Source: Clostridia bacterium (GTDB lineage: Bacteria; Bacillota; Clostridia; Christensenellales; Aristaeellaceae). From it: a stretch of 64,000 nt of DNA. Shown here piece after piece: positions 1-64,000 of this stretch. The notes under the pieces were generated by a model, which saw nothing but the letters and a program-made list of their open reading frames with translations, was not told where the DNA came from and did no database searches. The position numbers and the translations under genes were made by a program. Where the stretch lies: positions 1 through 64,000 of the forward strand of contig JAFXBE010000025.1 in assembly GCA_017516765.1 (NCBI GenBank), written 5' to 3'. Within the stretch, counting starts at the first letter, position 1. Every line of letters begins with the position of its first letter.

Positions 1-110
1 CCCCGGGCGGCAAACGGCGATAGGAACCCCTTGCTACGCAAGGGTTCCGAAACCACCGTACACGCCGCTGGTTTCGGATTGACAATCGGAGGGCTGCGGC
101 CCGACCATAC
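1..110. other. Structured non-coding DNA at window edge
   Basis: No gene is visible in the first 134 bases. Two inverted repeats follow one another. The first pairs 23-34 with 38-48 around a 3-base loop, with one bulged base. The second pairs CCGAAACC (47-54) with GGTTTCGG (70-77). The two share bases 47-48, so they could be alternative folds. This could be the end of a structured RNA, a dispersed repeat or an upstream gene's trailer; the window edge prevents a decision. Confidence 0.35.
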
Positions 111-134
111 CTCTGGGACTTCTTTGACAGTCTG

Positions 135-169
135 AAACGCCGGACTGCATCAATGGCAGTCCGGCGTTT
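135..169 (-). terminator. Hairpin terminator after phosphohexomutase
   Basis: A perfect 14-bp inverted repeat (135-148 with 156-169, 7-base loop) whose arms begin with AAA and end in TTT. It lies just past the stop of the minus-strand gene at 181 and could also stop plus-strand transcription. Confidence 0.7.
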
Positions 170-180
170 GCTTATGGATT

Positions 181-1689
181 TCAGTCCTCGATCGCCTTCT
201 GCAGGGGGCTCAGATCGATGCCCTCGCACTGACCGATGGCTTCGCACAGTTTGCCCAGTGCATGCTTCACACCGCCGGGAACGTCACTCTCGGCATTCAG
301 GGGCATAACGGGATCGTGCACGCTGAGCCGCAGCAGGAACCAGGCGGCATTCAGTTCATTGTCCACATCGAAGGAAATGCGCACACCCTCGCGATTGTCG
401 GGGGCAATGTGCCAGTCTTCATGATCGGCACCGTACTGGAGAACATGCTCGATGGCATTGTGGGCAGCAGTACCGAAATCTTCTGCCGTCACAGACAGAC
501 GGATCTCGGTGCTTTCCACAGGCTCGCGCAGACCGTCCAGCAGCTTACTGAGGGTCTCGCCCTGCTGCTTCATCTGCATGGCCTTGATGAGCAGCACGGT
601 TACCAGATACATGCCGTCATCAAGGAAATGGTTGTCCTTCAGTGCTGCATGACCGCTGGTTTCGATGGCGAGGGGGCAGTTGACACCGGCCTCGTTGAGG
701 CGTACAGCCTCGTCGATCACGTTGCGATAACCTCTCTTGTAGCGGTAATGCTCGCCGCCCCACTCCTTGATAAAGTCGGCGAGACCGGCGGAGGTTACGG
801 AGTCGGTCACGATGGTGGCGCCGGGCTGTTCGTCCAGCAGGATCGCGCTGATCAGAGCAATCAGGCGGTTGCGGTTGATCTCCTTGCCGGTGTGGTCAAC
901 GATGGCGGCACGGTCACAGTCGGCATCGAAAATGATACCCAGATCGGCACCAACCTTCTTTACGGCGCCGGAAATGGAGGCCATGGCTTCTTTGTTTTCG
1001 GGGTTGGGGATATGGTTGGGGAAGCGGCCGTCGGGCTCCAGGAACTGGCTGCCTTCGATCCATGCGCCAAGCTTTTCCAGCATGTCGGCATAGAAGCCGC
1101 CTGCGCCGTTACCGGCATCCACAACCACATGCAGACCCAGCAAAGGCTTCTGCACTTCGGGATCGATGCCGTTGATGATCAGATCCATCAGATGACGCTG
1201 ATAAGTGGGCAGGAAGGGCTTTTCGATGATCAAACCGGCGGTTTCGGCAGGTACACTGCCCTTTTCGGCAAGCGCAAGAATATCGTCCAGATCGTGGAAA
1301 CCAATACCGCCACCCTGTGCAAAGAATTTCATGCCGTTCATGATCCAGGGATGATGGCTGGCGGTGATCATCACAGAGCCGTCAGGCTGAAAGCCTTCAG
1401 TCAGGATGGCCATGTACATAGCGGGAGTGGTGCACATGCCGTAATCGTAGGCGGTAGCGCCTGTGGAAATGATGCCTTCTGCCGCCGCTTTGAGCAAATC
1501 GGGGCCGGATACGCGGCTGTCGCGTCCCAGCGCAATACTGATCTCCTCAACAGCCTTGCCGCGCTGCTGCGCAGTCCAATGTGCAAATGCAGCACCAAGC
1601 GTTTTGACGACTTCGGGTGTCAGAACAGCATTTTCGCCAACAGCAACTCCACGTACATCCGAACCGCTTTTCAGTTTACGATAATCCAT
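181..1689 (-). CDS. Phosphomannomutase/phosphoglucomutase
   Basis: A 502-aa cytoplasmic enzyme of the alpha-D-phosphohexomutase family, which interconverts hexose 6- and 1-phosphates for nucleotide-sugar, wall and polysaccharide synthesis. The four family landmarks are present in order. The active-site loop is TASHHP with the phosphorylated serine at about residue 111. The metal loop is DADCD (Asp 255, 257, 259). The sugar-binding loop is ETSGH, and a C-terminal phosphate-binding NREGVRIS stretch follows. The length is normal for the family. It is the last gene of a minus-strand run starting at 4532. Whether mannose or glucose phosphate is the main substrate cannot be read from sequence. Confidence 0.9.
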   Translation of the reverse strand: MDYRKLKSGSDVRGVAVGENAVLTPEVVKTLGAAFAHWTAQQRGKAVEEISIALGRDSRVSGPDLLKAAAEGIISTGATAYDYGMCTTPAMYMAILTEGFQPDGSVMITASHHPWIMNGMKFFAQGGGIGFHDLDDILALAEKGSVPAETAGLIIEKPFLPTYQRHLMDLIINGIDPEVQKPLLGLHVVVDAGNGAGGFYADMLEKLGAWIEGSQFLEPDGRFPNHIPNPENKEAMASISGAVKKVGADLGIIFDADCDRAAIVDHTGKEINRNRLIALISAILLDEQPGATIVTDSVTSAGLADFIKEWGGEHYRYKRGYRNVIDEAVRLNEAGVNCPLAIETSGHAALKDNHFLDDGMYLVTVLLIKAMQMKQQGETLSKLLDGLREPVESTEIRLSVTAEDFGTAAHNAIEHVLQYGADHEDWHIAPDNREGVRISFDVDNELNAAWFLLRLSVHDPVMPLNAESDVPGGVKHALGKLCEAIGQCEGIDLSPLQKAIED

Positions 1690-1704
1690 AGTATCCTCCC
1701 TTGC

Positions 1705-2409
1705 TTATGCGTCCAGTTGTGCCCTGCCCTCGTCCGCCGCACTGCGCAGCAGCAGGTACAGGGGCTTGAGCCTGAGAAAATCGTTGGCAACGATTTGACT
1801 CAAGCTGCTTTGATAACAGCTTTCAAAGGGTATATTCACCCGTTGAACATAAATTTCCTTCAGGGGATAGAGCATCGCCAGTTCAAGCGGCATTCCTGCC
1901 GGCGGCTTCATTCGCTGATAGGCATCACCGAAGATTTGCAGTGTATCGTCGGGGATGCCGCATTGGCGAAGCACTTTACGTATCTCCTGAGGTTTTTCTG
2001 CCATGCGCCGTCTGAGTGCATCCATAGCAGGCCGGTTCTGTCCCCAGAAGCCAAGCCCCCAAACCAATCTGTCAGGGCCCAGTTCGAACCAGTACATCAC
2101 AGAGCCTTCTCTGCTTTCGCCCCCTCTGCGGAACAGAAGCCAGAGATGATCCCGGAAAGGCGACTTGTCCTTGGTGAATCGGGTATCTCTTCTGAGGCGT
2201 GCAAGGCATTTGGATGGTCTGGTCTCAATATCCGGGGCAATGGACAGCATGGTTTCTGCCATGCTGTCGATAAACTGATAAAAGGGTTCCTCTACGTATT
2301 TACGGTATTCGTCTTCATGTGCACGGTAGAACGAAGTATCGTTATGAAAACGGATATCCAGAAAGAATCGTATCGTTTCTTCGGAAAACCCCTGAAACAT
2401 GCGTTTCAT
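1705..2409 (-). CDS. DUF2461 family protein
   Basis: A 234-aa protein matching the DUF2461 (TIGR02453) pattern: an N-terminal FSEETIRFF segment, then the conserved RLRRDTRFTKDKSPFRDH block near residues 70-90, and a Trp/Gly-rich middle. There is no signal peptide or membrane segment, so it is probably cytoplasmic. The family has no established function. It sits 15 bases upstream of the phosphohexomutase gene and 14 bases after the large repeat protein, so the three are probably co-transcribed. Confidence 0.75.
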   Translation of the reverse strand: MKRMFQGFSEETIRFFLDIRFHNDTSFYRAHEDEYRKYVEEPFYQFIDSMAETMLSIAPDIETRPSKCLARLRRDTRFTKDKSPFRDHLWLLFRRGGESREGSVMYWFELGPDRLVWGLGFWGQNRPAMDALRRRMAEKPQEIRKVLRQCGIPDDTLQIFGDAYQRMKPPAGMPLELAMLYPLKEIYVQRVNIPFESCYQSSLSQIVANDFLRLKPLYLLLRSAADEGRAQLDA

Positions 2410-2423
2410 CCTTGTCTGTCAAA

Positions 2424-4532
2424 TTACTTACGGCTTCTGCGGTAGATGCCGGTATCGCCCTCAGAAGGAGAAGGATCGGGATTCTGCTGCGGTTCGGATG
2501 CATTCTGTACGGAAAGAGCCGGATCCACCGCAGACCAATCAGCAAAGCCCTCTGTTTCGGGCGTATTCTGCCCCCAGGCGGATGCAGGGTCGTATTGCGG
2601 TTCGTAGGCAGGCTGCTCAGAGTCGGCCGGTCCGTCGTAAGGCTGGAATGCGTCACCTGCGCTCTGGTCGGGAGCAGGTTCAAAGCCATCTGCTTCCACC
2701 TCGCCGTAAAAACCCTGCCCGAAGGAAGAATATCCTTCGCCCGCAACGGACCTGTCTGCGGCAGCAGGAGTATCGTCGTAGGTGGGAAGTTCCCACTCGT
2801 TATCGGTAACAAGCACCACATCCGGCTCGGGTTCTTCCTCAGGCTGCTGGTTTTTCCGGAGCGTGGCTTTGGAGGTGGCTTCCATCTCCTCGGGGTTTGC
2901 GGTCACATAATCGCGGCGGCGGGTGCGCTCCAGATGATCCAGCGCAGCTTTGGAAGCCTTCCTGTCATCGTGGCGTTTCTTTGCCGCTACGATCAGCAAA
3001 GCGGATCCTGCAAGCAGAAGCACGCCTATTACGATCAAAGCTGGAAGGAGTACTTTTTGCACAGCCTTGGGGAAAGTGCCGATTGATTCGTGACGGATGG
3101 GTACCACGGTAACCGGTACAAAAGTGGGTTCGGCAGTGGGTACCGGAGGTACTGTGGGGGTAGCGGGAGGCGGAGTCGGCTGGTAAACAGCGATCTGCAT
3201 CTCATTACTGAGGAAGGTGTTCTCGTTTTCAAGCGGATCCTTCGCAACTGCGCTGAACTGGAATTTGCCGGAATTGGAAAGTACGGCGTCGCGGCTCAGG
3301 GTACGGCTTTCACCGGCAGCAATGCTTTCGAAGGTATAGATGTCCACATAGCCGTGTGCGATCTTTACATCGGTCGCATCCACATTGCTGTCGTTGGTGA
3401 TGGTCAGGGTAAAACGCACTTCGGCAGGATCGTCATAGATCTCGGTCTGATCGGGCGTTGCATTCAGCGTCAGATGCAATGCTTCATCGGGACTCATGGC
3501 GGTAAGGCTCAGCTGGTTGGTGAGAGCAGAGATCTCGGTGCCGGTGGAATCGATGGCCTGAACAGTAAACTGGTAATCGGCCGTTTCGGTCAGTGTAATT
3601 TCCTTTTCCAGCGTAAGCGTCTTGCCGGCTTCCACCATCTGGTTGGTGAATACATCGCCCAGTATGGGATCGGATACACGCAGATCGGTCATGTCGACGC
3701 TGCCCTTGTTTTTCAGTTCAAGGGTCAGTTTGACCGTACCGCCGGAAAGAACGCCCTTGACATCGCTGCTCAGCGATGCGCTCAGATCTGCCTGGGCATA
3801 GGGAATCTTCTTTTCGTCGACAGTATAGGTTTCGGTCTTGTCGGTTCCCACCGCTTTGTAGCTGATCGTGGCGCTGCTGGTAAGGTCTTTCTTGCCCATG
3901 GTGGCTTTGTAGGTGATCTCGATCTTTGCGCCGGGATCCAGCTGCTTTTCGGTGGACTGAGTCTTGCTGTTGATGCTTTCGTTCTCAACGATGGATACAT
4001 CGGTCAGCGCAACGGTACCGGAGTTGGTGATGGTGTATTTGACCAGCACCTCCTGCCCTTCGTGGGCGGAGGAAGGCGTAATGGTGCGATCCACATCCAC
4101 ACCGACTTCAGCCTCGGTGCGGGAGACCGTGGCACGGATCGACTGGCTGCTGGGGGCAGCCTGACCGTTGTCCTGATAAACGGTGTATTTGGCAAAATAC
4201 TGGATATAGCCCTGCTCCAATTCGCGTTCATTGACGCTGTAGGTGCCGGTCCATGTTTTGGACTCGCCTGCCATAAGCGATACAAGACCATCATCGCCAA
4301 AGTCGGTGATGGGTACGGCCTGCGGATTAAAAAGCAGCACAGGGTCCTGCAGATCCTTATCGGTCACGTTGGATACGGTGATCGTAACCGACACGTCGCC
4401 GGGGCCCACCAGAAACTCGGGCGAGATCTCGATCGTACAGGCAACCGGGTCATCCTCCGCGCATGCAATGGGTACGATGGCGATCGTTACAAGAAGCCAT
4501 GCACAGAGCACAAGGAATCCACGTTTTTTCAT
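2424..4532 (-). CDS. Membrane-anchored CARDB/DUF11-like repeat protein
   Basis: A 702-aa protein with an N-terminal signal peptide (about residues 1-25). Several Ig-like beta repeats of about 100 residues follow, each with the 'VTITVSNVTDKDL', 'YTITNSGTVALTDV' or 'FTLTITNDSNVDATDV' pattern seen in CARDB and DUF11 domains. Next come a Pro/Thr-rich spacer and one transmembrane helix near residues 490-515. A basic stop-transfer stretch and about 180 acidic, Pro/Gln-rich residues end the protein, presumably in the cytoplasm. The layout suggests an exported stalk or adhesin-like protein with an inner tail. Function is unknown. It has its own strong promoter upstream. Confidence 0.65.
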   Translation of the reverse strand: MKKRGFLVLCAWLLVTIAIVPIACAEDDPVACTIEISPEFLVGPGDVSVTITVSNVTDKDLQDPVLLFNPQAVPITDFGDDGLVSLMAGESKTWTGTYSVNERELEQGYIQYFAKYTVYQDNGQAAPSSQSIRATVSRTEAEVGVDVDRTITPSSAHEGQEVLVKYTITNSGTVALTDVSIVENESINSKTQSTEKQLDPGAKIEITYKATMGKKDLTSSATISYKAVGTDKTETYTVDEKKIPYAQADLSASLSSDVKGVLSGGTVKLTLELKNKGSVDMTDLRVSDPILGDVFTNQMVEAGKTLTLEKEITLTETADYQFTVQAIDSTGTEISALTNQLSLTAMSPDEALHLTLNATPDQTEIYDDPAEVRFTLTITNDSNVDATDVKIAHGYVDIYTFESIAAGESRTLSRDAVLSNSGKFQFSAVAKDPLENENTFLSNEMQIAVYQPTPPPATPTVPPVPTAEPTFVPVTVVPIRHESIGTFPKAVQKVLLPALIVIGVLLLAGSALLIVAAKKRHDDRKASKAALDHLERTRRRDYVTANPEEMEATSKATLRKNQQPEEEPEPDVVLVTDNEWELPTYDDTPAAADRSVAGEGYSSFGQGFYGEVEADGFEPAPDQSAGDAFQPYDGPADSEQPAYEPQYDPASAWGQNTPETEGFADWSAVDPALSVQNASEPQQNPDPSPSEGDTGIYRRSRK

Positions 4533-4669
4533 GCTATGTCCGGGCTGCGCAGGCAGCCCAACCTCCCTTCACCCACCGGCACGGCATTGAGCAATGCGGT
4601 GATGGGTATTCTTACCATCGTGCATATTCTTCATTCCTGTAAAGAGCACAAGTATATGCAGTCTACTTT

Positions 4670-4698
4670 ATTTTATTTCAAAATTGTTTCCATGTCAA
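4670..4698 (-). promoter_or_regulatory. SigA-type promoter for the 4532 gene
   Basis: On the minus strand, TTGACA (4693-4698), a 17-base spacer and TAAAAT (4670-4675). The -35 is exact consensus and the -10 matches 5 of 6. The leader to the start codon at 4532 is about 130 bases. Confidence 0.7.
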
Positions 4699-4743
4699 GA
4701 AAAGCCTTTTCTGGAAAGACATTGTTTTACAATCATATCAGCT

Positions 4744-5394
4744 TCAGGGAATCAGGTTCAGCATATCCTCCGTATCAGTTACGTCGACGAAGCTGTCCGG
4801 AACCTGCCCAATGATGATGCTTTCGGCAATGGGAACCGTGCTTACGACAGATACCATTCTTGAATCCGCCGGTATGATCAGGCTGACAGATGTCTGCAGC
4901 GTCAAAAAAATCTTATGCCTTGTCTGGTTGATGCCGGCTGCTTCAAATTCTGTTTCATAATGTGTGCTTACAGCTCCCACGGGAACGATCTGCACATCGA
5001 TCCTTGGTCCGAAACCACCAAGAAACCGAAGCCCCAACGCAGCGCCGAGCGGAATGCCGACCACCTGATTTTCGATGCTGTTGAGCTTTTCCTGTGCGAT
5101 AATCGCTGTTTCGGTGGCAAGCTGATTCATACGCATGGTATTGGCCCGCATCATTGCCACTCTGCCCTGGGCATCCATGTGCACCTGCATCAACTCTTCG
5201 TATTCAACCCCCTCCCCTACGACCTGCTGTGCAGCTTTGTTGACAGTTTCCAGTGCAATGGAATGCGCCCTGGCGTACGCCATATCCAGAAGCGTCCTGC
5301 TCAGGTTCCGCTCCAGAACCAGAAACAGAGCGCATATCAACAATCCCGTAAAGACAATTTTTCTGATCACACTGCCCTTGATTCTTTTCCTCAT
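4744..5394 (-). CDS. yunB: Sporulation protein YunB
   Basis: A protein of about 216 aa with one N-terminal membrane anchor (about residues 12-30) and an extracytoplasmic remainder. The ALETVNKAAQQVV segment, the 'G.IPLGAALGLRFLGGFGPRIDVQIVPVG' region and the C-terminal VPIAESIIIGQVPDSF ending match YunB, a SigE-regulated forespore-related protein in Bacillus. I place the start at ATG 5394, because AAGGGAG lies 8 bases before it; the GTG at 5400 would be only 2 bases away. Its presence implies a spore-forming lineage. A CATATAT element at 5418-5424 resembles a SigE or SigK -10 box but lies very close to the start. Confidence 0.85.
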   Translation of the reverse strand: MRKRIKGSVIRKIVFTGLLICALFLVLERNLSRTLLDMAYARAHSIALETVNKAAQQVVGEGVEYEELMQVHMDAQGRVAMMRANTMRMNQLATETAIIAQEKLNSIENQVVGIPLGAALGLRFLGGFGPRIDVQIVPVGAVSTHYETEFEAAGINQTRHKIFLTLQTSVSLIIPADSRMVSVVSTVPIAESIIIGQVPDSFVDVTDTEDMLNLIP

Positions 5395-5507
5395 AACCAC
5401 AACTCCCTTCCAAGGGAATATATGTCCCGACCGGAGCCGCTTTTCCGGATAAGAAAGAAAGCAATTCTTTGTTACACGGTAGTATGGCGCAGAGGCGCAC
5501 TCTATGA

Positions 5508-5513
5508 TATAAT
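5508..5513 (+). promoter_or_regulatory. -10 element upstream of penicillin-binding protein
   Basis: A perfect TATAAT within an AT-rich stretch 60 bases before the TTG start. No convincing -35 is seen at 16-18 bases. A small hairpin (TCCGG/CCGGA, 5530-5549) follows in the leader. The rest of 5401-5574 holds no gene. Confidence 0.45.
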
Positions 5514-5574
5514 ATGATTTGTGTTTTTATGTCCGGTTTTTACCGGATATCCTCAGTAACAGGAGGAATTTGCA

Positions 5575-8331
5575 TTGTATCAGAACGACCGGCCATCCGG
5601 CTATCAACAGCCTTGGTATAGCGAAGAGCAGGAATATGCCGAAGCTCCGGAGGATGCGCAGGAATATGCTCCGGTAAAGCGACGCACCATATTCCGCCCC
5701 CGTCTGTCCAAACCCAACTTTATCGTTTCCACGCTGATCTGCACGATTCGTGTAATCGCCCTCTGCATCGTTCTTGGCGGTCTTGCGCTGGCAGGCGTTG
5801 TGTTCGGCATCGCAAAGGGATACATGGAAACCGCGCCCACGCTGAATCTTGCATTGCTGAGTGATCAGGACAAGACTTCCTTCCTTTATGATTCGCAGGG
5901 CAATGTGATCACCGATTACAAGGGCACCGAGAACCGCGTCATGGTCAACATTTCCATGATGCCTCAGAACCTGTGCAACGCTTTTGTCGCTGTTGAGGAC
6001 GCCCGTTTTTATACCCATAACGGCATCGACCTGAAGCGTATTGTGGGTTCGTTTATCAGTAACTTTGTTTCCGGTACCAATCAGGGCGGTTCCACCATTA
6101 CCCAGCAGCTGATCAAGAACACGGTGCTTTCCAACGAGCAAAGCTACAAGCGGAAGATTCAGGAGGCCTATCTGGCCATGCAGCTGGAAACCTGCTATAC
6201 CAAAGCGCAGATCCTTGAATGCTACCTGAACACCATTTACCTCGGCGAAAACTATTACGGCGTAGAAGTGGCTGCACAGGGATATTTCGGCAAATCCCTT
6301 TCCCAGCTTACCCTGCGCGAATGCGCCATGCTCGCAGGCATGACCAACAGCCCGTATTATTACAATCCACGCCGCAACTTCTATACCCGTACATCCGAAA
6401 CAACGGATTATAAAAAGATCACAAACGACCGTACCGACTATGTACTCCGCTGCATGTACGAAAACGAGTTCATCACGCAAGCGCAGTATCAGGAAGCGTT
6501 GAATCCCGAAACGGCGCACGTGCTGCAGACTTCCACCACGGAAGGCGAGGGCATGTACAAATATGCTCATTATGTGGAATATGCCGTAAGCGATATTGTG
6601 GATTGCTTCCTTGAAATGCGCGATCTGGAGAATACCAGCGAGAACCGCTACAAAATGGAAAACGAGCTGCGTACCGGCGGCTACCACGTAACGCTTGCCA
6701 TCGACACCGAGATCCAGACCATTCTGGAAGATACGCTGGCGAACTGGAAGAAGTATCCCTCCCTGCGCGACCCCAGCGACAAGATCTACCGTGCCAGAAG
6801 TGCGGACGGCATGTATCAGGAGATCATCCAGCCGCAGGTGGCTGCTGTGGTTATGGATTACCGTACCGGTGAGATCAAGGCCATGTGCGGCAGCCGAACG
6901 GCTCCCACACAACGCAAAACGCTGAACCGTGCCACCGATATGCGTATGCCCGTAGGTTCTTCCATCAAACCCATCGCCGTATACGCACCTGCCATCGAGC
7001 TTGGCGCTTCCCCTGCAAGCATCGTTTACAACATGCCCTTGCCTATCAAAGGCTGGACAGGCTCCGATGGCAAAGACAGCTGGCCCCGCAACTACGGCGG
7101 TGGCGGTTATGTCGGGCCGCAGACCTTCCGGCAGGCAATGAAGCGAAGCCACAACGTATCTGCCGCACAGGCCCTGATGAACTACGTGGGCGTTGAAACG
7201 TCGGCAGAATACCTTGTTCGGATGGGCGTTGACCGGAAAAACATCGATGCCACTCCCTTCGGTCTGTCGCTGGGTTCCAGCGGCATTACCCCTCTGCAGG
7301 AAGCCGTAGCTTTCGGTACACTTGCCAATGGTGGTGTATACCAGAAGCCTATCTCCTTCCTCGGCATTTCGGACAGCAACGGACACGTGGTTTACGACAG
7401 CCATGCGCAGCAGCAGCGTACGCAGGTTTTCCGCCCCTCCACCGCTTGGCTCATCGTAGATATGATGAAAGACGTCGTTTCCGGCGGTACCGCCACCAAC
7501 GCCAAAATCAGCGGTCAAACGGTGGCAGGCAAGACCGGCACCAACTCCGACTCCCGCGGCGTAACATTCTGCGGTCTGACCGGTTGGTACGTCTCCTCTA
7601 TCTGGATCGGTCACGACAACTACAAGCCACTTTCTTCCAAAGCTACCGGCGGTAACGCCGCAACTCCCCTCTGGCAGAGCTACATGAGCCAGATTCACAA
7701 AGCAAAAGGGTTGGAAAACAGAAACATCATCGAAGCCGACCCTTCCGAGCTTGGTCTTGTAAAGGTGACTACCTGCGCTGTAAGCGGACAGCTTGCCACC
7801 AGCTCCTGCCGCAACGATACCATGGGCTACGGTGTTGTGAGCGATTACTGGTACGAGCCGACGGTTCCCACCGTATACTGCCAGATGCATCAATCTGTAC
7901 AGGTATGCGCCGATACCTCCATGCTGCCCAGCGACAACTGCAAACGGCTTGTAACCAAAGGTATCGTGGTCATTCCCAACGGACATCCCCTGAGCGCATT
8001 TGTCAACGACAAAGAATACGGCCCTGTACTGACCGAATATCTCGGTATCGGAAGCGCCTACGGGATCTGTGCCTATCACCAGGGCGGCATTCCGCAGGGC
8101 GGCTACCAGAACAGCGACCCGACCGTTCAAAACGTGCTGATCCCCGACGCACGGCAGCTGATCGACAATGCCTACGATCTGATGGGTACGCTGGATTCCT
8201 CTTCTGCGCTGTATGCCAATGTACAGGCAGCGATCAACAATCTGCAGGTGGTTATCAGCAATCCTTCCGCTTCCACCTCGGATGTCGCCGCAGCCATGGC
8301 GCAGCTTACGCAGGCGATGACAGGCTATTGA
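5575..8331 (+). CDS. Class A penicillin-binding protein (transglycosylase/transpeptidase)
   Basis: A 918-aa bifunctional peptidoglycan synthase. It has a short basic cytoplasmic tail and one membrane helix (about residues 48-80). The GT51 glycosyltransferase domain contains EDARFYTHNG (catalytic Glu about 141) and GGSTITQQ. The transpeptidase domain has SSIK (Ser 462, Lys 465), SHN (525-527) and KTGT (653-656). About 200 C-terminal residues follow, including paired cysteines and an Ala/Ser-rich helical end. Start is TTG at 5575, with AGGAGG at 5562-5567. The wall polymer acylation genes begin 50 bases downstream, suggesting a cell-envelope operon. All catalytic motifs are intact. Confidence 0.93.
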   Translation: MYQNDRPSGYQQPWYSEEQEYAEAPEDAQEYAPVKRRTIFRPRLSKPNFIVSTLICTIRVIALCIVLGGLALAGVVFGIAKGYMETAPTLNLALLSDQDKTSFLYDSQGNVITDYKGTENRVMVNISMMPQNLCNAFVAVEDARFYTHNGIDLKRIVGSFISNFVSGTNQGGSTITQQLIKNTVLSNEQSYKRKIQEAYLAMQLETCYTKAQILECYLNTIYLGENYYGVEVAAQGYFGKSLSQLTLRECAMLAGMTNSPYYYNPRRNFYTRTSETTDYKKITNDRTDYVLRCMYENEFITQAQYQEALNPETAHVLQTSTTEGEGMYKYAHYVEYAVSDIVDCFLEMRDLENTSENRYKMENELRTGGYHVTLAIDTEIQTILEDTLANWKKYPSLRDPSDKIYRARSADGMYQEIIQPQVAAVVMDYRTGEIKAMCGSRTAPTQRKTLNRATDMRMPVGSSIKPIAVYAPAIELGASPASIVYNMPLPIKGWTGSDGKDSWPRNYGGGGYVGPQTFRQAMKRSHNVSAAQALMNYVGVETSAEYLVRMGVDRKNIDATPFGLSLGSSGITPLQEAVAFGTLANGGVYQKPISFLGISDSNGHVVYDSHAQQQRTQVFRPSTAWLIVDMMKDVVSGGTATNAKISGQTVAGKTGTNSDSRGVTFCGLTGWYVSSIWIGHDNYKPLSSKATGGNAATPLWQSYMSQIHKAKGLENRNIIEADPSELGLVKVTTCAVSGQLATSSCRNDTMGYGVVSDYWYEPTVPTVYCQMHQSVQVCADTSMLPSDNCKRLVTKGIVVIPNGHPLSAFVNDKEYGPVLTEYLGIGSAYGICAYHQGGIPQGGYQNSDPTVQNVLIPDARQLIDNAYDLMGTLDSSSALYANVQAAINNLQVVISNPSASTSDVAAAMAQLTQAMTGY

Positions 8332-8381
8332 TCTGCAATTTGCAGAAACCATAGAAAATGAATAACTGGAGATGAATAACT

Positions 8382-9116
8382 ATGAAGCGTCTGTTGGCTT
8401 TTCTTCTGGTACTGCTGCTGCTGACGGGCACCGCTCTGGCCGAGCGGCTGCCGGACGAACAACTGGTCACTTATTACGAAGATTCTGTGTTTATTGGTGA
8501 TTCTATCACCAGAATGTTCCGCAACTACGTGGTCAACGTGGTCAAGAAGGCCCACCCCGACTATTTTGACGATGTAAAATTCTACACCGCATACAGCTAT
8601 CAGCTTTACTCCGCATCCACCCGGGTATTGCCCAAGGAAAAGGTCGCCCTTACCTACAGGGGACGCGATGTTACCATGTACGATATCGTTAAGGCATTGA
8701 AGCCCGGCAAGTTGTTCATTCTCGCGGGCGTTAACGATAAGATAGGCGACCGGATCGAAAAGGGTATGGAGTATGTGGAACGCATCGTTTCGCTGGTCGA
8801 AAAAGCATCGCCCAAAACGCAGGTTTACTTCTTCTCTGTTACCCCCACCACCGCAAGAGTGGAAGAAAAGCGCCCCGGCGTACAGTCCCGATGGGATGCC
8901 TACAATGTAGAGCTTGAAAAGAAATGCCAGGAGCTGGGGGCGATTTACATCGATATCGCAACCGGTCTGAAGGATGAAGAAGGCTTCTTGGATAAAAAGC
9001 TTTCTCACGACTACGAGTATCATCTCAACGACGACGGCAATGCGATCTGGCTTCAGACGCTGCTTGATTTCGCCCAGAGCGAATACGAAGCCGAACGCTG
9101 GGTTCCTGCAGAATAA
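8382..9116 (+). CDS. Secreted SGNH/GDSL-family hydrolase
   Basis: A 244-aa protein with a cleavable signal peptide (about residues 1-20, ending ALA). An SGNH fold is indicated by FIGDSITRM near residue 38 (nucleophile Ser), LAGVND near 115 and a C-terminal YHLNDDG block carrying the Asp/His pair. The family holds esterases and acyl transferases acting on carbohydrate-linked acyl groups. Its place directly before DUF4358, MBOAT and DHHW genes suggests it adds or removes acyl groups on an extracellular polymer. The substrate is unknown. Confidence 0.75.
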   Translation: MKRLLAFLLVLLLLTGTALAERLPDEQLVTYYEDSVFIGDSITRMFRNYVVNVVKKAHPDYFDDVKFYTAYSYQLYSASTRVLPKEKVALTYRGRDVTMYDIVKALKPGKLFILAGVNDKIGDRIEKGMEYVERIVSLVEKASPKTQVYFFSVTPTTARVEEKRPGVQSRWDAYNVELEKKCQELGAIYIDIATGLKDEEGFLDKKLSHDYEYHLNDDGNAIWLQTLLDFAQSEYEAERWVPAE

Positions 9117-9146
9117 CGGCAATCTATGTACGAAAGGAAATAAACA

Positions 9147-9620
9147 ATGAAAAAGTTTTCTGTCCTCCTGCTCTCCCTCTTGGTTCTGTGCGTGCTTACC
9201 GGCTGCAACAATGCTCAGCCCGCCGCTCCTGCCGCTTCTACGCTGGAGATCCCCTTGGCTACCCTTGTCGCGGACATCGTGCCCGGCGCAAGCGAAATGG
9301 CTTCCCTTCCGCTGATGGATCTGGAAGACATTATCGGCATCTCCCCCGATGATTTCTCCGATGCCGTTTATCTTCAGTCTACCGCTCTGGAGGGCGGTGA
9401 AGCACTGGTTCTGCGCGCTGTAGACGACGAAGCTGCAAAGAGCATTGTCGAACTGCTGAACAACTATCTGCAGCGCCGTTGCGAAGAGACCCAGAACTAT
9501 GTACCCGAAGCCTATAAGCTGCTGAAGGATGCCAGTGTGCAGCGCAAGAACAACACCGTTGCGCTGATTGTGACCGAAAACGCCGCCGAGGTAACCAACA
9601 AACTGCTGGCAGGAGAATAA
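9147..9620 (+). CDS. DUF4358 lipoprotein
   Basis: A 157-aa predicted lipoprotein: hydrophobic leader followed by a lipobox-like LTGC, with Cys at about 20, then a Pro/Ala-rich linker. The rest matches DUF4358: the acidic LEDIIGISPDDF segment, 'LNNYLQRRCEETQNYVPEAYKLL' spacing and a final VALIVTENA strand. The function of DUF4358 is not established, but these proteins commonly sit beside MBOAT acyltransferases and DHHW proteins, as here. The next gene starts 1 base after its stop, indicating translational coupling. Confidence 0.8.
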   Translation: MKKFSVLLLSLLVLCVLTGCNNAQPAAPAASTLEIPLATLVADIVPGASEMASLPLMDLEDIIGISPDDFSDAVYLQSTALEGGEALVLRAVDDEAAKSIVELLNNYLQRRCEETQNYVPEAYKLLKDASVQRKNNTVALIVTENAAEVTNKLLAGE

Positions 9621-9621
9621 T

Positions 9622-10971
9622 ATGGTCTTTTCCTCTTTTACCTTTCTACTGTTATTTATGCCCTGCGTGATCCTGCTGTATTGGATCATGCCTGCAAAAG
9701 CAAGGATCCCGTTTTTATTTGCGGCATCCTTGCTGTTTTATGGATGGGGAAACCCTGCATGGCTGCTTCTGCTCGGCTACAGCCTGTTGCTGAACTGGGG
9801 CGGCGCACAGCTGATGATGCGCACGGGCAAACACAGAAAAGCCGTTTTCGTCATACTGATCATTCTGAATCTGCTGCCGCTCGCCGTCTTTAAGTACGCA
9901 GGTCTTCTACGCGATACATGGAACGGCTTATTGCCGTGGAAACTGCGTTTCGACGATTTACCGCTGCCCGCAGGCATATCGTTCTTCACCTTCCAGGCAA
10001 TGTCCTACCTCTTTGATGTGTACAGGGGCGAAGCAAGGCTGCAGAAGAACTTTATGACCTTTGGCGCTTATGTGACGCTGTTCCCCCAATTGGTTGCCGG
10101 ACCGATTGTTCGTTACATCGATCTGGAACAGCAGTTGATCGACCATCCCAAGCCTACTGCCGGTGAAATGCGCACCGGCTTACAGCGTTTTGCGGTTGGG
10201 CTTTGCAAAAAAGTTCTTCTGGCAGATGCCATGGGACGGTTGTGGAGCCAGATGAACGGCGATTTTGCTCAGGCAGGCGCATTGGGCGCATGGATCGGTC
10301 TGCTCGCCTTCTCTTTCCAAATCTTCTTCGACTTTTCCGGTTATTCCGATATGGCGATCGGTCTTGGGCATATGATGGGCTTCACCATGCCGGAAAACTT
10401 CGACCGGCCGTATCGTGCTCGCTCCCTGACTGATTTCTGGCGGCGTTGGCACATGACGCTGACAGACTGGTTCAAGGCATATGTGTATATCCCTCTCGGC
10501 GGAAGCAGAGTCGGCAAGGTCCGCAGAGATATCAATCTGCTTATTGTGTGGGCATTGACCGGTTTGTGGCATGGCGCAGGCTGGAACTTTGTGCTCTGGG
10601 GCCTTTATTTTGCTGTTCTGCTCATGCTGGAAAAACGTTTCCTGCTGAAAAACGAGCGGTGGGAAGCTGTACCCGGTGCGCTGCGCCAGGGATTCACCTT
10701 CCTGCTGGTCATGTTCGGCTGGGCTCTGTTTTCCGGTTTCGGCGGAGAGCTTGTTTCTGCGATGGTGGGCGTACATGGTTTTGCAACGGCGGAATCGCTT
10801 ACCGCCTGCGCTGCTTTCGCACCGCTTCTGCTGGTATGCGGCGCGATCAGTTTCCTGCCGGCACCAAAAAACTTTCCTCTCAAGCGCTTTGCCACGCCTT
10901 TGCTGATCCTTCTGTGCCTTGCCGCACTGGCAGCGCAGGGGTACGCACCCTTTGTTTATTTCCAGTTTTAA
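9622..10971 (+). CDS. MBOAT family membrane O-acyltransferase
   Basis: A 449-aa integral membrane protein with about 10-12 hydrophobic segments, AlgI/DltB-like. Family hallmarks are present: FFTFQAMSYLFDVYRG, LFPQLVAGPIVRY, DFSGYSDMAIG, the DFWRRWHMTLTDWF block with one conserved His, and GLWHGAGWNFVLWG with the second His. Such proteins pass acyl groups from inside the cell to an acceptor outside. With the adjoining DHHW and SGNH proteins it probably acetylates a wall polymer or exopolysaccharide. Start at 9622 follows AGGAG inside the end of the preceding gene. Confidence 0.92.
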   Translation: MVFSSFTFLLLFMPCVILLYWIMPAKARIPFLFAASLLFYGWGNPAWLLLLGYSLLLNWGGAQLMMRTGKHRKAVFVILIILNLLPLAVFKYAGLLRDTWNGLLPWKLRFDDLPLPAGISFFTFQAMSYLFDVYRGEARLQKNFMTFGAYVTLFPQLVAGPIVRYIDLEQQLIDHPKPTAGEMRTGLQRFAVGLCKKVLLADAMGRLWSQMNGDFAQAGALGAWIGLLAFSFQIFFDFSGYSDMAIGLGHMMGFTMPENFDRPYRARSLTDFWRRWHMTLTDWFKAYVYIPLGGSRVGKVRRDINLLIVWALTGLWHGAGWNFVLWGLYFAVLLMLEKRFLLKNERWEAVPGALRQGFTFLLVMFGWALFSGFGGELVSAMVGVHGFATAESLTACAAFAPLLLVCGAISFLPAPKNFPLKRFATPLLILLCLAALAAQGYAPFVYFQF

Positions 10972-10986
10972 GGAGGCGGAAACACC

Positions 10987-12099
10987 ATGAAGAAACTTTC
11001 GTTCCGTCTTCCGGACGGTATTGCGGTATTTCTGGGTCTGTTTCTGCTGCTCCTTGCAGGTCTGTTTGCTACCTTTTGGCCTCAGAAAGACTTTTCCGAC
11101 TCGGAACGCCGCTTTCTATCTTCGGCCCCCTCTTCCCCATCGCTGACCGACTGGCGTACCGACAAGGAGATCGAATCCTATCTCTCTGACAGGATCCCCT
11201 TCCGTCGGATCATGGTTGGGATCGACGCTGCTGCCAATGTCTTCACCGGAAGACGGACCCAGTTGGAATCCATTCCAGTCAGCGGCAGGTTTCTGGAAAA
11301 ACCGGTTGCGGGATCGGTCGGCATCCTGGAACGGCGTCTGAGCCAACTTACGACGGTCGCAGAATCGGCAGGAGCATCCCACCGGCTGATCGTTCCCACC
11401 GGACACGGCTACCTGATGAAGGATTCCCTGAATCCGCTGCTGCGTACCCTCTACGAGACAGAATCGCCGCTGTATGATGCTCTGAAGACGGATGCTGCCT
11501 ATGTACAGCTTGATGCATCATTTTCTGCCGATACCGCCTATTACGCTACCGACCACCACTGGACGCTGGACGGCGCCTATGCTGCTTATCGCGCATACTG
11601 CATGGCAGAAGAGATCGTTCCGCTGGAGCTGTCCGCTTTCCGGCTCAGCAGCTTTGATGGCTTTTACGGCACCACCTACAGCCGCTCGGGCTATCCTTTC
11701 GCCCAACCGGATACGTTGCATTGCGCCGAACCGGACGCGCCTGTCACACTGACGATTCTGGATGACAACTCGCAGCACACCAGCCTGATCTTTCCGGAAC
11801 ACGCCGAAACCTACGACGGTTATGCCGTCTATCTCGGCGGCAATCATGGTATGCTGGAGATCCTGAACCCGGCTGCCGAAGGCGGAACACTGCTGGTTTT
11901 CAAGGACTCCTTTGCCAACAGCCTGCTGCCCTTGCTCAGCGCACACTATCAAAGGATCGTTGCGATGGACGCCCGGTATTATTCCGGTAACTTTTCGGAT
12001 GCCGTTACTGCGGCAGGATCTGTTGATAGCGTTCTCTACGTCTATTCCATGGACAGTCTTCTGAACGATACCATGATCGCCCGCAAGATCAGTCGCTGA
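10987..12099 (+). CDS. DHHW-family protein, AlgJ/AlgX-like
   Basis: A 370-aa protein with one N-terminal membrane anchor or signal (about residues 8-30). It carries the eponymous YATDHHWTLDGAY motif near residue 190. A later KDSFANSLLPLL segment resembles the catalytic serine block of alginate acetylation proteins. These proteins are thought to accept acyl groups delivered by a partner MBOAT and transfer them to a polysaccharide. It lies 15 bases after the MBOAT gene with AAGGAGG before the start and is the last gene of the operon. Confidence 0.85.
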   Translation: MKKLSFRLPDGIAVFLGLFLLLLAGLFATFWPQKDFSDSERRFLSSAPSSPSLTDWRTDKEIESYLSDRIPFRRIMVGIDAAANVFTGRRTQLESIPVSGRFLEKPVAGSVGILERRLSQLTTVAESAGASHRLIVPTGHGYLMKDSLNPLLRTLYETESPLYDALKTDAAYVQLDASFSADTAYYATDHHWTLDGAYAAYRAYCMAEEIVPLELSAFRLSSFDGFYGTTYSRSGYPFAQPDTLHCAEPDAPVTLTILDDNSQHTSLIFPEHAETYDGYAVYLGGNHGMLEILNPAAEGGTLLVFKDSFANSLLPLLSAHYQRIVAMDARYYSGNFSDAVTAAGSVDSVLYVYSMDSLLNDTMIARKISR

Positions 12100-12120
12100 C
12101 AGATTGCCTTTCACAACACA

Positions 12121-12159
12121 AAGCAACCCCCGCACGGTCAAAGCGTGCGGGGGTTGCTT
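12121..12159. terminator. Bidirectional terminator
   Basis: A perfect 16-bp inverted repeat (12121-12136 with 12144-12159, 7-base loop) rich in G and C, followed by TT on the plus strand. It separates the convergent DHHW and 799-aa genes. Confidence 0.85.
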
Positions 12160-12166
12160 TTCGTGG

Positions 12167-14566
12167 TTATTGAATATTCAGAAGCTCCAGCGTTCTGGGC
12201 AGACCGCTCAGAAGACTGCGCAGGCTCTCGCCGCTGTCCTTGAAACGGATCATCGGTGCGATCCAGCAGCACACAGCAATATCGGCTGCGGCTACGAAAC
12301 CGCCGCGAACACGTCTCGTACCTATTTCCATAAAGCATCGCATATCTTCAAGCGTCACTTCGGGAACCGCCAGCTGCTGTTCCTTCAGGGCGTTTTTCAG
12401 GTTTCCAAACCACTTTTCCGCTTCCGAGAGCAAGGGGTGAACATCGTTCTTGATCTTACGGAAGGTATCGATAGAGGCAGGCTGTACGCTCTCCCACTCA
12501 TCATTGTGGTTGTAGGCGCTGCGGGAATGCTTGGGGGCATGGAATACAGGCATAAAGCTGGGGGTCTGGGTATAGGGCGTAGCCAGATAGATCGTTTTAT
12601 GCCCATACACCGTCATGCTGTCAGTGCCAAAGGGCTGAATGGTAACCGTGGGCGTCCGCAAACCGTTTTCCGGAAGCAGGCTGATCAGCTCTACGCTGCC
12701 CAATGCGTTCGTCGTGGCAGAAACACTCTGCAGACCAAAACTTTCAACCATCAGCTCAGCAAAACAGCGGGCATCGGTCTGGGTCTCGGCGCTAATGCAG
12801 AGACTATCGCTGACAGCGAACAGCGTCAGAAGCCCGACGGCCTCATCGTCGCTGATGGCGAAACCGTTGCTGTTCATGTGCTGACGGAGGTTTTCGGACA
12901 GCTCGGATACGTCGTAGTGCTTACCAACCACGGGCGAAAGCACTACGGTACTGTCTTTGGTACCGCTGATGCAGGTAACGTGGTTGACCATATATTCGCG
13001 TGTCTTATCCGCAACACTCTGGCTCAGGGTCTGGGAAGCAGCCTGCAATGCATCGCGGGTTTTTTCCAGCTTCGATACTTCTCTGCGAAGACGGTCGCTC
13101 TCTCCCCGCAGCTTTGCGGACAGGGATGCAAGTACCTTTTCGCGGTATTCCTTTTCATTCTCTTTGGCTGCATCCAGCTGCATAAGCAGATCCAAACGCT
13201 CCGCTTCGATATCGGCAAGCTGCTCCTGAGCGGCAATGGTCGCATTTGTGCTGATGCCGCGATTCCGGAAAGCATCAAGCATATCCTGCATGAAGCTCTC
13301 GTTTTCCAGCAATTCGCTCATAGCACGACGGCGCAGCGAACTGTTTTGCCAGACATATTCAAAATCCATCAGCAGGCGTTCGATGGGATTTTCCACCAGC
13401 TGATAAGCGGAATTTTCATCCTGAAACGCTCCCGATTGCAGCATGTGGCGTTCCACCACATGGGCAACAGCCTGCGGCTTACGCATGCTGCGGGTGATTT
13501 GACGGGCGTTCCGGTTCAGCGGCGTACCATTAAAATACGCAGTGGAAACAGGCTCGTCCTCTTCTTCCTGTGCAGGCATTTCTTCGGTAGAAAGGCGATT
13601 GGCGCCGCTGCTGAGGGGCTGTGCAAGTCTGGATATCTGCTGATCGAAGCTCAGATCCTGATCAAGGATCTCCAAACGTGCGCCGATGGGCAGTGAAACA
13701 TCCTCGCCTTCTGCGACCGTTGTCTCTGCAGGAACCAACTTCTCTGCTTCGGGCTGCCTGGCAGCAGTTTCAGGCTTGCGTTCCTTCTTGGCAGGGCGTT
13801 CCGGCTTAGTCTTGGGCATTTCTGCGGGCTGTTCGGCCTTAATGGCTTCAGGTGTAGCTTCCGCCACGGTATTCTCGGGAACCACGGGCATCTCTGCTGC
13901 TTCGGGAGCAGTATCGGTCTCTGCGGCTTTTTTCGCCTCATCGATATGCCCGCGATCCTTACGGCGCAAGGCATTGCGGCGTTGCCGCCAATTCATGAGG
14001 GCTTCGGGATTCCAATAAATACGTCTCTCGCCCAGAATCTCACACCGGAACTGATGCAGCAGGAAGCTGTCGTTGCCAAAGGGCTTAAGCTCATTGAGGG
14101 ATGCATCTTTGGCAGCCTCACGATCCACAGGGCCTACCAACAGCATACCGTTCTGAATGAGTACCTGTGCGGTAAGAGCAGCGGATGCATCCGCACCGGC
14201 CTGGACTACTTCGAAGCAAGCATCCGGTGAAAACTCGCAAATCACGTCGGAGTAGATCGCCTGCTGGTTACGTTCACCCTGTTCCGGTGCATAATTGCGG
14301 TTCTGGCGCACTTTGATCAGCTCGCGCCCATCGGATACAAGATTGATTGCACACAGACCGCCGATCTCGCGCATACGCTCCTTAAAGGTGCTCTGTTCGC
14401 GCTTGTCGGGCACAACACGGAGACTACCGTCGTCGGGAAAAAGCTCTTTGCTGCCAAGCAACATGCAGCCTTCGCGGGTACACAGCGGAAAAACACGGAA
14501 AATAACGCGCTGCTTGTTATCTTCTTCAACATAAGCCAATGTAACGGTCCCGTTCATTTCCTTCAT
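12167..14566 (-). CDS. Unrecognised 799-aa protein with coiled coil and degenerate AAA-like segment
   Basis: I do not recognise a named family. The N-terminal 210 residues look globular. Residues about 215-330 are low complexity, rich in Ala, Pro, Glu and Lys. Residues about 445-530 form a strong coiled coil. A folded C-terminal region follows. Near residues 580-612 the text 'VGLLTLFAVSDSLCISAETQTDARCFAELM' resembles the start of a McrB-like AAA domain, but the Walker A position reads AETQTDAR (from about residue 593) and lacks the Gly residues and the Lys. I infer a possible pseudo-ATPase; this is tentative. There is no signal peptide. It is monocistronic between convergent and divergent neighbours. 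No strong ribosome site precedes the chosen ATG. Confidence 0.55.
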   Translation of the reverse strand: MKEMNGTVTLAYVEEDNKQRVIFRVFPLCTREGCMLLGSKELFPDDGSLRVVPDKREQSTFKERMREIGGLCAINLVSDGRELIKVRQNRNYAPEQGERNQQAIYSDVICEFSPDACFEVVQAGADASAALTAQVLIQNGMLLVGPVDREAAKDASLNELKPFGNDSFLLHQFRCEILGERRIYWNPEALMNWRQRRNALRRKDRGHIDEAKKAAETDTAPEAAEMPVVPENTVAEATPEAIKAEQPAEMPKTKPERPAKKERKPETAARQPEAEKLVPAETTVAEGEDVSLPIGARLEILDQDLSFDQQISRLAQPLSSGANRLSTEEMPAQEEEDEPVSTAYFNGTPLNRNARQITRSMRKPQAVAHVVERHMLQSGAFQDENSAYQLVENPIERLLMDFEYVWQNSSLRRRAMSELLENESFMQDMLDAFRNRGISTNATIAAQEQLADIEAERLDLLMQLDAAKENEKEYREKVLASLSAKLRGESDRLRREVSKLEKTRDALQAASQTLSQSVADKTREYMVNHVTCISGTKDSTVVLSPVVGKHYDVSELSENLRQHMNSNGFAISDDEAVGLLTLFAVSDSLCISAETQTDARCFAELMVESFGLQSVSATTNALGSVELISLLPENGLRTPTVTIQPFGTDSMTVYGHKTIYLATPYTQTPSFMPVFHAPKHSRSAYNHNDEWESVQPASIDTFRKIKNDVHPLLSEAEKWFGNLKNALKEQQLAVPEVTLEDMRCFMEIGTRRVRGGFVAAADIAVCCWIAPMIRFKDSGESLRSLLSGLPRTLELLNIQ

Positions 14567-14744
14567 AATAAAAAATACCCCTTATATCGTTAATGTGTCC
14601 GCGACAAAAATGTGAATGAACCGTGAACACCGTTACAGTTTAATCTGGAAATTGGTTTTCGTCAATACTTTACGATATTTTCCGCAACTTTATCCCAAAA
14701 GAATGTATGCTGTTTTAGCAAATGTAAACTGTTTTCGGTTCATA

Positions 14745-14773
14745 TTGACTTCTTAATAAATTTGTAATATATT
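14745..14773 (+). promoter_or_regulatory. SigA-type promoter for the SH3/peptidoglycan-binding gene
   Basis: TTGACT (14745-14750), 17-base spacer, TATATT (14768-14773), in a 285-base AT-rich gap (14567-14851) that otherwise shows no gene. Confidence 0.65.
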
Positions 14774-14851
14774 ATTAATCGATGATACATACCTATGCTT
14801 TCCGTTTTTTCGGAAATGCTTGAAAGTTGGTAATTCAAGGAGGAAACGATC

Positions 14852-16222
14852 GTGCTTTTTGCTTCTAACGAATTGTCACACAATTGTTATCGCCGGGTGA
14901 TCGCCATCGGCCTGTGCCTCATCCTGCTGTTTTTGATGCTCGCACCCAAAACTGCCTTTGCCGCCGACAAAGGCGTAACCACCGCCCGTGTTGTGTTGCG
15001 TAAGTCTGCCAGCAAAACCGCCACGATCCTTCAAACCCTGCCCGACGACGAACCTGTTACCATTCTCGGTACCAGTGGCAGCTGGTATCGTATACGCTAT
15101 GGCAACTACACCGGCTATATCATGAAAAAGTATGTGAAAGTGACCAGCACTTCCACCACAACAGGGAGCAGCAACACTTCGTCATCCAGTAAGTCTGCCA
15201 AGATCAAGGCGCTGGGCACCGCTCCCGGCCCCATGCGCATCGGCGACAACAACAGTGATGTAAAGAAGCTGCAGCAAGCACTGAATATTCTCGGGTACTA
15301 CGACGGCAAGATCGACAGCGATTACGGCAAGGGCACCACGGCTGCCGTAAAGGCATACCAGAAAGATCACAAGCTGACCGCTGACGGTGTTGCCGGACGC
15401 AATACCGTCAAGAGTATTTTCGGATCCTGCGCATCAACTTCCAAAAATTCTGCGCTCAACGGCTCTTCCACCAAGAATACAGCCACAACTACCAAAACAA
15501 CGGCTACCACCAAGAAAACCACCAATTCCAAGTATAAAACGGTGGACAGCATCTCTGAGATCGGAACTGCTCCCTCCCCTACCAGAAAAGGCAGCAGCGG
15601 AACCAATGTGGTTAAGCTGCAGCAAGCGCTGGAGTGTCTCGGCTACTACACCGGAGCCATCGACGGTGATTACGGTGCGGGAACGGTTGCCGCCGTGAAG
15701 CGTTTCCAGAAGAACCGCGGCATGAATGCCGACGGTATTGCAGGCTCGGCTACGATCAGCATTCTGTTCGGCACAAGCAACAAATCCACCAAGACCACCG
15801 CAAAGAAGACCTATAAGACCGAAACGCTCAGTTGGTTTTCTGACAACGTGACCCGCGTGATCCCTAAGAATGCACGTTTTACCATTAAAGATGTCTATAC
15901 CGGCAAAACCTTTGAAGCCGTACGCTGGTCCGGCTACAATCACATCGATGCCGAACCCAGAACCGCTGCCGATACCAAAACCATGAAGAGCATCTACGGC
16001 GGCTCCTGGAGCTGGAGCAGACGTCCCATCCTGATTCTGTACAACGGGCATGTATACGCCGCTTCCATGAACGGTATGCCCCACGGCACCACCACCATCG
16101 CCAACAACAATTTTGCGGGTCATTTCTGTATCCATTTCAAGAACAGCAAGACCCACGAAACCAACCGGGTGGACGCCGCACATCAGAATGCTGTAAACCG
16201 TGCATCCCGCGCCACATGGTAA
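14852..16222 (+). CDS. Secreted SH3 and double peptidoglycan-binding protein
   Basis: A 456-aa exported protein. GTG start at 14852 with AAGGAGG at 14838-14844; signal peptide to about residue 41 (ending AFA-A). A bacterial SH3 domain (about 42-92) and two PG_binding_1 repeats (about 117-172 and 241-297) follow. The repeats share the LQQALxxLGYYxGxIDxDYG pattern and are joined by Ser/Thr/Lys-rich linkers. The C-terminal 150 residues form a distinct domain containing YNHIDAEPRTAAD, SMNGMPHGTTTI and GHFCIHFKNSKTH. That conserved-looking His/Cys set could be catalytic, in an L,D-transpeptidase-like or amidase-like way, but it is not a canonical YkuD motif. Likely a wall-binding hydrolase or remodelling factor. 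Confidence 0.75.
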   Translation: MLFASNELSHNCYRRVIAIGLCLILLFLMLAPKTAFAADKGVTTARVVLRKSASKTATILQTLPDDEPVTILGTSGSWYRIRYGNYTGYIMKKYVKVTSTSTTTGSSNTSSSSKSAKIKALGTAPGPMRIGDNNSDVKKLQQALNILGYYDGKIDSDYGKGTTAAVKAYQKDHKLTADGVAGRNTVKSIFGSCASTSKNSALNGSSTKNTATTTKTTATTKKTTNSKYKTVDSISEIGTAPSPTRKGSSGTNVVKLQQALECLGYYTGAIDGDYGAGTVAAVKRFQKNRGMNADGIAGSATISILFGTSNKSTKTTAKKTYKTETLSWFSDNVTRVIPKNARFTIKDVYTGKTFEAVRWSGYNHIDAEPRTAADTKTMKSIYGGSWSWSRRPILILYNGHVYAASMNGMPHGTTTIANNNFAGHFCIHFKNSKTHETNRVDAAHQNAVNRASRATW

Positions 16223-16260
16223 CAGGCTCAATTGTATCCAAAAGAAATACCGAAATATCC

Positions 16261-16289
16261 TTGACTTTCATTCCTTCCTTGCCTATAAT
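16261..16289 (+). promoter_or_regulatory. SigA-type promoter for the Tyr T-box operon
   Basis: TTGACT (16261-16266), 17-base spacer, TATAAT (16284-16289), placed directly before the T-box leader. Confidence 0.75.
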
Positions 16290-16295
16290 AAGCCC

Positions 16296-16565
16296 TACAA
16301 GCGATGACGGGAAAGAGTACCCGACAGGTACACGCCTGAAGAGAGCTTTCGGTTGGTGCAAGAAAGTGGCGGTACGTTGGCGAATACATCCCTGAGCCCG
16401 GCTGTGAAACAGCAGTAGCAGACCGACGGTGCGCCGTTTACAGCGCAGGCGATGTGATGGCATCGCGCAGAGGATATTCACCGCGAGGTGTTTATCAAAC
16501 GGAAGTGGTACCGCGACAGTTTTTCTGCCGCCTTCCCCTATTTTACGGGGAAGGCGGTTTTCTTT
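16296..16565 (+). ncRNA. T-box leader, tyrosine specific
   Basis: The conserved T-box parts occur in order: the stem I entry GATGACGGGAAAGAGTA, AGAGAGC, GGTTGGTG, the specifier loop GAATACATC, and the T-box proper TGGTACCGCG (16506-16515). An 11-bp terminator helix follows (16528-16538 with 16547-16557) with a T-rich run. The specifier codon is TAC (16385-16387), meaning tyrosine. The variable T-box base is U, which pairs with an A discriminator as expected for tRNA-Tyr. Uncharged tRNA-Tyr should block the terminator and turn on the aminotransferase and tyrS. The leader fills the 371-base gap before 16594. Confidence 0.93.
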
Positions 16566-16593
16566 TTCCCCGAATACAAAGGAGGTTATCCCC

Positions 16594-17784
16594 ATGATCC
16601 CTGAAGGCATCCAATTTGCGGAACGGTTCGACAAGGTTACTGGCAGCGCCATCCGCGAGATCTTCAAAGTACTGGGCAAGCCCGGTATGATCTCTTTCGC
16701 CGGCGGCAATCCCTCTCTCGCAGCCCTGCCCGATGAGGCGTGCGCTGCCATTGCACAGGAGGTTCTTGCTGCCGACGGAAAGCGCATTCTCCAGTACGGC
16801 GCAACGGAAGGCTATCCCCCCTTCGTGGAAAGCCTGAGCGCATACATTGAGAAGCAGTACGGCTTCGATCTGGAGCTGAACGGTGTGCTTCCCACCACCG
16901 GTTCCACCAGCTGCATGGATCTGATGCTGAAGGCCTTTATCAATCCCGGCGATGCCGTTCTGGTGGAAAGCCCCACCTTCCTTGGCAATATGCAGACGCT
17001 GAATCTGTATCAGGCCAATCTGATCCCTGTGGAAAGCGACGAAGGCGGCGTTATGCTGGAGCAGCTGGAGGAAGCGATCCAAAAGCACCACCCCAAGCTG
17101 TTCTACATTATTCCTTCGTTCCAGAACCCCTCCGGGCGCACGCTGGCAGCCGACCGCCGCAAAGCGATCTATGATCTGGCTGTCAAGTACGGCTTTATCA
17201 TCATGGAGGATGACCCCTACCGCGATCTTCGCTACACCGGCGAACATCTGCCCACCATTAAGAGCTACGATACCACCGGCCATGTGGTCTATATGGGCAG
17301 CTTCTCCAAGATCATCAGCCCCGGTCTTCGCGTCGGCTTCCTGGTGGCTCAGAAAGATATTCTGCGCAAGTGCACCATCGGCAAGCAGGGCACCGATCTG
17401 CACACCCCTAACCTGAACCAGGCGATCGTTGATCAATTCCTGCGCAAAGGCATGCTGGAACCCCACATCACCGCCATCATTCCCGGTTACAAGGAAAAGA
17501 TGGAGCTGATGCTGGAAGAACTGAAGAGCTTCCCCGAAGGCACGAAATATTTTGTGCCCGAAGGAGGCCTGTTCATCTGGGTGGAAATGCCCGAGACTTT
17601 CAATGCCACCGAAGCCTTTGCAGATACCGTCGAAGCCGGAGTAGCCTATGTACCCGGCACCCACTTCTATCCCTATGGCGGGCATCATAATACGCTTCGC
17701 CTCAACTTCTCCAATTCCACTCCGGAACAGATCCGGGAAGGCATGGCAAAGCTGCGCAGGCTTTTTGAAGAGAAGATGGCGTAA
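16594..17784 (+). CDS. PLP-dependent class I/II aminotransferase (probably aromatic)
   Basis: A 396-aa fold-type I aminotransferase similar to the alpha-aminoadipate/kynurenine and aromatic aminotransferase group. [15 protein letters not shown] carries the PLP Lys (about 239), and [13 protein letters not shown] and [10 protein letters not shown] bind the cofactor. ATG 16594 follows GGAGG at 16581-16585; an in-frame upstream extension would run into the T-box and is rejected. Control by a tyrosine T-box and co-transcription with tyrS suggest it makes tyrosine, and perhaps phenylalanine, from the keto acid. Substrate specificity is inferred from context only. Confidence 0.88.
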
Positions 17785-17828
17785 AGATATCAACAACCTG
17801 CAATATAAAAGATAAAGGAGAAATCACA

Positions 17829-19055
17829 ATGCACGTACTTGATATGCTCAAAGAGCGCGGCTTCGTTGCTCAGGTAACCTTCGAAGAGGATCTCTACAAA
17901 GCCATGGAAAAGGGGCCCGTTACTTTCTACCTTGGCATAGACCCCACCGCAGACAGCCTGCATGTAGGTCACTTCATGCCCATCATCATGGCCAGCCATC
18001 TGCAGAAGGCAGGCCACCGCCCCATCATCCTCTGCGGCGGCGGCACCGCTATGATCGGCGATCCCAGCGGCAAGACCGACATGCGCAAGATGCTCACCAA
18101 GGAAACCATCGCTGCCAATGTTGCCGCCATTCAGAAGCAGCTGAGCCGCTTTATGGAGTTCGGCGAGGGCAAGGCCACCATGGTCAACAACGGTGACTGG
18201 CTGCTGAACCTGAACTACGTTGACTTTCTGCGGGAGATCGGTGCACACTTCAGCGTTAACCGCATGTTGACCGCCGAATGCTACAAGCGTCGCATGGAGA
18301 CCGGTCTTACCTTCCTGGAGTTCAACTACATGATCATGCAGAGCTACGACTTCCTGCAGCTGTTCAAGACCCATGGATGCCGTCTGCAGATCGGCGGTGA
18401 CGACCAGTGGAGCAACATGCTGGGCGGTGCAGACCTGATCCGCCGCAAGGAGCAGGAGGATGCCTTCGCCCTTACCTGCAAGCTGATCATGACCCATGAC
18501 GGCAAAAAGATGGGCAAGACAGAAAAAGGCGCCCTGTGGCTCGATCCCGAGCGCACTTCTCCCTACGAGTTCTACCAGTACTGGCGCAACGTGGCCGACC
18601 AGGATGTTGAACGCTTCCTGGGTCTGCTCACCTTCCTGCCCATGGAAGAGGTTCGCCGCCTTGGCGCGCTGGAGGGTGCTGAGATCAACGAAGCCAAGAA
18701 GGTTCTGGCTTTCGAGATCACCAAGATGATCCATGGCGAAGAAGAAGCCACCAAGGCTGCCGAAGCTGCTGCTGCCCTGTTTGCAGGCGGCGGTGTGAGC
18801 CAGAATGTGCCCACCTTCGAGGTTTCCGCTGCCGAACTGGCAGAGGACAATCGCATCACCACCCTGCTGGCCAGCTGCGGTCTGTGCAAGAGCCGCGGCG
18901 ACGCCCGTAAGATGGTGGAATCCGGAGCAGTCGCCGCCAACGACGAGAAGGTAACCGACATCAACATGGCCATCACCGCTGAGATGATCGGCGCAGACGG
19001 TCTTCTGCTCCGCAAGGGCAAGAAGGGCTACTGCCGCCTGATGCTGAAGGCATGA
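17829..19055 (+). CDS. tyrS: Tyrosine--tRNA ligase
   Basis: A 408-aa class I synthetase that charges tRNA-Tyr. It has the HIGH-type motif HVGH (residues 45-48), [12 protein letters not shown] and GDPSGKT in the Rossmann domain. The tyrosine-pocket sequence [23 protein letters not shown] and the KMSKS-type loop KMGKT (227-231) follow. A C-terminal S4 RNA-binding domain starts near residue 345. The length is normal. Expression is controlled by the tyrosine T-box 1.3 kb upstream, which is the usual arrangement for tyrS in Firmicutes. Its stop overlaps the next start by 4 bases. Confidence 0.97.
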
Positions 19056-19702
19056 TGAAAGCCTACAAAACGCTGCTCAAGGAAGCCAGTGATGAAGTGA
19101 TCATCAACAAAAGCCGATTCATTGGCTATGCAGCGCCTGTAAAAACGGTCGAGGAAGCACTGAGCTTCCTCGACCGTATCCGTACAAAGCATAAGGATGC
19201 CACCCACAACTGCTATGCCTACATCATCGGGCAAAACGCCGGGATCATGCGCTACAGCGACGACGGCGAGCCCGGCGGAACAGCCGGTATGCCCATTATT
19301 GAAGTAATGAAAGCACGAGGCGTTGTGGATTGCGCTGTGGTGGTTACCCGCTATTTCGGCGGCATCCTGCTTGGTGCAGGCGGTCTGGTACGCGCCTACA
19401 CACAAGGCTGTGTGATCGCCTTGAACGCAGCCCAGGTGTGCGAAATGCACCCCACCGAAAAGTGGATGTTCGAGGTTTCCTACCCCTTGTGGGACAAGGT
19501 GCAGCATACGCTGAAAAGCCTGCCTGTACGGCTGGAAAGCACCGAATTTACCACCGCGGTCGCTTTTGAGATCAGCGTAAAAGCCGAGGACAGCGAAACG
19601 GTACAGACTGAGCTGACGCGGATCACCGACGGGCGCATCGAAGGACTTTTGGAAGAAGAGAGCTACTCTCCCTGGATCGAAGAACCCCAGAACGATATGT
19701 AG
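19052..19702 (+). CDS. YigZ/IMPACT family protein
   Basis: A 216-aa cytoplasmic protein. The N-terminal IMPACT domain (about residues 1-130) has the signatures [32 protein letters not shown] and [23 protein letters not shown]1949-like ferredoxin-fold region follows. In bacteria the family is linked to translation or proline-related stress but its activity is unsettled. It overlaps tyrS by 4 bases (ATGA), so it is translationally coupled and probably also under T-box control. Confidence 0.9.
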
Positions 19703-19718
19703 GCGAGGTGACACCGGC

Positions 19719-20678
19719 ATGAGCAACATTACTATCAGAGATATGCAGCAGCAGGAGGCTGCGGAGATCGCGGCACTGCATGAACAGATACAGACCATTC
19801 ATGCAAACGGAAGACCGGATCTGTTTATTGCCGATTATGAGGATGCCATGGGACTCATGCTGTGGCACGCCGCGCAGGAAGACAAGCGTGTACTGGTTGC
19901 CGAGAGAGACAGCCAGCTGCTTGGTTATGCGGTGATCCAGTACGTAAACCGCGAAGCGACGCCCTATTCCCATGCCAGACGTTCAGTGCATGTGGAGGAG
20001 CTCTGTGTAGACGAAAACCACAGGCGCAGCGGTGCAGGACGCGCGCTGATGAGCTATATTACAGAAGATGCCAAAAAGCGTGCATACCCGCGTGTGGAGC
20101 TTGATGTATGGGACTTTAACGAATCCGCGCGCAACTTCTACCACGCCATTGGCATGTCGGAATACCGGCACTTTCTGGAGTACAGCCTGTCCCCCTACCG
20201 TTTTGAGCGAATCAGTCCTGACCATACCTCGGAGGTACTGAGCCTGTACGACAGTCTGCGCAATCTTCCCGGCTGCACCTGGGATGACGAATACCCCGAT
20301 CGACAGATTATTGAAGAAGACATACGCTGCGGTTACCTGTTCGGCATGTACGACCAGGATGCATTGATCGCAGTAGGCGCCGCCCTGCCCGACGACGAAC
20401 TTACCCACCTTTCCCAATGGCAGATTCCCTCCGAAAAGCCCTGTGTTCTCTCCCGCATCGGTGTCCGCACGGAAATGCAGGGCAAGGGGCTTGCCGCACA
20501 GCTGGTGGCATTCTTGGCAGACAAAATGCACGCAAGCGGATACGACACCGCCCGTATGCTGGTATCGCCCGGCAACGACAGGGCTCTTCGCGCATACCGC
20601 AACAGCGGTTTTACCCACTGCGGAAGCGTTGTGATGTACAACGAAGAATGGCTGTGTTTTGAGAAAAAGCTGAATTGA
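19719..20678 (+). CDS. Protein with two GNAT acetyltransferase domains
   Basis: A 319-aa protein. The N-terminal GNAT (about 3-150) has VEELCVDENHRRSGAGRALMSY, the acetyl-CoA loop, and NFYHAIGMSEYRH. The C-terminal GNAT (about 165-319) has LSRIGVRTEMQGKGLAAQLVAFL and RAYRNSGFTHCGSVVMY. Both acetyl-CoA binding loops (RxxGxG/A type) look intact. The acceptor is unknown; it could acetylate an amine or a protein N-terminus. It lies 16 bases after the IMPACT gene and is probably in the same transcript. Confidence 0.85.
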   Translation: MSNITIRDMQQQEAAEIAALHEQIQTIHANGRPDLFIADYEDAMGLMLWHAAQEDKRVLVAERDSQLLGYAVIQYVNREATPYSHARRSVHVEELCVDENHRRSGAGRALMSYITEDAKKRAYPRVELDVWDFNESARNFYHAIGMSEYRHFLEYSLSPYRFERISPDHTSEVLSLYDSLRNLPGCTWDDEYPDRQIIEEDIRCGYLFGMYDQDALIAVGAALPDDELTHLSQWQIPSEKPCVLSRIGVRTEMQGKGLAAQLVAFLADKMHASGYDTARMLVSPGNDRALRAYRNSGFTHCGSVVMYNEEWLCFEKKLN

Positions 20679-20714
20679 TCCTGCATATACCCGACCCGCA
20701 AGGAGGTTATACTT

Positions 20715-20957
20715 ATGCGCTGCGGTTGTCCCCATTGCGAAGCCTATATGATCCATTCCGAAACCGAAGGGCAAGCCTGCGTATGTCCCGAATGCGGCTA
20801 CCGCTGCAATGCCTGTCTGGGGACCAATTCCATCATCACACGTGAGCAACTGGCTTCATTAAGAAATGTGGAATGGTTTACCCCTGTATTTGACCGTCCC
20901 CTGAATGATGAAGAGGCAGAGGACAACGAGCCCGGAAGCGGTTTTCTGGGCAATTGA
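20715..20957 (+). CDS. Small zinc-ribbon protein
   Basis: An 80-aa protein with CxCPHC near the N-terminus and CVCPECGYRCNAC at residues 22-34, the cysteine pairs of a zinc ribbon. An acidic C-terminal tail follows (NDEEAEDNEPGSG). The start has GGAGG (20702-20706) at proper spacing. It is the last gene before a strong terminator. No specific function is recognised. Confidence 0.65.
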   Translation: MRCGCPHCEAYMIHSETEGQACVCPECGYRCNACLGTNSIITREQLASLRNVEWFTPVFDRPLNDEEAEDNEPGSGFLGN

Positions 20958-20979
20958 ACACAACAGATTCTGTAAAGAC

Positions 20980-21025
20980 AAGAAATCGCCGTCCTGCCGT
21001 TTTTCCGGCAGGACGGCGATTTCTT
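20980..21025. terminator. Bidirectional terminator
   Basis: A perfect 20-bp inverted repeat (20980-20999 with 21006-21025) around a 6-base loop, between the zinc-ribbon gene and the convergent pyruvate kinase gene. It touches the first base of the pyk stop codon. Confidence 0.88.
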
Positions 21026-22788
21026 CAGTTATTCATATGCCCGTCGTTGCTGGCGACCATGCCGCGTTCGGCATCCAGTTTGACGACTGCACCGCTCTTG
21101 AGGATATGCGTGGCGTTCTCCGCACCGATGATCACCGGCAGGTTCAGGCTCATACCGGCGATAGCGCCATGACCGTTGGGATCATTATCTTCAAGGATCA
21201 GACCGCTGGCCTTGCGTACCAGAGGCAGCATGGAATTATCGGTCTGCCTGATCACCAGAATATCGCCATCCTTAAAGGTTTTGAAGGCTTCGCTGGCAGA
21301 GTGGCAAACGCACAGGCTGCCGCAGCAGCTCTGTTCGGTTACACCGGTGCCGGTAACCAGAATATGTCCTACCACATGTACCTTCATCAGATTGGTGGTG
21401 CCGCTGACGCCAAGCGGTACGCCTGCAGTCATGACCACCAGTTCGCCATCGTGGAGCAGACCGGCATCTTCGCCCGCCTGTACAGCCAGTTCAAACAGAT
21501 CGTCTGTGTTGCTGGCTTCCTCGATCACCAGAGGCGTAACGCCCCAACTGAGGCAAAGCTGGCGGCACACCGTTTCATCGGTGGTGCAGCAGATAATCGG
21601 GCAGCTGGGACGGTATTTAGAGATCATCCGGGCGGTACGACCGCCCTTGGTAACCGTCAGAATGGCCGCTGCGCCCAGATCTTGTGCAGAGGTTACGGTA
21701 GCATGAGAGATCGCATTGGTCACATCGGGGATCAGATCCGCTTCTCTCTCTTTGAAACGCTTCACATAGTTGATGTCCGCTTCCGCGCTCATTGCAATGC
21801 GTGCCATGGTCCGAACCGCTTCAACCGGATACAGACCGGCTGCGGTCTCGCCGGAAAGCATGATCGCGCTGGTACCGTCGTAGATAGCGTTGGCAACGTC
21901 TGTTGCTTCTGCGCGGGTGGGACGGGGGTTCTTCATCATGCTGTCCAGCATCTGGGTAGCGGTAATGACCTGCTTGCCGCTGGAATACGCCTTGTGGATC
22001 AATGCTTTCTGGATGGGAGGAACACGTTCCAGCGGAATCTCCACACCCAGATCGCCGCGGGCGACCATAATGCCGTCTGCCACACGGATGATGTCATCGA
22101 TATTCTCCACACCCTGCATGTTTTCGATCTTGGCAATGATGTTTACATTGGTGCGCCCTGCAAGCGAGAACAGCTTGCGCACATCAAGGATATCATCGGC
22201 GGTACGGGTGAAGGAGGCGGCGATAAAGTCCACGCCGTGCTCCACGCCAAAAAGGATATCGGCGCGATCCTCCGGACTGATAAAGGGCATGCTCAACGCC
22301 ACGTCTGGCACGTTTACGCTCTTGCGGTTGGAGATAACACCGTCGTTTTCCACGATGCAGGTAATCTCGGTAGCCGTCACGTTGCGCACCGTCATGCCCA
22401 CGAGACCGTCATCCATCAGAATGGTATTGCCGATCTTGATATCGCGGGGTAATTCGGGGTAAGTAATGGAAGCCCGCTCGTTGTTGCCAACAATGCTTTT
22501 GGTAACCAGCGTGAAGGTCTGCCCCTTTTTCAGTTCCACCTTGCCGTTTTCAAAAGTCTCCAGACGGATCTCCGGACCCTTGGTATCCAGCATGATGGCA
22601 ATGGGCTTATTCAGCTCCTGACTCATACGGCGGATGCGCTGAATATTCTGCAGGTGATATTCATGGCTGCCGTGAGAGAAATTGAGACGGGCCACGTTCA
22701 TACCGGAGAGGATCAACTCCCGCAGCACCTCGTCTTTTTCGGTGGAAGGACCAAGGGTACAGACGATCTTGGTTTTCCGGAGGGTCAT
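21025..22788 (-). CDS. pyk: Pyruvate kinase with C-terminal PEP-utiliser-like domain
   Basis: A 587-aa glycolytic enzyme converting phosphoenolpyruvate and ADP to pyruvate and ATP. TKIVCTLGPSTE, NFSHGSHE, MLDTKGPEIR, the catalytic IIAKIENMQG, MVARGDLGVEIP and TRAEATDVANAI are all present. The last 110 residues add the histidine-less PEP-mobilising domain (GHGAIAGMSLNLPVIIG) typical of Bacillus and Clostridia enzymes of about 585 aa. Start ATG 22788 follows AAGGAGTGA. It is the last gene of the minus-strand operon from 25332. Confidence 0.96.
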   Translation of the reverse strand: MTLRKTKIVCTLGPSTEKDEVLRELILSGMNVARLNFSHGSHEYHLQNIQRIRRMSQELNKPIAIMLDTKGPEIRLETFENGKVELKKGQTFTLVTKSIVGNNERASITYPELPRDIKIGNTILMDDGLVGMTVRNVTATEITCIVENDGVISNRKSVNVPDVALSMPFISPEDRADILFGVEHGVDFIAASFTRTADDILDVRKLFSLAGRTNVNIIAKIENMQGVENIDDIIRVADGIMVARGDLGVEIPLERVPPIQKALIHKAYSSGKQVITATQMLDSMMKNPRPTRAEATDVANAIYDGTSAIMLSGETAAGLYPVEAVRTMARIAMSAEADINYVKRFKEREADLIPDVTNAISHATVTSAQDLGAAAILTVTKGGRTARMISKYRPSCPIICCTTDETVCRQLCLSWGVTPLVIEEASNTDDLFELAVQAGEDAGLLHDGELVVMTAGVPLGVSGTTNLMKVHVVGHILVTGTGVTEQSCCGSLCVCHSASEAFKTFKDGDILVIRQTDNSMLPLVRKASGLILEDNDPNGHGAIAGMSLNLPVIIGAENATHILKSGAVVKLDAERGMVASNDGHMNN

Positions 22789-22814
22789 GGTGGGTCACTC
22801 CTTCGTTTGATGTA

Positions 22815-23306
22815 TCAAGCATTTCGCAGGTTGTGCCGTTGATCGAAATTCGAATTTTCTTCCAGATGCAGAAGGCTTTCCTTAAGAGCAATGCCGCCCG
22901 CATAACCGGTCAGCCTTTCCCCTGCCCCGATCAGACGATGGCATGGGATCAGGATCGGCAACGGGTTCCGGTGGGCTGCCATTCCAACAGCACGTGCTGC
23001 TCCTGGACGACCGATCTGCTTTGCAAGTTGACCGTAGGTTTGTGTCTGACCATACGGGATCTGCGCAAGCGCATTCCAGCAAAGCAGTTGAAACGCCGTG
23101 CCCTGCGGATTCAGCGGCAGCGTAAAACGCTGAAGTTTTCCTTCAAGGTATGCACGAACCTGCCTTTCCGCTTCCGCCAGCAGGCTGCTGCCTACCGATG
23201 GATCGTCTGCTGCCCGTCCGAACAGCAGATTGGTGATGGCTTCATCGTTCTCGACCAATGTAAACCATCCAAGCGGTGTTTGAATGCAACGCTTTATGGC
23301 AGGCAC
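22815..23306 (-). CDS. ogt: Methylated-DNA--protein-cysteine methyltransferase
   Basis: A 163-aa single-use DNA repair protein that removes alkyl groups from O6-alkylguanine. The helix-turn-helix region (IPYGQTQTYGQLAKQIGRPGAARAVG) precedes the active-site IPCHR, with Cys at about residue 122. I choose GTG 23306 as the start: GGAGG (complement of 23316-23320) lies 9 bases upstream and overlaps the end of the Lgt-like gene. The longer reading from 23348 would overlap that gene by 38 bases. It sits in an operon with pyruvate kinase, an unusual partner. Confidence 0.9.
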   Translation of the reverse strand: MPAIKRCIQTPLGWFTLVENDEAITNLLFGRAADDPSVGSSLLAEAERQVRAYLEGKLQRFTLPLNPQGTAFQLLCWNALAQIPYGQTQTYGQLAKQIGRPGAARAVGMAAHRNPLPILIPCHRLIGAGERLTGYAGGIALKESLLHLEENSNFDQRHNLRNA

Positions 23307-23310
23307 TGCC

Positions 23311-24318
23311 TTACGCCTCCGAAGCGGCTCTGGCTTTTCTGACCGCATGCTGCAATACCATAACCGTTGCGGCTGCCAAAGCGCACAGCAGGATCATCAC
23401 TGCGTAATAAAAGCCGTTGGAGGCATCCAGTACCGCAAGCCGCCCATCCAAAGCGAACTCCAGAAATGCGATCCCTGCAACCAACAAGACTGCCATTGCA
23501 CGGGCAAGCCAGCACAGCGTACCGGTACGACCGGAAAGACGGCGATAGCGCACCGAAAATGTAACCAACGCTGCGATGGGCAGAACAGCAGCCACCACCT
23601 GACCGATCCGCAGGAAAATGACCAGCATATGACCATCGTCCCGCAGACTTTCCATTACCACCATTACCGAGCCGTACAGGGCAAGCGAAACAAGCGCAGC
23701 TTCGCCAACGCGGAAACCCGTTTGATGCTGCCAACGCAGGTACAGGGGCAGCATGACCAGTGCAATCGCCAACGATGCCACTGCCTGGTACAGATAGACC
23801 AGCATACGGTATTCTACATTCACGCCCATCCGTTCACATAGAAACAGCCACGGAAACGCAGTGGTAACAGCATTTTCTTCGACGATCTCACCGATGCCCA
23901 GACCGGTATCCTGCTGTCCGAGATACAAGGCGCAGAACAGGATCCCCATGGGAACAAAAAGAACATCTGCCAATTCACCGGTCTCCTTGCCGGTAAGCGC
24001 AGCGGCAACAGGCAGCGCAAGCAGCATGCCGCAAAGCAGACCGGCAACGGAATGCCCGCCATCAAAGAAACGGAGCATCAGCCAGGGGTTCTCATAGGCT
24101 TCCGTAAAATCCGAAAGATTCACGAGGCAGTAGAACAAACGCGACATCACCAGTCCGAAGGCCATTGCGACGATCGTCAGCACGCTGACGGAAGACGGAT
24201 CGATCGACCGTCTTTTACCGAGCATCAGCATGACTGCATACAGGGCAAGAACGCCAACAGCCGCAAAAAGACCCAGACGGTAGCCCGTCAGACCAAAGAG
24301 TTCGAAAGAAGTTTCCAC
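23311..24318 (-). CDS. Divergent prolipoprotein diacylglyceryl transferase-like membrane protein
   Basis: A 335-aa protein with seven or more hydrophobic segments, placed in the Lgt family by the order of SRLFYCLVN, FFDGGHSVAGLLCG and the following helices. Lgt attaches diacylglycerol to lipobox cysteines. The usual signatures are poorly kept: the HGG motif reads SVAGLL, the GRIGNFINGE region reads GQQDTGLGIGE, and the usual YE reads YQ. It may be an inactive or repurposed paralogue. It starts 3 bases after the phosphodiester glycosidase gene. Confidence 0.65.
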   Translation of the reverse strand: METSFELFGLTGYRLGLFAAVGVLALYAVMLMLGKRRSIDPSSVSVLTIVAMAFGLVMSRLFYCLVNLSDFTEAYENPWLMLRFFDGGHSVAGLLCGMLLALPVAAALTGKETGELADVLFVPMGILFCALYLGQQDTGLGIGEIVEENAVTTAFPWLFLCERMGVNVEYRMLVYLYQAVASLAIALVMLPLYLRWQHQTGFRVGEAALVSLALYGSVMVVMESLRDDGHMLVIFLRIGQVVAAVLPIAALVTFSVRYRRLSGRTGTLCWLARAMAVLLVAGIAFLEFALDGRLAVLDASNGFYYAVMILLCALAAATVMVLQHAVRKARAASEA

Positions 24319-24321
24319 GGA

Positions 24322-25332
24322 TCACTCACCATCCACAGCTGTTGCAAAATAGACGATATCCTGCACATCGCGTTCGTCAGCAGCCTTTTCATTGAAGATC
24401 TTGCCATTGAAGACCATGGTTGCGCTGTTGCCGCCATCCAGATTATAAGCCTGCTTGCAGCCCAATTGATGCATAATATCGGCAAACTCCGCAAGGGTAA
24501 CACCGGCAGTGGTTTCTTCACGTCCGTTCACCACCACCAGTACATAGGTGAGGGTATCCAGCTGACCGATACCGGCTCTGGGCTCCTTAACGACGGCGTG
24601 ATCCCAGGTATCCTTGCGCATTTCCTGCTTCTGTCCGTCCACCACCAGCGCAGGACCGAAAGCAAAGCCGTTGATCATTTCGTGTTCGGCAGTAAACTCT
24701 TTGTACGCCGCCTTCTGCTCGCTCTGCCCGTTGGGGATGATATGGAAGTCGCCAAGCTCGTCGATCCAGAGAAGATCCATGGTCTTGCTGGGCTTGCTGC
24801 GCCCGGTATCGCCCATACGGGAGATGTAGCCGGTGGCGACCTTCCCGTAATAATCACCGTTCATGGCAATGACAGCATTGTAATTGGCGGCAATGGCAGA
24901 GGTGGTATTGGTGCGTTCCGAGCTCATCTTGTTGCCGGCGATGGCAGTGCGCAGCTGTGAGGGCGTGGCGACCTTTACATAGGCAATGTATACATCGCTG
25001 TCGTACATACGCTGCTTGTCCATTTCTACAATGAGGCTCTCATCCCGGTAGCCGTTTTCGGTATAGTTACCGGCAACAGGGGTTTTACCGGGCATCGTGC
25101 GGTCGATAGGCAGCGGATCAATCCCGGAAGAAGGCAGGATATCGCTGAAGACCGCACTGGCCAGTACTGCTTCGGGCTTGATCTTGGCACCGTATTCCTC
25201 GTCGCCCATCAGCCATTCGTCATAAAGGCTCTCGGCTTCTTCGGTTACTGCGCCGGAGGGAATCAGGAATACAAGAGAAAGCGCCATCATCAAAACAAGA
25301 ACAAACAGGAGAGGAAAGGTGCTTTTACGCAT
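24322..25332 (-). CDS. Exported phosphodiester glycosidase (NAGPA/DUF2233) family protein
   Basis: A 336-aa protein with an N-terminal signal or anchor (about residues 5-28). The NAGPA domain (about 130-330) has VIAMNGDYYG, AVVKEPRAGIGQLD, VVVNGREETTAGVTLAEFADIMHQLG and the conserved LDGGNSATMVFNG. The family cleaves sugar phosphodiesters such as GlcNAc-1-P linkages, and some members act on wall polymers. It is the first gene of the operon ending in pyk, so it probably works in the envelope. Confidence 0.85.
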   Translation of the reverse strand: MRKSTFPLLFVLVLMMALSLVFLIPSGAVTEEAESLYDEWLMGDEEYGAKIKPEAVLASAVFSDILPSSGIDPLPIDRTMPGKTPVAGNYTENGYRDESLIVEMDKQRMYDSDVYIAYVKVATPSQLRTAIAGNKMSSERTNTTSAIAANYNAVIAMNGDYYGKVATGYISRMGDTGRSKPSKTMDLLWIDELGDFHIIPNGQSEQKAAYKEFTAEHEMINGFAFGPALVVDGQKQEMRKDTWDHAVVKEPRAGIGQLDTLTYVLVVVNGREETTAGVTLAEFADIMHQLGCKQAYNLDGGNSATMVFNGKIFNEKAADERDVQDIVYFATAVDGE

Positions 25333-25394
25333 CGTGATCAGTCATTCCTTTCGAATTCGAAAAATGAAAATAGGCGTTTACACCATCTAAGTAT

Positions 25395-25422
25395 ACTATA
25401 CCCCATTCGCATAAGCAAGCAA
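25395..25422 (-). promoter_or_regulatory. Putative promoter for glycosidase-lgt-ogt-pyk operon
   Basis: Minus strand TTGCTT (25417-25422), 16-base spacer, TATAGT (25395-25400). This fits 4 of 6 and 5 of 6 consensus bases and lies about 65 bases before the operon's first start. Confidence 0.45.
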
Positions 25423-25442
25423 ATGAATTGTAAAGCTTATTG

Positions 25443-25471
25443 TTGTAATGCCATCCAATGAGATGTATAAT
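25443..25471 (+). promoter_or_regulatory. SigA-type promoter for polysaccharide deacetylase
   Basis: TTGTAA (25443-25448), 17-base spacer, TATAAT (25466-25471), about 35 bases before the ATG. Confidence 0.65.
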
Positions 25472-25505
25472 AAAGCCACAGAAAACCTGTTACGGAGGAA
25501 TGAAT

Positions 25506-26351
25506 ATGCGTGAAATGAGCCTGCTTTTCCCCAACGGCCTTTCCAAAGCCCTTACCCTTAGCTACGACGACGGTGTGGAGCAGGATATCCGTCTGGTCGG
25601 GATCATGAACAAATATGGTCTGAAGGGCACCTTCAACCTCAGCGGCGGTCTTTTTGCGCCGGAAGGAACGGTTTACCCCCCAGGGCAGATCCACCGCAGA
25701 ATGAGCAAGAGCGCAGCATACGATCTTTATGCAAATTGCGGACAGGAGATCGCCCTGCATGCCTATACCCACCCCGATCTGACGCTCCTTTCTTCCGGCA
25801 CGGCTGCCTATCAGATCGTTAAGGACAGGGAAGCGCTGGAGGATATGTTCGGACGCATCGTTCGCGGTATGGCTTACCCTTACGGCACCAACAGCGCACA
25901 AACCGCCGATCTGCTTCGTCATTGCGGTGTTTCCTACTGCCGCACCGTTGAAGCCACTTGCCGTTTCGATCTTCCCGGCGACTGGCTGCGTCTGCCCAGC
26001 ACCTGCCACCACGACCATCCCAGACTGATGGAGCTCGCCAACGATTTTCTTGCCGAGCCGAATTTCCACTGGTCCCGCCCCAAGCTGTTCTACCTGTGGG
26101 GGCACAGCTACGAATTCGAAGCCAACAACAACTGGCACGTGATCGAAGACTTCGCTGCGCTCGTGAGCGCCAAGGACGATATCTGGTATGCCACCAACAT
26201 CGAAATCTGCGATTATGTAAACGCCTGGAAGGCTCTCGTAACCAGCGCAGACGGCAGACGTGTATACAACCCCGGCAGTCAGACGCTCTGGCTGTGGGCA
26301 GACGGCAAAACCTACAAGGTGGAAAGCGGCGCGACCATCCTGCTGGATTAA
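25506..26351 (+). CDS. Polysaccharide deacetylase family protein
   Basis: A 281-aa NodB-fold protein. LSYDDGVEQD gives the metal-binding Asp pair, ALHAYTHPDL the HxxxH metal ligands, and GMAYPYGTNS a later motif. The C-terminal 60 residues form an extra beta-rich part. ATG 25506 follows GGAGG (25494-25498) at 7 bases. No signal peptide is seen, so it may act inside the cell or on a soluble sugar. This subgroup is often found beside plant-polysaccharide genes. Substrate unknown. Confidence 0.82.
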   Translation: MREMSLLFPNGLSKALTLSYDDGVEQDIRLVGIMNKYGLKGTFNLSGGLFAPEGTVYPPGQIHRRMSKSAAYDLYANCGQEIALHAYTHPDLTLLSSGTAAYQIVKDREALEDMFGRIVRGMAYPYGTNSAQTADLLRHCGVSYCRTVEATCRFDLPGDWLRLPSTCHHDHPRLMELANDFLAEPNFHWSRPKLFYLWGHSYEFEANNNWHVIEDFAALVSAKDDIWYATNIEICDYVNAWKALVTSADGRRVYNPGSQTLWLWADGKTYKVESGATILLD

Positions 26352-26446
26352 CGGTTTGTTTACACTCTGAAGGGCGTTCTTCCTTGTGCTTTCGCCTTTT
26401 TTCTGTTATGCTTTAGGAAGGGCGCTGCAACGCCCGAGGAGGATAT

Positions 26447-27154
26447 ATGCGACTACAAAAGTATCTGGCTTCCTGCGGTGTCGCCTCAAGGCGCGCATCC
26501 GAAAAAATGATCGCCGAAGGCCGTGTAAGCGTAGACGGCACAGTGATTACCGAAATGGGAACCAAAGTGGAGGACGGACAGATCGTTTGTGTGGATGGTA
26601 AGCCCGTCACCCCCGAAGCACAGAAATATTATGTGATGTACCACAAACCCGCCGGTGAAGTTACCACCGTGCAGGATCCGGAAGGACGCGCCACCGTTCT
26701 GGACCGGTTCCGGGATTTTCCCGCCAGACTGTATCCTGTGGGACGCCTCGACTATGACAGCGAAGGTCTTCTGCTGCTGACCAACGATGGCGACCTGACC
26801 GAGCATATGCTCCACCCGTCCAGAGAAGTGGACAAAGTATATCTGGCACGAGTCAGCAACGTTGTTACCCCCGATGAAGCAAAACGCCTGGAGAGGGGTG
26901 TAATGGTGGACGGGCGGCTCACATCCCGCGCCAAGGCAAAGATCCTCAGCACACAGAACCTATATACCGATATGCTTATTACCATTCACGAAGGACGAAA
27001 CCGTCAGGTACGAAAAATGGTGGAGCAGATCGGTCACCAGGTGGTAATGCTTCGCCGCATCCGTTTCGGGCCTCTGAAGCTGGGCGATCTGCCCCGTGGC
27101 ATGTGGCGCCCCCTGACAGACGAGGAACTGGCGCTGCTTAAAGACCTTTTCTGA
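26447..27154 (+). CDS. Ribosomal large-subunit pseudouridine synthase, RsuA/RluB family
   Basis: A 235-aa RNA-modifying enzyme. An N-terminal S4 domain (MRLQKYLASCGVASRRASEK) leads into the catalytic domain with GRLDYDSEGLLLLTNDG (catalytic Asp) and EGRNRQVRKM. RluB-type enzymes modify 23S rRNA near position 2605. The RluB/RluE/RsuA subtype cannot be settled here. The start has GAGGA (26438-26442) just upstream. Confidence 0.92.
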   Translation: MRLQKYLASCGVASRRASEKMIAEGRVSVDGTVITEMGTKVEDGQIVCVDGKPVTPEAQKYYVMYHKPAGEVTTVQDPEGRATVLDRFRDFPARLYPVGRLDYDSEGLLLLTNDGDLTEHMLHPSREVDKVYLARVSNVVTPDEAKRLERGVMVDGRLTSRAKAKILSTQNLYTDMLITIHEGRNRQVRKMVEQIGHQVVMLRRIRFGPLKLGDLPRGMWRPLTDEELALLKDLF

Positions 27155-27196
27155 CCGACCATACATATATCACCAAACAACAGGAGGAAGATGACC

Positions 27197-27754
27197 ATGG
27201 CAAAAAACGGCGGTTTTCTCGAATCTATCCTGAGCAGCCTTTTCGGCGGCGGTTCGTCCGGCAGCAGTTCGTCCGATGATCTTTCCGAGGTTCTCGGCGA
27301 TCTGGTAGAAAACCTTGGCGGAGATGGCAACGACAGTCCTCTGGACGGTCTGATGGATACGCTGGGCGACACCGTGTCAGACCTGACCGGCATTGGTGCA
27401 GTAAACACCGAAGCCTCCGAAACCGCAAGGATCAAGACCATCGAAAAATCCTCCACCTCTGCCAAGAAGGTGCGCAAGCCCGCCAAGGGTCGCAAACCCG
27501 GCTCCAGCATCAAGGAAAAGGCCGAAGATGCCAAGGAGAGCGCAAAGGAAAAGACCTCCGGATCATCCGTAAAGGAGAAGGCTGCATCCGCTAAAGAATG
27601 CGCCAGAGAAAAGGCGGCCGGCAAGCCTTCTGTTTTCGGCAGAACTTCTGCCTCCGGCAAGGCTGCAAGAACTTCTGCCTCGTCTGTGAAGGCCAAGGCA
27701 ATGGCAGCCCGTGCCCGTGCCAAGGAGAATGCTTCCGGAAAGAGCGGCAAATAA
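27197..27754 (+). CDS. Lys/Ala/Ser-rich low-complexity protein
   Basis: A 185-aa protein of unknown function. Residues 1-70 are acidic and Gly/Ser-rich (SSLFGGGSSG, repeated LGDLVENLGG-type helices). From about residue 85 the sequence is strongly basic, with repeated (S/A)xKEKAxxAKE units recalling LEA proteins or histone H1 tails. ATG 27197 is preferred to 27191, because AGGAGG at 27182-27187 is 9 rather than 3 bases away. One base separates its stop from the next start, so it belongs with the GrpE-like and Hsp70-like genes. It may bind nucleic acid or act as a disordered client or adaptor; this is inference. Confidence 0.6.
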   Translation: MAKNGGFLESILSSLFGGGSSGSSSSDDLSEVLGDLVENLGGDGNDSPLDGLMDTLGDTVSDLTGIGAVNTEASETARIKTIEKSSTSAKKVRKPAKGRKPGSSIKEKAEDAKESAKEKTSGSSVKEKAASAKECAREKAAGKPSVFGRTSASGKAARTSASSVKAKAMAARARAKENASGKSGK

Positions 27755-27755
27755 T

Positions 27756-28601
27756 ATGACTGCACTTGAAAACTGGCAGGAGCAGCGCCCCGAGTTGATC
27801 CGTGAACTGAAAAACCAGCAGGAGATCGGCGATATCATTTATTCGGTAAGACATGCGATCCTGCAAACCGAACAGAATACGCTTGCCGTACAAACGGATG
27901 ATATTCTTCGCCAACAGCTTGGCATTCTCTTTGGTTTGCTCAAAGGCAGCATGAGCCTGCTGAACATTCCTGCTGCCGCAACCACATGGGCACCCATCGC
28001 ACACAAGAAGAAACTGCGTCCCGGCTTTCCTTTCTTGATGGCAGCCGCATGCATTCTGACCGCTGCCGGCATTTGGATGTATGCCAAAGGCGATCTGCTT
28101 GGATGGCTTCTCCCCCTTTCTACGCTGGTTCTTGGTTTGATCGGTCTGCTGCTGAACAGCCGGGCCCGCCAAAAGGAAGAAGCCGGGCAGGCTGCCAATC
28201 TCCGCACCACCTATTCGATTGATACAGAGCAACTGCTTGGCGCAATTGAAGCCCAAATCGTAATGATCGACCGGTGTGCTGCCGATTTTGCCTACCTGAA
28301 TCAATCGATCCGCCAACCCACCGGGAGCCGAGGCTGGCAGAATCTTGAAGCCGTATCTGAGCTGCTGGAAACCATCTATGCTTACGACGACGATCTGCGC
28401 ACACAGGCTGACGATGCCATCCGGCAGCTTCTGATCGAGATGGGGCTGGAGGCAGTTGATTTCGAACCCGCAAACGAAAATCTGTTTACGCAACTCCCCT
28501 CCAAAAGCATGACGCGGACTCTCTGCCCCGCTCTGTTATCTACAGAGGATCACCACCTGCTCAAAAGGGGCACAGCCGTAGTGTGCACCAAAGCTGCTTA
28601 A
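27756..28601 (+). CDS. Membrane protein with GrpE-like C-terminal part
   Basis: A 281-aa protein. A helical N-terminus is followed by two membrane helices (about residues 95-113 and 116-136). The rest is a long helical region and a C-terminal domain. That last part, with LLIEMGLEAVDFEP, NENLFTQLP, RTLCPALLS and LLKRGTAVV, resembles the helix and beta-wing of GrpE, the nucleotide exchange factor for Hsp70. The next gene encodes an Hsp70-like ATPase 11 bases downstream, which supports the idea. No exact family is recognised; the GrpE reading is inferred from pattern and context. Confidence 0.5.
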   Translation: MTALENWQEQRPELIRELKNQQEIGDIIYSVRHAILQTEQNTLAVQTDDILRQQLGILFGLLKGSMSLLNIPAAATTWAPIAHKKKLRPGFPFLMAAACILTAAGIWMYAKGDLLGWLLPLSTLVLGLIGLLLNSRARQKEEAGQAANLRTTYSIDTEQLLGAIEAQIVMIDRCAADFAYLNQSIRQPTGSRGWQNLEAVSELLETIYAYDDDLRTQADDAIRQLLIEMGLEAVDFEPANENLFTQLPSKSMTRTLCPALLSTEDHHLLKRGTAVVCTKAA

Positions 28602-28612
28602 AGGAGTACTCC

Positions 28613-30499
28613 ATGCGATATATTGGTTTTGATATCGGCGACGGCGAAAGCGCTGTCGCCGCTTTTGAACAAGGCTCCGGTATCGAGCCCATCATACTCC
28701 CCGTAGCCGGAAACCACAGCATCCTTAGTGCAGTCGGCAAGATCGGCGGCGAAGTCGTCATCGGCGAAAGGGCCTATACCGACGAGCTGGCAGATGGTTT
28801 GAGCGTACGCTTCAAGAGCCGCTTTACATACGATACAGCTGTAAACGCCGATATCATCAACTTTGTCGCCGGTGTGGTCAAAGAACTGGAACAAAGCAAT
28901 CTGCTGCGGGAGGACGATCAATTTGTGGTCGGCTGTCCTGCTGGTTGGAATACAGCAACCCGTCTGCGCTACGCAGAGCTGATGCAGAAAGCCGGCATCC
29001 GGAATCCCCAGATCATTTCGGAATCCCGTGCGGCCTTTCTCTATGCCAAATATGCCAAGACCGTTGCTCTTGATATTGATATCCTCAACGAAAGCGCACT
29101 CGTGATCGATATCGGTTCCTCAACGCTGGATTTTGCCTATATTGTGGACGGGCGCGAAACCGGTGTTGGTACCTTTGGCGAAGTAGATCTGGGCGGCGGC
29201 ATTCTGGATGCAGAGCTTCTTCGGCGCGCTACCGAACAAAGCCGCGACCGGACATCACTGGAGAGAGTGTTTGCCGAGAGCAAGAGCTGGTACAGCTACT
29301 GCGAACTGGAAGCACGGCGCATCAAAGAAAACTACTACAGCCGTCTTTCCAAGGATGCAACCGCAAACGTAAAGAAACAGATCCGCGTCTGCTATGACGG
29401 CGTACAGAAATTGATGCTTCACCTCAACGAGGCAGAAGCAAATCTGATCACCCAGAAGCCTCTTGTTTCGTTGGGTGGACGCAGTTTCGTTCAGGCCATA
29501 CGGGACGCTTTGAAGAACGCAGCCCATTTGACTGCCGAACGACCGCCCAGGCTTCTGCTCCTGACAGGCGGCGCTTCCCGCATGCCCTTCTTCCGGGAAA
29601 CCTGCAAGGAGATCTTCCCAAACGCCATTACAGTATGCTGTCCAGAGCCTGAGTTTTCCATCGCAAAAGGTTTGGCATACGCCGGCTGGATCGATGAGAA
29701 CCTTCGCGCATTCCGCAAAGCCATCAACGAAGAGATCACCGATGCACGGATCAATGTGGTGGTACGGCAGTCTCTGCCCGACCTTATGCCAAGCGTTATC
29801 GATGCGCTCGTGGATCTGCTGATGGACGAGACCATCCTGCCGGTGTACCGTAATTGGCAGCGTGGGCATCTGCTTACGCTGAACGATATGAACCGCAGCA
29901 TGCAGAAGCGGATGAGCGATGTGCTTACCTCTCCCATAACAGAAAAGGCGCTGGAACCGTCTATCCGGCACTGGCTGACCATTCTCACCCCTACCCTGCA
30001 GAACATGATCGATCCCATCTGCGACCGTTACGAGGTTCCCAGAAGAGAAATGCAGCTGAATCTGACCCCCGGCGGTAACAATCAGGTTGCATTTTCTGCA
30101 CGCGATATGCTCAACTTCAATTTCATCGGCACCATTCTCGGATTGATCGTCAGTGTCATCGTCGGGCTATTGTGTGGCGGCGGCGGTCTGGCTTTGATTG
30201 CTTCCGGTCCCCTTGGGTTTATTGCCGGCGTTGTCATTGGCGCAATCATCAGCCTGTTCGGCTGGAACGCCCTTTCCGAAAAGCTGATGGATGCCAATCT
30301 GCCGCAGCTCCTGCGTCGTATGAACAGCGAAAAGCGTCTCAACAGCGATACCACGAAACAAAAGCTGCGGGACGCGATCACGAAGGAGCTGTACGGCGAG
30401 AACAGCACGTTTGTCAAGGAGCTGATCAAAGGATTCTCGGCTTCCTTCCGCAAATATCTGCAAGAGATCGCACAGGCAGCAGAGATTCCGATCGAATAA
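28613..30499 (+). CDS. Membrane-associated Hsp70/actin-fold ATPase
   Basis: A 628-aa protein whose N-terminal 370 residues have the Hsp70 nucleotide-binding plan: phosphate-1 loop GFDIGDGESAV (residue 5 on), phosphate-2 VIDIGSSTLDFAYI (near 170) and the adenosine motif LLTGGASRMPF (near 320). No canonical peptide-binding domain follows. Instead there is a helical region, then two close hydrophobic Gly-rich segments at about 505-550 (GLIVSVIVGLL and IAGVVIGAIISLF), and a basic helical tail. ATG 28613 has AAGGAG upstream. With the membrane GrpE-like gene just before, it may form a membrane-bound chaperone-like machine. Function unknown. Confidence 0.7.
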   Translation: MRYIGFDIGDGESAVAAFEQGSGIEPIILPVAGNHSILSAVGKIGGEVVIGERAYTDELADGLSVRFKSRFTYDTAVNADIINFVAGVVKELEQSNLLREDDQFVVGCPAGWNTATRLRYAELMQKAGIRNPQIISESRAAFLYAKYAKTVALDIDILNESALVIDIGSSTLDFAYIVDGRETGVGTFGEVDLGGGILDAELLRRATEQSRDRTSLERVFAESKSWYSYCELEARRIKENYYSRLSKDATANVKKQIRVCYDGVQKLMLHLNEAEANLITQKPLVSLGGRSFVQAIRDALKNAAHLTAERPPRLLLLTGGASRMPFFRETCKEIFPNAITVCCPEPEFSIAKGLAYAGWIDENLRAFRKAINEEITDARINVVVRQSLPDLMPSVIDALVDLLMDETILPVYRNWQRGHLLTLNDMNRSMQKRMSDVLTSPITEKALEPSIRHWLTILTPTLQNMIDPICDRYEVPRREMQLNLTPGGNNQVAFSARDMLNFNFIGTILGLIVSVIVGLLCGGGGLALIASGPLGFIAGVVIGAIISLFGWNALSEKLMDANLPQLLRRMNSEKRLNSDTTKQKLRDAITKELYGENSTFVKELIKGFSASFRKYLQEIAQAAEIPIE

Positions 30500-30556
30500 C
30501 CATCCCCGTTTTGGGAAAACTGACCGCATTACATCCCGAAAGGAGAAAGCAGCAAA

Positions 30557-31588
30557 ATGAAGCGTGTTTTGTATCTGCTGGTCGCGCTGTCGTTGCTCTG
30601 CGCTTGTGCACCCGCATCTGCCGAGCGGTATACCGCCTCCTTTTTCGATGTATTCGATACTGCATCCCAGATTGTTATTTACACGGATGATCAGCAGGAG
30701 GCCAACCGTATCGCGCAAACGGTTCACGATGAGCTGCTGTACTACCACCAATTGTTTGACCAGTACAATGATACGCCCGGTGTAAACGGCGTATACACCC
30801 TAAACCTGCAGGCCGCAAAAAAGCCTGTCACTGTGGACGAACCCCTGTTCCGGCTGCTCTGGCTCGGCAAAGAAATGCATACCAAAACCGGCGGGAAAGT
30901 AAATATCACCATGGGCAGCGTACTGTCTCTGTGGCACGATGCCCGTGAGCAGGGGCTGCACGATCCGCAAAGCGCGTCCCTTCCCGATATCGCTGCCCTG
31001 AAAGAAGCCGCCCGTCACATCGATCCCTCTGATCTGATTCTCGATCCGGAAAATCAAACAGTTTTCTTTGCCGACCCCGAATTAAGGCTGGATCTTGGTG
31101 CGGTCGCCAAAGGGTATGCCGTGGAACAGGTGGCAGATCTGCTGGAGGCAGAAGGACACACCGGTATTGTACTATCCATTGGGGGAAATGTCAGAACCAT
31201 CGGCTGCCGTCCGGACGGCACGATTTTCTCCATTGGTATTCAAAACCCGGATCTGAACTCCGACATCCAGCACATTGCAGTCGCTGCGCTCAAGGATGCC
31301 TCCCTGGTGACCAGCGGTAGTTATCAACGTTACTACACAGTCGATGGCAAACAATACAACCACATCATTGATCCGGAAACCCTGATGCCAGCCGAACACA
31401 CCTGGTCGGTGTCCGTTATCACCCAGGACAGCGGTCTGGCAGATGCGCTCTCGACCGCGCTTTTTACCATGACTCCGGACGCAGGTATGGCATTTCTGGA
31501 GAATTACCCAGGCACAGAGGCACTGTGGGTTCTGCACGACGGTTCCCTCCTCTGCAGCGAAGGTTTGGAAGCTTTCCTTGTCAAGTAG
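30557..31588 (+). CDS. apbE: FAD:protein FMN transferase (ApbE family)
   Basis: A 343-aa lipoprotein-like enzyme. The leader ends in LLCACAPASA, with a possible lipid-accepting Cys near 15-17. It covalently attaches FMN to a Thr of target proteins such as Rnf or Nqr subunits, outside the membrane. Family motifs seen are FDTASQI, LDLGAVAKGYAVEQ, GIVLSIGGNVRTIG, TSGSYQRYY and HIIDPETLMPA (metal site). No Rnf or Nqr genes are in the window, so its target lies elsewhere. Confidence 0.92.
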   Translation: MKRVLYLLVALSLLCACAPASAERYTASFFDVFDTASQIVIYTDDQQEANRIAQTVHDELLYYHQLFDQYNDTPGVNGVYTLNLQAAKKPVTVDEPLFRLLWLGKEMHTKTGGKVNITMGSVLSLWHDAREQGLHDPQSASLPDIAALKEAARHIDPSDLILDPENQTVFFADPELRLDLGAVAKGYAVEQVADLLEAEGHTGIVLSIGGNVRTIGCRPDGTIFSIGIQNPDLNSDIQHIAVAALKDASLVTSGSYQRYYTVDGKQYNHIIDPETLMPAEHTWSVSVITQDSGLADALSTALFTMTPDAGMAFLENYPGTEALWVLHDGSLLCSEGLEAFLVK

Positions 31589-31598
31589 CACAAATGGA

Positions 31599-31643
31599 AA
31601 AAACGATGGTCAAGAAGCGGTAAGCTTCCCGACCATCGTTTTT
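31599..31643. terminator. Bidirectional terminator
   Basis: A perfect 13-bp inverted repeat (31599-31611 with 31631-31643) with A-run and T-run arms, between convergent apbE and the HD-domain gene. Confidence 0.8.
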
Positions 31644-31664
31644 CAGTATGATGCACTATATTTA

Positions 31665-32249
31665 TTAGAGTCCCGTCATTTCCTGCCTGACGCTTTCTTC
31701 GCAGGAACGCATTGCCAGAATGGTCTTTTCAAACAGCTCAGGCAATTCCCAGCCCAGCATCTGAGCTCCCTGAGCAATCACCTCACGGGAACAACCGGCA
31801 GCGAATTTCTTGTCTTTGAATTTCTTCTTGATGCTGGAAACCTCCATATCCATCACGCTCTTGCTGGGGCGCATCAGCGCGGCCGCCCCGATCAGTCCCG
31901 TCAGTTCGTCTACAGCAAAAAGTACCTTTTCCATCTGATGGACAGGTTCCACATCACTGCAAAGACCATAGCCATGAGAACAGATGGCATGGATCATGTC
32001 CTCCCCCACGCCCGCTTCCCGAAGCAACTCGGGCGCTTTACGGCAATGCTCCTCAGGCCAGTTTTCGAAATCGATATCATGCAGCAGACCGACGGTTGCC
32101 CAGAAATCGGCTTCGTCGCCATAGCCCAGTTCGTTTGCATACCAGCGCATGGCTCCCTCTACGGTAAAGGCGTGTTGGATGTGGAAGGCCTCCCGGTTAT
32201 ACTTGCGCAGCAGGTCAACTGCCTGCTGTCTTGTCAGATTGGTTTGCAT
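31665..32249 (-). CDS. HD-domain protein
   Basis: A 194-aa protein with an HD-type metal hydrolase layout: H near 24, TVGLLHDIDFENWPEEH (the HD pair), ICSHGYG and a later Asp in FAVDELTGLIGAAAL. This matches the HDIG-like phosphohydrolase group; the substrate is unknown. ATG 32249 is preferred to the longer reading from 32279, because AAGGAGG (complement of 32259-32265) lies 9 bases upstream. It is downstream of the galacturonate operon terminator and probably independent. Confidence 0.75.
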   Translation of the reverse strand: MQTNLTRQQAVDLLRKYNREAFHIQHAFTVEGAMRWYANELGYGDEADFWATVGLLHDIDFENWPEEHCRKAPELLREAGVGEDMIHAICSHGYGLCSDVEPVHQMEKVLFAVDELTGLIGAAALMRPSKSVMDMEVSSIKKKFKDKKFAAGCSREVIAQGAQMLGWELPELFEKTILAMRSCEESVRQEMTGL

Positions 32250-32321
32250 ATTCCTGTTCCTCCTTATGTGCTTTCCCACATGATAACATCAGGATCGGCA
32301 TTAGGCAAGCAAAGAAAAAAA

Positions 32322-32351
32322 TCAGCCCATTGCGTTGCTGCAATGGGCTGA
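32322..32351 (-). terminator. Terminator of the galacturonate operon
   Basis: A perfect 12-bp inverted repeat (32322-32333 with 32340-32351) followed on the minus strand by a T-rich run (complement of 32311-32320). It lies 12 bases past the SDR stop. Confidence 0.88.
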
Positions 32352-32363
32352 AAGTGTTTCACA

Positions 32364-33155
32364 TCACGGCTGCTTGCCGATGTAAGCCAAAATGCCGCCG
32401 TCCACATACAGGATGTGACCATTGACAAAGTTGGAAGCATCGGAGGCCAGGAACACAGCGGGACCTACCAGATCCTCGGGGTTGCCCCAACGGGCAGCGG
32501 GGGTCTTGGCGATAATGAAGCTGTCAAAAGGATGACGGCTGCCATCAGCCTGGAGTTCGCGAAGAGGAGCGGTCTGGGGAGTGGCGATGTAGCCGGGGCC
32601 AATGCCGTTGCACTGGATGTTCTGCTCGCCGTATTCGGAGCAGATATTGCGGGTGAGCATCTTCAGACCGCCCTTGGCAGCGGCGTATGCGCTGACAGTC
32701 TCGCGGCCCAGCTCGGACATCATGGAGCAGATGTTGATGATCTTGCCATGGCCCTTCTTGATCATGGACGGAATGCAGGCCTTGGACATGATGAAGGGAG
32801 CGTTCAGGTCAACATCGATCACCTTGCGGAAATCTTCTGCACTCATCTCGCACATGGGAATACGCTTGATGATACCGGCGTTGTTAACCAGAATATCAAC
32901 GATGCCAACTTCCTTCTCAATGGTGGCGATCAGGTTCTGCACAGCGGGTTCGTCGGTCACGTCGCAGACATAGCCATGAGCCTTGATGCCCTTTTCTTCA
33001 TAAGCAGCCAGACCCTTGTTTACCAATTCCTGATTGATATCGTTGAAAACGATGGTAGCGCCGGCCTGTGCCAGACCTTCTGCAATGGCAAAGCCGATAC
33101 CGTAGCTTGCGCCGGTTACGAGGGCGATCTTGCCCTCAAGAGAAAACATATTCAT
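32364..33155 (-). CDS. SDR oxidoreductase, gluconate 5-dehydrogenase-like
   Basis: A 263-aa short-chain dehydrogenase with GASYGIGFAIAEG (nucleotide binding), NNAGI, the catalytic Ser and the YAAAK Tyr/Lys pair. The C-terminal ending FVNGHILYVDGGILAYIGKQP is characteristic of Firmicute gluconate 5-dehydrogenases. Placed last in a galacturonate operon, it may act on a related keto-acid such as 5-keto-4-deoxyuronate-derived 2,5-diketogluconate (KduD role) or on fructuronate (SDR-type UxuB role). The precise substrate is uncertain. Confidence 0.85.
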   Translation of the reverse strand: MNMFSLEGKIALVTGASYGIGFAIAEGLAQAGATIVFNDINQELVNKGLAAYEEKGIKAHGYVCDVTDEPAVQNLIATIEKEVGIVDILVNNAGIIKRIPMCEMSAEDFRKVIDVDLNAPFIMSKACIPSMIKKGHGKIINICSMMSELGRETVSAYAAAKGGLKMLTRNICSEYGEQNIQCNGIGPGYIATPQTAPLRELQADGSRHPFDSFIIAKTPAARWGNPEDLVGPAVFLASDASNFVNGHILYVDGGILAYIGKQP

Positions 33156-33191
33156 CGGTCATTCCTCCGGAAAAAGGATTTTGGATGTAAC

Positions 33192-34229
33192 TCAACGCTG
33201 CACACGGCCGCTGCCGCTGCCCTTCATCAGGCTTTCAACCTCAGCAACGCTTACACGGTTGTAATCGCCGGGGATAGTGTGCTTGAGGCAGCTGGCTGCA
33301 ACAGCATATTCCAGAGCGGTCTGCTCATCTTCATAGGTGTTGAGACCGTAGATGAGGCCTGCGCCGAAGCTGTCGCCGCCGCCCACGCGGTCAACGATAT
33401 CGGTAATGCGATATTTGCGGGAGAGGAAGAAATCGGTGCCGTTGAAGAGGCATGCGCTCCAGTCGTTGTGGTTGGCGCTCTTGGATTCACGCAGGGTGAT
33501 GGCAACGCGCTTGATGTTGGGATAGGTATCCATAGCCAGCTTGGCGATAGCCTTGTACTGCTCGATGTTCAGTTCGCCGTCTTCCACAGCGCCGGCACTC
33601 TCGGCCTTGAGCAGCAGGGACTTCTGGAAGTCTTCTTCGTTGGCGATAACGGTATCCACATACTTGACCAGCTCGGTCATCACCTGATCGGCGGTCTTAC
33701 CGTACTTCCACAGATTCTTGCGGTAGTTGAGGTCGCAGCTCACATGCAGACCCATGGCCTTGGCAGCCTTAACAGCCTCCAGGCTCAGCTCGGCGGCGCC
33801 TTCGCTGATGGCGGGGGTAATGCCGGTGAGATGGAACCAGGTAGCACCTTCGAAAGCCTTCTGCCAGTCGATATCGCCGGGCTTGGCTTCGCAGATAGCA
33901 GAACCGGCACGGTCGTAGATAACCTTGCTGGGACGCTGCACAGCGCCGGTCTCCAGATAGTAGATGCCCATACGGCCATCCTTGCGCACGATGTTGCTTA
34001 CATCCACGCCGAAACCGCGCAGCTCGCGCAGGCAGGCGGAACCGATGTCATTGCTGGGCAGAACAGTAACGAAAGCGGTTTCCATGCCGTAGTTCGCCAG
34101 AGAAACGCTTACATTGGCCTCGCCGCCGCCGAAGGTGGCTTCAAGGGTGGGAGACTGGAAGAAGCGCTCGTAAGCAGGGCTCTTGAGACGAAGCATGATC
34201 TCACCGAAGGTAACAACTTTCTTGCTCAT
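33192..34229 (-). CDS. kdgK: 2-keto-3-deoxygluconate kinase, PfkB family
   Basis: A 345-aa sugar kinase with the PfkB ends: the N-terminal [10 protein letters not shown] and [16 protein letters not shown], and the C-terminal [17 protein letters not shown] with the catalytic Asp. It phosphorylates 2-keto-3-deoxygluconate to the 6-phosphate aldolase substrate. The role is fixed mainly by its place between uxaA/eda and the SDR gene. It is 36 bases upstream of the SDR gene. Confidence 0.88.
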
Positions 34230-34280
34230 GGTGGAATTTCTCCTTTGCGTAATATAGTGAAGGTGATTGGATGAGCGGGA

Positions 34281-35237
34281 TTATTTCTGCAGCAGATGGA
34301 AGGCGAAGCCGGCGATATCTTCCTTGAGGTAGATGGCGCGGAGCTTTCCGTCTTTCACGATGGCGCTGTCATCGTCGAAGACGAAGCCGCGGCGTTCCAG
34401 ATGCCAGCGGGCGCGCTTGATGTTGTTGCAGGCGATGGCAATGTGACCGTTCTTGCCGCGGAAAGGAACCTTCATTACTTCGAATGCCTTGTCTACAAAC
34501 ACGGCATTCTGGTGATCGTCCAGAGGCCAGCCCAGCAGCTTGGCGATCATGGCAGCATCCTTGGCGGCAGTCTCGGGGTCGCCGCTGTTGATGCCAATAT
34601 GGCGCAGCTCCAGACCCAGCATGGTGTTCACGGCGGTGCGGGTCAGGCTTTCGATGCGCGCCCAGTCCTTAGCGGCAACGGCATCAGCGGGAACCATCCA
34701 GCTGCCGCCGCAGGCTACGATCTTGGGGAAGGACAGATAGTCGTTCAGATTCTTTTCGGTAACACCACCGGTGGGCAGGAAGGTGACAGCACCGTAGGGA
34801 GCAGCCATGGCCTTGATCAGAGGCAGACCACCCAGCGCTTCGGCAGGGAAGAACTTGACCGTCTTGAGACCCTCTTCCAGAGCCACTTCCACATCGCTGG
34901 GATTGGCGCAGCCGGGAACGATGGCAACGCCCTTTTCACGGCAGTAGCGTACGATATCGCGGTTCAGGCCGGGAGAAACAATGTAGGTAGCGCCGGCTGC
35001 AACAGCACGGTCCACCTGATCACGGGTCAGCACGGTGCCTGCACCCAGAATGACTTCGGGCAGTTCATCGTGTACCCTGCGGATGGCTTCTTCGGCTGCG
35101 TCGGAGCGGAAGGTGATCTCCGCAACGGGCAGACCGCCGTCACAAAGAGCTTTACAAAGAGGTACTGCATCTGCAGCATCCTCAACCTTGATTACAGGAA
35201 CGATACCGGCAAGAGAGAGTTTTTCGATCATGTCCAT
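34281..35237 (-). CDS. kdgA: KDPG aldolase fused to a VOC-like domain
   Basis: A 318-aa protein. Residues 1-205 are a complete KDPG/KHG aldolase (Eda-like): GIVPVIK, catalytic Glu 40 in AEITFRS, VSPGLN, the Schiff-base Lys 128 in VKFFPAEA, and LPTGGV. It yields pyruvate and glyceraldehyde-3-phosphate. Residues about 210-318 are an extra domain with the glyoxalase/VOC pattern: ELRHIGINSGD, FRGKNGHIAIACNNIKRA, and a C-terminal LKEDIAGFAFHLLQK. Ordinary Eda proteins are about 210 aa, so this is a fusion. Confidence 0.9.
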   Translation of the reverse strand: MDMIEKLSLAGIVPVIKVEDAADAVPLCKALCDGGLPVAEITFRSDAAEEAIRRVHDELPEVILGAGTVLTRDQVDRAVAAGATYIVSPGLNRDIVRYCREKGVAIVPGCANPSDVEVALEEGLKTVKFFPAEALGGLPLIKAMAAPYGAVTFLPTGGVTEKNLNDYLSFPKIVACGGSWMVPADAVAAKDWARIESLTRTAVNTMLGLELRHIGINSGDPETAAKDAAMIAKLLGWPLDDHQNAVFVDKAFEVMKVPFRGKNGHIAIACNNIKRARWHLERRGFVFDDDSAIVKDGKLRAIYLKEDIAGFAFHLLQK

Positions 35238-35296
35238 GGTTTCTTCCGTCCTTTCGTGTAGGTGCGTGGTTTTGTTGGTTCTATGACAGCTGCATA

Positions 35297-36778
35297 TTAC
35301 AGCGTAACACCGGTTTTAAAGATCGCCATATCATGGTAACCGCTCTTTTCGCTCAGTACAAGTTCGCCGCCTGCAATGGCAAGCACCTTGTCCATCAGTG
35401 CCTGAGAGAGCTGGGGCAGCTCCTGCCCCGAAAGAAGCGTGCCGGTGTTGAAATCGATCCAGTTGCGTTTCTTTTCGGCAAGAGGTGTATTGGAGGAGAT
35501 CTTCACCGTGGGCACAGGTGAAGCAAAGGGGGTGCCGCGTCCGGTGGAAAACAGTACGATTTGTGCGCCTGCGGCGGCAAGGGCAGTGGCTGCCACCAGA
35601 TCGTTGCCGGGGGCAGACAGCAGGTTAAGACCTTTTACCTTGGCGCGTTCGCCATAGGCAAGCACATCCTTTACGGGGGCAAAACCGCTCTTCTGTGTGC
35701 AGCCCAGCGCCTTGTCCTCCAGCGTGCTGATGCCGCCTGCCTTGTTGCCGGGGGAAGGATTCTCATAAATGGTCTGGTGGTTTTCTTCGAAATACCGTTT
35801 GAAATCATTGATGAGAGAAACGGTTTTTTCGAAGGTCTCCTCCGTTTCGCAGCGATCCATCAGGATGGTTTCCGCGCCGAACATCTCCGGCACTTCCGTC
35901 AGGATGGTGCTGCCGCCCTGAGCGATCAGCAGATCGGAGAAACCGCCGATAACGGGGTTTGCCGTAATACCGCTGAAACCATCGGAGCCGCCGCACTTAA
36001 GCCCTACCACCAAAGAAGATGCCGGGCAGGGAGTACGCACATCGCTGCGCATTTCCTCGGCAATGGCGGTAAGGATTTCCATACCGGTCTCGATCTCATC
36101 CTCTACCTGTTGGCATACCAGAAAACGGATGCGTCGTTCATCTATATTCGCCATCCGCTTGCGGATTTCCTCCACACCGCTGTTTTCACAGCCGAGACCG
36201 AGAACCAGCACGCCGCCTGCGTTGGGGTGCTGTGCCAGATCTGCCAGTACATCGCGTGTGTGCTCCTGATCATCGCCCATCTGAGAACATCCATAGGGAT
36301 GGGTAAAGGCATGCACCGCCTCTACGCCACCGCCTACAAGGCTCTGTGCCTGGCGTTCCAACGCTTTGGCAATACCGGATACGCAACCAACCGTGGGCAG
36401 GATCCACAACTCGTTGCGAACGCCTACGCTGCCGTTCTTTCGCCGATACCCCGGGAAGGAACGTACTTCGGCAGGCTCCAGACGCTGTCCCTTGGGATGC
36501 CATTCGTAGCTGAGTTCTCCGGAAAGCAGGGTATGCAGGTTATGCACATGCACATGCTCGCCCTGCCGGATATCACACTTGGCTTCACCGATAGGATAAC
36601 CGTACTTGATGATGGTTTCACCGGCGGCAATGGGCCGGAGTGCCATTTTGTGCCCCGCGGGCACGGCGGTGGAAACCGTGCAGGCTTCGCCTTCCACTTC
36701 TACTGTTTCCCCCGCCTCCAGCGTGCGAAGGGCTACAGCCACATTGTCCGCAGGGGTGATCTTCAGCATCGCTCGCAT
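35297..36778 (-). CDS. uxaA: Altronate dehydratase
   Basis: A 493-aa enzyme of the UxaA family converting D-altronate to 2-keto-3-deoxygluconate. The N-terminal SAF domain (about 1-85) and the larger C-terminal catalytic part are both present in one chain. Conserved features include CSQMGDDQEHT, GLGCEN, LVVGLKCGGSDGFSGITANP and the ending LVLSEKSGYHDMAIFKTGVTL. The length is normal. It starts 3 bases after uxaB. Confidence 0.94.
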   Translation of the reverse strand: MRAMLKITPADNVAVALRTLEAGETVEVEGEACTVSTAVPAGHKMALRPIAAGETIIKYGYPIGEAKCDIRQGEHVHVHNLHTLLSGELSYEWHPKGQRLEPAEVRSFPGYRRKNGSVGVRNELWILPTVGCVSGIAKALERQAQSLVGGGVEAVHAFTHPYGCSQMGDDQEHTRDVLADLAQHPNAGGVLVLGLGCENSGVEEIRKRMANIDERRIRFLVCQQVEDEIETGMEILTAIAEEMRSDVRTPCPASSLVVGLKCGGSDGFSGITANPVIGGFSDLLIAQGGSTILTEVPEMFGAETILMDRCETEETFEKTVSLINDFKRYFEENHQTIYENPSPGNKAGGISTLEDKALGCTQKSGFAPVKDVLAYGERAKVKGLNLLSAPGNDLVAATALAAAGAQIVLFSTGRGTPFASPVPTVKISSNTPLAEKKRNWIDFNTGTLLSGQELPQLSQALMDKVLAIAGGELVLSEKSGYHDMAIFKTGVTL

Positions 36779-36781
36779 GGG

Positions 36782-38248
36782 TCAGCCTCCAAAACGTTCG
36801 TTCATCACAGTGTTCATGCCACGGGCAAGGATGGCTTCGTAGCTTTCGGCTACGCTGTCCAGCAGTCCGGGCAATTCGGTAAGATCGCGCCCGAAGAATG
36901 CTTCGTTGGAAAGGAATGCCCTGGCTATATCGTAAGCGGACGCATTGTTGTGTGCTGCGAAGAATTCCAGCACAGCCGCATCGTCCTGCAGGGTGTAGCT
37001 TTCGTCGCCGCGCTTGCACACCAGCTTGCCCTCGACGATCTCGCCTCCGTGGTACAGCGACATCAGCGAAGCAAGAGAGAAGGTAAGGCGGGCAGGCAGC
37101 TCACCGGTCTTCTCGGCATATCCCAGAAGGCTGGGCATACAGCGTGCACGCCATTTGCTGACGCTGTTAAGGCAGATAGAAAGCAGCGCATGCTTAATGT
37201 AAGGGTTCTCAAAACGACCGGTAACAGCCTGTGCGAAGGCCATCAGATCTTCCCTGGGAAGCGTAAGGGTGGGGATCACTTCGTCGTAAAGCGTTTTCTG
37301 CATAAAGTTTTTGATCATGGGATCATGCATGGCATCCAGCACATAATCGTAGCCGCACTGGAACGCCATGGGAACAAACGAAGTATGCGCACCGTTCAGA
37401 ATACGCACCTTACGCTGCTTATAGGGTTTCTGGTTATCGGTATAGATAACGGGCAGACCGCAGGCAGGAAGGGGCAGTTCGTCGGAAAGGTCGTGGGGAG
37501 ACTCGATGACCCATAGGGCAAAAGGCTCGCCGGTAACCAGCAGACGGTCTTCATAGCCAAGCTTTTCCCAGATGGACTCCACTTCGTCCCGGGGGTAACC
37601 GGTAACGATACGGTCTACCAGCGTAGAGGTAAACACGCAGGCTTCATCCAGCCATTTTTCAAAGCGTTCTCCAAGATTCCAGAGCTTTGCCAGCGCCTTT
37701 ACACAACGTTTCAGCTCGATGCCGTTATCGTCGATCAGCTCTACGGGAAGGATCACAAGACCCTTGTCGTTTGCGTAACCGAAGGCTTCGGCACGTTCGA
37801 AGAGCAGCTTACACAGCTTGCCGGGATAGGTATTGGGCGGGCAGAGTTCGAAGCGATCGCTTTCATCAAGCACGATACCGGCCTCGGTAGTATTGCTGAC
37901 GACAAAACGCAGGGTTTCTTCTTTAGCATAAGCAGCGTACTTTTCGTACTCACTGTAAGCATCCACCGCATCGGTTACCGAGGTGATGAGTCGGGTCTGT
38001 TCGGCAGGCACACCGTCCACCAAGCCGCGCAACAGTACGGTATAGCGGCAATCCTGTTCATGGAAGCTGTCCAGCGAACCGAAAGGAATGGGCTTCACCA
38101 GCACTACCCCGCCGCCGAAATCGGTCTTTTCGTTAGCGATATCGATCATGTAATCCACAAAAGCGCGCAGAAAGTTTCCTTCGCCAAACTGCAGTACTTT
38201 CACCGGCAGCTTACGGGCATCCTGTTCATTGGCGTTCAGACGATCCAT
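36782..38248 (-). CDS. uxaB: Tagaturonate reductase (altronate oxidoreductase)
   Basis: A 488-aa mannitol-dehydrogenase-type polyol oxidoreductase with KVLQFGEGNFLRAFVD at the NAD site and the catalytic Lys region RKVRILNGAHTSFVP. It reduces D-tagaturonate to D-altronate. It is the first gene of the five-gene minus-strand operon; ATG 38248 follows GGAGGG at 8 bases. The promoter and a palindromic operator lie just upstream. Confidence 0.93.
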   Translation of the reverse strand: MDRLNANEQDARKLPVKVLQFGEGNFLRAFVDYMIDIANEKTDFGGGVVLVKPIPFGSLDSFHEQDCRYTVLLRGLVDGVPAEQTRLITSVTDAVDAYSEYEKYAAYAKEETLRFVVSNTTEAGIVLDESDRFELCPPNTYPGKLCKLLFERAEAFGYANDKGLVILPVELIDDNGIELKRCVKALAKLWNLGERFEKWLDEACVFTSTLVDRIVTGYPRDEVESIWEKLGYEDRLLVTGEPFALWVIESPHDLSDELPLPACGLPVIYTDNQKPYKQRKVRILNGAHTSFVPMAFQCGYDYVLDAMHDPMIKNFMQKTLYDEVIPTLTLPREDLMAFAQAVTGRFENPYIKHALLSICLNSVSKWRARCMPSLLGYAEKTGELPARLTFSLASLMSLYHGGEIVEGKLVCKRGDESYTLQDDAAVLEFFAAHNNASAYDIARAFLSNEAFFGRDLTELPGLLDSVAESYEAILARGMNTVMNERFGG

Positions 38249-38275
38249 GTTTCATCCCTCCGGCTGTTGATATAT

Positions 38276-38289
38276 TGAAAACGCTTTTC
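38276..38289. promoter_or_regulatory. cre/LacI-like operator in the uxaB leader
   Basis: The 14-mer TGAAAACGCTTTTC matches the catabolite-response consensus at all but the last two positions. It lies between the predicted uxaB transcription start and its ribosome site, fitting CcpA repression or the local LacI protein. A related AAACGTTT core lies at 38371-38378. Confidence 0.45.
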
Positions 38290-38297
38290 GGTAACGA

Positions 38298-38311
38298 TGT
38301 AAACAATTACA
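38298..38311. promoter_or_regulatory. Palindromic operator, uxaB side
   Basis: TGTAA-N4-TTACA, part of a larger 18-bp palindrome (38296-38313). It begins about 7 bases after the predicted uxaB transcription start. A near-identical half-site pair recurs on the lacI side at 38479-38492. Confidence 0.5.
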
Positions 38312-38324
38312 TCAAATCATCTGT

Positions 38325-38353
38325 ATTCTATACCCAATCTTTCAATACGTCAA
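38325..38353 (-). promoter_or_regulatory. SigA-type promoter of the uxaB operon
   Basis: Minus strand TTGACG (38348-38353), 17-base spacer, TAGAAT (38325-38330). It drives uxaB-uxaA-kdgA-kdgK-SDR. Confidence 0.65.
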
Positions 38354-38430
38354 TCCGTTTGGCGGAATTGAAACGTTTTTGCACGTAATTGTCCATCTTA
38401 TTGATATGTTAAAAAATTGCCGAAAAAGGA

Positions 38431-38459
38431 TTGCAAATATAGAATGAAAGATGTATAAT
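38431..38459 (+). promoter_or_regulatory. SigA-type promoter of lacI-uxaC
   Basis: TTGCAA (38431-38436), 17-base spacer, perfect TATAAT (38454-38459), about 55 bases before the regulator's ATG. Confidence 0.68.
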
Positions 38460-38478
38460 CCAAATTGACAAATGGCAT

Positions 38479-38492
38479 AGTAAGCATTTACA
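38479..38492. promoter_or_regulatory. Palindromic operator, lacI side
   Basis: AGTAA-N4-TTACA, sharing nine of ten half-site bases with the element at 38298-38311, and placed about 15-20 bases after the predicted lacI start site. It suggests autoregulation. Confidence 0.4.
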
Positions 38493-38513
38493 TTCCGAAA
38501 GGGAGATACACCG

Positions 38514-39521
38514 ATGAACATCTACGATATATCTGAAAAAGCCGGCGTTTCCATTGCAACAGTCTCCCGTGTGCTGAACAACAGCCCTCACGTAAGCGCC
38601 AAAACCCGTGAACGCGTGCTGGCCGTTATCAATGATTGCGAGTATGTCCCCAATGCATTCGCCCGAGGTCTTGGTCTGAATACCATGAAAACCATCGGTC
38701 TGCTCTGCCCTGATGCATCGGATGCATACCTTTCCCATGCGTTGGCGATTCTGGAAAAATCTTTTCGAAAATATCATTACGACTGTCTGCTTTGCTGTAC
38801 CGAACGCACTTTGGAAGCGCGGCAGCAGGGGATCGAAATGCTCACCAGCCGCCACGTGGACGGCATCGTGCTGATGGGCTCCACTTTTGTGGAAACCCGC
38901 GAAAAAGATAATGCCTATATCCGCAATGCTGCCAAACAGGTACCTATCGTACTGCTGAACGCTTCTTATTCCTGCGACAATGTGTACTGCGTTATGTGCG
39001 ACGAGCAGCGTGCCACCATGGAAGCAACCCAGTATCTGTTGGACACCGGGCGCAAGAATATCCTGTATCTCTACCACAGTAAGAACTACAACGGTCAGAA
39101 AAAGCTGGCGGGCTACCGCGCCGCGCTGGAGAGCCGCGGCATTGCCGTAAACGAACAGCTGATCCGTTTCTTCGCCGACGAGAAGAACGACATCCCCACC
39201 GTTCGGGACAAGCTGCTTGCACTCAGAGAAAGCGGTCTGGTATTCGATGCCGTGCAGACTTCCGAAGATATGCTGGCAATCGGAGCGGTCAAGTACGCAA
39301 AAGCCGCAAAGCTGTCTGTACCCCGTGCACTCAGCGTTGTCGGCTATAACAACTCCAGCTTCTGCCTGTGCAGCGAACCCGAGATCACCAGTGTGGACAA
39401 CAAGCTGCAGGCAGTAAGCGAACAGTGCGTCGCCACCATGATGGGTGTGCTGGAAGGGCGCGAAATGCCTCAGAAGATCGTGTTCACCGGTGAACTGGTC
39501 AAGCGTGACAGCACCCTGTAA
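38514..39521 (+). CDS. LacI-family regulator of galacturonate genes
   Basis: A 335-aa repressor. The N-terminal helix-turn-helix (YDISEKAGVSIATVSRVLNN) and hinge are followed by a sugar-binding domain (GLLCPDASDAYLSHAL, DGIVLMGS, VVGYNNSSFC). The divergent uxaB operon and the downstream uxaC point to control by galacturonate, tagaturonate or a pathway intermediate. It is probably autoregulated through the palindrome in its leader. The inducer is not evident from sequence. Confidence 0.9.
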   Translation: MNIYDISEKAGVSIATVSRVLNNSPHVSAKTRERVLAVINDCEYVPNAFARGLGLNTMKTIGLLCPDASDAYLSHALAILEKSFRKYHYDCLLCCTERTLEARQQGIEMLTSRHVDGIVLMGSTFVETREKDNAYIRNAAKQVPIVLLNASYSCDNVYCVMCDEQRATMEATQYLLDTGRKNILYLYHSKNYNGQKKLAGYRAALESRGIAVNEQLIRFFADEKNDIPTVRDKLLALRESGLVFDAVQTSEDMLAIGAVKYAKAAKLSVPRALSVVGYNNSSFCLCSEPEITSVDNKLQAVSEQCVATMMGVLEGREMPQKIVFTGELVKRDSTL

Positions 39522-39559
39522 ACAAGCTGAAACATGCATCATGAAAGGAGAAACAAACC

Positions 39560-40969
39560 ATGCGTGCTTTTATGGATAAGGATTTCCTCTTGAACACCCC
39601 CACAGCTGTAAAACTCTTCCACGAGTTTTCCGCCGACTGCCCCATCATCGATTACCATTGCCACATCAGTCCCCGGGAGATCTATGAAGATCTGCACTAC
39701 GAAAGTATTACGCAGGTATGGCTGGGTGGCGACCACTACAAGTGGCGTCTGATGCGCTGCGCCGGCGTTGAGGAAAAGTATATTACCGGCGATGCCAGTG
39801 CACACGATAAGTTTATCAAGTGGGCAGAGGTTTTGGGCAAAGCCATCGGCAATCCCCTTTACCACTGGAGCCATCTGGAGCTGCGCCGTTTCTTCGGCTA
39901 TGAAGGCATCCTCAATAAAGATACAGCCGAAGAAGTCTGGAATCTCTGCAACGCCAAGCTGCAGCAGCCCGATTTCGGCGTGCGCGGTCTGATCGCCCGC
40001 AGCAATGTGGAAACCATCTGCACCACCGACGATCCCATCGATTCTCTGGAATGGCACGAGAAGCTGGCTGCCGACCCCACCATCAAAACGGCAGTGTTGC
40101 CCGCATGGCGTCCCGACAAGGCCATGAATCTTGAAAAGCCCGATTACACCGACTATCTGGCCAAGCTTGCCGCTGCCAGCGGTGTTGCCATCAACACTTT
40201 TGAGGATCTGAAGAAGGCTCTTGCAGTTCGTATGGACTACTTTGCCGCCCGCAACTGCGTACTCAGCGATCATGGTCTCAACTTTGTTGCCTATTCCCCC
40301 GCTTCCGACGCAGAAGTGGAAGTCATCTTCCAAAAGCGTCTTGCCGGCAGCGAGGTTACTACCGAAGAACAGAATATCTTCAAAACTGCCTGCATGCTGT
40401 ATGTGGCCCGCCAGTACCGCAAGCTGGGCTGGATCATGCAGCTGCATTATGGCTGCCGCCGCGACAACAACCCCGTTATGTACGACCGTTTGGGCCCGGA
40501 TACCGGCTTTGATACCATCGACAACTACGCCCCCGCCGGTCAGACCGCTGCTTTCCTTGGTGCGCTGGAAGCCACCGGCGACCTGCCCAAGACCATTCTC
40601 TACAGCCTGAACCCCAACGACAATCAGGCCATCGATACCATCTGCGGCTGCTTCCAGTCTTCCGAAGCCGTCAGTAAGATCCAGCACGGTTCTGCCTGGT
40701 GGTTCAACGATCACTTTACCGGCATGACCGATCAGCTGACCAGCCTTGCCAGCCTCGGTTATCTTGCAGGTTTCGTGGGCATGCTCACCGACAGCCGCAG
40801 CTTCCTCAGCTACCCCCGCCATGAGTATTTCCGCCGCATCCTGTGCCGCTTGCTGGGCCAGTGGGTGGAAGAAGGCATGTTCCCCGACGATATGGAGACT
40901 CTGAAGGAGATCGTGCGCGGCGTAAGCTACGAAAACGCCAAGAAATACTTTGCTTTTGCTGCCAAGTAA
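39560..40969 (+). CDS. uxaC: Uronate isomerase
   Basis: A 469-aa amidohydrolase-fold isomerase converting D-galacturonate to D-tagaturonate (and D-glucuronate to D-fructuronate). DYHCHISPREI gives the two metal His residues, VETICTTDDP is typical of the family, and MQLHYGCRRDNN, YSLNPND and GSAWWFNDH form the active site. ATG 39560 follows GAAAGGAG. It is 38 bases after the regulator gene. It supplies the first step for the divergent operon. Confidence 0.95.
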   Translation: MRAFMDKDFLLNTPTAVKLFHEFSADCPIIDYHCHISPREIYEDLHYESITQVWLGGDHYKWRLMRCAGVEEKYITGDASAHDKFIKWAEVLGKAIGNPLYHWSHLELRRFFGYEGILNKDTAEEVWNLCNAKLQQPDFGVRGLIARSNVETICTTDDPIDSLEWHEKLAADPTIKTAVLPAWRPDKAMNLEKPDYTDYLAKLAAASGVAINTFEDLKKALAVRMDYFAARNCVLSDHGLNFVAYSPASDAEVEVIFQKRLAGSEVTTEEQNIFKTACMLYVARQYRKLGWIMQLHYGCRRDNNPVMYDRLGPDTGFDTIDNYAPAGQTAAFLGALEATGDLPKTILYSLNPNDNQAIDTICGCFQSSEAVSKIQHGSAWWFNDHFTGMTDQLTSLASLGYLAGFVGMLTDSRSFLSYPRHEYFRRILCRLLGQWVEEGMFPDDMETLKEIVRGVSYENAKKYFAFAAK

Positions 40970-40988
40970 GCAAGAGCATTACCCGTAT

Positions 40989-41027
40989 GAAGCACGGCTT
41001 GCGATAACGGATCGCAGGCCGTGCTTC
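40989..41027 (+). terminator. Probable terminator after uxaC
   Basis: GAAGCACGG (40989-40997) pairs with CCGTGCTTC (41019-41027), with further pairing inside the loop. The T-run that follows is short, so strength is uncertain. Confidence 0.55.
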
Positions 41028-41076
41028 CTTTCGTAGTAATATTTCCGGTAAAACTGATGCATTCTTTATCCAAATA

Positions 41077-41085
41077 TGCTATAAT
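41077..41085 (+). promoter_or_regulatory. Extended -10 promoter for CNNM gene
   Basis: TGCTATAAT (41077-41085) is an extended -10 element (TGnTATAAT). No good -35 is seen, which fits this promoter class. Confidence 0.55.
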
Positions 41086-41137
41086 GAAGAACGTGCGGTT
41101 TTTATAGCCGCAGTACATTTTAAGGGAGGTTTTTCTC

Positions 41138-42511
41138 TTGGACCCTATAGGCAGTCAATTGTTGGTACAGATTCTTCTGATCGCGATCAACGCATTTTTT
41201 GCCTCTACCGAAACAGCGCTTGTATCTGTTAACGATAACAAGGTACGCCGCCAGGCCGAAGAAGGCGACGCAAAAGCCAAGGTCATGCTCAAGCTGATCG
41301 AATCGCCTTCCAATTTTCTCTCTACCATCCAGGTTTGCATTACCCTGAGCGGTTTCCTCGCCAGTGCTTTTGCAGCCGACGGTTTTGCCACCATGCTCGC
41401 CGACGCACTGATGAAGCTGGGCGTTCCTCAGGCATATCGCGGTCTGCTTGATACCGTCTGTCTGATTGTTATCACCCTGATCCTGAGCTTCTTCATGATC
41501 GTATTGGGCGAGCTTGCACCCAAGCGCATTGCCATGCAGAACCCCGACAAGGTCGCCCGCATGAGCTGCGGAGTTATCAACTTTGTCAGCAAGCTGTTTA
41601 AGCCGATCGTATGGCTGCTTACCGTAAGCACCAACGGCATTCTTCGTCTGTGCCGCATCAACCCCAACGAAACCAGCGAAGAAGTGACCGAAGAAGAGAT
41701 CCGTATGCTGGTGGATATCGGCAGCGAAAAGGGCGCTATCGAAGAAGAAGAGCGCAACATGATCGAGAACATCTTCGAATTCAACAACATGACTGCAGCC
41801 GATGTGATGGTGCACCGAATTGATGTTGTATCCCTCCATGTTGGCGACAGCAACGAAGAGATCCTCAGCACCATCCGGCAAACCGGTCTGAGCCGTTTCC
41901 CCGTATACGATGCAGATATCGACGATATCGTAGGCGTTCTTAACACCCGCGATTTTCTGCTCAACGCCGCAGGTGACGATCAAAAGCCCCTGCGCGAGCT
42001 GCTGCGCAGTGCGTACCTCGTACCCGAAACCGTTGCTGCAGACACGCTTTTCAGCAATATGCAGAAACAAAAGATCCATCTTGCGGTTGTGGTGGATGAA
42101 TACGGCGGCATGAGCGGTATCGTGACCATGGAAGACCTGCTTGAAGAAATCGTCGGCAACATTTACGACGAGTTTGATCCCAGCGAAGATAACGACATCG
42201 AGAAACTTGGCGACAACCTTTGGAAGGTCAGCGGCACTGTTGATCTGGAAACCCTGAGCGAAGCTCTCGACATGACCCTGCCCCTCGATGAGGAATTCGA
42301 TACCCTTGGCGGTCTGGTGTTCTCCACCTTCTCCTTTATACCCGAAGACGGCAGCACCCCCGAGGTGGAAGTTGCCGGTCTGAAGGTAAAGGTAGAAGAG
42401 ATCTGCGATCATCGTATCGAAAGAGCGCTTGTCAGCAAACTGGCTCCCGTTGAGGAACCTGCGGAAGCGACTTCCGCCAACGCTGAGGACAGCACGACCG
42501 TACACGACTGA
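41138..42511 (+). CDS. CNNM/CorC-type membrane protein with CBS domains
   Basis: A 457-aa member of the 'hemolysin C/CNNM' family. An N-terminal DUF21 domain with about three to four membrane helices (about 1-190) begins FFASTETALVSVNDNKVR. Paired CBS domains follow (VMVHRIDVVSLHVGD, RFPVYDADIDDIVGVL and VVVDEYGGMSGIVTMEDLLEEIVG). A CorC_HlyC domain ends the protein (VSGTVDLETLSEAL, DTLGGLVFS). The family handles Mg or Co ions. Start is TTG 41138 with GGGAGG at 41124-41129. It stands alone between terminators. Confidence 0.92.
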   Translation: MDPIGSQLLVQILLIAINAFFASTETALVSVNDNKVRRQAEEGDAKAKVMLKLIESPSNFLSTIQVCITLSGFLASAFAADGFATMLADALMKLGVPQAYRGLLDTVCLIVITLILSFFMIVLGELAPKRIAMQNPDKVARMSCGVINFVSKLFKPIVWLLTVSTNGILRLCRINPNETSEEVTEEEIRMLVDIGSEKGAIEEEERNMIENIFEFNNMTAADVMVHRIDVVSLHVGDSNEEILSTIRQTGLSRFPVYDADIDDIVGVLNTRDFLLNAAGDDQKPLRELLRSAYLVPETVAADTLFSNMQKQKIHLAVVVDEYGGMSGIVTMEDLLEEIVGNIYDEFDPSEDNDIEKLGDNLWKVSGTVDLETLSEALDMTLPLDEEFDTLGGLVFSTFSFIPEDGSTPEVEVAGLKVKVEEICDHRIERALVSKLAPVEEPAEATSANAEDSTTVHD

Positions 42512-42533
42512 TTCCTATCCATTGAACACATCA

Positions 42534-42564
42534 AAATCCCCGGCAGAGATTCTGCCGGGGATTT
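42534..42564. terminator. Bidirectional terminator
   Basis: A perfect 14-bp GC-rich inverted repeat (42534-42547 with 42551-42564) with a 3-base loop, between convergent CNNM and traX-like genes. Confidence 0.85.
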
Positions 42565-42599
42565 GTTGTTGAATTGTGCTACCGCCCCGATCTGTCCGA

Positions 42600-43391
42600 T
42601 CAGAACACCGAGGTGATGGTGGCAAGAGTAGCGTTGGTACACAGCAGGCGCAGTACGATCAGCAGTACCAGATGCATGGGATAGAGCGCGTAACCAAGCC
42701 ATTTGGGCATTTTGAAGCCTGTGTGCATGGGGATGACGATCAACGGCAGGGACATCCATACCATGCCCTGCAAGCGGAAAAATGCTTGCAGCGGGTGTTT
42801 GATCCCTTGCCAGGTAAGAAAAGAGAGTTTGATGCCGAAAATGGATTGCACCGAAGAGCTGCTGGTGCCCCAAAACAGTGCAAATGCCAGAAAAGCCGCA
42901 ATCAGCCCGCTGCGATTTTCTCTGGCCAGATACAGCACCAGAATGAAGGTAAGCCCCTTCCAGCCGTAATCCACTTGAATGAAACCCAGCAGAACATAAC
43001 AAAAGATCGGCGCCCAGATCTGGCTGAGAAAGAACTTTTGCCGAATGCCGTAAATGGCCAGCAGCCCAATGGTCAGCGTAAAAAGAATGTTCAACTCCTG
43101 CCAGCTGTGCTGCAGACCCATCATATACAATGGCTGGGAAACCACCGCCATCAGGAACATGCGCAGAATATAGCGGGGATAATTCCTTGTTTTTTCGCTT
43201 CCCACAACAAGGCACCAGGCATACAGCGGAAAAGCCATACGACCGATGATGCGAAGCTCCGGCACACCGGTAAGCACCTTTGCACCGATGTGATCGATCA
43301 ACATAAATACAAGCGCCAGCAATTTCAGAAAAGAAGTATCTGTGTTACCGGCAATGATACCCTCCCGAGATCTGATCCGTTCGGTCTGCAT
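42600..43391 (-). CDS. TraX family membrane protein
   Basis: A 263-aa protein with about seven or eight membrane helices and the TraX pattern: FLKLLALVFMLIDHIGAKV, LRIIGRMAFPLYAWCLVVG and ILRMFLMAVVSQPLYMM. TraX acetylates pilin on F plasmids, but chromosomal Firmicute members have unknown acyl targets. ATG 43391 is chosen because GGGGGAGGAAG precedes it; the longer reading to 43547 overlaps the promoter and terminator. No conjugation genes are nearby. Confidence 0.87.
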   Translation of the reverse strand: MQTERIRSREGIIAGNTDTSFLKLLALVFMLIDHIGAKVLTGVPELRIIGRMAFPLYAWCLVVGSEKTRNYPRYILRMFLMAVVSQPLYMMGLQHSWQELNILFTLTIGLLAIYGIRQKFFLSQIWAPIFCYVLLGFIQVDYGWKGLTFILVLYLARENRSGLIAAFLAFALFWGTSSSSVQSIFGIKLSFLTWQGIKHPLQAFFRLQGMVWMSLPLIVIPMHTGFKMPKWLGYALYPMHLVLLIVLRLLCTNATLATITSVF

Positions 43392-43424
43392 GAACGATCT
43401 TCCTCCCCCATTCAGATGCGCTGT

Positions 43425-43453
43425 ATTATACCATTTCGCTATTCCGGTGTCAA
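43425..43453 (-). promoter_or_regulatory. Full-consensus SigA promoter of the traX-like gene
   Basis: Minus strand TTGACA (43448-43453), 17-base spacer, TATAAT (43425-43430): both boxes match consensus exactly. Confidence 0.85.
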
Positions 43454-43469
43454 AGCACACTGCACACTC

Positions 43470-43504
43470 AAAAAAGGAAGGGACTGCTATGCCCTTCCTT
43501 TTTT
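43470..43504 (-). terminator. Terminator of the MotA/MotB-like operon
   Basis: A 13-bp perfect inverted repeat (43470-43482 with 43492-43504) with A and T runs, 3 bases past the last gene of the operon. Confidence 0.87.
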
Positions 43505-43507
43505 GAT

Positions 43508-43996
43508 TCATTTGGAAACGATCCGCTGCTGAAAGCTGATGCCCCACACATAATAACTGACAATCAGTTCCCGCGCATTCGAACGTACAGAATGTGTCAG
43601 CACCGTTGCGCTTACCTCGCCGCTTGTTTTGGCTGCCAGGGAATAATCCTGCATATTGCCCAACTGTACCACGTCATCGGGTTGCGGCACCACCTGCACC
43701 TCGATCATCTCAATGGGTACAAGGCACCCGTTGTTAACGGAAACCTGATAGGTAACATACGCATATTCCGACGAATCGAGCCATGCAGCGGGTACATTGT
43801 AAACCGTACCCACAAAGGTCTGTTCATCAATGCTGTCCTTCAATGCATTGAAGGAAGGAACCGTCGAAGCGATAATACTCTGGTGACCTGTAACCTCAAC
43901 CTTTACTTCTGCTGACAGAAACAAATAGCCAAGGAGCAGCGCCATGACTACCAGCATGGCTACAAAAATGATCATGATCGTCTTCAACGCTTTCAT
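43508..43996 (-). CDS. Single-pass membrane protein, third gene of motor-like operon
   Basis: A 162-aa protein with one N-terminal membrane helix (about residues 6-28) and a beta-rich extracytoplasmic domain (VEVTGHQSII, YVTYQVSVNNGCLVPIE, ELIVSYYVWGI). No family is recognised. Its ATG overlaps the MotB-like stop by 4 bases, so it is coupled to that gene and likely works with the complex as an outer accessory subunit or sensor. Confidence 0.65.
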   Translation of the reverse strand: MKALKTIMIIFVAMLVVMALLLGYLFLSAEVKVEVTGHQSIIASTVPSFNALKDSIDEQTFVGTVYNVPAAWLDSSEYAYVTYQVSVNNGCLVPIEMIEVQVVPQPDDVVQLGNMQDYSLAAKTSGEVSATVLTHSVRSNARELIVSYYVWGISFQQRIVSK

Positions 43997-45051
43997 TGTT
44001 GTTCTCCTTCTGCGATTACGGGTTGAGGTGACAGGATGTTGCGGAGCTCATCGATCATCTCCGTATCCTTGAGCCTGAATTTGAATTCCACTCGGCGGGA
44101 TGCATCCATATTGATGGTGCCGTCCGGATTGTATACGGGATTGGAATAACTGCGGCCTTTGGCAGTCAGGATACTGCGAAGAAGGGTCAGCTTTTCACCG
44201 GAAAGACCGGGCATTTCCAGACAATAGGTGGCAACGCTGAGAGCTCGTTCCTGAGACAGCTCCAGGTTGCGCAGATAGGTACCCTGTGTATCGGTGTGTC
44301 CTTCGATAATAATCTCACCAAGAAAATCGGCGTATTCGGGCTGCAGCAAAACACCCAGATAAACCGGGATAAAGCGGTTAAGAAGCTGCTTGCCGCTGTC
44401 CTTGATGCCGTTTTTGCCCACATCGAAGAAAACCGTGGATTCCAGAACGATGTCGCCGGTATTCTTATCGACGGTCGCACTCAGATTGGCATTTTTGAGC
44501 GCGTTGTTCAGCTCGTGAATAATCTGGGTCTTCACGCCTACCAGATCGTCAAGGCGTTGCTGGTGGTTGGCAAGCGCAAGCTGCTGCTGCTCCAGCAGCA
44601 GGGTTGCATCGTCCAAGGCGGTCTGCTTGGTCGTGAGGGCAAGATTGGCTGCTGCCAGCTCGCTTTCACGCTCTGCCAGCAATGCCTGGGTGGCGATGAT
44701 GATGATCTGCTGCTGTTGCAAGGTGTCGCTTTGGGTATCAAGCGTTGCCTGCTGGTCTCCCAGGAGGATGAGCATATCATCCAGTTCGTCCTGCTTCAGA
44801 TCCAGTTCTTCCTGCTTATCCGCAAGAATAATCGCCTGCTCATCCAGCGTGCCCTGCTGTATGATCAGCAGCGATTCTTTGTCGGCGAGTTCCAATGTTT
44901 TGGTTTCCAGCATGGCGAAATACTGATACACATTGTAACAAAGCACAAGTACAAACAGCATCAGCAGGGAGGCCATCATATCCGAATAGCTGATCCATGC
45001 GGCGCCGTTATCGCCTCTGATCTTTGAACGCCTGTCTTTTCTTCTGGCCAT
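43993..45051 (-). CDS. MotB/OmpA-like (ZorB-like) stator protein with long coiled-coil linker
   Basis: A 352-aa protein. A basic N-terminus leads to one membrane helix that begins ISYSDMMASLLMLF, with Asp 24 at the place of the proton-carrying Asp of MotB and ZorB. Residues about 50-170 form a very long coiled coil with repeated L-Q-x-x-L steps. The C-terminal OmpA domain (about 205-335) has IIIEGHTDTQGTYLRNLELSQERA and binds peptidoglycan. It is 6 bases after the MotA-like gene. Together they should form an ion-driven unit linked to the cell wall. Not a flagellar MotB by context. Confidence 0.83.
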   Translation of the reverse strand: MARRKDRRSKIRGDNGAAWISYSDMMASLLMLFVLVLCYNVYQYFAMLETKTLELADKESLLIIQQGTLDEQAIILADKQEELDLKQDELDDMLILLGDQQATLDTQSDTLQQQQIIIIATQALLAERESELAAANLALTTKQTALDDATLLLEQQQLALANHQQRLDDLVGVKTQIIHELNNALKNANLSATVDKNTGDIVLESTVFFDVGKNGIKDSGKQLLNRFIPVYLGVLLQPEYADFLGEIIIEGHTDTQGTYLRNLELSQERALSVATYCLEMPGLSGEKLTLLRSILTAKGRSYSNPVYNPDGTINMDASRRVEFKFRLKDTEMIDELRNILSPQPVIAEGEQQ

Positions 45052-45057
45052 AATCTA

Positions 45058-46260
45058 TCACTCCTCGGCCGATGCAGTGCCTTCCAGATCGCTTGTAACG
45101 CGGTCTACCGCTTTCTGCATGCGCACCAGAGAATCGTTCAGAGAGACGAGTTTATCTGCAAGCTGCTGCGCCGCGCTTTCTGCTCCGCTCAGGCGCAGAT
45201 CCTGCTGGGTAAGCTGCTGATCGAGCTTCTGGCAAATATCCTGCAGGTTCTTTGCGATATCGTTCGTAACCATCTGCATGATCCGGGCATTATCGCTCAT
45301 GGATTGGGTAGCGCTCAATGTTGACTGCAGATTCTTCTGGGTCTGCACCTGCCCCTGGTTGACCGCATTCATCGTATCGGAAACAGCGGCCATCTGCCCC
45401 CCGAAGGAGGCATTCATCTGGTGGAAAAACTGATTGACCACACTGCGCATTGCTTCAGATTGTTCGATGGTGGCGCCGCGCATGAAAGCATCCATGGTAC
45501 GACTAAGCGGCGCAAGGGTATGCCCAAGGGCAACTTCCATTGCCGCTGACACCTGAGAGCCGATGGATTGCGCCATACGATTCATACGTTCTTCTTCGTC
45601 CTGCTTGCTGCACAGAAGCTGCACATCCGCATCCAGCGGTCTGGGCATTGCAAGCTCGTAAAAAGCTTCCTCAAAGCTGTTAAGAGCGCGCACGGCATGC
45701 CCGGACGCGATCCGGTTGCCCATATTGAACAAAAGGGAACAGGCGATACCTGCAACCGATGTAGCAAATGCAAAGCGCATACCGCCCAACAGTGTGGGAA
45801 TGCTGTTGAGCGTTCCGTCTGCACTGGCAAAATCAACGCTGGTAAGACCCTCCATCAAACCAAGGAAGGTACCCAGAATACCCAGAGAGGTGAGCAGACT
45901 GGGGATCAGCTCTGCAAGCTGGGCGTGCCCGGGCTGTTCGATGACCGTTTCTTCGTTGATGTAGTCGCGGGTATCGCATGCCATGCCGCGAATATCCAGC
46001 TGTCCCGCATTAAGCAGAAACTGCTGCCAATGAGAACGAAGCGCGCGACCCAAAAAACGGGGCTCACGCCATGCAGGACGCTCCCCCGCCGCCGTCGTCT
46101 TTTCCAGCTTAACAACTGCACGGTTCAGCAAAGAAGCGTTGCGCAGCATCGGATAAATACATTTGCATATACCAATAATGGTAACAATGGCGATCGCGCA
46201 ATAAACCAGCCACTCAGACAGACCTGCCGTCAGCTTGCTGATCAATTCTTTGGTTGGCAT
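45058..46260 (-). CDS. MotA/TolQ/ExbB-like (ZorA-like) channel protein
   Basis: A 400-aa protein. A first membrane helix spans about residues 14-39. The paired helices of the MotA/ExbB core are LIPSLLTSLGILGTFLGLMEGL (about 133-155) and LLGGMRFAFATSVAGIACSLLF (about 170-192), a combination typical of ZorA and related proteins. Residues about 255-400 are a cytoplasmic helical and coiled-coil tail. ATG 46260 is chosen because GGAGGTGA lies just upstream; the reading from 46362 would include the promoter. There are no flagellar, ExbD or Tol genes nearby. Confidence 0.82.
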   Translation of the reverse strand: MPTKELISKLTAGLSEWLVYCAIAIVTIIGICKCIYPMLRNASLLNRAVVKLEKTTAAGERPAWREPRFLGRALRSHWQQFLLNAGQLDIRGMACDTRDYINEETVIEQPGHAQLAELIPSLLTSLGILGTFLGLMEGLTSVDFASADGTLNSIPTLLGGMRFAFATSVAGIACSLLFNMGNRIASGHAVRALNSFEEAFYELAMPRPLDADVQLLCSKQDEEERMNRMAQSIGSQVSAAMEVALGHTLAPLSRTMDAFMRGATIEQSEAMRSVVNQFFHQMNASFGGQMAAVSDTMNAVNQGQVQTQKNLQSTLSATQSMSDNARIMQMVTNDIAKNLQDICQKLDQQLTQQDLRLSGAESAAQQLADKLVSLNDSLVRMQKAVDRVTSDLEGTASAEE

Positions 46261-46298
46261 ACTGTCACCTCCGCAAAAATCGATATGGATACCTATAT

Positions 46299-46327
46299 AT
46301 CTTAACATTTGTTTCACATTTTGTAAA
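46299..46327 (-). promoter_or_regulatory. Promoter of the MotA/MotB-like operon
   Basis: Minus strand TTTACA (46322-46327), 17-base spacer, TAAGAT (46299-46304), about 35 bases before the start at 46260. With the terminators on each side it makes the operon an independent unit. Confidence 0.55.
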
Positions 46328-46384
46328 TACAAATGGAATAACTCGTTACAATAAGCTATCACTTTTACAGCGCGCCTTCAGCAT

Positions 46385-46414
46385 AAAAACGCGGAGAGCA
46401 TTCTCCGCGTTTTT
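46385..46414 (-). terminator. Terminator after DUF4230 gene
   Basis: A perfect 13-bp inverted repeat (46385-46397 with 46402-46414), 4-base loop, ending in a T run on either strand. Confidence 0.87.
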
Positions 46415-46426
46415 TGTACAGATCCA

Positions 46427-47083
46427 TTATTCAGCCGTACGGGTCTGATTCTCCTTATCAATCAGGACGGTGGTTTGGGGAAGCGGTGCGCCGCCTGCCA
46501 GGCTGTCGTCACGAACGATCTGAATGGAATAGCCGCCGCCGATGGTATTGGCTTTGGCAACAGCCGAAAGCAGATTGGTCAGGTTGCGGACAGTCACATC
46601 CCAGGCATCGGCCTTGTACTGCTCGTTGGCCTCGGTTTCTTCGACCAGTTGTTTTTCTACTTCAAGTTTCATGGAAGTGTAACGGTTGGAGTCAAGAATA
46701 AACAGCGCGCCGGTACGTTCCACTTCACTGTCCAGAATGGACAGCTTATGGTTGGTCATTTTGGGTCCGGGCACACGCACTTTGATGATGCTGCCGTCTG
46801 TTTCAACTTTAGCGTTACTCAGTTCTACACTGAAATCGAAAGAAAAGGTATAGGGCAGCTCCACTTCCTGAATAGCCCCGACAAACAGGGCGTTGCGCTG
46901 ATGGGTCTTGCTCCCGGTGATTTCGCCGCTGTAGACGAGCAGCTCGTTCTTCTCCTTCAGGGTTTCGCTGAAGTATTCGCTGAGCCATTTGGCGCGGGTG
47001 GGATTAGGCGAAAAGAGCATTGCTGCCGCCACGACCGCTACCAGCAACACAACAACGAAAAGAAGCCGAAAGATCTTTTTCAT
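46427..47083 (-). CDS. DUF4230 membrane-anchored protein
   Basis: A 218-aa protein with one N-terminal membrane helix (about residues 4-24) and a DUF4230-type outer domain: ELLVYSGEITGSK, LPYTFSFDFSVELSNAKVETDGSIIKVRVPGPKM and a long C-terminal helix. The function of DUF4230 is unknown. I prefer ATG 47083 with GGAGG upstream; a TTG at 47101 would overlap that ribosome site. It is co-transcribed with the Pro/Gln-rich protein upstream. Confidence 0.78.
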   Translation of the reverse strand: MKKIFRLLFVVVLLVAVVAAAMLFSPNPTRAKWLSEYFSETLKEKNELLVYSGEITGSKTHQRNALFVGAIQEVELPYTFSFDFSVELSNAKVETDGSIIKVRVPGPKMTNHKLSILDSEVERTGALFILDSNRYTSMKLEVEKQLVEETEANEQYKADAWDVTVRNLTNLLSAVAKANTIGGGYSIQIVRDDSLAGGAPLPQTTVLIDKENQTRTAE

Positions 47084-47107
47084 CGTTTCTTCATCCTCCA
47101 AAACAGG

Positions 47108-47488
47108 TCAGACGATATTGATATGCTCCCCAAGGAACTCCAGCAGGAGCAAGATCGCCTGCACAAGCACAAAGATATTGACCAGCGCACCCACGATCAT
47201 CAGATAGCCGCGCATAAACCGTCTGAACAAATGGCGTTTGGGCTTTGGCTTGGGCTGATGATTGTGGTGCAGCTCTCCGGCTGCATGATGGGCTTCGGGC
47301 TGTGCTACCGGCTGCGCATAAGCAGGCTGCACTGCGCCCGGCTGCGGCATGGGCTGTACGGAAGGCTGCACCGCAGACTGTGCGATCTGCTCTACGCCGT
47401 TCTGCATTGCCGCGTGAGCGTTCGCAGCGGCGGGCTGTACATAGACAGGCTGCATAACATTCGGTGCTTTCGGTGTAGGATTCGGCAT
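47108..47488 (-). CDS. Pro/Gln/Ala-rich protein with C-terminal membrane helix
   Basis: A 126-aa protein. Residues 1-80 are low complexity with repeated QPxxAQPxAQP-type units. A basic stretch KPKPKRHLFRRFMRGY follows, then one hydrophobic helix (about 95-118) near the C-terminus. A basic patch before the helix suggests the repeat part stays in the cytoplasm. GGAGGG precedes ATG 47488. No family recognised. The alternative frame covering 47091-47492 has no ribosome site and is treated as a shadow. Confidence 0.6.
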   Translation of the reverse strand: MPNPTPKAPNVMQPVYVQPAAANAHAAMQNGVEQIAQSAVQPSVQPMPQPGAVQPAYAQPVAQPEAHHAAGELHHNHQPKPKPKRHLFRRFMRGYLMIVGALVNIFVLVQAILLLLEFLGEHINIV

Positions 47489-47532
47489 ACAAGTCCCTCC
47501 AAATCAGAAGAGTAGCATTCTGCTCCTTTTAC

Positions 47533-47560
47533 ATTATACAACAAATAGCGCGTTTTGCAA
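47533..47560 (-). promoter_or_regulatory. Promoter of the 47488-46427 unit
   Basis: Minus strand TTGCAA (47555-47560), 16-base spacer, TATAAT (47533-47538). Confidence 0.6.
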
Positions 47561-47576
47561 ATATCTGCACGTTACT

Positions 47577-48602
47577 CTACAGCATGGCGGGGTTTACGTG
47601 CCGCAGAGTCTCGCCTTTGAAGAGTTCGCCCATTACGGTAACGTTCTGGATACCGGAGGTAAGCGGCTCCTCTGCGCTGCGGATCAACATTTCCGCAGCG
47701 CGCTGCCCCATCAAAGATGTGTTCTGCTTAACGGTCGTAAGCATGGGGCGCATCAGCTGAGAGAGCAGATGTCCGTCGTAACCGGCAATGGAGATATCCT
47801 CGCCGATGCGCAGACCGCTGTCCCGGATGGCATCCAGACCGCCGATGGCGGCAAGGTCGTCGGTCACAAAGATACAGGTAGGCGGCTGGGGCAGCTTGAG
47901 CAGCTTCTGCACCACCGCATAACACTTATGAGAATCCTGATAATCAGATTCCTCCATGTATTCGTTGCGCACCGGGATCCCGTTGGCGAGCATGGCACGG
48001 TGGAAGCCGGTAAGCCGGCTTTTGGTAACCGCGCTCTTGCGGCCATGCACATAAGCGATACGCTTGTGCCCCAGCTGCGCCGCCCGGTATACCAGCAACT
48101 CCATACCCGCCACATTGTCGCTGAGAACACAGGAACGGTTGTCGAAGCTGTGGTCGATGGTAACCGCGGGCAGATCGCTCTGCATCAGCTGAACGATCTC
48201 GGGCGAATAGAAGTCGATACAGGCAACGCACACGCCGTCTACATTGCGGTAATGGCAATGCTCCAGAAAGGTCATGCTGCGCTGGTTGATGTTGTGGTTG
48301 ATAAAGGTGATATCGTATCCCTTCTGCTCTGCCGTACGCTTGAAGCTGTCCAGCACAGCAGAAAAGAAGGGATGCATCAGACCGCTGCCGAACTCATCGG
48401 CAAACAGCACTCCCAGATTGTAAGAATGATTGGTCTTGAGCGCTCTGGCCAGGGCGTTGGGATGGTAGCCGATCGCCTTGGCGGTTTCCAGAACCTTCTT
48501 TCGGGTTTCTTCGCTGATGTCGGTATAGTTATTCAGTGCTTTGCTGACGGTCGATATGGAAAGACCGCATTTCTCGGATACATCACGGATCGTGACAGCC
48601 AT
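47577..48602 (-). CDS. LacI-family transcriptional regulator (orphan)
   Basis: A 341-aa repressor with the helix-turn-helix TIRDVSEKCGLSISTVSKALNN at the N-terminus. A periplasmic-binding-protein-like domain follows (LGVLFADEFGSGLMHPFFSAV, DGVCVACIDF, PTCIFVTDDLAAIGG). No sugar enzyme or transporter gene adjoins it, so its target is probably elsewhere. A reading frame on the opposite strand covers the same bases and is treated as a shadow. Confidence 0.88.
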   Translation of the reverse strand: MAVTIRDVSEKCGLSISTVSKALNNYTDISEETRKKVLETAKAIGYHPNALARALKTNHSYNLGVLFADEFGSGLMHPFFSAVLDSFKRTAEQKGYDITFINHNINQRSMTFLEHCHYRNVDGVCVACIDFYSPEIVQLMQSDLPAVTIDHSFDNRSCVLSDNVAGMELLVYRAAQLGHKRIAYVHGRKSAVTKSRLTGFHRAMLANGIPVRNEYMEESDYQDSHKCYAVVQKLLKLPQPPTCIFVTDDLAAIGGLDAIRDSGLRIGEDISIAGYDGHLLSQLMRPMLTTVKQNTSLMGQRAAEMLIRSAEEPLTSGIQNVTVMGELFKGETLRHVNPAML

Positions 48603-48668
48603 GGTTCTGCCTCATTTCTGCATCGCCGGGGATGCGGCATGATATATCTCTATTATACATAAAATGAT

Positions 48669-48691
48669 GCCGGACAGAATAGCTATCCGGC
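48669..48691 (-). terminator. Possible terminator after spoIID-like gene
   Basis: GCCGGA (48669-48674) pairs with TCCGGC (48686-48691), followed on the minus strand by a short T run. It is a modest hairpin. Confidence 0.4.
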
Positions 48692-48737
48692 ACAATTTTC
48701 GTATTTTTTTCGTTTTCTGCGGTTCGATTTTCGGAAA

Positions 48738-50537
48738 TTATTCGTCAGTCAGGTAACTTTCCATCACATATCCTTCCGCACTGTCGGTTTTTACGTGAAC
48801 CCAGCCCTCCTCCGGGCAGCGTTCCAGTACAAGCAACCGCTGGTTTTTATACAAACGCATCAGAATCTCGCCGCCCAGATCGGGGCGGGAACGCAGATTC
48901 AGGGAACTGTCATCGTCGATCTCCGTAACCGACGCATACCATTGCCCTTCCCCCGCCGGCTGACTGACGGGCATTAATGTGGGTCTGGGGGTAACGGTCG
49001 GCGCAGGGCCGGCAGTCGCAGACAATACTTCCGGTGCGGCAGCCGCTGTTTGCTCGCCCATATGGAAGCGTTTCAGTTCCATACCGGGGTAATAGAACGA
49101 CAGGATCTCATCGAAACGCTTTTCGTACTGGGCGGCCATTGTTTCTGCGCCCCTCTGGCTCATTCCCACGCCATGCCCGTATCGGCGCGCCTCAACGGTA
49201 TAGGATTTCTCATCTTCCACCACCGACCAGATCTCGTTGTCGAAATTACCGCTGATGTTCATTCCGAAAGCAGCCTCCGCCGCAGGGAAGATGGGTGCGG
49301 TAAGCACATAAGTTTCCTCTATGCGTTCAAACTCGCCGTATACGGGTTTGGGGGTGGGCGTGGGAGCCGCCGGGGTGGGCATGGGTGACTCGGTCAGAAC
49401 GGCTACAGGGGTTGCTTGCGCCGCCGGAGTGCTGCTTACGGTGGGTGCAGGTGTCGCTTCCGTTCTGGTACGCCCGCTGATCTGAACAGAAAGCTGCAAC
49501 TGCTTCATCAAAAGCGAACCCTCCGCCGCAGGCTCCGCAACTGCCAAATCCGAAACCGTATGCACCAGAATACTTTCCGGCGCAGGATCGTATCCAAGAG
49601 ATTTCAGCGGCGTGGCCAACAACTGTGCCAGCAGCTTGCGCAGGGCATAAGGCGCGTTTTCCCCATCTTCATAGTTCTTGTTGATTTTCAAACTGCGTAC
49701 GGTACTGGCGGGATTCTCCACATCATAAGGATCCTGCACAGATGCATAATAGCTGAAATCCTCATCCGTTGCCCAGACGGTCTGCACAAGCTCTGTCTGG
49801 CCGCCGTTGCTGGCAGAATAATAGCATTGTGCCAGCCGATCTCGGTAGAAACCGCACACTCCTCGGGTTTCGGCGATGGCCTGCTCGGCGTTGGCATAAC
49901 CGGGCGTATAACCGCGGAATACCTGATCGTTGGTGGTATCGACCACATCATATTCTCTGGAAGGATTCGCCTTGCGCAGTACATAGGTACGTGCGGCGAT
50001 GGTCTGCGCCTTCAAGGCTTCCAGAGGGAAGGAATCACTCATCTCGTATGGAACGACCCCCAGCAGATAATCCTCTGTGTGGATGCTCAACACAGGAAAC
50101 AGCTTGCCGTCCCTGACCGAAAGCGTAAGGTCGCCAAGATAAAGCGGTTCAAAACCCGTACGCCGAAACCCGGTTTTGGTATCGGGTTCTTCGCCTGCAT
50201 AGCGATGCATTTCCACCCGGCTGCCCATTCTGAGGGAAAGCCCCTGCATATACAGATAGATCGAATCGTTGCGCAGAATGAAGGTCAACTTGCTGCCGCT
50301 TTCCAGATACAGCTCGGCGTCCTCGCTCCCGAAACGCAAACCATAAGGAGCTGTGGTGGTCACATCCAGCCGGTCGGTAAGGTTCAGACGGCTCAGCTGA
50401 ACACGCACAACGGGATCGACCGTCAATTTCGCCATGGGGATCCCATCCTCGGCAGCTGAATGACCGATCACCCCAACACCAATACACAGCATCAGACTCA
50501 GAAAAAACGACAGCATCTGTCTGAAACACTTCCGCAT
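48738..50537 (-). CDS. SpoIID/LytB-domain protein with C-terminal SH3 domain
   Basis: A 599-aa exported protein with a signal peptide (about residues 1-29). The SpoIID domain starts near residue 155: YLLGVVPYEMSDSFPLEALKAQTIAARTYVL carries the catalytic-Glu region, and SASNGGQTE follows. It is then interrupted by a Pro/Thr/Ala-rich stretch (about 355-400). It resumes with YGHGVGMSQRGAETMAAQ and a C-terminal bacterial SH3 domain (about 530-599). SpoIID is a lytic transglycosylase active on denuded glycans during engulfment. The SH3 addition suggests a LytB-like vegetative or spore-wall role rather than classical SpoIID. Confidence 0.85.
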   Translation of the reverse strand: MRKCFRQMLSFFLSLMLCIGVGVIGHSAAEDGIPMAKLTVDPVVRVQLSRLNLTDRLDVTTTAPYGLRFGSEDAELYLESGSKLTFILRNDSIYLYMQGLSLRMGSRVEMHRYAGEEPDTKTGFRRTGFEPLYLGDLTLSVRDGKLFPVLSIHTEDYLLGVVPYEMSDSFPLEALKAQTIAARTYVLRKANPSREYDVVDTTNDQVFRGYTPGYANAEQAIAETRGVCGFYRDRLAQCYYSASNGGQTELVQTVWATDEDFSYYASVQDPYDVENPASTVRSLKINKNYEDGENAPYALRKLLAQLLATPLKSLGYDPAPESILVHTVSDLAVAEPAAEGSLLMKQLQLSVQISGRTRTEATPAPTVSSTPAAQATPVAVLTESPMPTPAAPTPTPKPVYGEFERIEETYVLTAPIFPAAEAAFGMNISGNFDNEIWSVVEDEKSYTVEARRYGHGVGMSQRGAETMAAQYEKRFDEILSFYYPGMELKRFHMGEQTAAAAPEVLSATAGPAPTVTPRPTLMPVSQPAGEGQWYASVTEIDDDSSLNLRSRPDLGGEILMRLYKNQRLLVLERCPEEGWVHVKTDSAEGYVMESYLTDE

Positions 50538-50705
50538 GTTCTATCTCCTCTCTGTTCCCGATGGTATGAAGGATAAACTGCCTTTATGAAACCTATCACT
50601 GCACAGGCATCATACCATGTCGAAAAAGAAAGCACAAGTGCGGATCGTTGCCAGTATTGCCACCGATTATGTACCAAGCGGTATTCCGGCTTCTGTATGC
50701 CTTCA

Positions 50706-50990
50706 TCAGCTGTTACAGGTACGTACAGAACCGCCGCACTCTGCTGCATTCTTTCGTATCTTTCTGCACAGGATCTGCTCCGCCTCACGATCCCGTATGC
50801 AGAGAACGGTTCCCCTTACGAGATATGCTTTCGGGTCGCCGAATACCGAAGCATACAGACAACAGACCGTGCTGCCCACGGTAAGACCCAGATCGTGCAG
50901 TCGGGAACGAACGCCCGGTTTGCACCCCACCGACACCACCATAAGGGACTCTCCTGTTCTCGCCCGGCACAGGGGCAGGATCTCCGCCAT
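50706..50990 (-). CDS. feoA: FeoA-domain protein
   Basis: A 94-aa SH3-like FeoA protein: VVSVGCKPGVRSRLHDLGLTVGSTVCCLY and YLVRGTVLCIRDREAEQIL match the family. FeoA assists the FeoB ferrous iron channel, but no feoB is in the window. ATG 50990 follows GGAGGG at 8 bases. It is transcribed divergently from tRNA-Leu, with a long palindrome between them. Confidence 0.82.
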   Translation of the reverse strand: MAEILPLCRARTGESLMVVSVGCKPGVRSRLHDLGLTVGSTVCCLYASVFGDPKAYLVRGTVLCIRDREAEQILCRKIRKNAAECGGSVRTCNS

Positions 50991-51056
50991 TGCACAGTCC
51001 CTCCTTTTTCTGTACGTACCGGACACCACACAGTCCTGGTGCATACTATGCAGTCA

Positions 51057-51099
51057 TCTTCCGTCTGTGCAGGAGGCTGCCTCTTGCACAAACGGAAGA
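51057..51099. repeat. 43-bp near-perfect palindrome between feoA and tRNA-Leu
   Basis: Arms 51057-51071 and 51085-51099 pair with one mismatch. The inner bases continue as GAGGC/GCCTC around a single T. It contains the -35 box of the tRNA promoter and could be an operator or a structured element in the feoA leader. Confidence 0.55.
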
Positions 51100-51112
51100 G
51101 AGCGGGTATAAT
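51084..51112 (+). promoter_or_regulatory. SigA-type promoter of tRNA-Leu
   Basis: TTGCAC (51084-51089), 17-base spacer, TATAAT (51107-51112), ending 10 bases before the tRNA. Confidence 0.75.
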
Positions 51113-51122
51113 AACCATGCTT

Positions 51123-51208
51123 GCGGTAGTGCTGGAATTGGCATACAGACTTGACTTAAAATCAAGCGCCCTATGGGATTGCGGGTTCAAGTCCCGCCTG
51201 CCGCACCA
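51123..51208 (+). tRNA. tRNA-Leu (anticodon TAA)
   Basis: An 86-base type II tRNA. The acceptor stem GCGGTAG pairs with CTGCCGC. The anticodon stem CTTGA/TCAAG encloses the loop CTTAAAA with anticodon TAA, reading UUA/UUG leucine codons. A variable arm and the GGTTCAAGTCC T-arm follow. The 3' CCA is encoded, and the discriminator is A, as for leucine. Confidence 0.95.
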
Positions 51209-51214
51209 AGCAGC

Positions 51215-51263
51215 AAAGAATCCGAACCGCTTATTCCTGATTGGAAAAGGGTTCGGATTCTTT
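51215..51263 (+). terminator. Terminator after tRNA-Leu
   Basis: A 14-bp inverted repeat (51215-51228 with 51250-51263) followed by GTTTTCTT, starting 7 bases past the tRNA. Confidence 0.75.
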
Positions 51264-51400
51264 GTTTTCTTCAGGGAAAACAACAATAGGCAGGATGCAA
51301 AACACCATCCTGTGGATTCCGGATATCGGAAGCCTCCTTTTGGGGTGATACTGATATAACTCTTTTTCTTTCCGAATTTGCCCATGGATATCAGGAATGA

Positions 51401-51967
51401 TTATTCCTGCGTCCTTACTTCCACAAAAGCCATCCCTGTAAGCCCTGTTTTCTCACACAGTCTTTTCACCTTTTCCGAACAAAACCATGGGATGACCTGA
51501 TCTCCCGTCAGCTTGAACAAGTCATATCCTCCAATTGCCGATGCTGACAGGCAGTATTTCCGTACGGAATAAAACGGCTCCCTGCGCCCAGGCACCTGAA
51601 ACGTGGAATAGTCAGAGCCTGACAGGCATAATGCCTCCGCCGGAGCCAACACATTTACCACATAGTACCGATGCACGGAATCGTCATCTTCACAGACCAC
51701 ATCCACAGGCAACAGTTGCACTTCTGTATTCACAACCTCCAACACATGCTGACGGAATGCTTCGGATATCAGCAACCAACCCTTGTCATTAGCCAGCCAG
51801 TCGGTGAGCACATGCCCCTCCTGCAGGCGATAGGCGAAACAGAAGCCGACGGGCAGAGGCTCTTCCGGTTGTCCGCGGCAGTATTGGTTCATTTCCGACA
51901 TGCTGGGGCTATGGCAGATCACATCCCCGATTCTTTCCATGTCGATTTCCATTTTGTAATAGCGCAT
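51401..51967 (-). CDS. Imm11-like (DUF1629/MXAN_0049 type) immunity protein
   Basis: A 188-aa soluble protein with the pattern of the Imm11/DUF1629 group: an N-terminal YYKMEID strand, a middle WLLISEAFRQHVLEVVNTEVQLLPVDV, a YYVVNVLAP strand and a C-terminal ending in GLTGMAFVEV. Members are predicted antitoxins of polymorphic toxin systems. No toxin gene adjoins it in the window, so it would be an orphan immunity gene. Function inferred from weak similarity. Confidence 0.65.
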   Translation of the reverse strand: MRYYKMEIDMERIGDVICHSPSMSEMNQYCRGQPEEPLPVGFCFAYRLQEGHVLTDWLANDKGWLLISEAFRQHVLEVVNTEVQLLPVDVVCEDDDSVHRYYVVNVLAPAEALCLSGSDYSTFQVPGRREPFYSVRKYCLSASAIGGYDLFKLTGDQVIPWFCSEKVKRLCEKTGLTGMAFVEVRTQE

Positions 51968-52081
51968 AGGGTTCCCTCGCTTTCTGATAATATGGTAAAG
52001 GAATCAAATTACGATGTCAATGCAGGGGGAGCGTTACCCTGCCTTTGTTGTAACAAATCGTACAGACACCCAACATTTGGG

Positions 52082-52110
52082 TGGGCATTTTCCCCGCATA
52101 AAGGTATAAT
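52082..52110 (+). promoter_or_regulatory. Promoter of the WG-repeat gene
   Basis: TGGGCA (52082-52087), 17-base spacer, perfect TATAAT (52105-52110). The rest of 51968-52164 shows no gene. Confidence 0.5.
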
Positions 52111-52164
52111 GAAGCTGTACATATTGATGATTCATCAACGAACAGAATTGCGAGGTGACCCGCT

Positions 52165-53772
52165 GTGCATAAAAACAAACGCTATGCTTTGCTGCTGACT
52201 TGTCTGATGCTCTTGGCAGCAGTTTTTCCTGCATCGGTACAGGAACCCCGGCCCTTGTATCCGGCGATTCAAGGCCATCTGTGGGGTTATATCGATACGG
52301 ATAATCAGTGGATGGTGCCGCCTTATACTTCTTGGCAGCCGGATTATGCCTATGACAACGACTTTTTCTACGATCATGATTCCGATGACTGGCGGAATGC
52401 GCAGGGCAGACGCTACCCGCTGGATGAGATCATGGATCCTGCCAGGTGGGGTTTGACGGAACTGAACGGTCAGGAAGTTTACTGTTGTAACGGTCAACGC
52501 TTGGGTCAAAGTTGGCTGGTTCGATGCTATGCCAAGGGCAAGGGAATCAAACCGATGGCTTGGGTACATCTGGATAATGACCTGAACCGCCTGAACGATC
52601 TTGTTTATTTTGATGTGATCCTGTCTGAGGATAACCAAACCCTCATTGCATTAACGGAGAAGGGCACTGTCACCGGCAGCCTTGTTGACGATCGAGGGCG
52701 CATACTCAGGAAGGACTTGCCTTTTGGCGAACTGTCTGAGGATGGGCTGGTCATCACGAACCACAGAGGGAGAGACGTTCTGTACTACAATGCTCAGACC
52801 GGCGCGCCGCTGGACGAACAGCAAGCGGCTGCACTTCGTGCCGCCCATTGTCCGGAGGGTTTGTGGCCTTGCAAGATGGTGGAACAGCAGGATTCGGTAA
52901 AGACCGAAACCGAAATTACAGACTGGTCGTGGGATTATTCTGCCGGTAAAGAAGAAACATCCTATTTCGTCTATGTGGATGCCGATGGCAGCATTGCGGA
53001 GCATTTGGGTCGTTTTAAACGTGCCGATTCGTTCCGGCAGGGGCTTGCCACAGTGAAATCGGAGGACGGACAGCAGAAGATCATCGACACGATGGGAAAT
53101 ACCGTCCTTGCGAACGTGGGAGCAGTCAACAATCACCTGTACAGTTCACCGAAGTTGCAGGATGGCTGGGCACAGGTGACGCTGTTCGCCCCGAAGCGAC
53201 AGGTGTCGGTTGGATGCAACTATCTGAACATGGAAGGACAACTGTTGTTCTCCGGGAAGGGTCTGTACCGGGCAGAACCCTTTTTCGAAAGACGCGCCCT
53301 TGTGCGCATCCTTCTGCCGGATTATACTCTTACCTGCGCCCACATTGACCCAACCGGCCAAATCGTCTGGGCAGAAGACGGTGCGGATATTGCAGCGTTA
53401 CAAGCTTTGCTGGATCAGGGATTGTGCCCGTCTCCTGCGGATCTGTCGGCGGAAGAGGCTATGAATCTGCTGCTTGGCGAATGGGCTTCCACCGGCGGTG
53501 GGGAGCATTTGACAGAAGTACAGCACGAGGATGGTTCGTGGTCGGCATCGCTGACGGCGGATGGCACTTGGTATGTACGCGAAACCAAGCATGAAGACCC
53601 ATACTATCGTGATTACCGCTTCGTATTTGTGGAAGTATTCACCGATGCGAACGGATACGAGCGCACTTCCGAAGCGGGTTTGACGATTTACCACCGGGAC
53701 GCCTTCAGTATCAGTTGGGGCGAAGGCAGCAGCGGCTATGTCCGCTACCGCAGCCGCTATGATGAGCAATGA
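52165..53772 (+). CDS. Exported WG-repeat protein
   Basis: A 535-aa protein with a signal peptide (about residues 1-24). WG/KWG-type repeats are recognisable as GHLWGYIDTDNQWMVP near 35, the later 'FKRADSFRQGLATVKSEDGQQKIIDTMGN' unit near 290, and the 'YLNMEGQLLFSGKGLYRAEPFFERRALV' unit near 355. The C-terminal 130 residues form a separate beta-rich region. GTG start at 52165 has GAGGTGA upstream. The WG-repeat family's role is unclear; such proteins are often surface-exposed. Confidence 0.72.
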   Translation: MHKNKRYALLLTCLMLLAAVFPASVQEPRPLYPAIQGHLWGYIDTDNQWMVPPYTSWQPDYAYDNDFFYDHDSDDWRNAQGRRYPLDEIMDPARWGLTELNGQEVYCCNGQRLGQSWLVRCYAKGKGIKPMAWVHLDNDLNRLNDLVYFDVILSEDNQTLIALTEKGTVTGSLVDDRGRILRKDLPFGELSEDGLVITNHRGRDVLYYNAQTGAPLDEQQAAALRAAHCPEGLWPCKMVEQQDSVKTETEITDWSWDYSAGKEETSYFVYVDADGSIAEHLGRFKRADSFRQGLATVKSEDGQQKIIDTMGNTVLANVGAVNNHLYSSPKLQDGWAQVTLFAPKRQVSVGCNYLNMEGQLLFSGKGLYRAEPFFERRALVRILLPDYTLTCAHIDPTGQIVWAEDGADIAALQALLDQGLCPSPADLSAEEAMNLLLGEWASTGGGEHLTEVQHEDGSWSASLTADGTWYVRETKHEDPYYRDYRFVFVEVFTDANGYERTSEAGLTIYHRDAFSISWGEGSSGYVRYRSRYDEQ

Positions 53773-53831
53773 TTCTGCATAGACAAACCTTGGGCTGCCA
53801 CCTGCCGAACGATGGCTTGTGGGTTCGGAAA

Positions 53832-53865
53832 AAAACAGTATGCGCATCCAAATCGCGCTGTTTTT
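53832..53865 (+). terminator. Possible imperfect terminator
   Basis: AAAACAG and CTGTTTT flank a shorter GCGC pairing, with a T run after. It lies just before the ribosome site of the next gene and could attenuate rather than end transcription. Confidence 0.35.
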
Positions 53866-53880
53866 ATTCAGGAGGAAGAC

Positions 53881-55236
53881 ATGAAACGATTATTCACGCT
53901 CTTGATAACACTGTTGCTTATTCTGCTGCCGTCTGTTACAGCCTGCGCAGAGCTGCTCTCGACAGACGATGAATATGAGGTATTCCGAAAAACCGCAGCA
54001 CAGGATTATCCGGATTGGACTGTGACAGAAATCAGCTCTTATGCACGTGCAAACGAGCTCTGCTTTTGTGTAGAACTGCTGCGGATACATGAGTATACGC
54101 TGTACGGAAAAACATTGGAAGCCGCTTTCGGCAGTGGACAGGCACTAAAAGAAGCAATCAGCGGCAACACCATCGCCTGGAGCAGGGTTTACGACAGCGC
54201 ACCGGTTCCCATGCTGCCCGGTACAGCCTCCAAAGCAGAAGAAATACTCTCGGCCATCGATTCGGCAGCTTCGGAACATTACCTGTCGTCCACAGGTTTC
54301 CTCAGTAAAAATGCAGAGCTGCTATCCGGCAGCGCGCAGTTCATTTGTGGTGAAAACGAAGAACTGCAGTCTCTGACCGTATGTGACAGACATCTGTTCG
54401 GAATCGTTGAAAACAGCGATGGGATGCGCAGTATACGCATCTCGGCATGGGACGGCGAAACATATTCTGACCCGATATCCTCCCCTGTGGCAAGCACAGC
54501 CCTGCGGATCAACAGCGTACACACCGGAGACGGTTGGCTGGAGATTTTTACAGATGAATATGAATGCATATTTCTCCCTACGGGCAGCAACTGGCAGCTT
54601 GCAGATTATGCAAGTCTTATGTGCGGATATGGCCGTTACGCTCTGGCAGAAAACGCTTTGATCGATCTTACCGTGAACGATTTCGAAAACAGGGACAACG
54701 ATGCGTACCACTACGGTAAGCCCACCTTTCCCGTTATGCTCACGGAGATCAACTTTGATGCCATGCCCAATCTCGAGCAAGCCATTCAAAAAATGGATGC
54801 AGCAGGTTTTGCCTGTGTTGCCGTTGATAGCGCAAATATGTATACCGCTCCGGATGCAGAAGTATCGGCAAGCTGCTATGCCCGCCTGCCCGGGAAGGTG
54901 TTGTGGCAGCAGAAAGGCTGGACACAGCTGCAGATCGGTACAGACGCTTCCGGAACGGTCGGATGGTTCCATACCGGCGATCTGGCATTTGGAAGCGATA
55001 TCGAGAATGTGGTCTGTGCTTTTCCTGCCTATGACTACACCGGCTTTATGGAGACCAACTGCGCCGATGTGATCGGGAAGCAGCTTGATTCTACTCCGGA
55101 TCAATGCTGGCTGATCGGGAAAACACCGGACGGCAGCTGGCTGGCGCTGATTAACGAAGAAACCGTAACAGTCATTCCCTCGGATGCTATTGGCGAAACC
55201 TGGCCCACCGACCACGGCTGGGTGGATTGGGAATGA
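53881..55236 (+). CDS. Exported protein of unknown function with SH3-like end
   Basis: A 451-aa protein with a signal peptide (about residues 1-21) ending TACA, possibly a lipobox-like Cys. The body is beta-rich with no family I recognise. The C-terminal 100 residues contain YTAPDAEVSASCYARLPGKVLW, GWTQLQIGTDASGTVGWFHTGDL, which looks like a bacterial SH3 domain. ATG 53881 has GGAGGAAG upstream. It probably follows the WG-repeat gene in the same transcript. Confidence 0.6.
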   Translation: MKRLFTLLITLLLILLPSVTACAELLSTDDEYEVFRKTAAQDYPDWTVTEISSYARANELCFCVELLRIHEYTLYGKTLEAAFGSGQALKEAISGNTIAWSRVYDSAPVPMLPGTASKAEEILSAIDSAASEHYLSSTGFLSKNAELLSGSAQFICGENEELQSLTVCDRHLFGIVENSDGMRSIRISAWDGETYSDPISSPVASTALRINSVHTGDGWLEIFTDEYECIFLPTGSNWQLADYASLMCGYGRYALAENALIDLTVNDFENRDNDAYHYGKPTFPVMLTEINFDAMPNLEQAIQKMDAAGFACVAVDSANMYTAPDAEVSASCYARLPGKVLWQQKGWTQLQIGTDASGTVGWFHTGDLAFGSDIENVVCAFPAYDYTGFMETNCADVIGKQLDSTPDQCWLIGKTPDGSWLALINEETVTVIPSDAIGETWPTDHGWVDWE

Positions 55237-55264
55237 ATTGAGTAACAGAATGGAGGTCATTTCA

Positions 55265-55528
55265 TTGAACAAAACAAGCTGGAAAAGCATCCTTCGATTA
55301 CTCGGTTGTATTGCCGCAGCCTTTGTGCTGATCTATCTGCTGGTCTTTATCGGCGGCTGGAGGCTGCTGGAATCCGGTGATATGGTCATGATCGAGATCG
55401 CTGTGGCGGTATTGGTCGGTATCATCCTTTGGCTGTTCTTTGAACAGGCAAGACAATATGATGAACGTCTCCGGCAATTGGAGGAGCGCATATCCGAATT
55501 GGAGCGGCGGGCGAACACCGGCGATTGA
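55265..55528 (+). CDS. Small two-helix membrane protein with coiled-coil tail
   Basis: An 87-aa protein: two membrane helices (about residues 10-27 and 36-54) then a charged coiled coil ending in RQLEERISELERRANTG. TTG 55265 is chosen because GGAGGT (55252-55257) is 7-8 bases upstream; upstream in-frame ATGs overlap the previous gene without a ribosome site. No family is recognised. Confidence 0.5.
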   Translation: MNKTSWKSILRLLGCIAAAFVLIYLLVFIGGWRLLESGDMVMIEIAVAVLVGIILWLFFEQARQYDERLRQLEERISELERRANTGD

Positions 55529-55541
55529 CGCACAAGCAGAG

Positions 55542-55576
55542 AACCCAGTGGCTGTTTTTGTTGCAGACACTGGGTT
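55542..55576 (+). terminator. Terminator
   Basis: AACCCAGTG (55542-55550) pairs with CACTGGGTT (55568-55576), followed by six T-rich bases. Confidence 0.7.
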
Positions 55577-55685
55577 TTTTCTATTTCCAAAACAAGTTTT
55601 GGGAGTCCGTATTTTCGGACTGCGCATCTGGTATACTGCTGTATCATACCAAGCAAAGCATTGTTCTTTGCGGAAAGGAAACCCT

Positions 55686-56003
55686 ATGGCAAGTTACTGC
55701 GAAAGATGGCTGACCGTTGATGCAGACAGAAAGACACTGCTGCTACTGGACCGGATGCTGCGCCTTGAATGGCAGTGCATTGAAGTTGCAGATGATAACA
55801 CAGATATTGTGTACGGCGATTATCAACTCAAAAACGATATCATATCGCCGGAGAGAATAATCGCCGGACTGGCCGCTCGCTTCCCCAAGGCTTCCCTCTC
55901 TCTGCAGCTGTTAACCGTCGATGGTTCCTGCTACGAAACGCTGTTTTTGAACGGAAAGGCTGCTGGCAGCTTTGCTTATACCGGTCTGTCCTTCACAGGC
56001 TGA
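55686..56003 (+). CDS. Small protein of unknown function
   Basis: A 105-aa soluble protein with an alpha/beta look (LTVDADRKTLLLLDRML, LKNDIISPERIIAGLAARFPKASLSLQLL). ATG 55686 follows GGAAA. No family is recognised. It ends 94 bases before the WYL regulator gene. Confidence 0.5.
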   Translation: MASYCERWLTVDADRKTLLLLDRMLRLEWQCIEVADDNTDIVYGDYQLKNDIISPERIIAGLAARFPKASLSLQLLTVDGSCYETLFLNGKAAGSFAYTGLSFTG

Positions 56004-56097
56004 ACGCCCCCGCATACAGATACCCCACTTGCCTGTTGACGGCTTTTCATATACCATAGACAGGGTACCACCTGATGTGTTTACAGGAGAGAATACC

Positions 56098-57114
56098 ATG
56101 ACCTACGGCAAATCCAAATTACTGCTCCTCCATATGCTCAGGCTTTTTCAAACCGAAACGGACGAAAACGAAGGGCTGAGCATGGAACAGCTCAAAACCG
56201 CCCTTTCCCAAAAAGGCCTCACCCCGGATCGGAAGAGTATCTATGCCTGTATCGATGCTTTGGAAGCCTTTGGTCTGGAGATTTCCAGACCTATCGGCAA
56301 GCAGAAGGACTATCGCTTGTTGAAAGCACCGGATGAGCTGGAGCTTTCCGAGATCAAGCTGCTGTGCGATGCCGTACAGGCATCCCGCTTTCTTTCGCAG
56401 GCAAAAGCCAACCAGCTGACCCGCAAGCTGGAACGGCTGGTCAGCCGCAGGCAAGCTTCTTCGCTGCGCCGACAGGTGATCATCTCCGACCGTGTAAAGA
56501 GCATGAACAACCGTGTCTGCTATAATGTGGATGCGCTGCATACCGCGATTGCCAGCGACAGCCAGATCTCATTCCGCTATTTCGATTACAGTATGAGCAA
56601 GAAGCGTGTCTACCGCCACGGGGGCAAACGATATCAGGTAAGCCCCTTTGCTATGCTCTACAACAACGACAAGTACTATCTGCTGGCGGTTCCCTGCGAC
56701 GAGGAGCAGATGCGCACCTATCGGGTGGATAAGCTGGAGGGCGTAGAGATCCTGAATCTCCCCCGGGAAGGACAGGAGATCTTTGCAACGGTGGATCTGG
56801 CGGCCTATACTCAGGTAACTTTCTCCATGTACGCGGGTGAAACAGTACCGGTAACCATGCAGTTCTCCAACGATCTATTGAACGTGGCAATGGATCGTTT
56901 CGGGCATCAGATCACCGTTTCCCGCCACGGCGAAGATCATTTCCGGTTTACGACAAAGGTAGCTGTCAGTCCCCGCTTTTACGGCTGGCTGTTCAGCTTC
57001 GGCAGGGATGCACAGATCATTGCCCCGGGCTGGGTCCGCGAAGGCATGCAGCAGCTGTTGCAGGAAACCCTGCAAAGCTATGCGTCCGGCAGCCTGACTG
57101 ACACAGAAACATAA
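56098..57114 (+). CDS. WYL-domain transcriptional regulator
   Basis: A 338-aa protein. An N-terminal winged helix is followed by the WYL domain (about 140-225). In it, QISFRYFDYSMSKKRVYRHGGKRYQVSPFAMLYNNDKYYLLAV matches the ligand-binding core; the hallmark reads KYYLL where others read WYL. A WCX-like C-terminal part follows. ATG 56098 is preferred to the longer reading from 55972, which overlaps the previous gene. Such regulators often sense nucleotides and occur in stress or defence loci. No certain target here. Confidence 0.85.
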   Translation: MTYGKSKLLLLHMLRLFQTETDENEGLSMEQLKTALSQKGLTPDRKSIYACIDALEAFGLEISRPIGKQKDYRLLKAPDELELSEIKLLCDAVQASRFLSQAKANQLTRKLERLVSRRQASSLRRQVIISDRVKSMNNRVCYNVDALHTAIASDSQISFRYFDYSMSKKRVYRHGGKRYQVSPFAMLYNNDKYYLLAVPCDEEQMRTYRVDKLEGVEILNLPREGQEIFATVDLAAYTQVTFSMYAGETVPVTMQFSNDLLNVAMDRFGHQITVSRHGEDHFRFTTKVAVSPRFYGWLFSFGRDAQIIAPGWVREGMQQLLQETLQSYASGSLTDTET

Positions 57115-57117
57115 AAC

Positions 57118-57153
57118 AAACGCTTGGGTTCCTTAATCAGAACTCAAGCGTTT
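57118..57153. terminator. Bidirectional terminator
   Basis: A 14-bp inverted repeat with one G-U pair (57118-57131 with 57140-57153) between convergent genes. Confidence 0.75.
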
Positions 57154-57164
57154 TCTATTTGGTT

Positions 57165-58040
57165 TCAACGTCCCAAAGCTTCGTTTGCTCCTGTAAACAG
57201 GGAGAACAATTCGCTGTTTTTGGGTGCGCCCTCCGCCGTGAAAAGAGAACGGGCGTAGGCGTAGTCTCTCCCGTTTACCCGGAAAACGCAGCAATCGTCA
57301 CAGGCAAGATCCAGCACAGCGTTGCTGCCGTCGGCAAAGGTCAGCGTAAGCAGAGCGATGCTGAACGGGCAGTTGGATACGGGTCCGCCTTTATCATCTG
57401 CATCTGCCAGAAGGTTCCCCATCCGGGCAAGTGCGGCCGGGTCGGTCACTTCTCCCTGATACAGGGTCTGCCCGCTTTGCGGATCGGTGCAGGTCAGCGA
57501 TGCATGGGTGATATTTTGAAGTGTCGCCAGATTGAATTCTTCCGTGTCGCGCGCTTCCGGCCGTTCGATCCATGCAGATGCACCCCGAAGGCTGACTACA
57601 TAATAAGCCATTGTAGAATGGATAATAGGCAGCGTCTCGCCGGGATTGATCAGCGCAACACGGGGCGCATAACGGCTGCCGTACGCATAGGCTGGGGTTT
57701 CTGCCTCGGTGACATACAGCGCAGGGTTAACGACCAGATACTCGGCCTTTACCCATCCATCCACATGCTCGGTGGCATATACATGATACCACTCACCCTG
57801 CTGCATGCTTACATACAGCTTTTGTCCATGGGAAAGCTGACGCAGAGCACGGGAGTAGATATCGGGCTTGGAACGCAGGGTAAGGCTGTCGCAAAGTACA
57901 TAGGCATCATACGTATAGAGGCCTGTTTTGCTGTAGAAATTGGTATTGTATTCTTCGGGCTGTACAACCAGAGCATTTGCGGAGCCAAGCATCAGCAATG
58001 CTGCCAGAAGAATGGCAACGATCCGTTTCAACGGCTTCAC
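57165..58040 (-). CDS. Secreted SH3-domain protein
   Basis: A 291-aa protein with a signal peptide (about residues 1-23). A bacterial SH3 domain (about 48-103) has LTLRSKPDIYSRALRQLSHGQKLYV and WYHVYATEHVDGWVKAEYLVV. The remaining 190 residues have no family I can name, and could form a second wall-interacting domain. SH3b domains bind peptidoglycan peptides. A GGGAGG ribosome site precedes ATG 58040. Confidence 0.7.
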   Translation of the reverse strand: MKPLKRIVAILLAALLMLGSANALVVQPEEYNTNFYSKTGLYTYDAYVLCDSLTLRSKPDIYSRALRQLSHGQKLYVSMQQGEWYHVYATEHVDGWVKAEYLVVNPALYVTEAETPAYAYGSRYAPRVALINPGETLPIIHSTMAYYVVSLRGASAWIERPEARDTEEFNLATLQNITHASLTCTDPQSGQTLYQGEVTDPAALARMGNLLADADDKGGPVSNCPFSIALLTLTFADGSNAVLDLACDDCCVFRVNGRDYAYARSLFTAEGAPKNSELFSLFTGANEALGR

Positions 58041-58112
58041 CTCCCGATAGTATCCCTATCATAATTTGACACAAAAGACGTTTTTCCCTGCTGTATGCAA
58101 CGAAAAACCAGA

Positions 58113-58141
58113 TTGTTTTCCTATGTAAATGATGGTATACT
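58113..58141 (+). promoter_or_regulatory. Promoter of the 38-aa membrane peptide
   Basis: TTGTTT (58113-58118), 17-base spacer, TATACT (58136-58141). Confidence 0.55.
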
Positions 58142-58175
58142 ATTATTTGTATTTCGAATTGCAGGAGGGTTGTTT

Positions 58176-58292
58176 ATGTCCGGTCAAGCCAAAAACCACA
58201 AGAATGCAAAAACCACAGCGATCCGGATCGTATGTCTGGTCGTAGCCGCTCTGATGATTTTTTCCGTCGTTGCGGGTGTGCTCTGGAGCTGA
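58176..58292 (+). CDS. 38-aa single-helix membrane peptide
   Basis: A basic, Lys/Asn-rich N-terminus followed by one hydrophobic helix (about residues 17-37). The start ATG 58176 has GGAGGG upstream, and promoter and terminator flank it closely. It recalls DUF4044-type small membrane proteins in layout, but that is a guess. Confidence 0.6.
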   Translation: MSGQAKNHKNAKTTAIRIVCLVVAALMIFSVVAGVLWS

Positions 58293-58301
58293 TCCCATCT
58301 T

Positions 58302-58326
58302 CCCCGGTTCACAAAATGTACCGGGG
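58302..58326 (+). terminator. Terminator
   Basis: CCCCGGT (58302-58308) pairs with ACCGGGG (58320-58326), followed by CATTTTTT. Confidence 0.7.
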
Positions 58327-58391
58327 CATTTTTTCTGTTTATACACACACTGTATCGCCATCACCCACGACTACCGAAGAGGAGGAACCAC

Positions 58392-60119
58392 ATGCGCACC
58401 CTGTTTCCCTTTTTGAAACCGTTCCGCAAGGAATGTGTTGTCAGTCCGCTGTTCAAGCTGCTGGAAGCGCTGCTTGAGTTGTTTGTACCGCTGATCATGG
58501 CGGCAATCATCGACAGGGGCATCCTTGCCGTTGATACGGGCTATGTGCTGCGGATGGGTCTTTTGCTGGTGGGGCTTGGTCTTTTGGGCTTTGCCTGCTC
58601 TGTAACGGCACAGTTCTTTGCCGCAAAGGCAGCTGTTGGCTTTACCGCCAAGGTGAAGTCTGCGCTTTTTGCGCACATCCAGCAGCTTTCCCACACCGAA
58701 CTGGATACCATCGGCACCCCCACCCTGATCAACCGCATGACCACCGATATGAATCAGGTGCAGACCGGCGTAAACATGACGCTGCGCCTGCTTCTGCGCT
58801 CCCCCTTCGTGGTGCTGGGTGCGACCGTTATGGCCTTTACGGTGGATGCAAAGACCGCGCTGATCTTCCTTGCCCTTCTGCCCCTGCTTACCCTCGTGGT
58901 AGCCGGCATCATGGCGCTTACCCTGCCCCGGCACAAACAGGTGCAGAGCCAATTGGACAAGGTGCTTCTGCGCACCCGTGAAAACCTGACCGGCGTACGT
59001 GTGGTACGCGCCTTTAACAAGCAGGCAGACGAGCAGGAAGCCTTCGAAGAGGAGAGCGGTATGCTTTTCCGGCTGCAGCAGGGTGTGGGCAGACTGTCCT
59101 CCCTGATGAATCCGCTTACCTATGTGCTGGTAAACGGTGCACTGATCGTGCTGCTCTGGAGTGGTGCGTGGCAGGTAGACGGCGGCATCCTGACTCAGGG
59201 TGCGGTGGTCGCGCTGGTCAACTACCTTTCCCAGATCCTTGTGGAGCTGATCAAGCTGGCCAATCTGATCATTACCATCACCAAAGCACTGGCCAGCGCA
59301 GGCCGTATCGAAACCGTACTGAAGCAGGAAAGCTCCATGAAGGATCCTGCAATGCCCATCACTGCCTCTGCCGATACCCCCGAATGCGTACGCTTTGAAA
59401 ATGTTTGCGCCCGCTATCAGGGGGCGGGCGAAGAGAGCCTGACGAACATCAGCTTTACCGCCCTGCGGGGACAGACCATCGGCGTGATCGGCGGCACAGG
59501 CTCCGGCAAGAGCACGCTGATCAACCTGATCCCCCGGTTCTATGATGTATGCAGCGGCACAGTGCTGGTGGACGGCGTGGATGTGCGTAATCAGACCATC
59601 GAAAGCCTGCGGGCCAAGGTGGCTGTTGTACCCCAGAAAGCCATGCTGTTCAAAGGCACCATCCGGGACAACCTGCGCTGGGGCAAGCAGGATGCCACCG
59701 ATGCCGAGCTCTGGCAGGCGTTGGAGACCGCTCAGGGCGCAGAAGTGGTGCGCGGCAAGCCCGGACAGCTTGACGAAATGATTGAGCAGGGCGGACGCAA
59801 CCTTTCCGGCGGTCAGCGGCAGCGGCTTACCATCGCCCGTGCACTGGTGCGCAACCCTGAAATCCTGATCCTTGACGACAGCGCATCCGCACTGGACTAT
59901 GCCACCGATGCAGCGCTGCGCAAGTCCATCCGTGAAATGGATACCCCGGCCACCGTGTTTATCGTGTCCCAGCGTGCAAGCTCCATCCGGTTTGCGGATC
60001 AGATCCTTGTGCTGGATGATGGCGAGCTGGCAGGCATCGGCACCCATGACCAGCTGCTGGCAAGCTGCCCTGTGTATCAGGAGATCTATTATTCCCAGTA
60101 TCCGAAGGAGGCGGTCTGA
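58392..60119 (+). CDS. ABC exporter subunit with degenerate ATPase site (TM287-like)
   Basis: A 575-aa half-transporter: six membrane helices (about 1-320) then an ATPase domain. Walker A GGTGSGKST (Lys 373) and signature LSGGQRQRL are intact. The Walker B Glu is Asp 496 (LILDDSAS) and the switch His is Gln 527 (VSQRAS). This is the pattern of the degenerate half of heterodimeric exporters such as TM287/288. GAGGAGG precedes ATG 58392. The stop overlaps the next gene's start by 1 base. Confidence 0.93.
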   Translation: MRTLFPFLKPFRKECVVSPLFKLLEALLELFVPLIMAAIIDRGILAVDTGYVLRMGLLLVGLGLLGFACSVTAQFFAAKAAVGFTAKVKSALFAHIQQLSHTELDTIGTPTLINRMTTDMNQVQTGVNMTLRLLLRSPFVVLGATVMAFTVDAKTALIFLALLPLLTLVVAGIMALTLPRHKQVQSQLDKVLLRTRENLTGVRVVRAFNKQADEQEAFEEESGMLFRLQQGVGRLSSLMNPLTYVLVNGALIVLLWSGAWQVDGGILTQGAVVALVNYLSQILVELIKLANLIITITKALASAGRIETVLKQESSMKDPAMPITASADTPECVRFENVCARYQGAGEESLTNISFTALRGQTIGVIGGTGSGKSTLINLIPRFYDVCSGTVLVDGVDVRNQTIESLRAKVAVVPQKAMLFKGTIRDNLRWGKQDATDAELWQALETAQGAEVVRGKPGQLDEMIEQGGRNLSGGQRQRLTIARALVRNPEILILDDSASALDYATDAALRKSIREMDTPATVFIVSQRASSIRFADQILVLDDGELAGIGTHDQLLASCPVYQEIYYSQYPKEAV

Positions 60120-61876
60120 TGAACAAGCCCACCAACAAAACCCAGACCCTCAAAACGGTACTGGGCTATGTAAAGCGCAGCTGGGGTTATCTGGCACTTT
60201 CACTGCTGCTTTGTGTGCTGACAGTTGCAGCCACCCTGTACATCCCCATTCTGACGGGACAGATCATCGACCTGATCCCCGCTGCCTTTCAGGTAAACTT
60301 TACCGGCATTCTTCCCCTGCTGCTCCAAATGGGACTGATGATCGGCTTTACCGCGCTGGCCCAATGGCTGATGGGGCTGTGCAACAACCGCCTTACCTAT
60401 GCGGCGGTGCGTGACATCCGCCGGGATGCCTTCACCCATCTGCAAAAACTGCCTCTTTCCTATCTGGATACCCATCCCACGGGCGATGTGGTCAGCCGGG
60501 TGATCACCGACGTGGATCAGTTTGCAGACGGTCTGCTGATGGGCTTTACCCAACTGTTCAGCGGCGTGCTGACCATTGTGGGTACGCTTGGCTTCATGTA
60601 TTCCGTCAACTGGATGATCGCCACCGCCGTTGTGGTGATCACACCCCTTTCGCTGGTGGTGGCTTCCTTTATCGCCAAGCGTACCTATGATATGTTCTCG
60701 CTCCAGTCCAAGACCCGTGGCGAGCAGACTGCCCTGATCGACGAAATGCTCACCGGGCAGAAGGTGGTTCGCGCCTTTGGCATGGAAGACGAGGTGCAGG
60801 AACGGTTCGACGAGATCAATGGACGGCTGGAAAACGCCAGCCGCCGCGCCATCTTTTTCTCTTCCCTCACCAACCCCGCTACCCGGTTTGTCAACTCGCT
60901 GGTGTATGCCTGCGTGGGCGTTGCCGGTGCGCTGGTATGCATCCTTGGCGGCCCTGCCATGCTGACGGTGGGTCAGCTGTCGGCTTTCCTCAGCTATGCC
61001 AACCAGTACACCAAGCCCTTTAACGAGATCTCCGGCGTGGTGACCGAGCTGCAAGCAGCCCTTGCCTGTGCAGAGCGTGTTTTCGAGCTGATCCGCTGCC
61101 CAGCCGAGACCTCCGAACCCGAAGATGCCGTGGTACTGGAGGATCCCGAAGGCGCGGTTGCCATGCAGGATGTAAGCTTCTCTTATGTGCCGGAACGCAA
61201 GCTGATCCAGCATCTGAGCATCTCTGTAAAGCCCGGCGAACGGGTCGCCATCGTCGGCCCCACCGGCTGCGGCAAGACTACCCTCATCAACCTGCTGATG
61301 CGGTTTTATGATGTGAATGACGGCAAGATCACCCTCGACGGGCACAACATCGTGGATGTGACCCGCCACAGTCTGCGGGAGGGCTACGGCATGGTGCTGC
61401 AGGAAACCTGGCTCAAGAGCGGTACCATCCGTGAGAACATTACCATGGGCAAGCCCGATGCCACCGACGAAGAAGTGATCGCCGCCGCCAAGGCCACCCA
61501 TGCCCACAGCTTTATCCGCCGCCTGCCCAAGGGATATGATACGGTGATCACCGAAGACGGCGGCAGCCTTTCCCAGGGTGAAAAGCAGCTGTTGTGCATT
61601 ACCCGCGTCATGCTCTGCCTGCCCCCCATGCTGATCCTTGACGAAGCCACTTCCTCGATCGACACCCGTACAGAGCAGCACATCCAACGAGCCTTTGAAA
61701 CGCTGATGACCGGGCGCACCAGCTTTATCGTTGCCCACCGGCTTTCCACCATCCAGAATGCCAATACCATTCTGGTGATGAAGGACGGCAACGTGATCGA
61801 GCAGGGCAACCACGAAGAGTTGCTCCGGCAGGGCGGCTTCTATGCCAACCTGTACAACAGTCAGTTTGCCCACTGA
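60119..61876 (+). CDS. ABC exporter subunit with canonical Walker B (TM288-like)
   Basis: A 585-aa half-transporter with six membrane helices and an ATPase domain. Walker A GPTGCGKTT (Lys 386), Walker B LILDEATSS (Glu 509) and the H-loop FIVAHRLS are intact. The signature reads LSQGEKQ (484-490) instead of LSGGQ, as expected for the partner of a degenerate half. The pair should export a drug, lipid or peptide; the substrate is unknown. Confidence 0.94.
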   Translation: MNKPTNKTQTLKTVLGYVKRSWGYLALSLLLCVLTVAATLYIPILTGQIIDLIPAAFQVNFTGILPLLLQMGLMIGFTALAQWLMGLCNNRLTYAAVRDIRRDAFTHLQKLPLSYLDTHPTGDVVSRVITDVDQFADGLLMGFTQLFSGVLTIVGTLGFMYSVNWMIATAVVVITPLSLVVASFIAKRTYDMFSLQSKTRGEQTALIDEMLTGQKVVRAFGMEDEVQERFDEINGRLENASRRAIFFSSLTNPATRFVNSLVYACVGVAGALVCILGGPAMLTVGQLSAFLSYANQYTKPFNEISGVVTELQAALACAERVFELIRCPAETSEPEDAVVLEDPEGAVAMQDVSFSYVPERKLIQHLSISVKPGERVAIVGPTGCGKTTLINLLMRFYDVNDGKITLDGHNIVDVTRHSLREGYGMVLQETWLKSGTIRENITMGKPDATDEEVIAAAKATHAHSFIRRLPKGYDTVITEDGGSLSQGEKQLLCITRVMLCLPPMLILDEATSSIDTRTEQHIQRAFETLMTGRTSFIVAHRLSTIQNANTILVMKDGNVIEQGNHEELLRQGGFYANLYNSQFAH

Positions 61877-61893
61877 GCAAACCCCTCAAAAAT

Positions 61894-61922
61894 TTGACCC
61901 AAGAGAAGGTTTGTGCTATAAT
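61894..61922 (+). promoter_or_regulatory. SigA-type promoter of yebC
   Basis: TTGACC (61894-61899), 17-base spacer, perfect TATAAT (61917-61922). Confidence 0.8.
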
Positions 61923-61990
61923 CTTTTGTTGAAACAGGCATGATTGGCACAGACCAACCAGAAGATGCAGACAAAGAAAGGCTGATACCC

Positions 61991-62737
61991 ATGTCCGGAC
62001 ATAGCAAATGGCATAACATTCAGGCCAAGAAGGGCAAGACCGACGCTGCCCGCGGCAAGATCTTCACCAAAATCGGTCGCGAGATCGCTATCGCTGTTCG
62101 CGAAGGCGGCAGCAACCCCGAAAGCAACTCCAAGCTGCGTGATATTATCGCCAAGGCAAAGAGCAACAACATGCCCAACGATAACATCAAGCGTTCCATT
62201 ATGAAGGCCAGCGGCGAGCTGGGCAACGTGGACTACGAAGAGATCACCTACGAAGGCTATGCCCCCGGCGGCGTTGCCGTGATCGTGGAAACCATCACCG
62301 ACAGCCGTAACCGTACCGCCAGCGACATTCGCCACTGCTTTGCCAAGAACGACGGTTCCATGGGCGTTACCGGCAGCGTGGGCTTCATGTTCGACAAGAA
62401 GGGCGTTCTGGTCATTGAGCGCACCGCCGACATGGACGAAGACGAAATGATGATGACCGTGCTGGATGCCGGCGCCGAGGACATGGATGTGCAGGACGAC
62501 GTTTTCGAGGTTACCACCGCTCCCGCCGATTTCTCTGCCGTGCGTGAAGCGCTGGAAAATCAGGGCATCAGCTTCCTGAGCGCCGAGGTGCAGATGGTAC
62601 CCCAGAACACCGTTGTTCCCCCGGATGAAGATACCCTCGCCAAGATCCTCAAGATGCTGGAAATGCTTGAGGAAAACGACGACGTACAGAATGTATGGCA
62701 CAACGCCGAGCTGCCCGAAGAGGAAGAGGAGGACTGA
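61991..62737 (+). CDS. yebC: YebC/PmpR family protein
   Basis: A 248-aa protein with the family opening [20 protein letters not shown], then [12 protein letters not shown] and [14 protein letters not shown]. Members act as transcription regulators, and recent work links the family to relieving ribosome stalling at polyproline; that is general family knowledge. ATG 61991 is the normal family start. The reading from 61940 adds unrelated residues. Confidence 0.95.
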
Positions 62738-62766
62738 TCCTCTTTCCCCATGCTGCAGGACATACG

Positions 62767-62796
62767 AAACGCCCCGCCTTTGATGGCGGGGCGTTT
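62767..62796. terminator. Bidirectional terminator
   Basis: A perfect 12-bp GC-rich inverted repeat (62767-62778 with 62785-62796), between convergent yebC and the phospholipase-like gene. Confidence 0.85.
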
Positions 62797-62800
62797 TGCA

Positions 62801-63517
62801 TTATCTCTCTTTCCAGTATTGCCGGATCGTTTCTATCGAAAGCTGTACTGACCGATCAACAAAGTCGGCATATTCCGTGCGTGTCATGGCGATATACGGG
62901 TACTTGGTTTCTCTTCCTTCAGGAATGTACCCCAATACGCCGATCTTACGGACGATGGCTCCCGGCGGCAGGAATTCCAGATAATCCGGGAAAGAGGTAA
63001 GTTCTCTGATCTCCGTCCAGAAGCCGCTGGCGGGATGGGTATCCAGATATTCCCGTTCTATGGCAGCGATCTCGCCAAGGCGATCGGCTTTGGGAATGAG
63101 CAGCTTGACCGAATCCCATGTCTCCGGCATGCCTTCGCTGCCAGTTGCCAGTTCGGGAACCGCTTTGATCCGCTGCCATGCAGCCTGCACATGCTGCGGT
63201 GTTCGAAGGGTGCGCTGAAACTCCGCATCGGTGACCAAATGGGTGTAATAGCCCCATAAAAATGAGGCCTCCTGCACAGTCTGCGGATCTCTGGGAAGCA
63301 GGTATTCCTCCACAAACCGCTGACAATCGGCGGCATTCTTTCGGTCTGCGCCCATCCAGTGGGTCATGGCACGGGGAGGGGTAAAACTGCTCCAGTCTTC
63401 ATTTTCCACATTGCAATCCGGGGCAATATTGCCCACGCAGTATTCATGCCGGGCAAGCTGAGGCAGCGCCTCCAGCACCCGGTCTGCAACCATCATGTGT
63501 GTGACCCAGAAAGGCAT
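62801..63517 (-). CDS. Zinc-dependent phospholipase C-like protein
   Basis: A 238-aa protein. WVTHMMVADRVLE, VGNIAPDCN, MTHWMG and FLWGYYTHLVTD place His and Asp metal ligands as in the Zn_dep_PLPC family, which shares a fold with phospholipase C and S1 nuclease. There is no signal peptide, so the role may be intracellular. Substrate unknown. Confidence 0.78.
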   Translation of the reverse strand: MPFWVTHMMVADRVLEALPQLARHEYCVGNIAPDCNVENEDWSSFTPPRAMTHWMGADRKNAADCQRFVEEYLLPRDPQTVQEASFLWGYYTHLVTDAEFQRTLRTPQHVQAAWQRIKAVPELATGSEGMPETWDSVKLLIPKADRLGEIAAIEREYLDTHPASGFWTEIRELTSFPDYLEFLPPGAIVRKIGVLGYIPEGRETKYPYIAMTRTEYADFVDRSVQLSIETIRQYWKER

Positions 63518-63536
63518 CGGTCAACGCTCCTTCACA

Positions 63537-64000
63537 TCAGACCGTAAAGTCGGGGAACACGCCGTTTTGGGCGCACAGGATCAGGTTTTTTGCCTCCTGC
63601 AGCACAAGCCCCCGACTCTTTTCGGTAAGCATCCAATTATGGCGGCGGGTATGGGTATCCTGCGCGGGGCTGGGGTACACCTGTATGTGCGCCGGGTACA
63701 GATAGCGGGCAATGGCAAGACTGCGGCGCATATGGAAGGCAGTGGTCACCAGCAGCAGGCTTTTGACACGATTCAGCCAGAAGGCGCGCTGCAACTCCGT
63801 CATAGAATACAAGATATTTTCAACGGTATTCAGCGAGGAACATTCGGTAAGGACAGCTTTTTCCGGTACGCCGAGAGAAACAGCCTTTTCTTTCATCTGT
63901 AAGGCTTCAGGAATGCCCTCCGCCGCACCGCCGCACATCATCAGGCTGCCGACGCGCCCGGCATGATAAAGCTCTGCCGCAACAGGTACACGGTACTTGA
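63537..64000 (-). CDS. YdcF/DUF218 family protein, partial
   Basis: The 5' end lies beyond the window. The visible part reads AELYHAGRVGSLMMCGGAAEGIP, then a KEKAVSLGVPEKAVLTE segment, TVENILYSM and SLLLVTTAFHMRRSLAIA, all typical of DUF218. The family is linked to envelope biogenesis (ElyC/SanA). The frame stays open to the last base, so the internal ATG at 63941 is not the true start. Confidence 0.82.
   Translation of the reverse strand, partial: KYRVPVAAELYHAGRVGSLMMCGGAAEGIPEALQMKEKAVSLGVPEKAVLTECSSLNTVENILYSMTELQRAFWLNRVKSLLLVTTAFHMRRSLAIARYLYPAHIQVYPSPAQDTHTRRHNWMLTEKSRGLVLQEAKNLILCAQNGVFPDFTV

Follow-up and report, generated by a model that had tools for sequence, protein, structure and literature searches.

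A likely membrane-bound Hsp70-type ATPase without a peptide-binding domain and its GrpE-like membrane partner in Clostridia

Among the closest described counterparts of two adjacent genes from a Clostridia bacterium, here called P2 and P3, is the DnaK-GrpE pair (PF00012, PF01025). P3 keeps the DnaK catalytic residues, the C-terminal domain of P2 is predicted to be GrpE-like, and the two genes are likewise adjacent; unlike DnaK and GrpE, however, P3 lacks a peptide-binding domain, there is a hydrophobic hairpin in each of the two proteins, and P2 fails the GrpE model. The GAP1-N2 GTPase conflict systems, as described in an excerpt of PMC7159879, also place an Hsp70 without a peptide-binding domain near GrpE, partly in Firmicutes, but an ordinary Hsp70 and GrpE accompany the GTPase there, with none directly beside P2-P3, and P2 is a membrane protein. 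According to the excerpted text of PMC8215388, Escherichia coli HscC is thought to act at the membrane and works with the tail-anchored J proteins DjlB and DjlC; HscC keeps its peptide-binding domain and owes its membrane link to these J proteins, whereas P3 itself has a hairpin and P2 is GrpE-like. MreB and FtsA share with P3 the superfamily fold, membrane association (predicted for P3) and the lack of a peptide-binding domain, yet P3 scores as an Hsp70 and has a long helical extension and a GrpE-like partner. Finally, LeoABC and other bacterial dynamin-like proteins, as presented in part of PMC4159319, resemble P3 by analogy only, in having an NTPase head on a helical stalk with a hydrophobic, Gly-rich tip; their head is a GTPase rather than an Hsp70 head, and the sequence match reflects composition. 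No description of the P2-P3 pair was found in a literature search of open-licence PubMed Central papers, and the excerpts of PMC6104087, PMC12645912 and PMC12987570 contain nothing on it.

The window, the whole 64,000-nucleotide stretch of contig JAFXBE010000025.1 that was analysed, holds the locus at positions 27197-30499 of the plus strand. Its three genes, P1, P2 and P3, are all read from that strand, their translations contain no internal stops, and they are separated by 1 bp (P1-P2) and 11 bp (P2-P3). The features are as follows.

27197..27754, plus strand: P1, 185 aa, an optional member with an acidic Gly/Ser-rich N-terminal half and a Lys/Ala-rich basic tail.
27756..28601, plus strand: P2, 281 aa, with a helical N-terminal domain, a transmembrane hairpin (~90-132) and a C-terminal domain (~148-281) of GrpE-like predicted fold.
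28182..28598, plus strand: the C-terminal GrpE-like domain of P2, residues ~143-281, with a conserved F-x-x-LPS...T-x-x-PA...LL-[RK]-RG motif.
28613..30499, plus strand: P3, 628 aa, with an Hsp70-type ATPase domain, a helical domain, a Gly-rich hydrophobic hairpin and C-terminal helices.
28613..29680, plus strand: the Hsp70-type nucleotide-binding domain of P3, residues ~1-356, with D7, K68, E137, D166 and T171 at DnaK ATPase positions.
30116..30265, plus strand: a hairpin of P3 at residues ~502-551, hydrophobic and rich in Gly, interpreted as anchoring in the membrane or inserting into it.
26447..27154, plus strand: an RluB-type pseudouridine synthase gene, a neighbour rather than a part of the locus, upstream in 20/20 genus-type loci examined.

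In the automatic listing of reading frames, P3 begins further upstream, with a GTG at 28583; twelve aligned orthologues share the ATG at 28613. The two genes directly flanking the locus are RluB-like and ApbE-like, and neither encodes a J domain. Ordinary GrpE and DnaK are encoded at other sites of the host genome. Here, we describe a computational analysis of this locus, which we consider best explained as a whole, at a probability of roughly 60%, by a membrane-tethered Hsp70-type P3 with a dedicated GrpE-like membrane partner, P2. The computation directly shows the features on which this reading builds: the domains present, an intact set of ATPase residues, the hydrophobic hairpins and the linkage of the genes.

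The ATPase head and helical region of P3

By sequence, P3 begins with a genuine Hsp70 nucleotide-binding domain of ~350 residues. PF00012 matches residues 83-355 (5.4e-12, 45.2 bits, cut-off 20.6), and an hhalign comparison of 64 P3s with 8 DnaKs gave a probability of 98.6 and an E-value of 1.1e-15 over residues 2-346. The ATPase residues are kept across the 64 homologues (D7 and E137 in 64/64; K68, D166 and T171 in 63/64), and their DnaK counterparts include what we take to be K70, E171, D194 and T199. The predicted fold also superimposes on DnaK chains (best Z 23.3, rmsd 4.4, 315 aligned), and a Foldseek search likewise returned Hsp70-like matches. These results, together with the gene spacing and the hydrophobic segments, bear out the original prediction of three tightly spaced genes that include a P2 with two transmembrane segments and an Hsp70-type P3.

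The peptide-binding domain is absent from P3, as originally proposed: the PF00012 match stops at residue 355, which is profile position 369 of 599, and residues 360-628 are predicted to be helical where a canonical Hsp70 has a beta sandwich plus lid. No VLLL-type interdomain linker is visible by eye. The hydrophobic Gly-rich hairpin that had been predicted along with this absence is present as two segments, at residues 504-522 and 528-546 (19-residue Kyte-Doolittle means 2.53 and 2.25), which recur at the same place in 60/64 homologues; the hairpin and the first 70 residues are poorly modelled. A profile search of the C-terminal domain against PDB sequences gave as its best match the pore domain of colicin A (E 0.022, not significant), followed by apolipoproteins, and we take these matches to reflect helix composition.

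The PADLOC models, searched at E up to 1, gave no match to P1 or P2 and a single one to P3, that of LeoBC (3.9e-5). The same model matches four of five P3-type relatives, two of them below 1e-5, and, at E up to 1, 32 of 53 P3 C-terminal domains (best 5.9e-7). Two of three C-terminal segments still matched LeoBC when reversed (L148 at 2e-5, L167 at 0.0092; that of the window did not), and once the hairpin was masked none of the three forward segments matched at E up to 10; the match is therefore rejected as an artefact. Alignment of P3 with 23 Clostridia dynamin-like proteins by hhalign was weak, the best group scoring 33.4 over 14 columns, against 24.3 for the reversed sequence and a maximum of 18.2 for that group's shuffles. 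Descent of P3 from LeoBC-type dynamin-like proteins is thus rejected, and the likeness is kept as an analogy.

P2 and the GrpE comparison

P2 has hydrophobic segments at residues 90-108 and 114-132 (19-residue Kyte-Doolittle means 1.76 and 2.18). The predicted structure of residues 148-281 aligns with GrpE chains 1dkg_A (Z 6.8, rmsd 6.3, 131 aligned), 4ani_A (Z 6.8, rmsd 4.6, 127 aligned), 8gb3_E (Z 6.5, rmsd 4.5, 124 aligned), 9bls_B (Z 6.0, rmsd 5.9, 125 aligned) and 9blt_B (Z 5.8, rmsd 6.1, 129 aligned), these being middling scores; Z-values below 8 are common with helical models. Confidence in the model itself is moderate (pLDDT 75.9, pTM 0.43). A Foldseek search with it returned no match at E <1, and a P2 profile run against PDB sequences returned nothing useful (best E 0.14). 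The Pfam GrpE model PF01025 does not match P2; among its matches up to E 10 in genome G000 is the ordinary GrpE on contig C107, with none at C33.

P2 sequences were aligned in 13 rows (A1) and in 60 rows. The 60-sequence profile of the C-terminal domain aligned weakly with the GrpE profile in hhalign, at 21.4, compared with 14.2 for the reversed profile and a mean of 11.8 (sd 2.1, maximum 18.5) for 60 column shuffles, all 60 of which it exceeded; the scoring match is one short segment, at ~219-235. Three local modes agree in placing the score above the shuffles, but two global-mode runs were no better than controls, and with only 5 to 22 P2 sequences the scores fell within or near the controls. 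The GrpE resemblance originally noted for the C-terminus of P2 thus finds favour in the predicted fold and, weakly, in the largest profile, but not in Pfam, the smaller sequence sets or the global alignments. Judged from the structural model, a GrpE-like fold for this domain is likely.

A possible exchange cycle at the membrane

In the scheme that we favour, P3 would be an ATPase of the Hsp70/actin superfamily that is tethered to the membrane and has, in place of the peptide-binding domain, a helical domain with a Gly-rich membrane hairpin at its end. P2 would be the dedicated membrane partner of P3, whose cytoplasmic C-terminal domain would most likely serve as a nucleotide-exchange factor or as a docking subunit on the ATPase domain of P3. 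ATP would close the P3 head, hydrolysis would change it, and P2 would then open it so that ADP is released; the movement would pass directly to the helical domain and hairpin rather than to a peptide clamp, and the outcome would therefore be altered assembly or insertion at the membrane, or a membrane client would be recruited. In the loci that have it, P1 may act as an accessory polybasic adaptor. We infer the binding of P2 to P3, the exchange activity, the direction of force and the output. The name first given to the locus, a membrane version of the DnaK system, would be an extrapolation for a P3 with no peptide-binding domain and flanking genes that are not of the J-domain kind, and the description of P3 as a membrane-bound Hsp70 that lacks the SBD and has a GrpE-like partner is likely to be right, though not proven.

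More tentatively, and at less than even odds, the pair could be a membrane machine of a novel class. The ATPase cycle of an Hsp70-type head, reset by a GrpE-like subunit anchored in the membrane, would move a membrane-inserted hairpin rather than a peptide clamp, and a DnaK-GrpE pair would thereby have become a motor that remodels or gates membranes. If true, the Hsp70-GrpE exchange cycle would not be limited to soluble protein folding, and both the ATPase head and the factor that exchanges its nucleotide would have moved jointly to the membrane without the peptide clamp. The pair would then offer a compact system in which to ask what an Hsp70 head drives besides peptide binding, and a testable role for genes carried by more than 100 genomes of one gut Clostridia family and by a cyanobacterial plasmid.

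An unlikely alternative, although the strongest of those considered, is an actin-like scaffold: P3 would use its ATPase heads to form polymers on the membrane, as MreB and FtsA do, P2 would only anchor or cap them, and the Hsp70 likeness would reflect a shared fold. PF06723 (MreB_Mbl) does match P3, at 1.6e-4, with weaker matches to FtsA and ParM; an MreB chain (4czj_B) is among the Foldseek matches; and P3 has no chaperone clamp. The MreB score of 21.1 bits, however, lies below its cut-off of 27, whereas the Hsp70 score lies above its own, the profile match of P3 to DnaK is strong, and P2 resembles GrpE and not a filament partner. Less probable still is that P3 is a specialised holdase for membrane proteins, which its helical domain would bind directly as clients, in a place comparable to that of HscC. 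The combination of an Hsp70-type head with a hydrophobic hairpin would suit such a role, for which HscC and its J proteins, as the excerpt of PMC8215388 presents them, are a precedent, but P3 lacks both a substrate-binding domain and a recognisable linker, and its RluB- and ApbE-like surroundings supply no J-domain gene directly beside it.

Pairing and distribution

P2 and P3 are conserved as a pair. Of the 67 P3 genes extracted, 56 have P2 immediately upstream, a count that includes L150 after allowing for an overlong reading frame, leaves out L048 (a duplicate of L011) and a second P3 call in L051 (a DnaK), and retains the remote relatives L148 and L149. P2 was undetected in four of the 67 loci, within the stretch read, and the partner of P3 in L148 (P0004) showed no hhalign match to P2. 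P3 occurs in 16/16 other genomes of the genus and in 118 of 308 genomes of the family, and the pair seems to be core in three genera and patchy elsewhere. The arrangement is not due to chance, since P3 is present throughout the other genus genomes and P2 stands beside it as a rule.

The linkage of all three genes, as originally envisaged, holds for P2 and P3 but not for P1 as a fixed part. Most genus loci have a P1-like reading frame, placed after rluB and before P2, but 7 of 20 examined lack one (L010, L012, L045, L046, L047, L172 and L183); P1 is an optional member. Its product is Lys/Ala/Ser-rich, without a hydrophobic segment, and carries a net charge of -11 over residues 1-85 and +19 over residues 86-185.

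Within the family, SpoIVA was matched in 147 of the 308 genomes, 79 of which also have P3; 39 have P3 alone, 68 SpoIVA alone and 122 neither (odds ratio 3.6, Fisher p 1e-7, kinship not corrected for). A role for P3 in sporulation only is rejected, because well-assembled genomes such as G029 and G554 (each 97% complete) carry P3 without a SpoIVA match. SpoIVA may go undetected in incomplete genomes.

A plasmid of Calothrix carries the pair as well (P3 at 3e-146, P2 at 3e-17). This plasmid-borne copy, the LeoBC and colicin A matches described above and the GAP1-N2 conflict systems, which hold Hsp70 and GrpE and in a subset a second Hsp70 without a peptide-binding domain (PMC7159879, in part), would accord with a defence or conflict system in which the hairpin inserts or forms pores gated by the ATPase, a reading that we consider very unlikely, given that the LeoBC match is an artefact, that P3 is absent from phage records and from one scan of viral contigs, and that in the genus of the window, where all 16 other genomes have P3, the genes occupy the same chromosomal position, following rluB, in all loci examined.

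An Hsp70-type ATPase that has lost its peptide clamp

The original prediction of three tightly spaced genes at 27197-30499 is borne out, since all three translate as stop-free open reading frames separated by only 1 bp (P1-P2) and 11 bp (P2-P3).

Genes of the P2-P3 locus
26447-27154, RluB-type pseudouridine synthase gene, upstream of P1-P2-P3
27197-27754, + strand, P1, Lys-rich protein
27756-28601, + strand, P2, two-TM protein
28613-30499, + strand, P3, Hsp70-type ATPase
30557-31588, ApbE-like gene, downstream of P3

The window is part of contig 33 of a 3.01 Mb genome in 121 contigs, and by eye the P2-P3 pair is placed between two housekeeping clusters. In genus-mates L007, L008, L011 and L045-L047, rplU, prp and rpmA-like genes (by eye) lie 3' of P3, whereas the window has the ApbE-like gene there.

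P3 is, as had been proposed, an Hsp70-type ATPase, and its ATPase head is intact. Residues 83-355 match PF00012 (5.4e-12), and a profile of 64 P3 homologues aligned with eight DnaKs over residues 2-346 (probability 98.6, E 1.1e-15). In this alignment D7, K68, E137, D166 and T171, each conserved in 63 or 64 of the 64 homologues, occupy the DnaK ATPase positions. The predicted model (mean pLDDT 70.3) retrieved DnaK chains in Foldseek (best 2.4e-13) and superimposed on them with a best Z of 23.3 (rmsd 4.4, 315 aligned).

The likeness to Hsp70 stops at about residue 355, and the remainder is helical in the predicted model and matches no Pfam family above cut-off; thus, P3 has lost the peptide clamp, in agreement with the prediction. 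It also carries the two predicted hydrophobic Gly-rich segments (504-522 and 528-546), and two such segments occur at the equivalent place in 60 of 64 homologues. A match of the P3 tail to LeoBC, a dynamin-like PADLOC model, was dropped because it did not survive its controls. The genome holding the window additionally has separate, ordinary DnaK-type genes on contigs C107 and C66 and a GrpE gene on C107; the DnaK-type gene on C107 adjoins GrpE, and the second, also full-length, lies at C66:12586-14271.

Predicted membrane topology of P2 and its probable likeness to GrpE

Like P3, P2 contains a hydrophobic hairpin, with segments at 90-108 and 114-132; the N-terminal domain before it is helical, and a C-terminal domain follows it. 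Lys/Arg-rich stretches flank the segments on both sides, which suggests that both ends of P2 are cytoplasmic. Among 60 P2 homologues, a strict rule found two segments in 38 and one in 22, and a looser rule found at least two in 56.

P2 matched no Pfam family above cut-off and nothing at all in NCBIfam or PADLOC, and its predicted model (pLDDT 75.9, pTM 0.43) gave no Foldseek match with E < 1. When Foldseek's own candidates were realigned, residues 148-281 aligned with five solved GrpE entries; a sixth, 9a81_A (rmsd 24.6), was left out of this count.

Realignment of P2 residues 148-281 with GrpE structures
1dkg_A: Z 6.8, rmsd 6.3, 131 aligned
4ani_A: Z 6.8, rmsd 4.6, 127 aligned
8gb3_E: Z 6.5, rmsd 4.5, 124 aligned
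9bls_B: Z 6.0, rmsd 5.9, 125 aligned
9blt_B: Z 5.8, rmsd 6.1, 129 aligned

By the alignment tool's own note, Z < 8 is unremarkable for helical models, and unrelated structures reach equally high scores over P2 residues 1-190. We nevertheless give the GrpE entries weight because all belong to one family, span the C-terminal domain in full and represent the natural partner of Hsp70. At the sequence level, the C-terminal half of the 60-sequence P2 alignment scored 21.4 against GrpE sequences aligned from 44 loci after removal of duplicates, compared with 14.2 when reversed and a mean of 11.8 (sd 2.1, maximum 18.5) in 60 shuffles. The scoring core, at about 219-235, lies opposite the helix of GrpE and its first strand, and no signal came from smaller P2 alignments or from global modes. 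The C-terminal domain is likely to be GrpE-like in fold, in line with the GrpE resemblance originally noted, but P2 falls outside the GrpE family model.

In a working model, P2 would exchange nucleotide on P3, whose ATPase cycle would shift its hairpin, together with the helical domain, at the membrane. Recruitment of an Hsp70 to the membrane has a precedent in HscC and its tail-anchored J proteins (PMC8215388), and an Hsp70 without a peptide-binding domain is found in GrpE-containing gene neighbourhoods of GAP1-N2 conflict systems (PMC7159879). As far as these two papers describe them, P2-P3 differs from both in combining a lost clamp, an ATPase hairpin and a membrane-bound GrpE-like partner. 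A search of open-licence PubMed Central papers listed none on the P2-P3 pair.

Conservation and spread of the P2-P3 pair

P2 and P3 form a conserved gene pair. Leaving out a duplicated locus and a DnaK, the 66 loci that were extracted hold 67 P3-type genes; those beyond the genus were chosen non-randomly, for diversity among P3-positive genomes. P2 lies immediately upstream of P3 in 56 of the 67 cases, 55 by script rule plus L150, where the P3 ORF was called too long. P2 is within the locus but separate from P3 in 7/67. The two are about 0.8 to 2.5 kb apart, roughly one gene's size, in L053, L161, L162 and L185, and 8.4 kb apart in L054; P2 is downstream in L166, and two tandem P3-type genes follow a single P2 in L171 (6337-10258). 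No P2 was found in the extracted loci L148, L149, L157 and L170. In L148, which holds one of the two most distant P3 relatives, another membrane protein (P0004) is encoded directly upstream, with no detectable similarity to P2.

Several neighbours were noted by eye: an ankyrin-repeat-like ORF between P2 and P3 (L161, 5199-5870), a Ser/Thr protein kinase-like gene with a zinc-ribbon start next to or near P3 (L054, 7564-10785; L170, 6803-10024), and kinase-like and FtsK/VirB4-like ORFs flanking the remote P3 relative of L149.

The predicted linkage does not extend to P1 as part of a fixed triplet. In 20 loci from the genus and a near relative (21 less the duplicate L048), rluB precedes P2-P3 without exception, and a P1-like ORF is absent from seven (L010, L012, L045, L046, L047, L172 and L183); we treat P1 as an optional basic adaptor. 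By eye, most of the P1-like ORFs begin with an acidic region, share the stretch 'DLTGIGA-N-EAS' and end in a Lys-rich tail. The basic tail of P1 (27197-27754) resembles histone H1-like Lys/Ala repeats by eye and varies strongly between species; the middle stretch is conserved.

P3 was found in 16/16 other genomes of the genus, 118/308 of the family, 12/396 sampled from the order (all 12 in the window's family) and 2/299 sampled from the phylum, the window's own genome included. Every genome named in genera g16 (28) and g89 (29) has P3, P3-negative genomes being only partly named. P3 had no match among phage records or in one scan of viral contigs. Across family genomes, with kinship ignored, P3 and SpoIVA occur together above chance expectation; 39 of the 118 P3 genomes lack a SpoIVA match. 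The pair also occurs, with its gene order kept, on a plasmid of Calothrix brevissima NIES-22 (P3 3e-146, P2 3e-17), where it is annotated as hypothetical. The plasmid's P2 frame (L240, 8009-8991) is broken ahead of the conserved motif at the C-terminus; this motif can be read in a different frame, and the break is either true damage to the gene or an error in sequencing.

Follow-up and report, generated by a model that had tools for sequence, protein, structure and literature searches.

The window analysed here, a stretch of 64,000 nucleotides from a genome of the Clostridia, carries a three-gene operon at positions 43508–46260 of the minus strand, as are all features of the window given below, and the open reading frames were confirmed where the preliminary description had placed them. 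The zorA-like gene (P0001, 45058–46260) encodes a protein of 400 residues that joins a MotA/ExbB channel to a tail; the zorB-like gene (P0002, 43993–45051) encodes 352 residues arranged as a membrane helix, a heptad stalk and an OmpA-type domain; and the third gene (P0003, 43508–43996) encodes a subunit of 162 residues, here called type a, with one membrane helix and an Ig-like β-sandwich. A gap of 6 nt separates zorA from zorB, zorB and the third gene overlap by 4 nt, and a ribosome binding site (GGAGGTGA, 46265–46272) serves zorA. The operon had been credited with its own promoter and terminator. The terminator is borne out by strong hairpins on both sides: an intrinsic terminator 3′ of the third gene (43468–43506; fold -21.9 kcal/mol, z -5.3), and an intrinsic terminator-like hairpin followed by a T run (46376–46420; fold -20.1 kcal/mol, z -6.1) that lies between the operon and an upstream DUF4230-like gene. 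The promoter is reduced to a promoter-like site, the sigma-70-like TTTACA-17-TAAGAT with TG before the -10 (46299–46327), which scored 9/12 in a consensus scan whose number of such sites in the region was within the shuffled range, so that by itself it is not above chance.

Upstream of the operon lie the DUF4230-like gene and a LacI regulator, and downstream a TraX-type gene. The only defence-related gene among the scanned neighbours is one for an Imm11 immunity-type protein (51401–51967), 5 kb upstream. Across the family to which the genome belongs, no neighbour beyond the three genes is conserved, and no neighbourhood tying the operon to a known system was found. The three-gene order itself recurs across the family under purifying selection and is therefore not a product of chance; the third gene is present in the operon in 35 of 40 sampled loci, which supports both the conserved three-gene set and the coupling of a third membrane subunit to the motor pair that had been proposed.

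The ZorA-like protein matches Pfam MotA_ExbB at 1e-4 (22.5 bits, just below the Pfam cut-off of 22.9), PADLOC ZorA1 at 8e-19 and NCBIfam antiphage_ZorA_2 at 3e-18 over residues 94–366, the ZorA and ZorB matches not reaching the curated NCBIfam cut-offs. Its nearest solved structure is ZorA of Shewanella Zorya I (8vvn; 2e-16), aligned over residues 82–373 and thus including the tail. Homology leads one to expect three membrane segments, and 232 residues follow S168 as the tail. G127, T131, F165 and S168 do not vary across this family, its Lachnospiraceae homologues and true Zorya of types I and II. All of these groups also share a motif in the tail, at approximately residues 270–300. The membrane aspartate and the Ser/Thr ring of 5:2 motors are both present, as D24 of the ZorB-like protein and as T131 (codon 45868–45870), T167 and S168 of the channel.

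The ZorB-like stator matches OmpA (1e-11), MotB_plug (1e-4) and PADLOC ZorB1 (PDLC00609; 2e-70), with ZorB as its nearest solved structure (8qyd; 3e-28). Its ion-binding aspartate, D24 (codon 44980–44982), is invariant in 41 family homologues and in all sampled stand-alone homologues. Residues 48–172 (44536–44910) form a predicted coiled-coil stalk, in which Leu-Leu pairs at lag 7 are 3.2-fold over expectation; a coarse search for a hydrophobic heptad pattern with period 3.5 gave a negative result, the leucine period of 7 being clear. The linker from D24 to F209 spans 184 residues, against 68–100 in annotated or PADLOC-confirmed Zorya and 106–163 for the equivalent linker of MotB. The OmpA-type peptidoglycan-binding domain (residues 208–309, 44125–44430) retains invariant D254 and R269, which are spaced by 15 residues, as is the Asp/Arg pair that binds peptidoglycan in OmpA. 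Two unusual ZorB-like proteins were encountered elsewhere. One, at L045:17305–19248 (minus strand), is the second ZorB-like protein of its genome; its very long stalk is rich in Lys, Glu and Gln, and it carries a tandem pair of OmpA-type domains. The other, with a ZorB-like OmpA domain of 37% identity, is encoded in MT837639.1, an unannotated record of 6.5 kb from human faeces that is labelled 'Bacteriophage sp.' but is possibly a mislabelled bacterial fragment.

The matches to ZorA and ZorB models, the solved Zorya ZorAB complexes as nearest structures and the conservation of the ion site all show that the motor pair is, as judged from sequence, of the Zorya type and not flagellar, Tol or Ton. 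This identification as a stand-alone ZorA/ZorB-like motor, already made in the preliminary description, is well supported.

The system as a whole is not Zorya. Searches of the window's genome with the ZorC model gave no match while two positive-control genomes did, and ZorE was likewise absent from it, in a search of the three genomes G000, G057 and G126 whose positive control G189 matched at 4e-69. No full-length ZorD was found: in G000 the ZorD model matches only the SNF2 core, as it does for generic SNF2 proteins, also in control genomes such as E. coli, and the two SNF2 proteins of the window's genome match over the helicase core only and are DpdE-like or generic. Neither ZorC and ZorD nor the type III components ZorF and ZorG adjoin the operon. 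The reported absence of ZorC and ZorE extends from the locus to the genome, as does that of a full-length ZorD, and a complete Zorya with effectors in trans was rejected. The class does contain true Zorya, recovered as ZorA-B-C-D in two loci (L176 and L177) and as ZorA-B-E in a third (L180).

The third protein, which the preliminary description could not assign to any Zorya part, indeed has no match in Pfam, NCBIfam or PADLOC. An AlphaFold2 model built on 43 homologues (pLDDT 95, pTM 0.82) shows a membrane helix followed by the Ig-like β-sandwich, which would lie outside the membrane. Fold searches returned generic Ig-like sandwiches only (TM < 0.55), examples being ApaG, adaptin ears and the luminal domain of TMEM106B, and sequence searches of the PDB found no credible relative. 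In part of the family type a is replaced by a type b subunit that pairs a membrane helix with an NTF2-like domain; 15 of its 17 members give a weak SnoaL_4 match, and its model (pLDDT 84) finds NTF2-like proteins as fold matches. The two types show no homology (hhalign probability 2.7%), and across the family the third gene is of two unrelated kinds. A census of 40 family loci counted type a in 26, type b in 9 and neither in 5, and on the ZorA+ZorB tree the types form two separate clades with a few losses. At L057 (3749–8117) the type b gene stands one gene further on from zorB, separated from it by a gene of about 880 aa, and L132 and L154 have the same gap. A survey of 399 genomes from the phylum revealed no genuine type a gene outside the family; the three weak hits that came up elsewhere, all in one other family, are to a 230-residue repeat protein without adjoining motor genes and were judged spurious.

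The carriers of the operon are gut and rumen bacteria. A ZorA homologue is present in 142 of 150 family genomes, in 83 of the 86 near-complete ones and in 47 of 50 genera, nearly always as one copy, and the named relatives that have it include Candidatus Limiplasma pullicola (Limiplasma being placed by NCBI in Eubacteriales incertae sedis), Ventricola, Onthenecus, Pullichristensenella and Faecivicinus. The multi-member genera (g1, g14, g24, g26, g30 and g48) each group together in the ZorA+ZorB tree. From this near-universality and the genus-level grouping we infer vertical descent; the motor pair would be an inherited core operon. Nothing points to transfer, and the patchiness typical of defence genes was not seen among the 150 genomes. 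Its place is accordingly that of a core gene of the family rather than a defence-island gene, although such presence is also compatible with a role in defence. In the ZorB tree, the family proteins and the Lachnospiraceae stand-alone pairs form a branch beside Clostridia Zorya I and away from MotB, the exact placement being unsure because of two very long-branched rows (Klebsiella ZorB1 and L178); flagellar MotB forms its own fully supported branch. The observation that flagellar genes are missing from the locus holds genome-wide. FlhA (PF00771) was absent in 150 of 150 family genomes while control genomes matched, and the window's genome has a single MotA_ExbB-family gene. A flagellar stator was rejected on these grounds, and no standard MotAB with flagellar genes in trans was found.

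A link to the cell wall comes from relatives of the operon. In 11 loci an M15/VanX D-Ala-D-Ala peptidase (PF01427, 4e-41 to 4e-48) is encoded directly 3′ of the third gene, with the same 16-nt overlap at the stop codon in several of them; the EWWH motif is intact in all 11, and eight have a secretion-type leader. In one lineage (L052:6119–7318, the same as L118:7056–8255) third subunit and peptidase form a single fusion protein, with the subunit at residues 1–160 and the peptidase C-terminal to it at 201–398. The loci in which the peptidase is a separate neighbour belong to one subclade. The VanX-adjacent state requires two changes on the tree, so the link weighs as one or two evolutionary events plus the fusion, and it may have been a single event. 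No M15 peptidase turned up in searches of three genomes from the window's genus, so the motor itself does not require the enzyme. Since the third subunit is fused to or co-encoded with a wall peptidase in some relatives, a role of the motor in the cell wall is probable.

Other Clostridia have stand-alone ZorAB-like pairs too: they are found in Lachnospiraceae and in a further clade that branches more deeply, with a TPR protein often as the third gene. In five loci of this separate clade (L162, L163, L164, L166 and L169) the pair is followed by the TPR protein, and in one family of the clade (f43) all 11 of 11 genomes give a ZorB-like match; by this measure the TPR-associated pairs are core genes of at least one further clostridial family. 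In two more loci (L174:6400–10094 and L175:2744–6266), a ZorA-ZorB pair and a protein of roughly 400 aa with a weak match to EH_Signature are encoded between aroE and pilus-type genes. Their D24 is replaced by Ile and their ion-site Ser by Ala, and this motor is possibly non-conducting.

We propose, with a probability of about one half, that the operon encodes a Zorya-type 5:2 ion-driven rotary motor with a housekeeping role at the cell wall, in peptidoglycan maintenance or surveillance. The solved ZorAB complexes provide the homology basis for a rotary unit of five ZorA and two ZorB subunits (PMC11890865). On this basis, five ZorA subunits would form a channel around two ZorB helices, and ions would pass the ZorB aspartate D24 and the T131/T167/S168 ring of the channel, turning the ZorA pentamer and its cytoplasmic tail relative to ZorB, which would be fixed in the wall through its long coiled-coil stalk and peptidoglycan-binding domain. 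The third subunit, as a membrane-tethered outer-face domain, may sit beside the motor, gate it or couple it to envelope enzymes, and the likely task of the whole would be to maintain or survey peptidoglycan. The preliminary description had left defence, envelope stress and wall synthesis side by side; the VanX-type peptidase fused or co-encoded in relatives now tips the evidence towards the wall. A wall function is favoured because the Zorya recruits are missing, the motor is a core gene and the attached parts face the wall.

The main rival is that the pair acts as a core anti-phage sentinel, in which ZorAB would sense phage damage to the wall and the effector, a nuclease or another protein, would be unlinked or be the third subunit itself. 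The Zorya-type tail of ZorA is kept, and in Zorya this tail is needed for defence and is thought to recruit effectors (PMC11890865); the ZorB model family PDLC00609, moreover, belongs to a defence library. Yet near-universal, usually single-copy presence and genus-level grouping, the missing effectors, scanned neighbours holding the one Imm11-type protein as their only defence-related gene, and a third subunit whose outer-face domain is unlike a DNA effector all make this explanation unlikely. Similar in standing, and likewise improbable in our estimation, is a mechanosensor or regulated ion channel: a wall-tethered ZorB would respond to altered wall spacing by opening the ZorA channel, the signal would pass through the ZorA tail or the flux of ions, the third subunit would act as a regulator, and no work would be done on the wall. 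The anatomy, with its long stalk and wall anchor, is the same for both, and the unrelated third-subunit folds sharing one layout suggest a regulatory or adaptor role, but the conserved ion-site residues fit a motor equally. That the pair is the stator of some machine for an appendage or for secretion (flagellar, gliding or pilus) with its other parts elsewhere, as might be expected from all characterised relatives other than Zorya powering appendages or envelope transport (PMC9389320, PMC12505986), is very improbable given the missing FlhA, the fully supported separation of ZorB from flagellar MotB, the want of conserved neighbours and a flagellar case already largely refuted.

To our knowledge, ZorAB has been described only in defence, where it acts as the sensor. 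A description of a stand-alone ZorAB motor was not found in the literature searched, which is not proof of absence. Here a motor of the Zorya kind is a near-universal core gene of a whole family, effector-free and with an accessory subunit of its own that in one lineage is fused to a cell-wall peptidase. If this reading is right, Gram-positives would gain a non-flagellar wall-coupled motor and the origin of Zorya would become testable. Because such pairs recur in Clostridia, a ZorA/ZorB annotation there should not be read as defence. More tentatively, a peptidoglycan-anchored, ion-driven rotary motor might belong to the core machinery by which Gram-positives maintain their wall, its outer-face adaptors being exchangeable and, in some lineages, joined by a D-Ala-D-Ala peptidase, and Zorya might be an effector-armed offshoot of this older motor.

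Comparison with known systems places the operon closest to Zorya ZorAB (type I, 8vvn and 8qyd; type II, 8vvi), in which phage damage to peptidoglycan is the proposed trigger and the ZorA tail recruits nucleases (PMC11890865). The two share a channel and an OmpA-type stator, the ion-site residues D24, T131 and S168, the cytoplasmic tail motif of ZorA and the zorA-zorB order. They differ in that the operon has no ZorC/D, ZorE or other effector and has its own third membrane subunit, in a stalk about twice as long (184 versus 68–100 residues), in a shorter ZorA tail (232 versus 284–545) and in being a core gene with no sign of transfer where Zorya is patchy. In correction of the preliminary description, the motor belongs by sequence to the Zorya branch. 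With flagellar MotAB it has in common a 5:2-type layout of channel and stator, a membrane Asp and an OmpA-type wall anchor, but its ZorB lies on a separate branch, its family lacks FlhA and its heptad stalk is long. ExbBD, TolQR and AglRS resemble it in their MotA/ExbB channel fold and non-flagellar nature; their B subunits are without the OmpA domain (PMC12505986) that is present here. The other stand-alone pairs of Clostridia are likewise ZorA-ZorB without effectors, those of Lachnospiraceae grouping with this family, but they are without a type a or b subunit and several have a TPR protein instead. FliL-type stator accessory proteins are single-pass membrane proteins with an extracytoplasmic domain, encoded with their stator. 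The third subunits of this operon resemble them by analogy only, in layout and in being encoded with the stator; they differ in having no sequence match to them and in folding as Ig-like sandwiches or NTF2-like domains.
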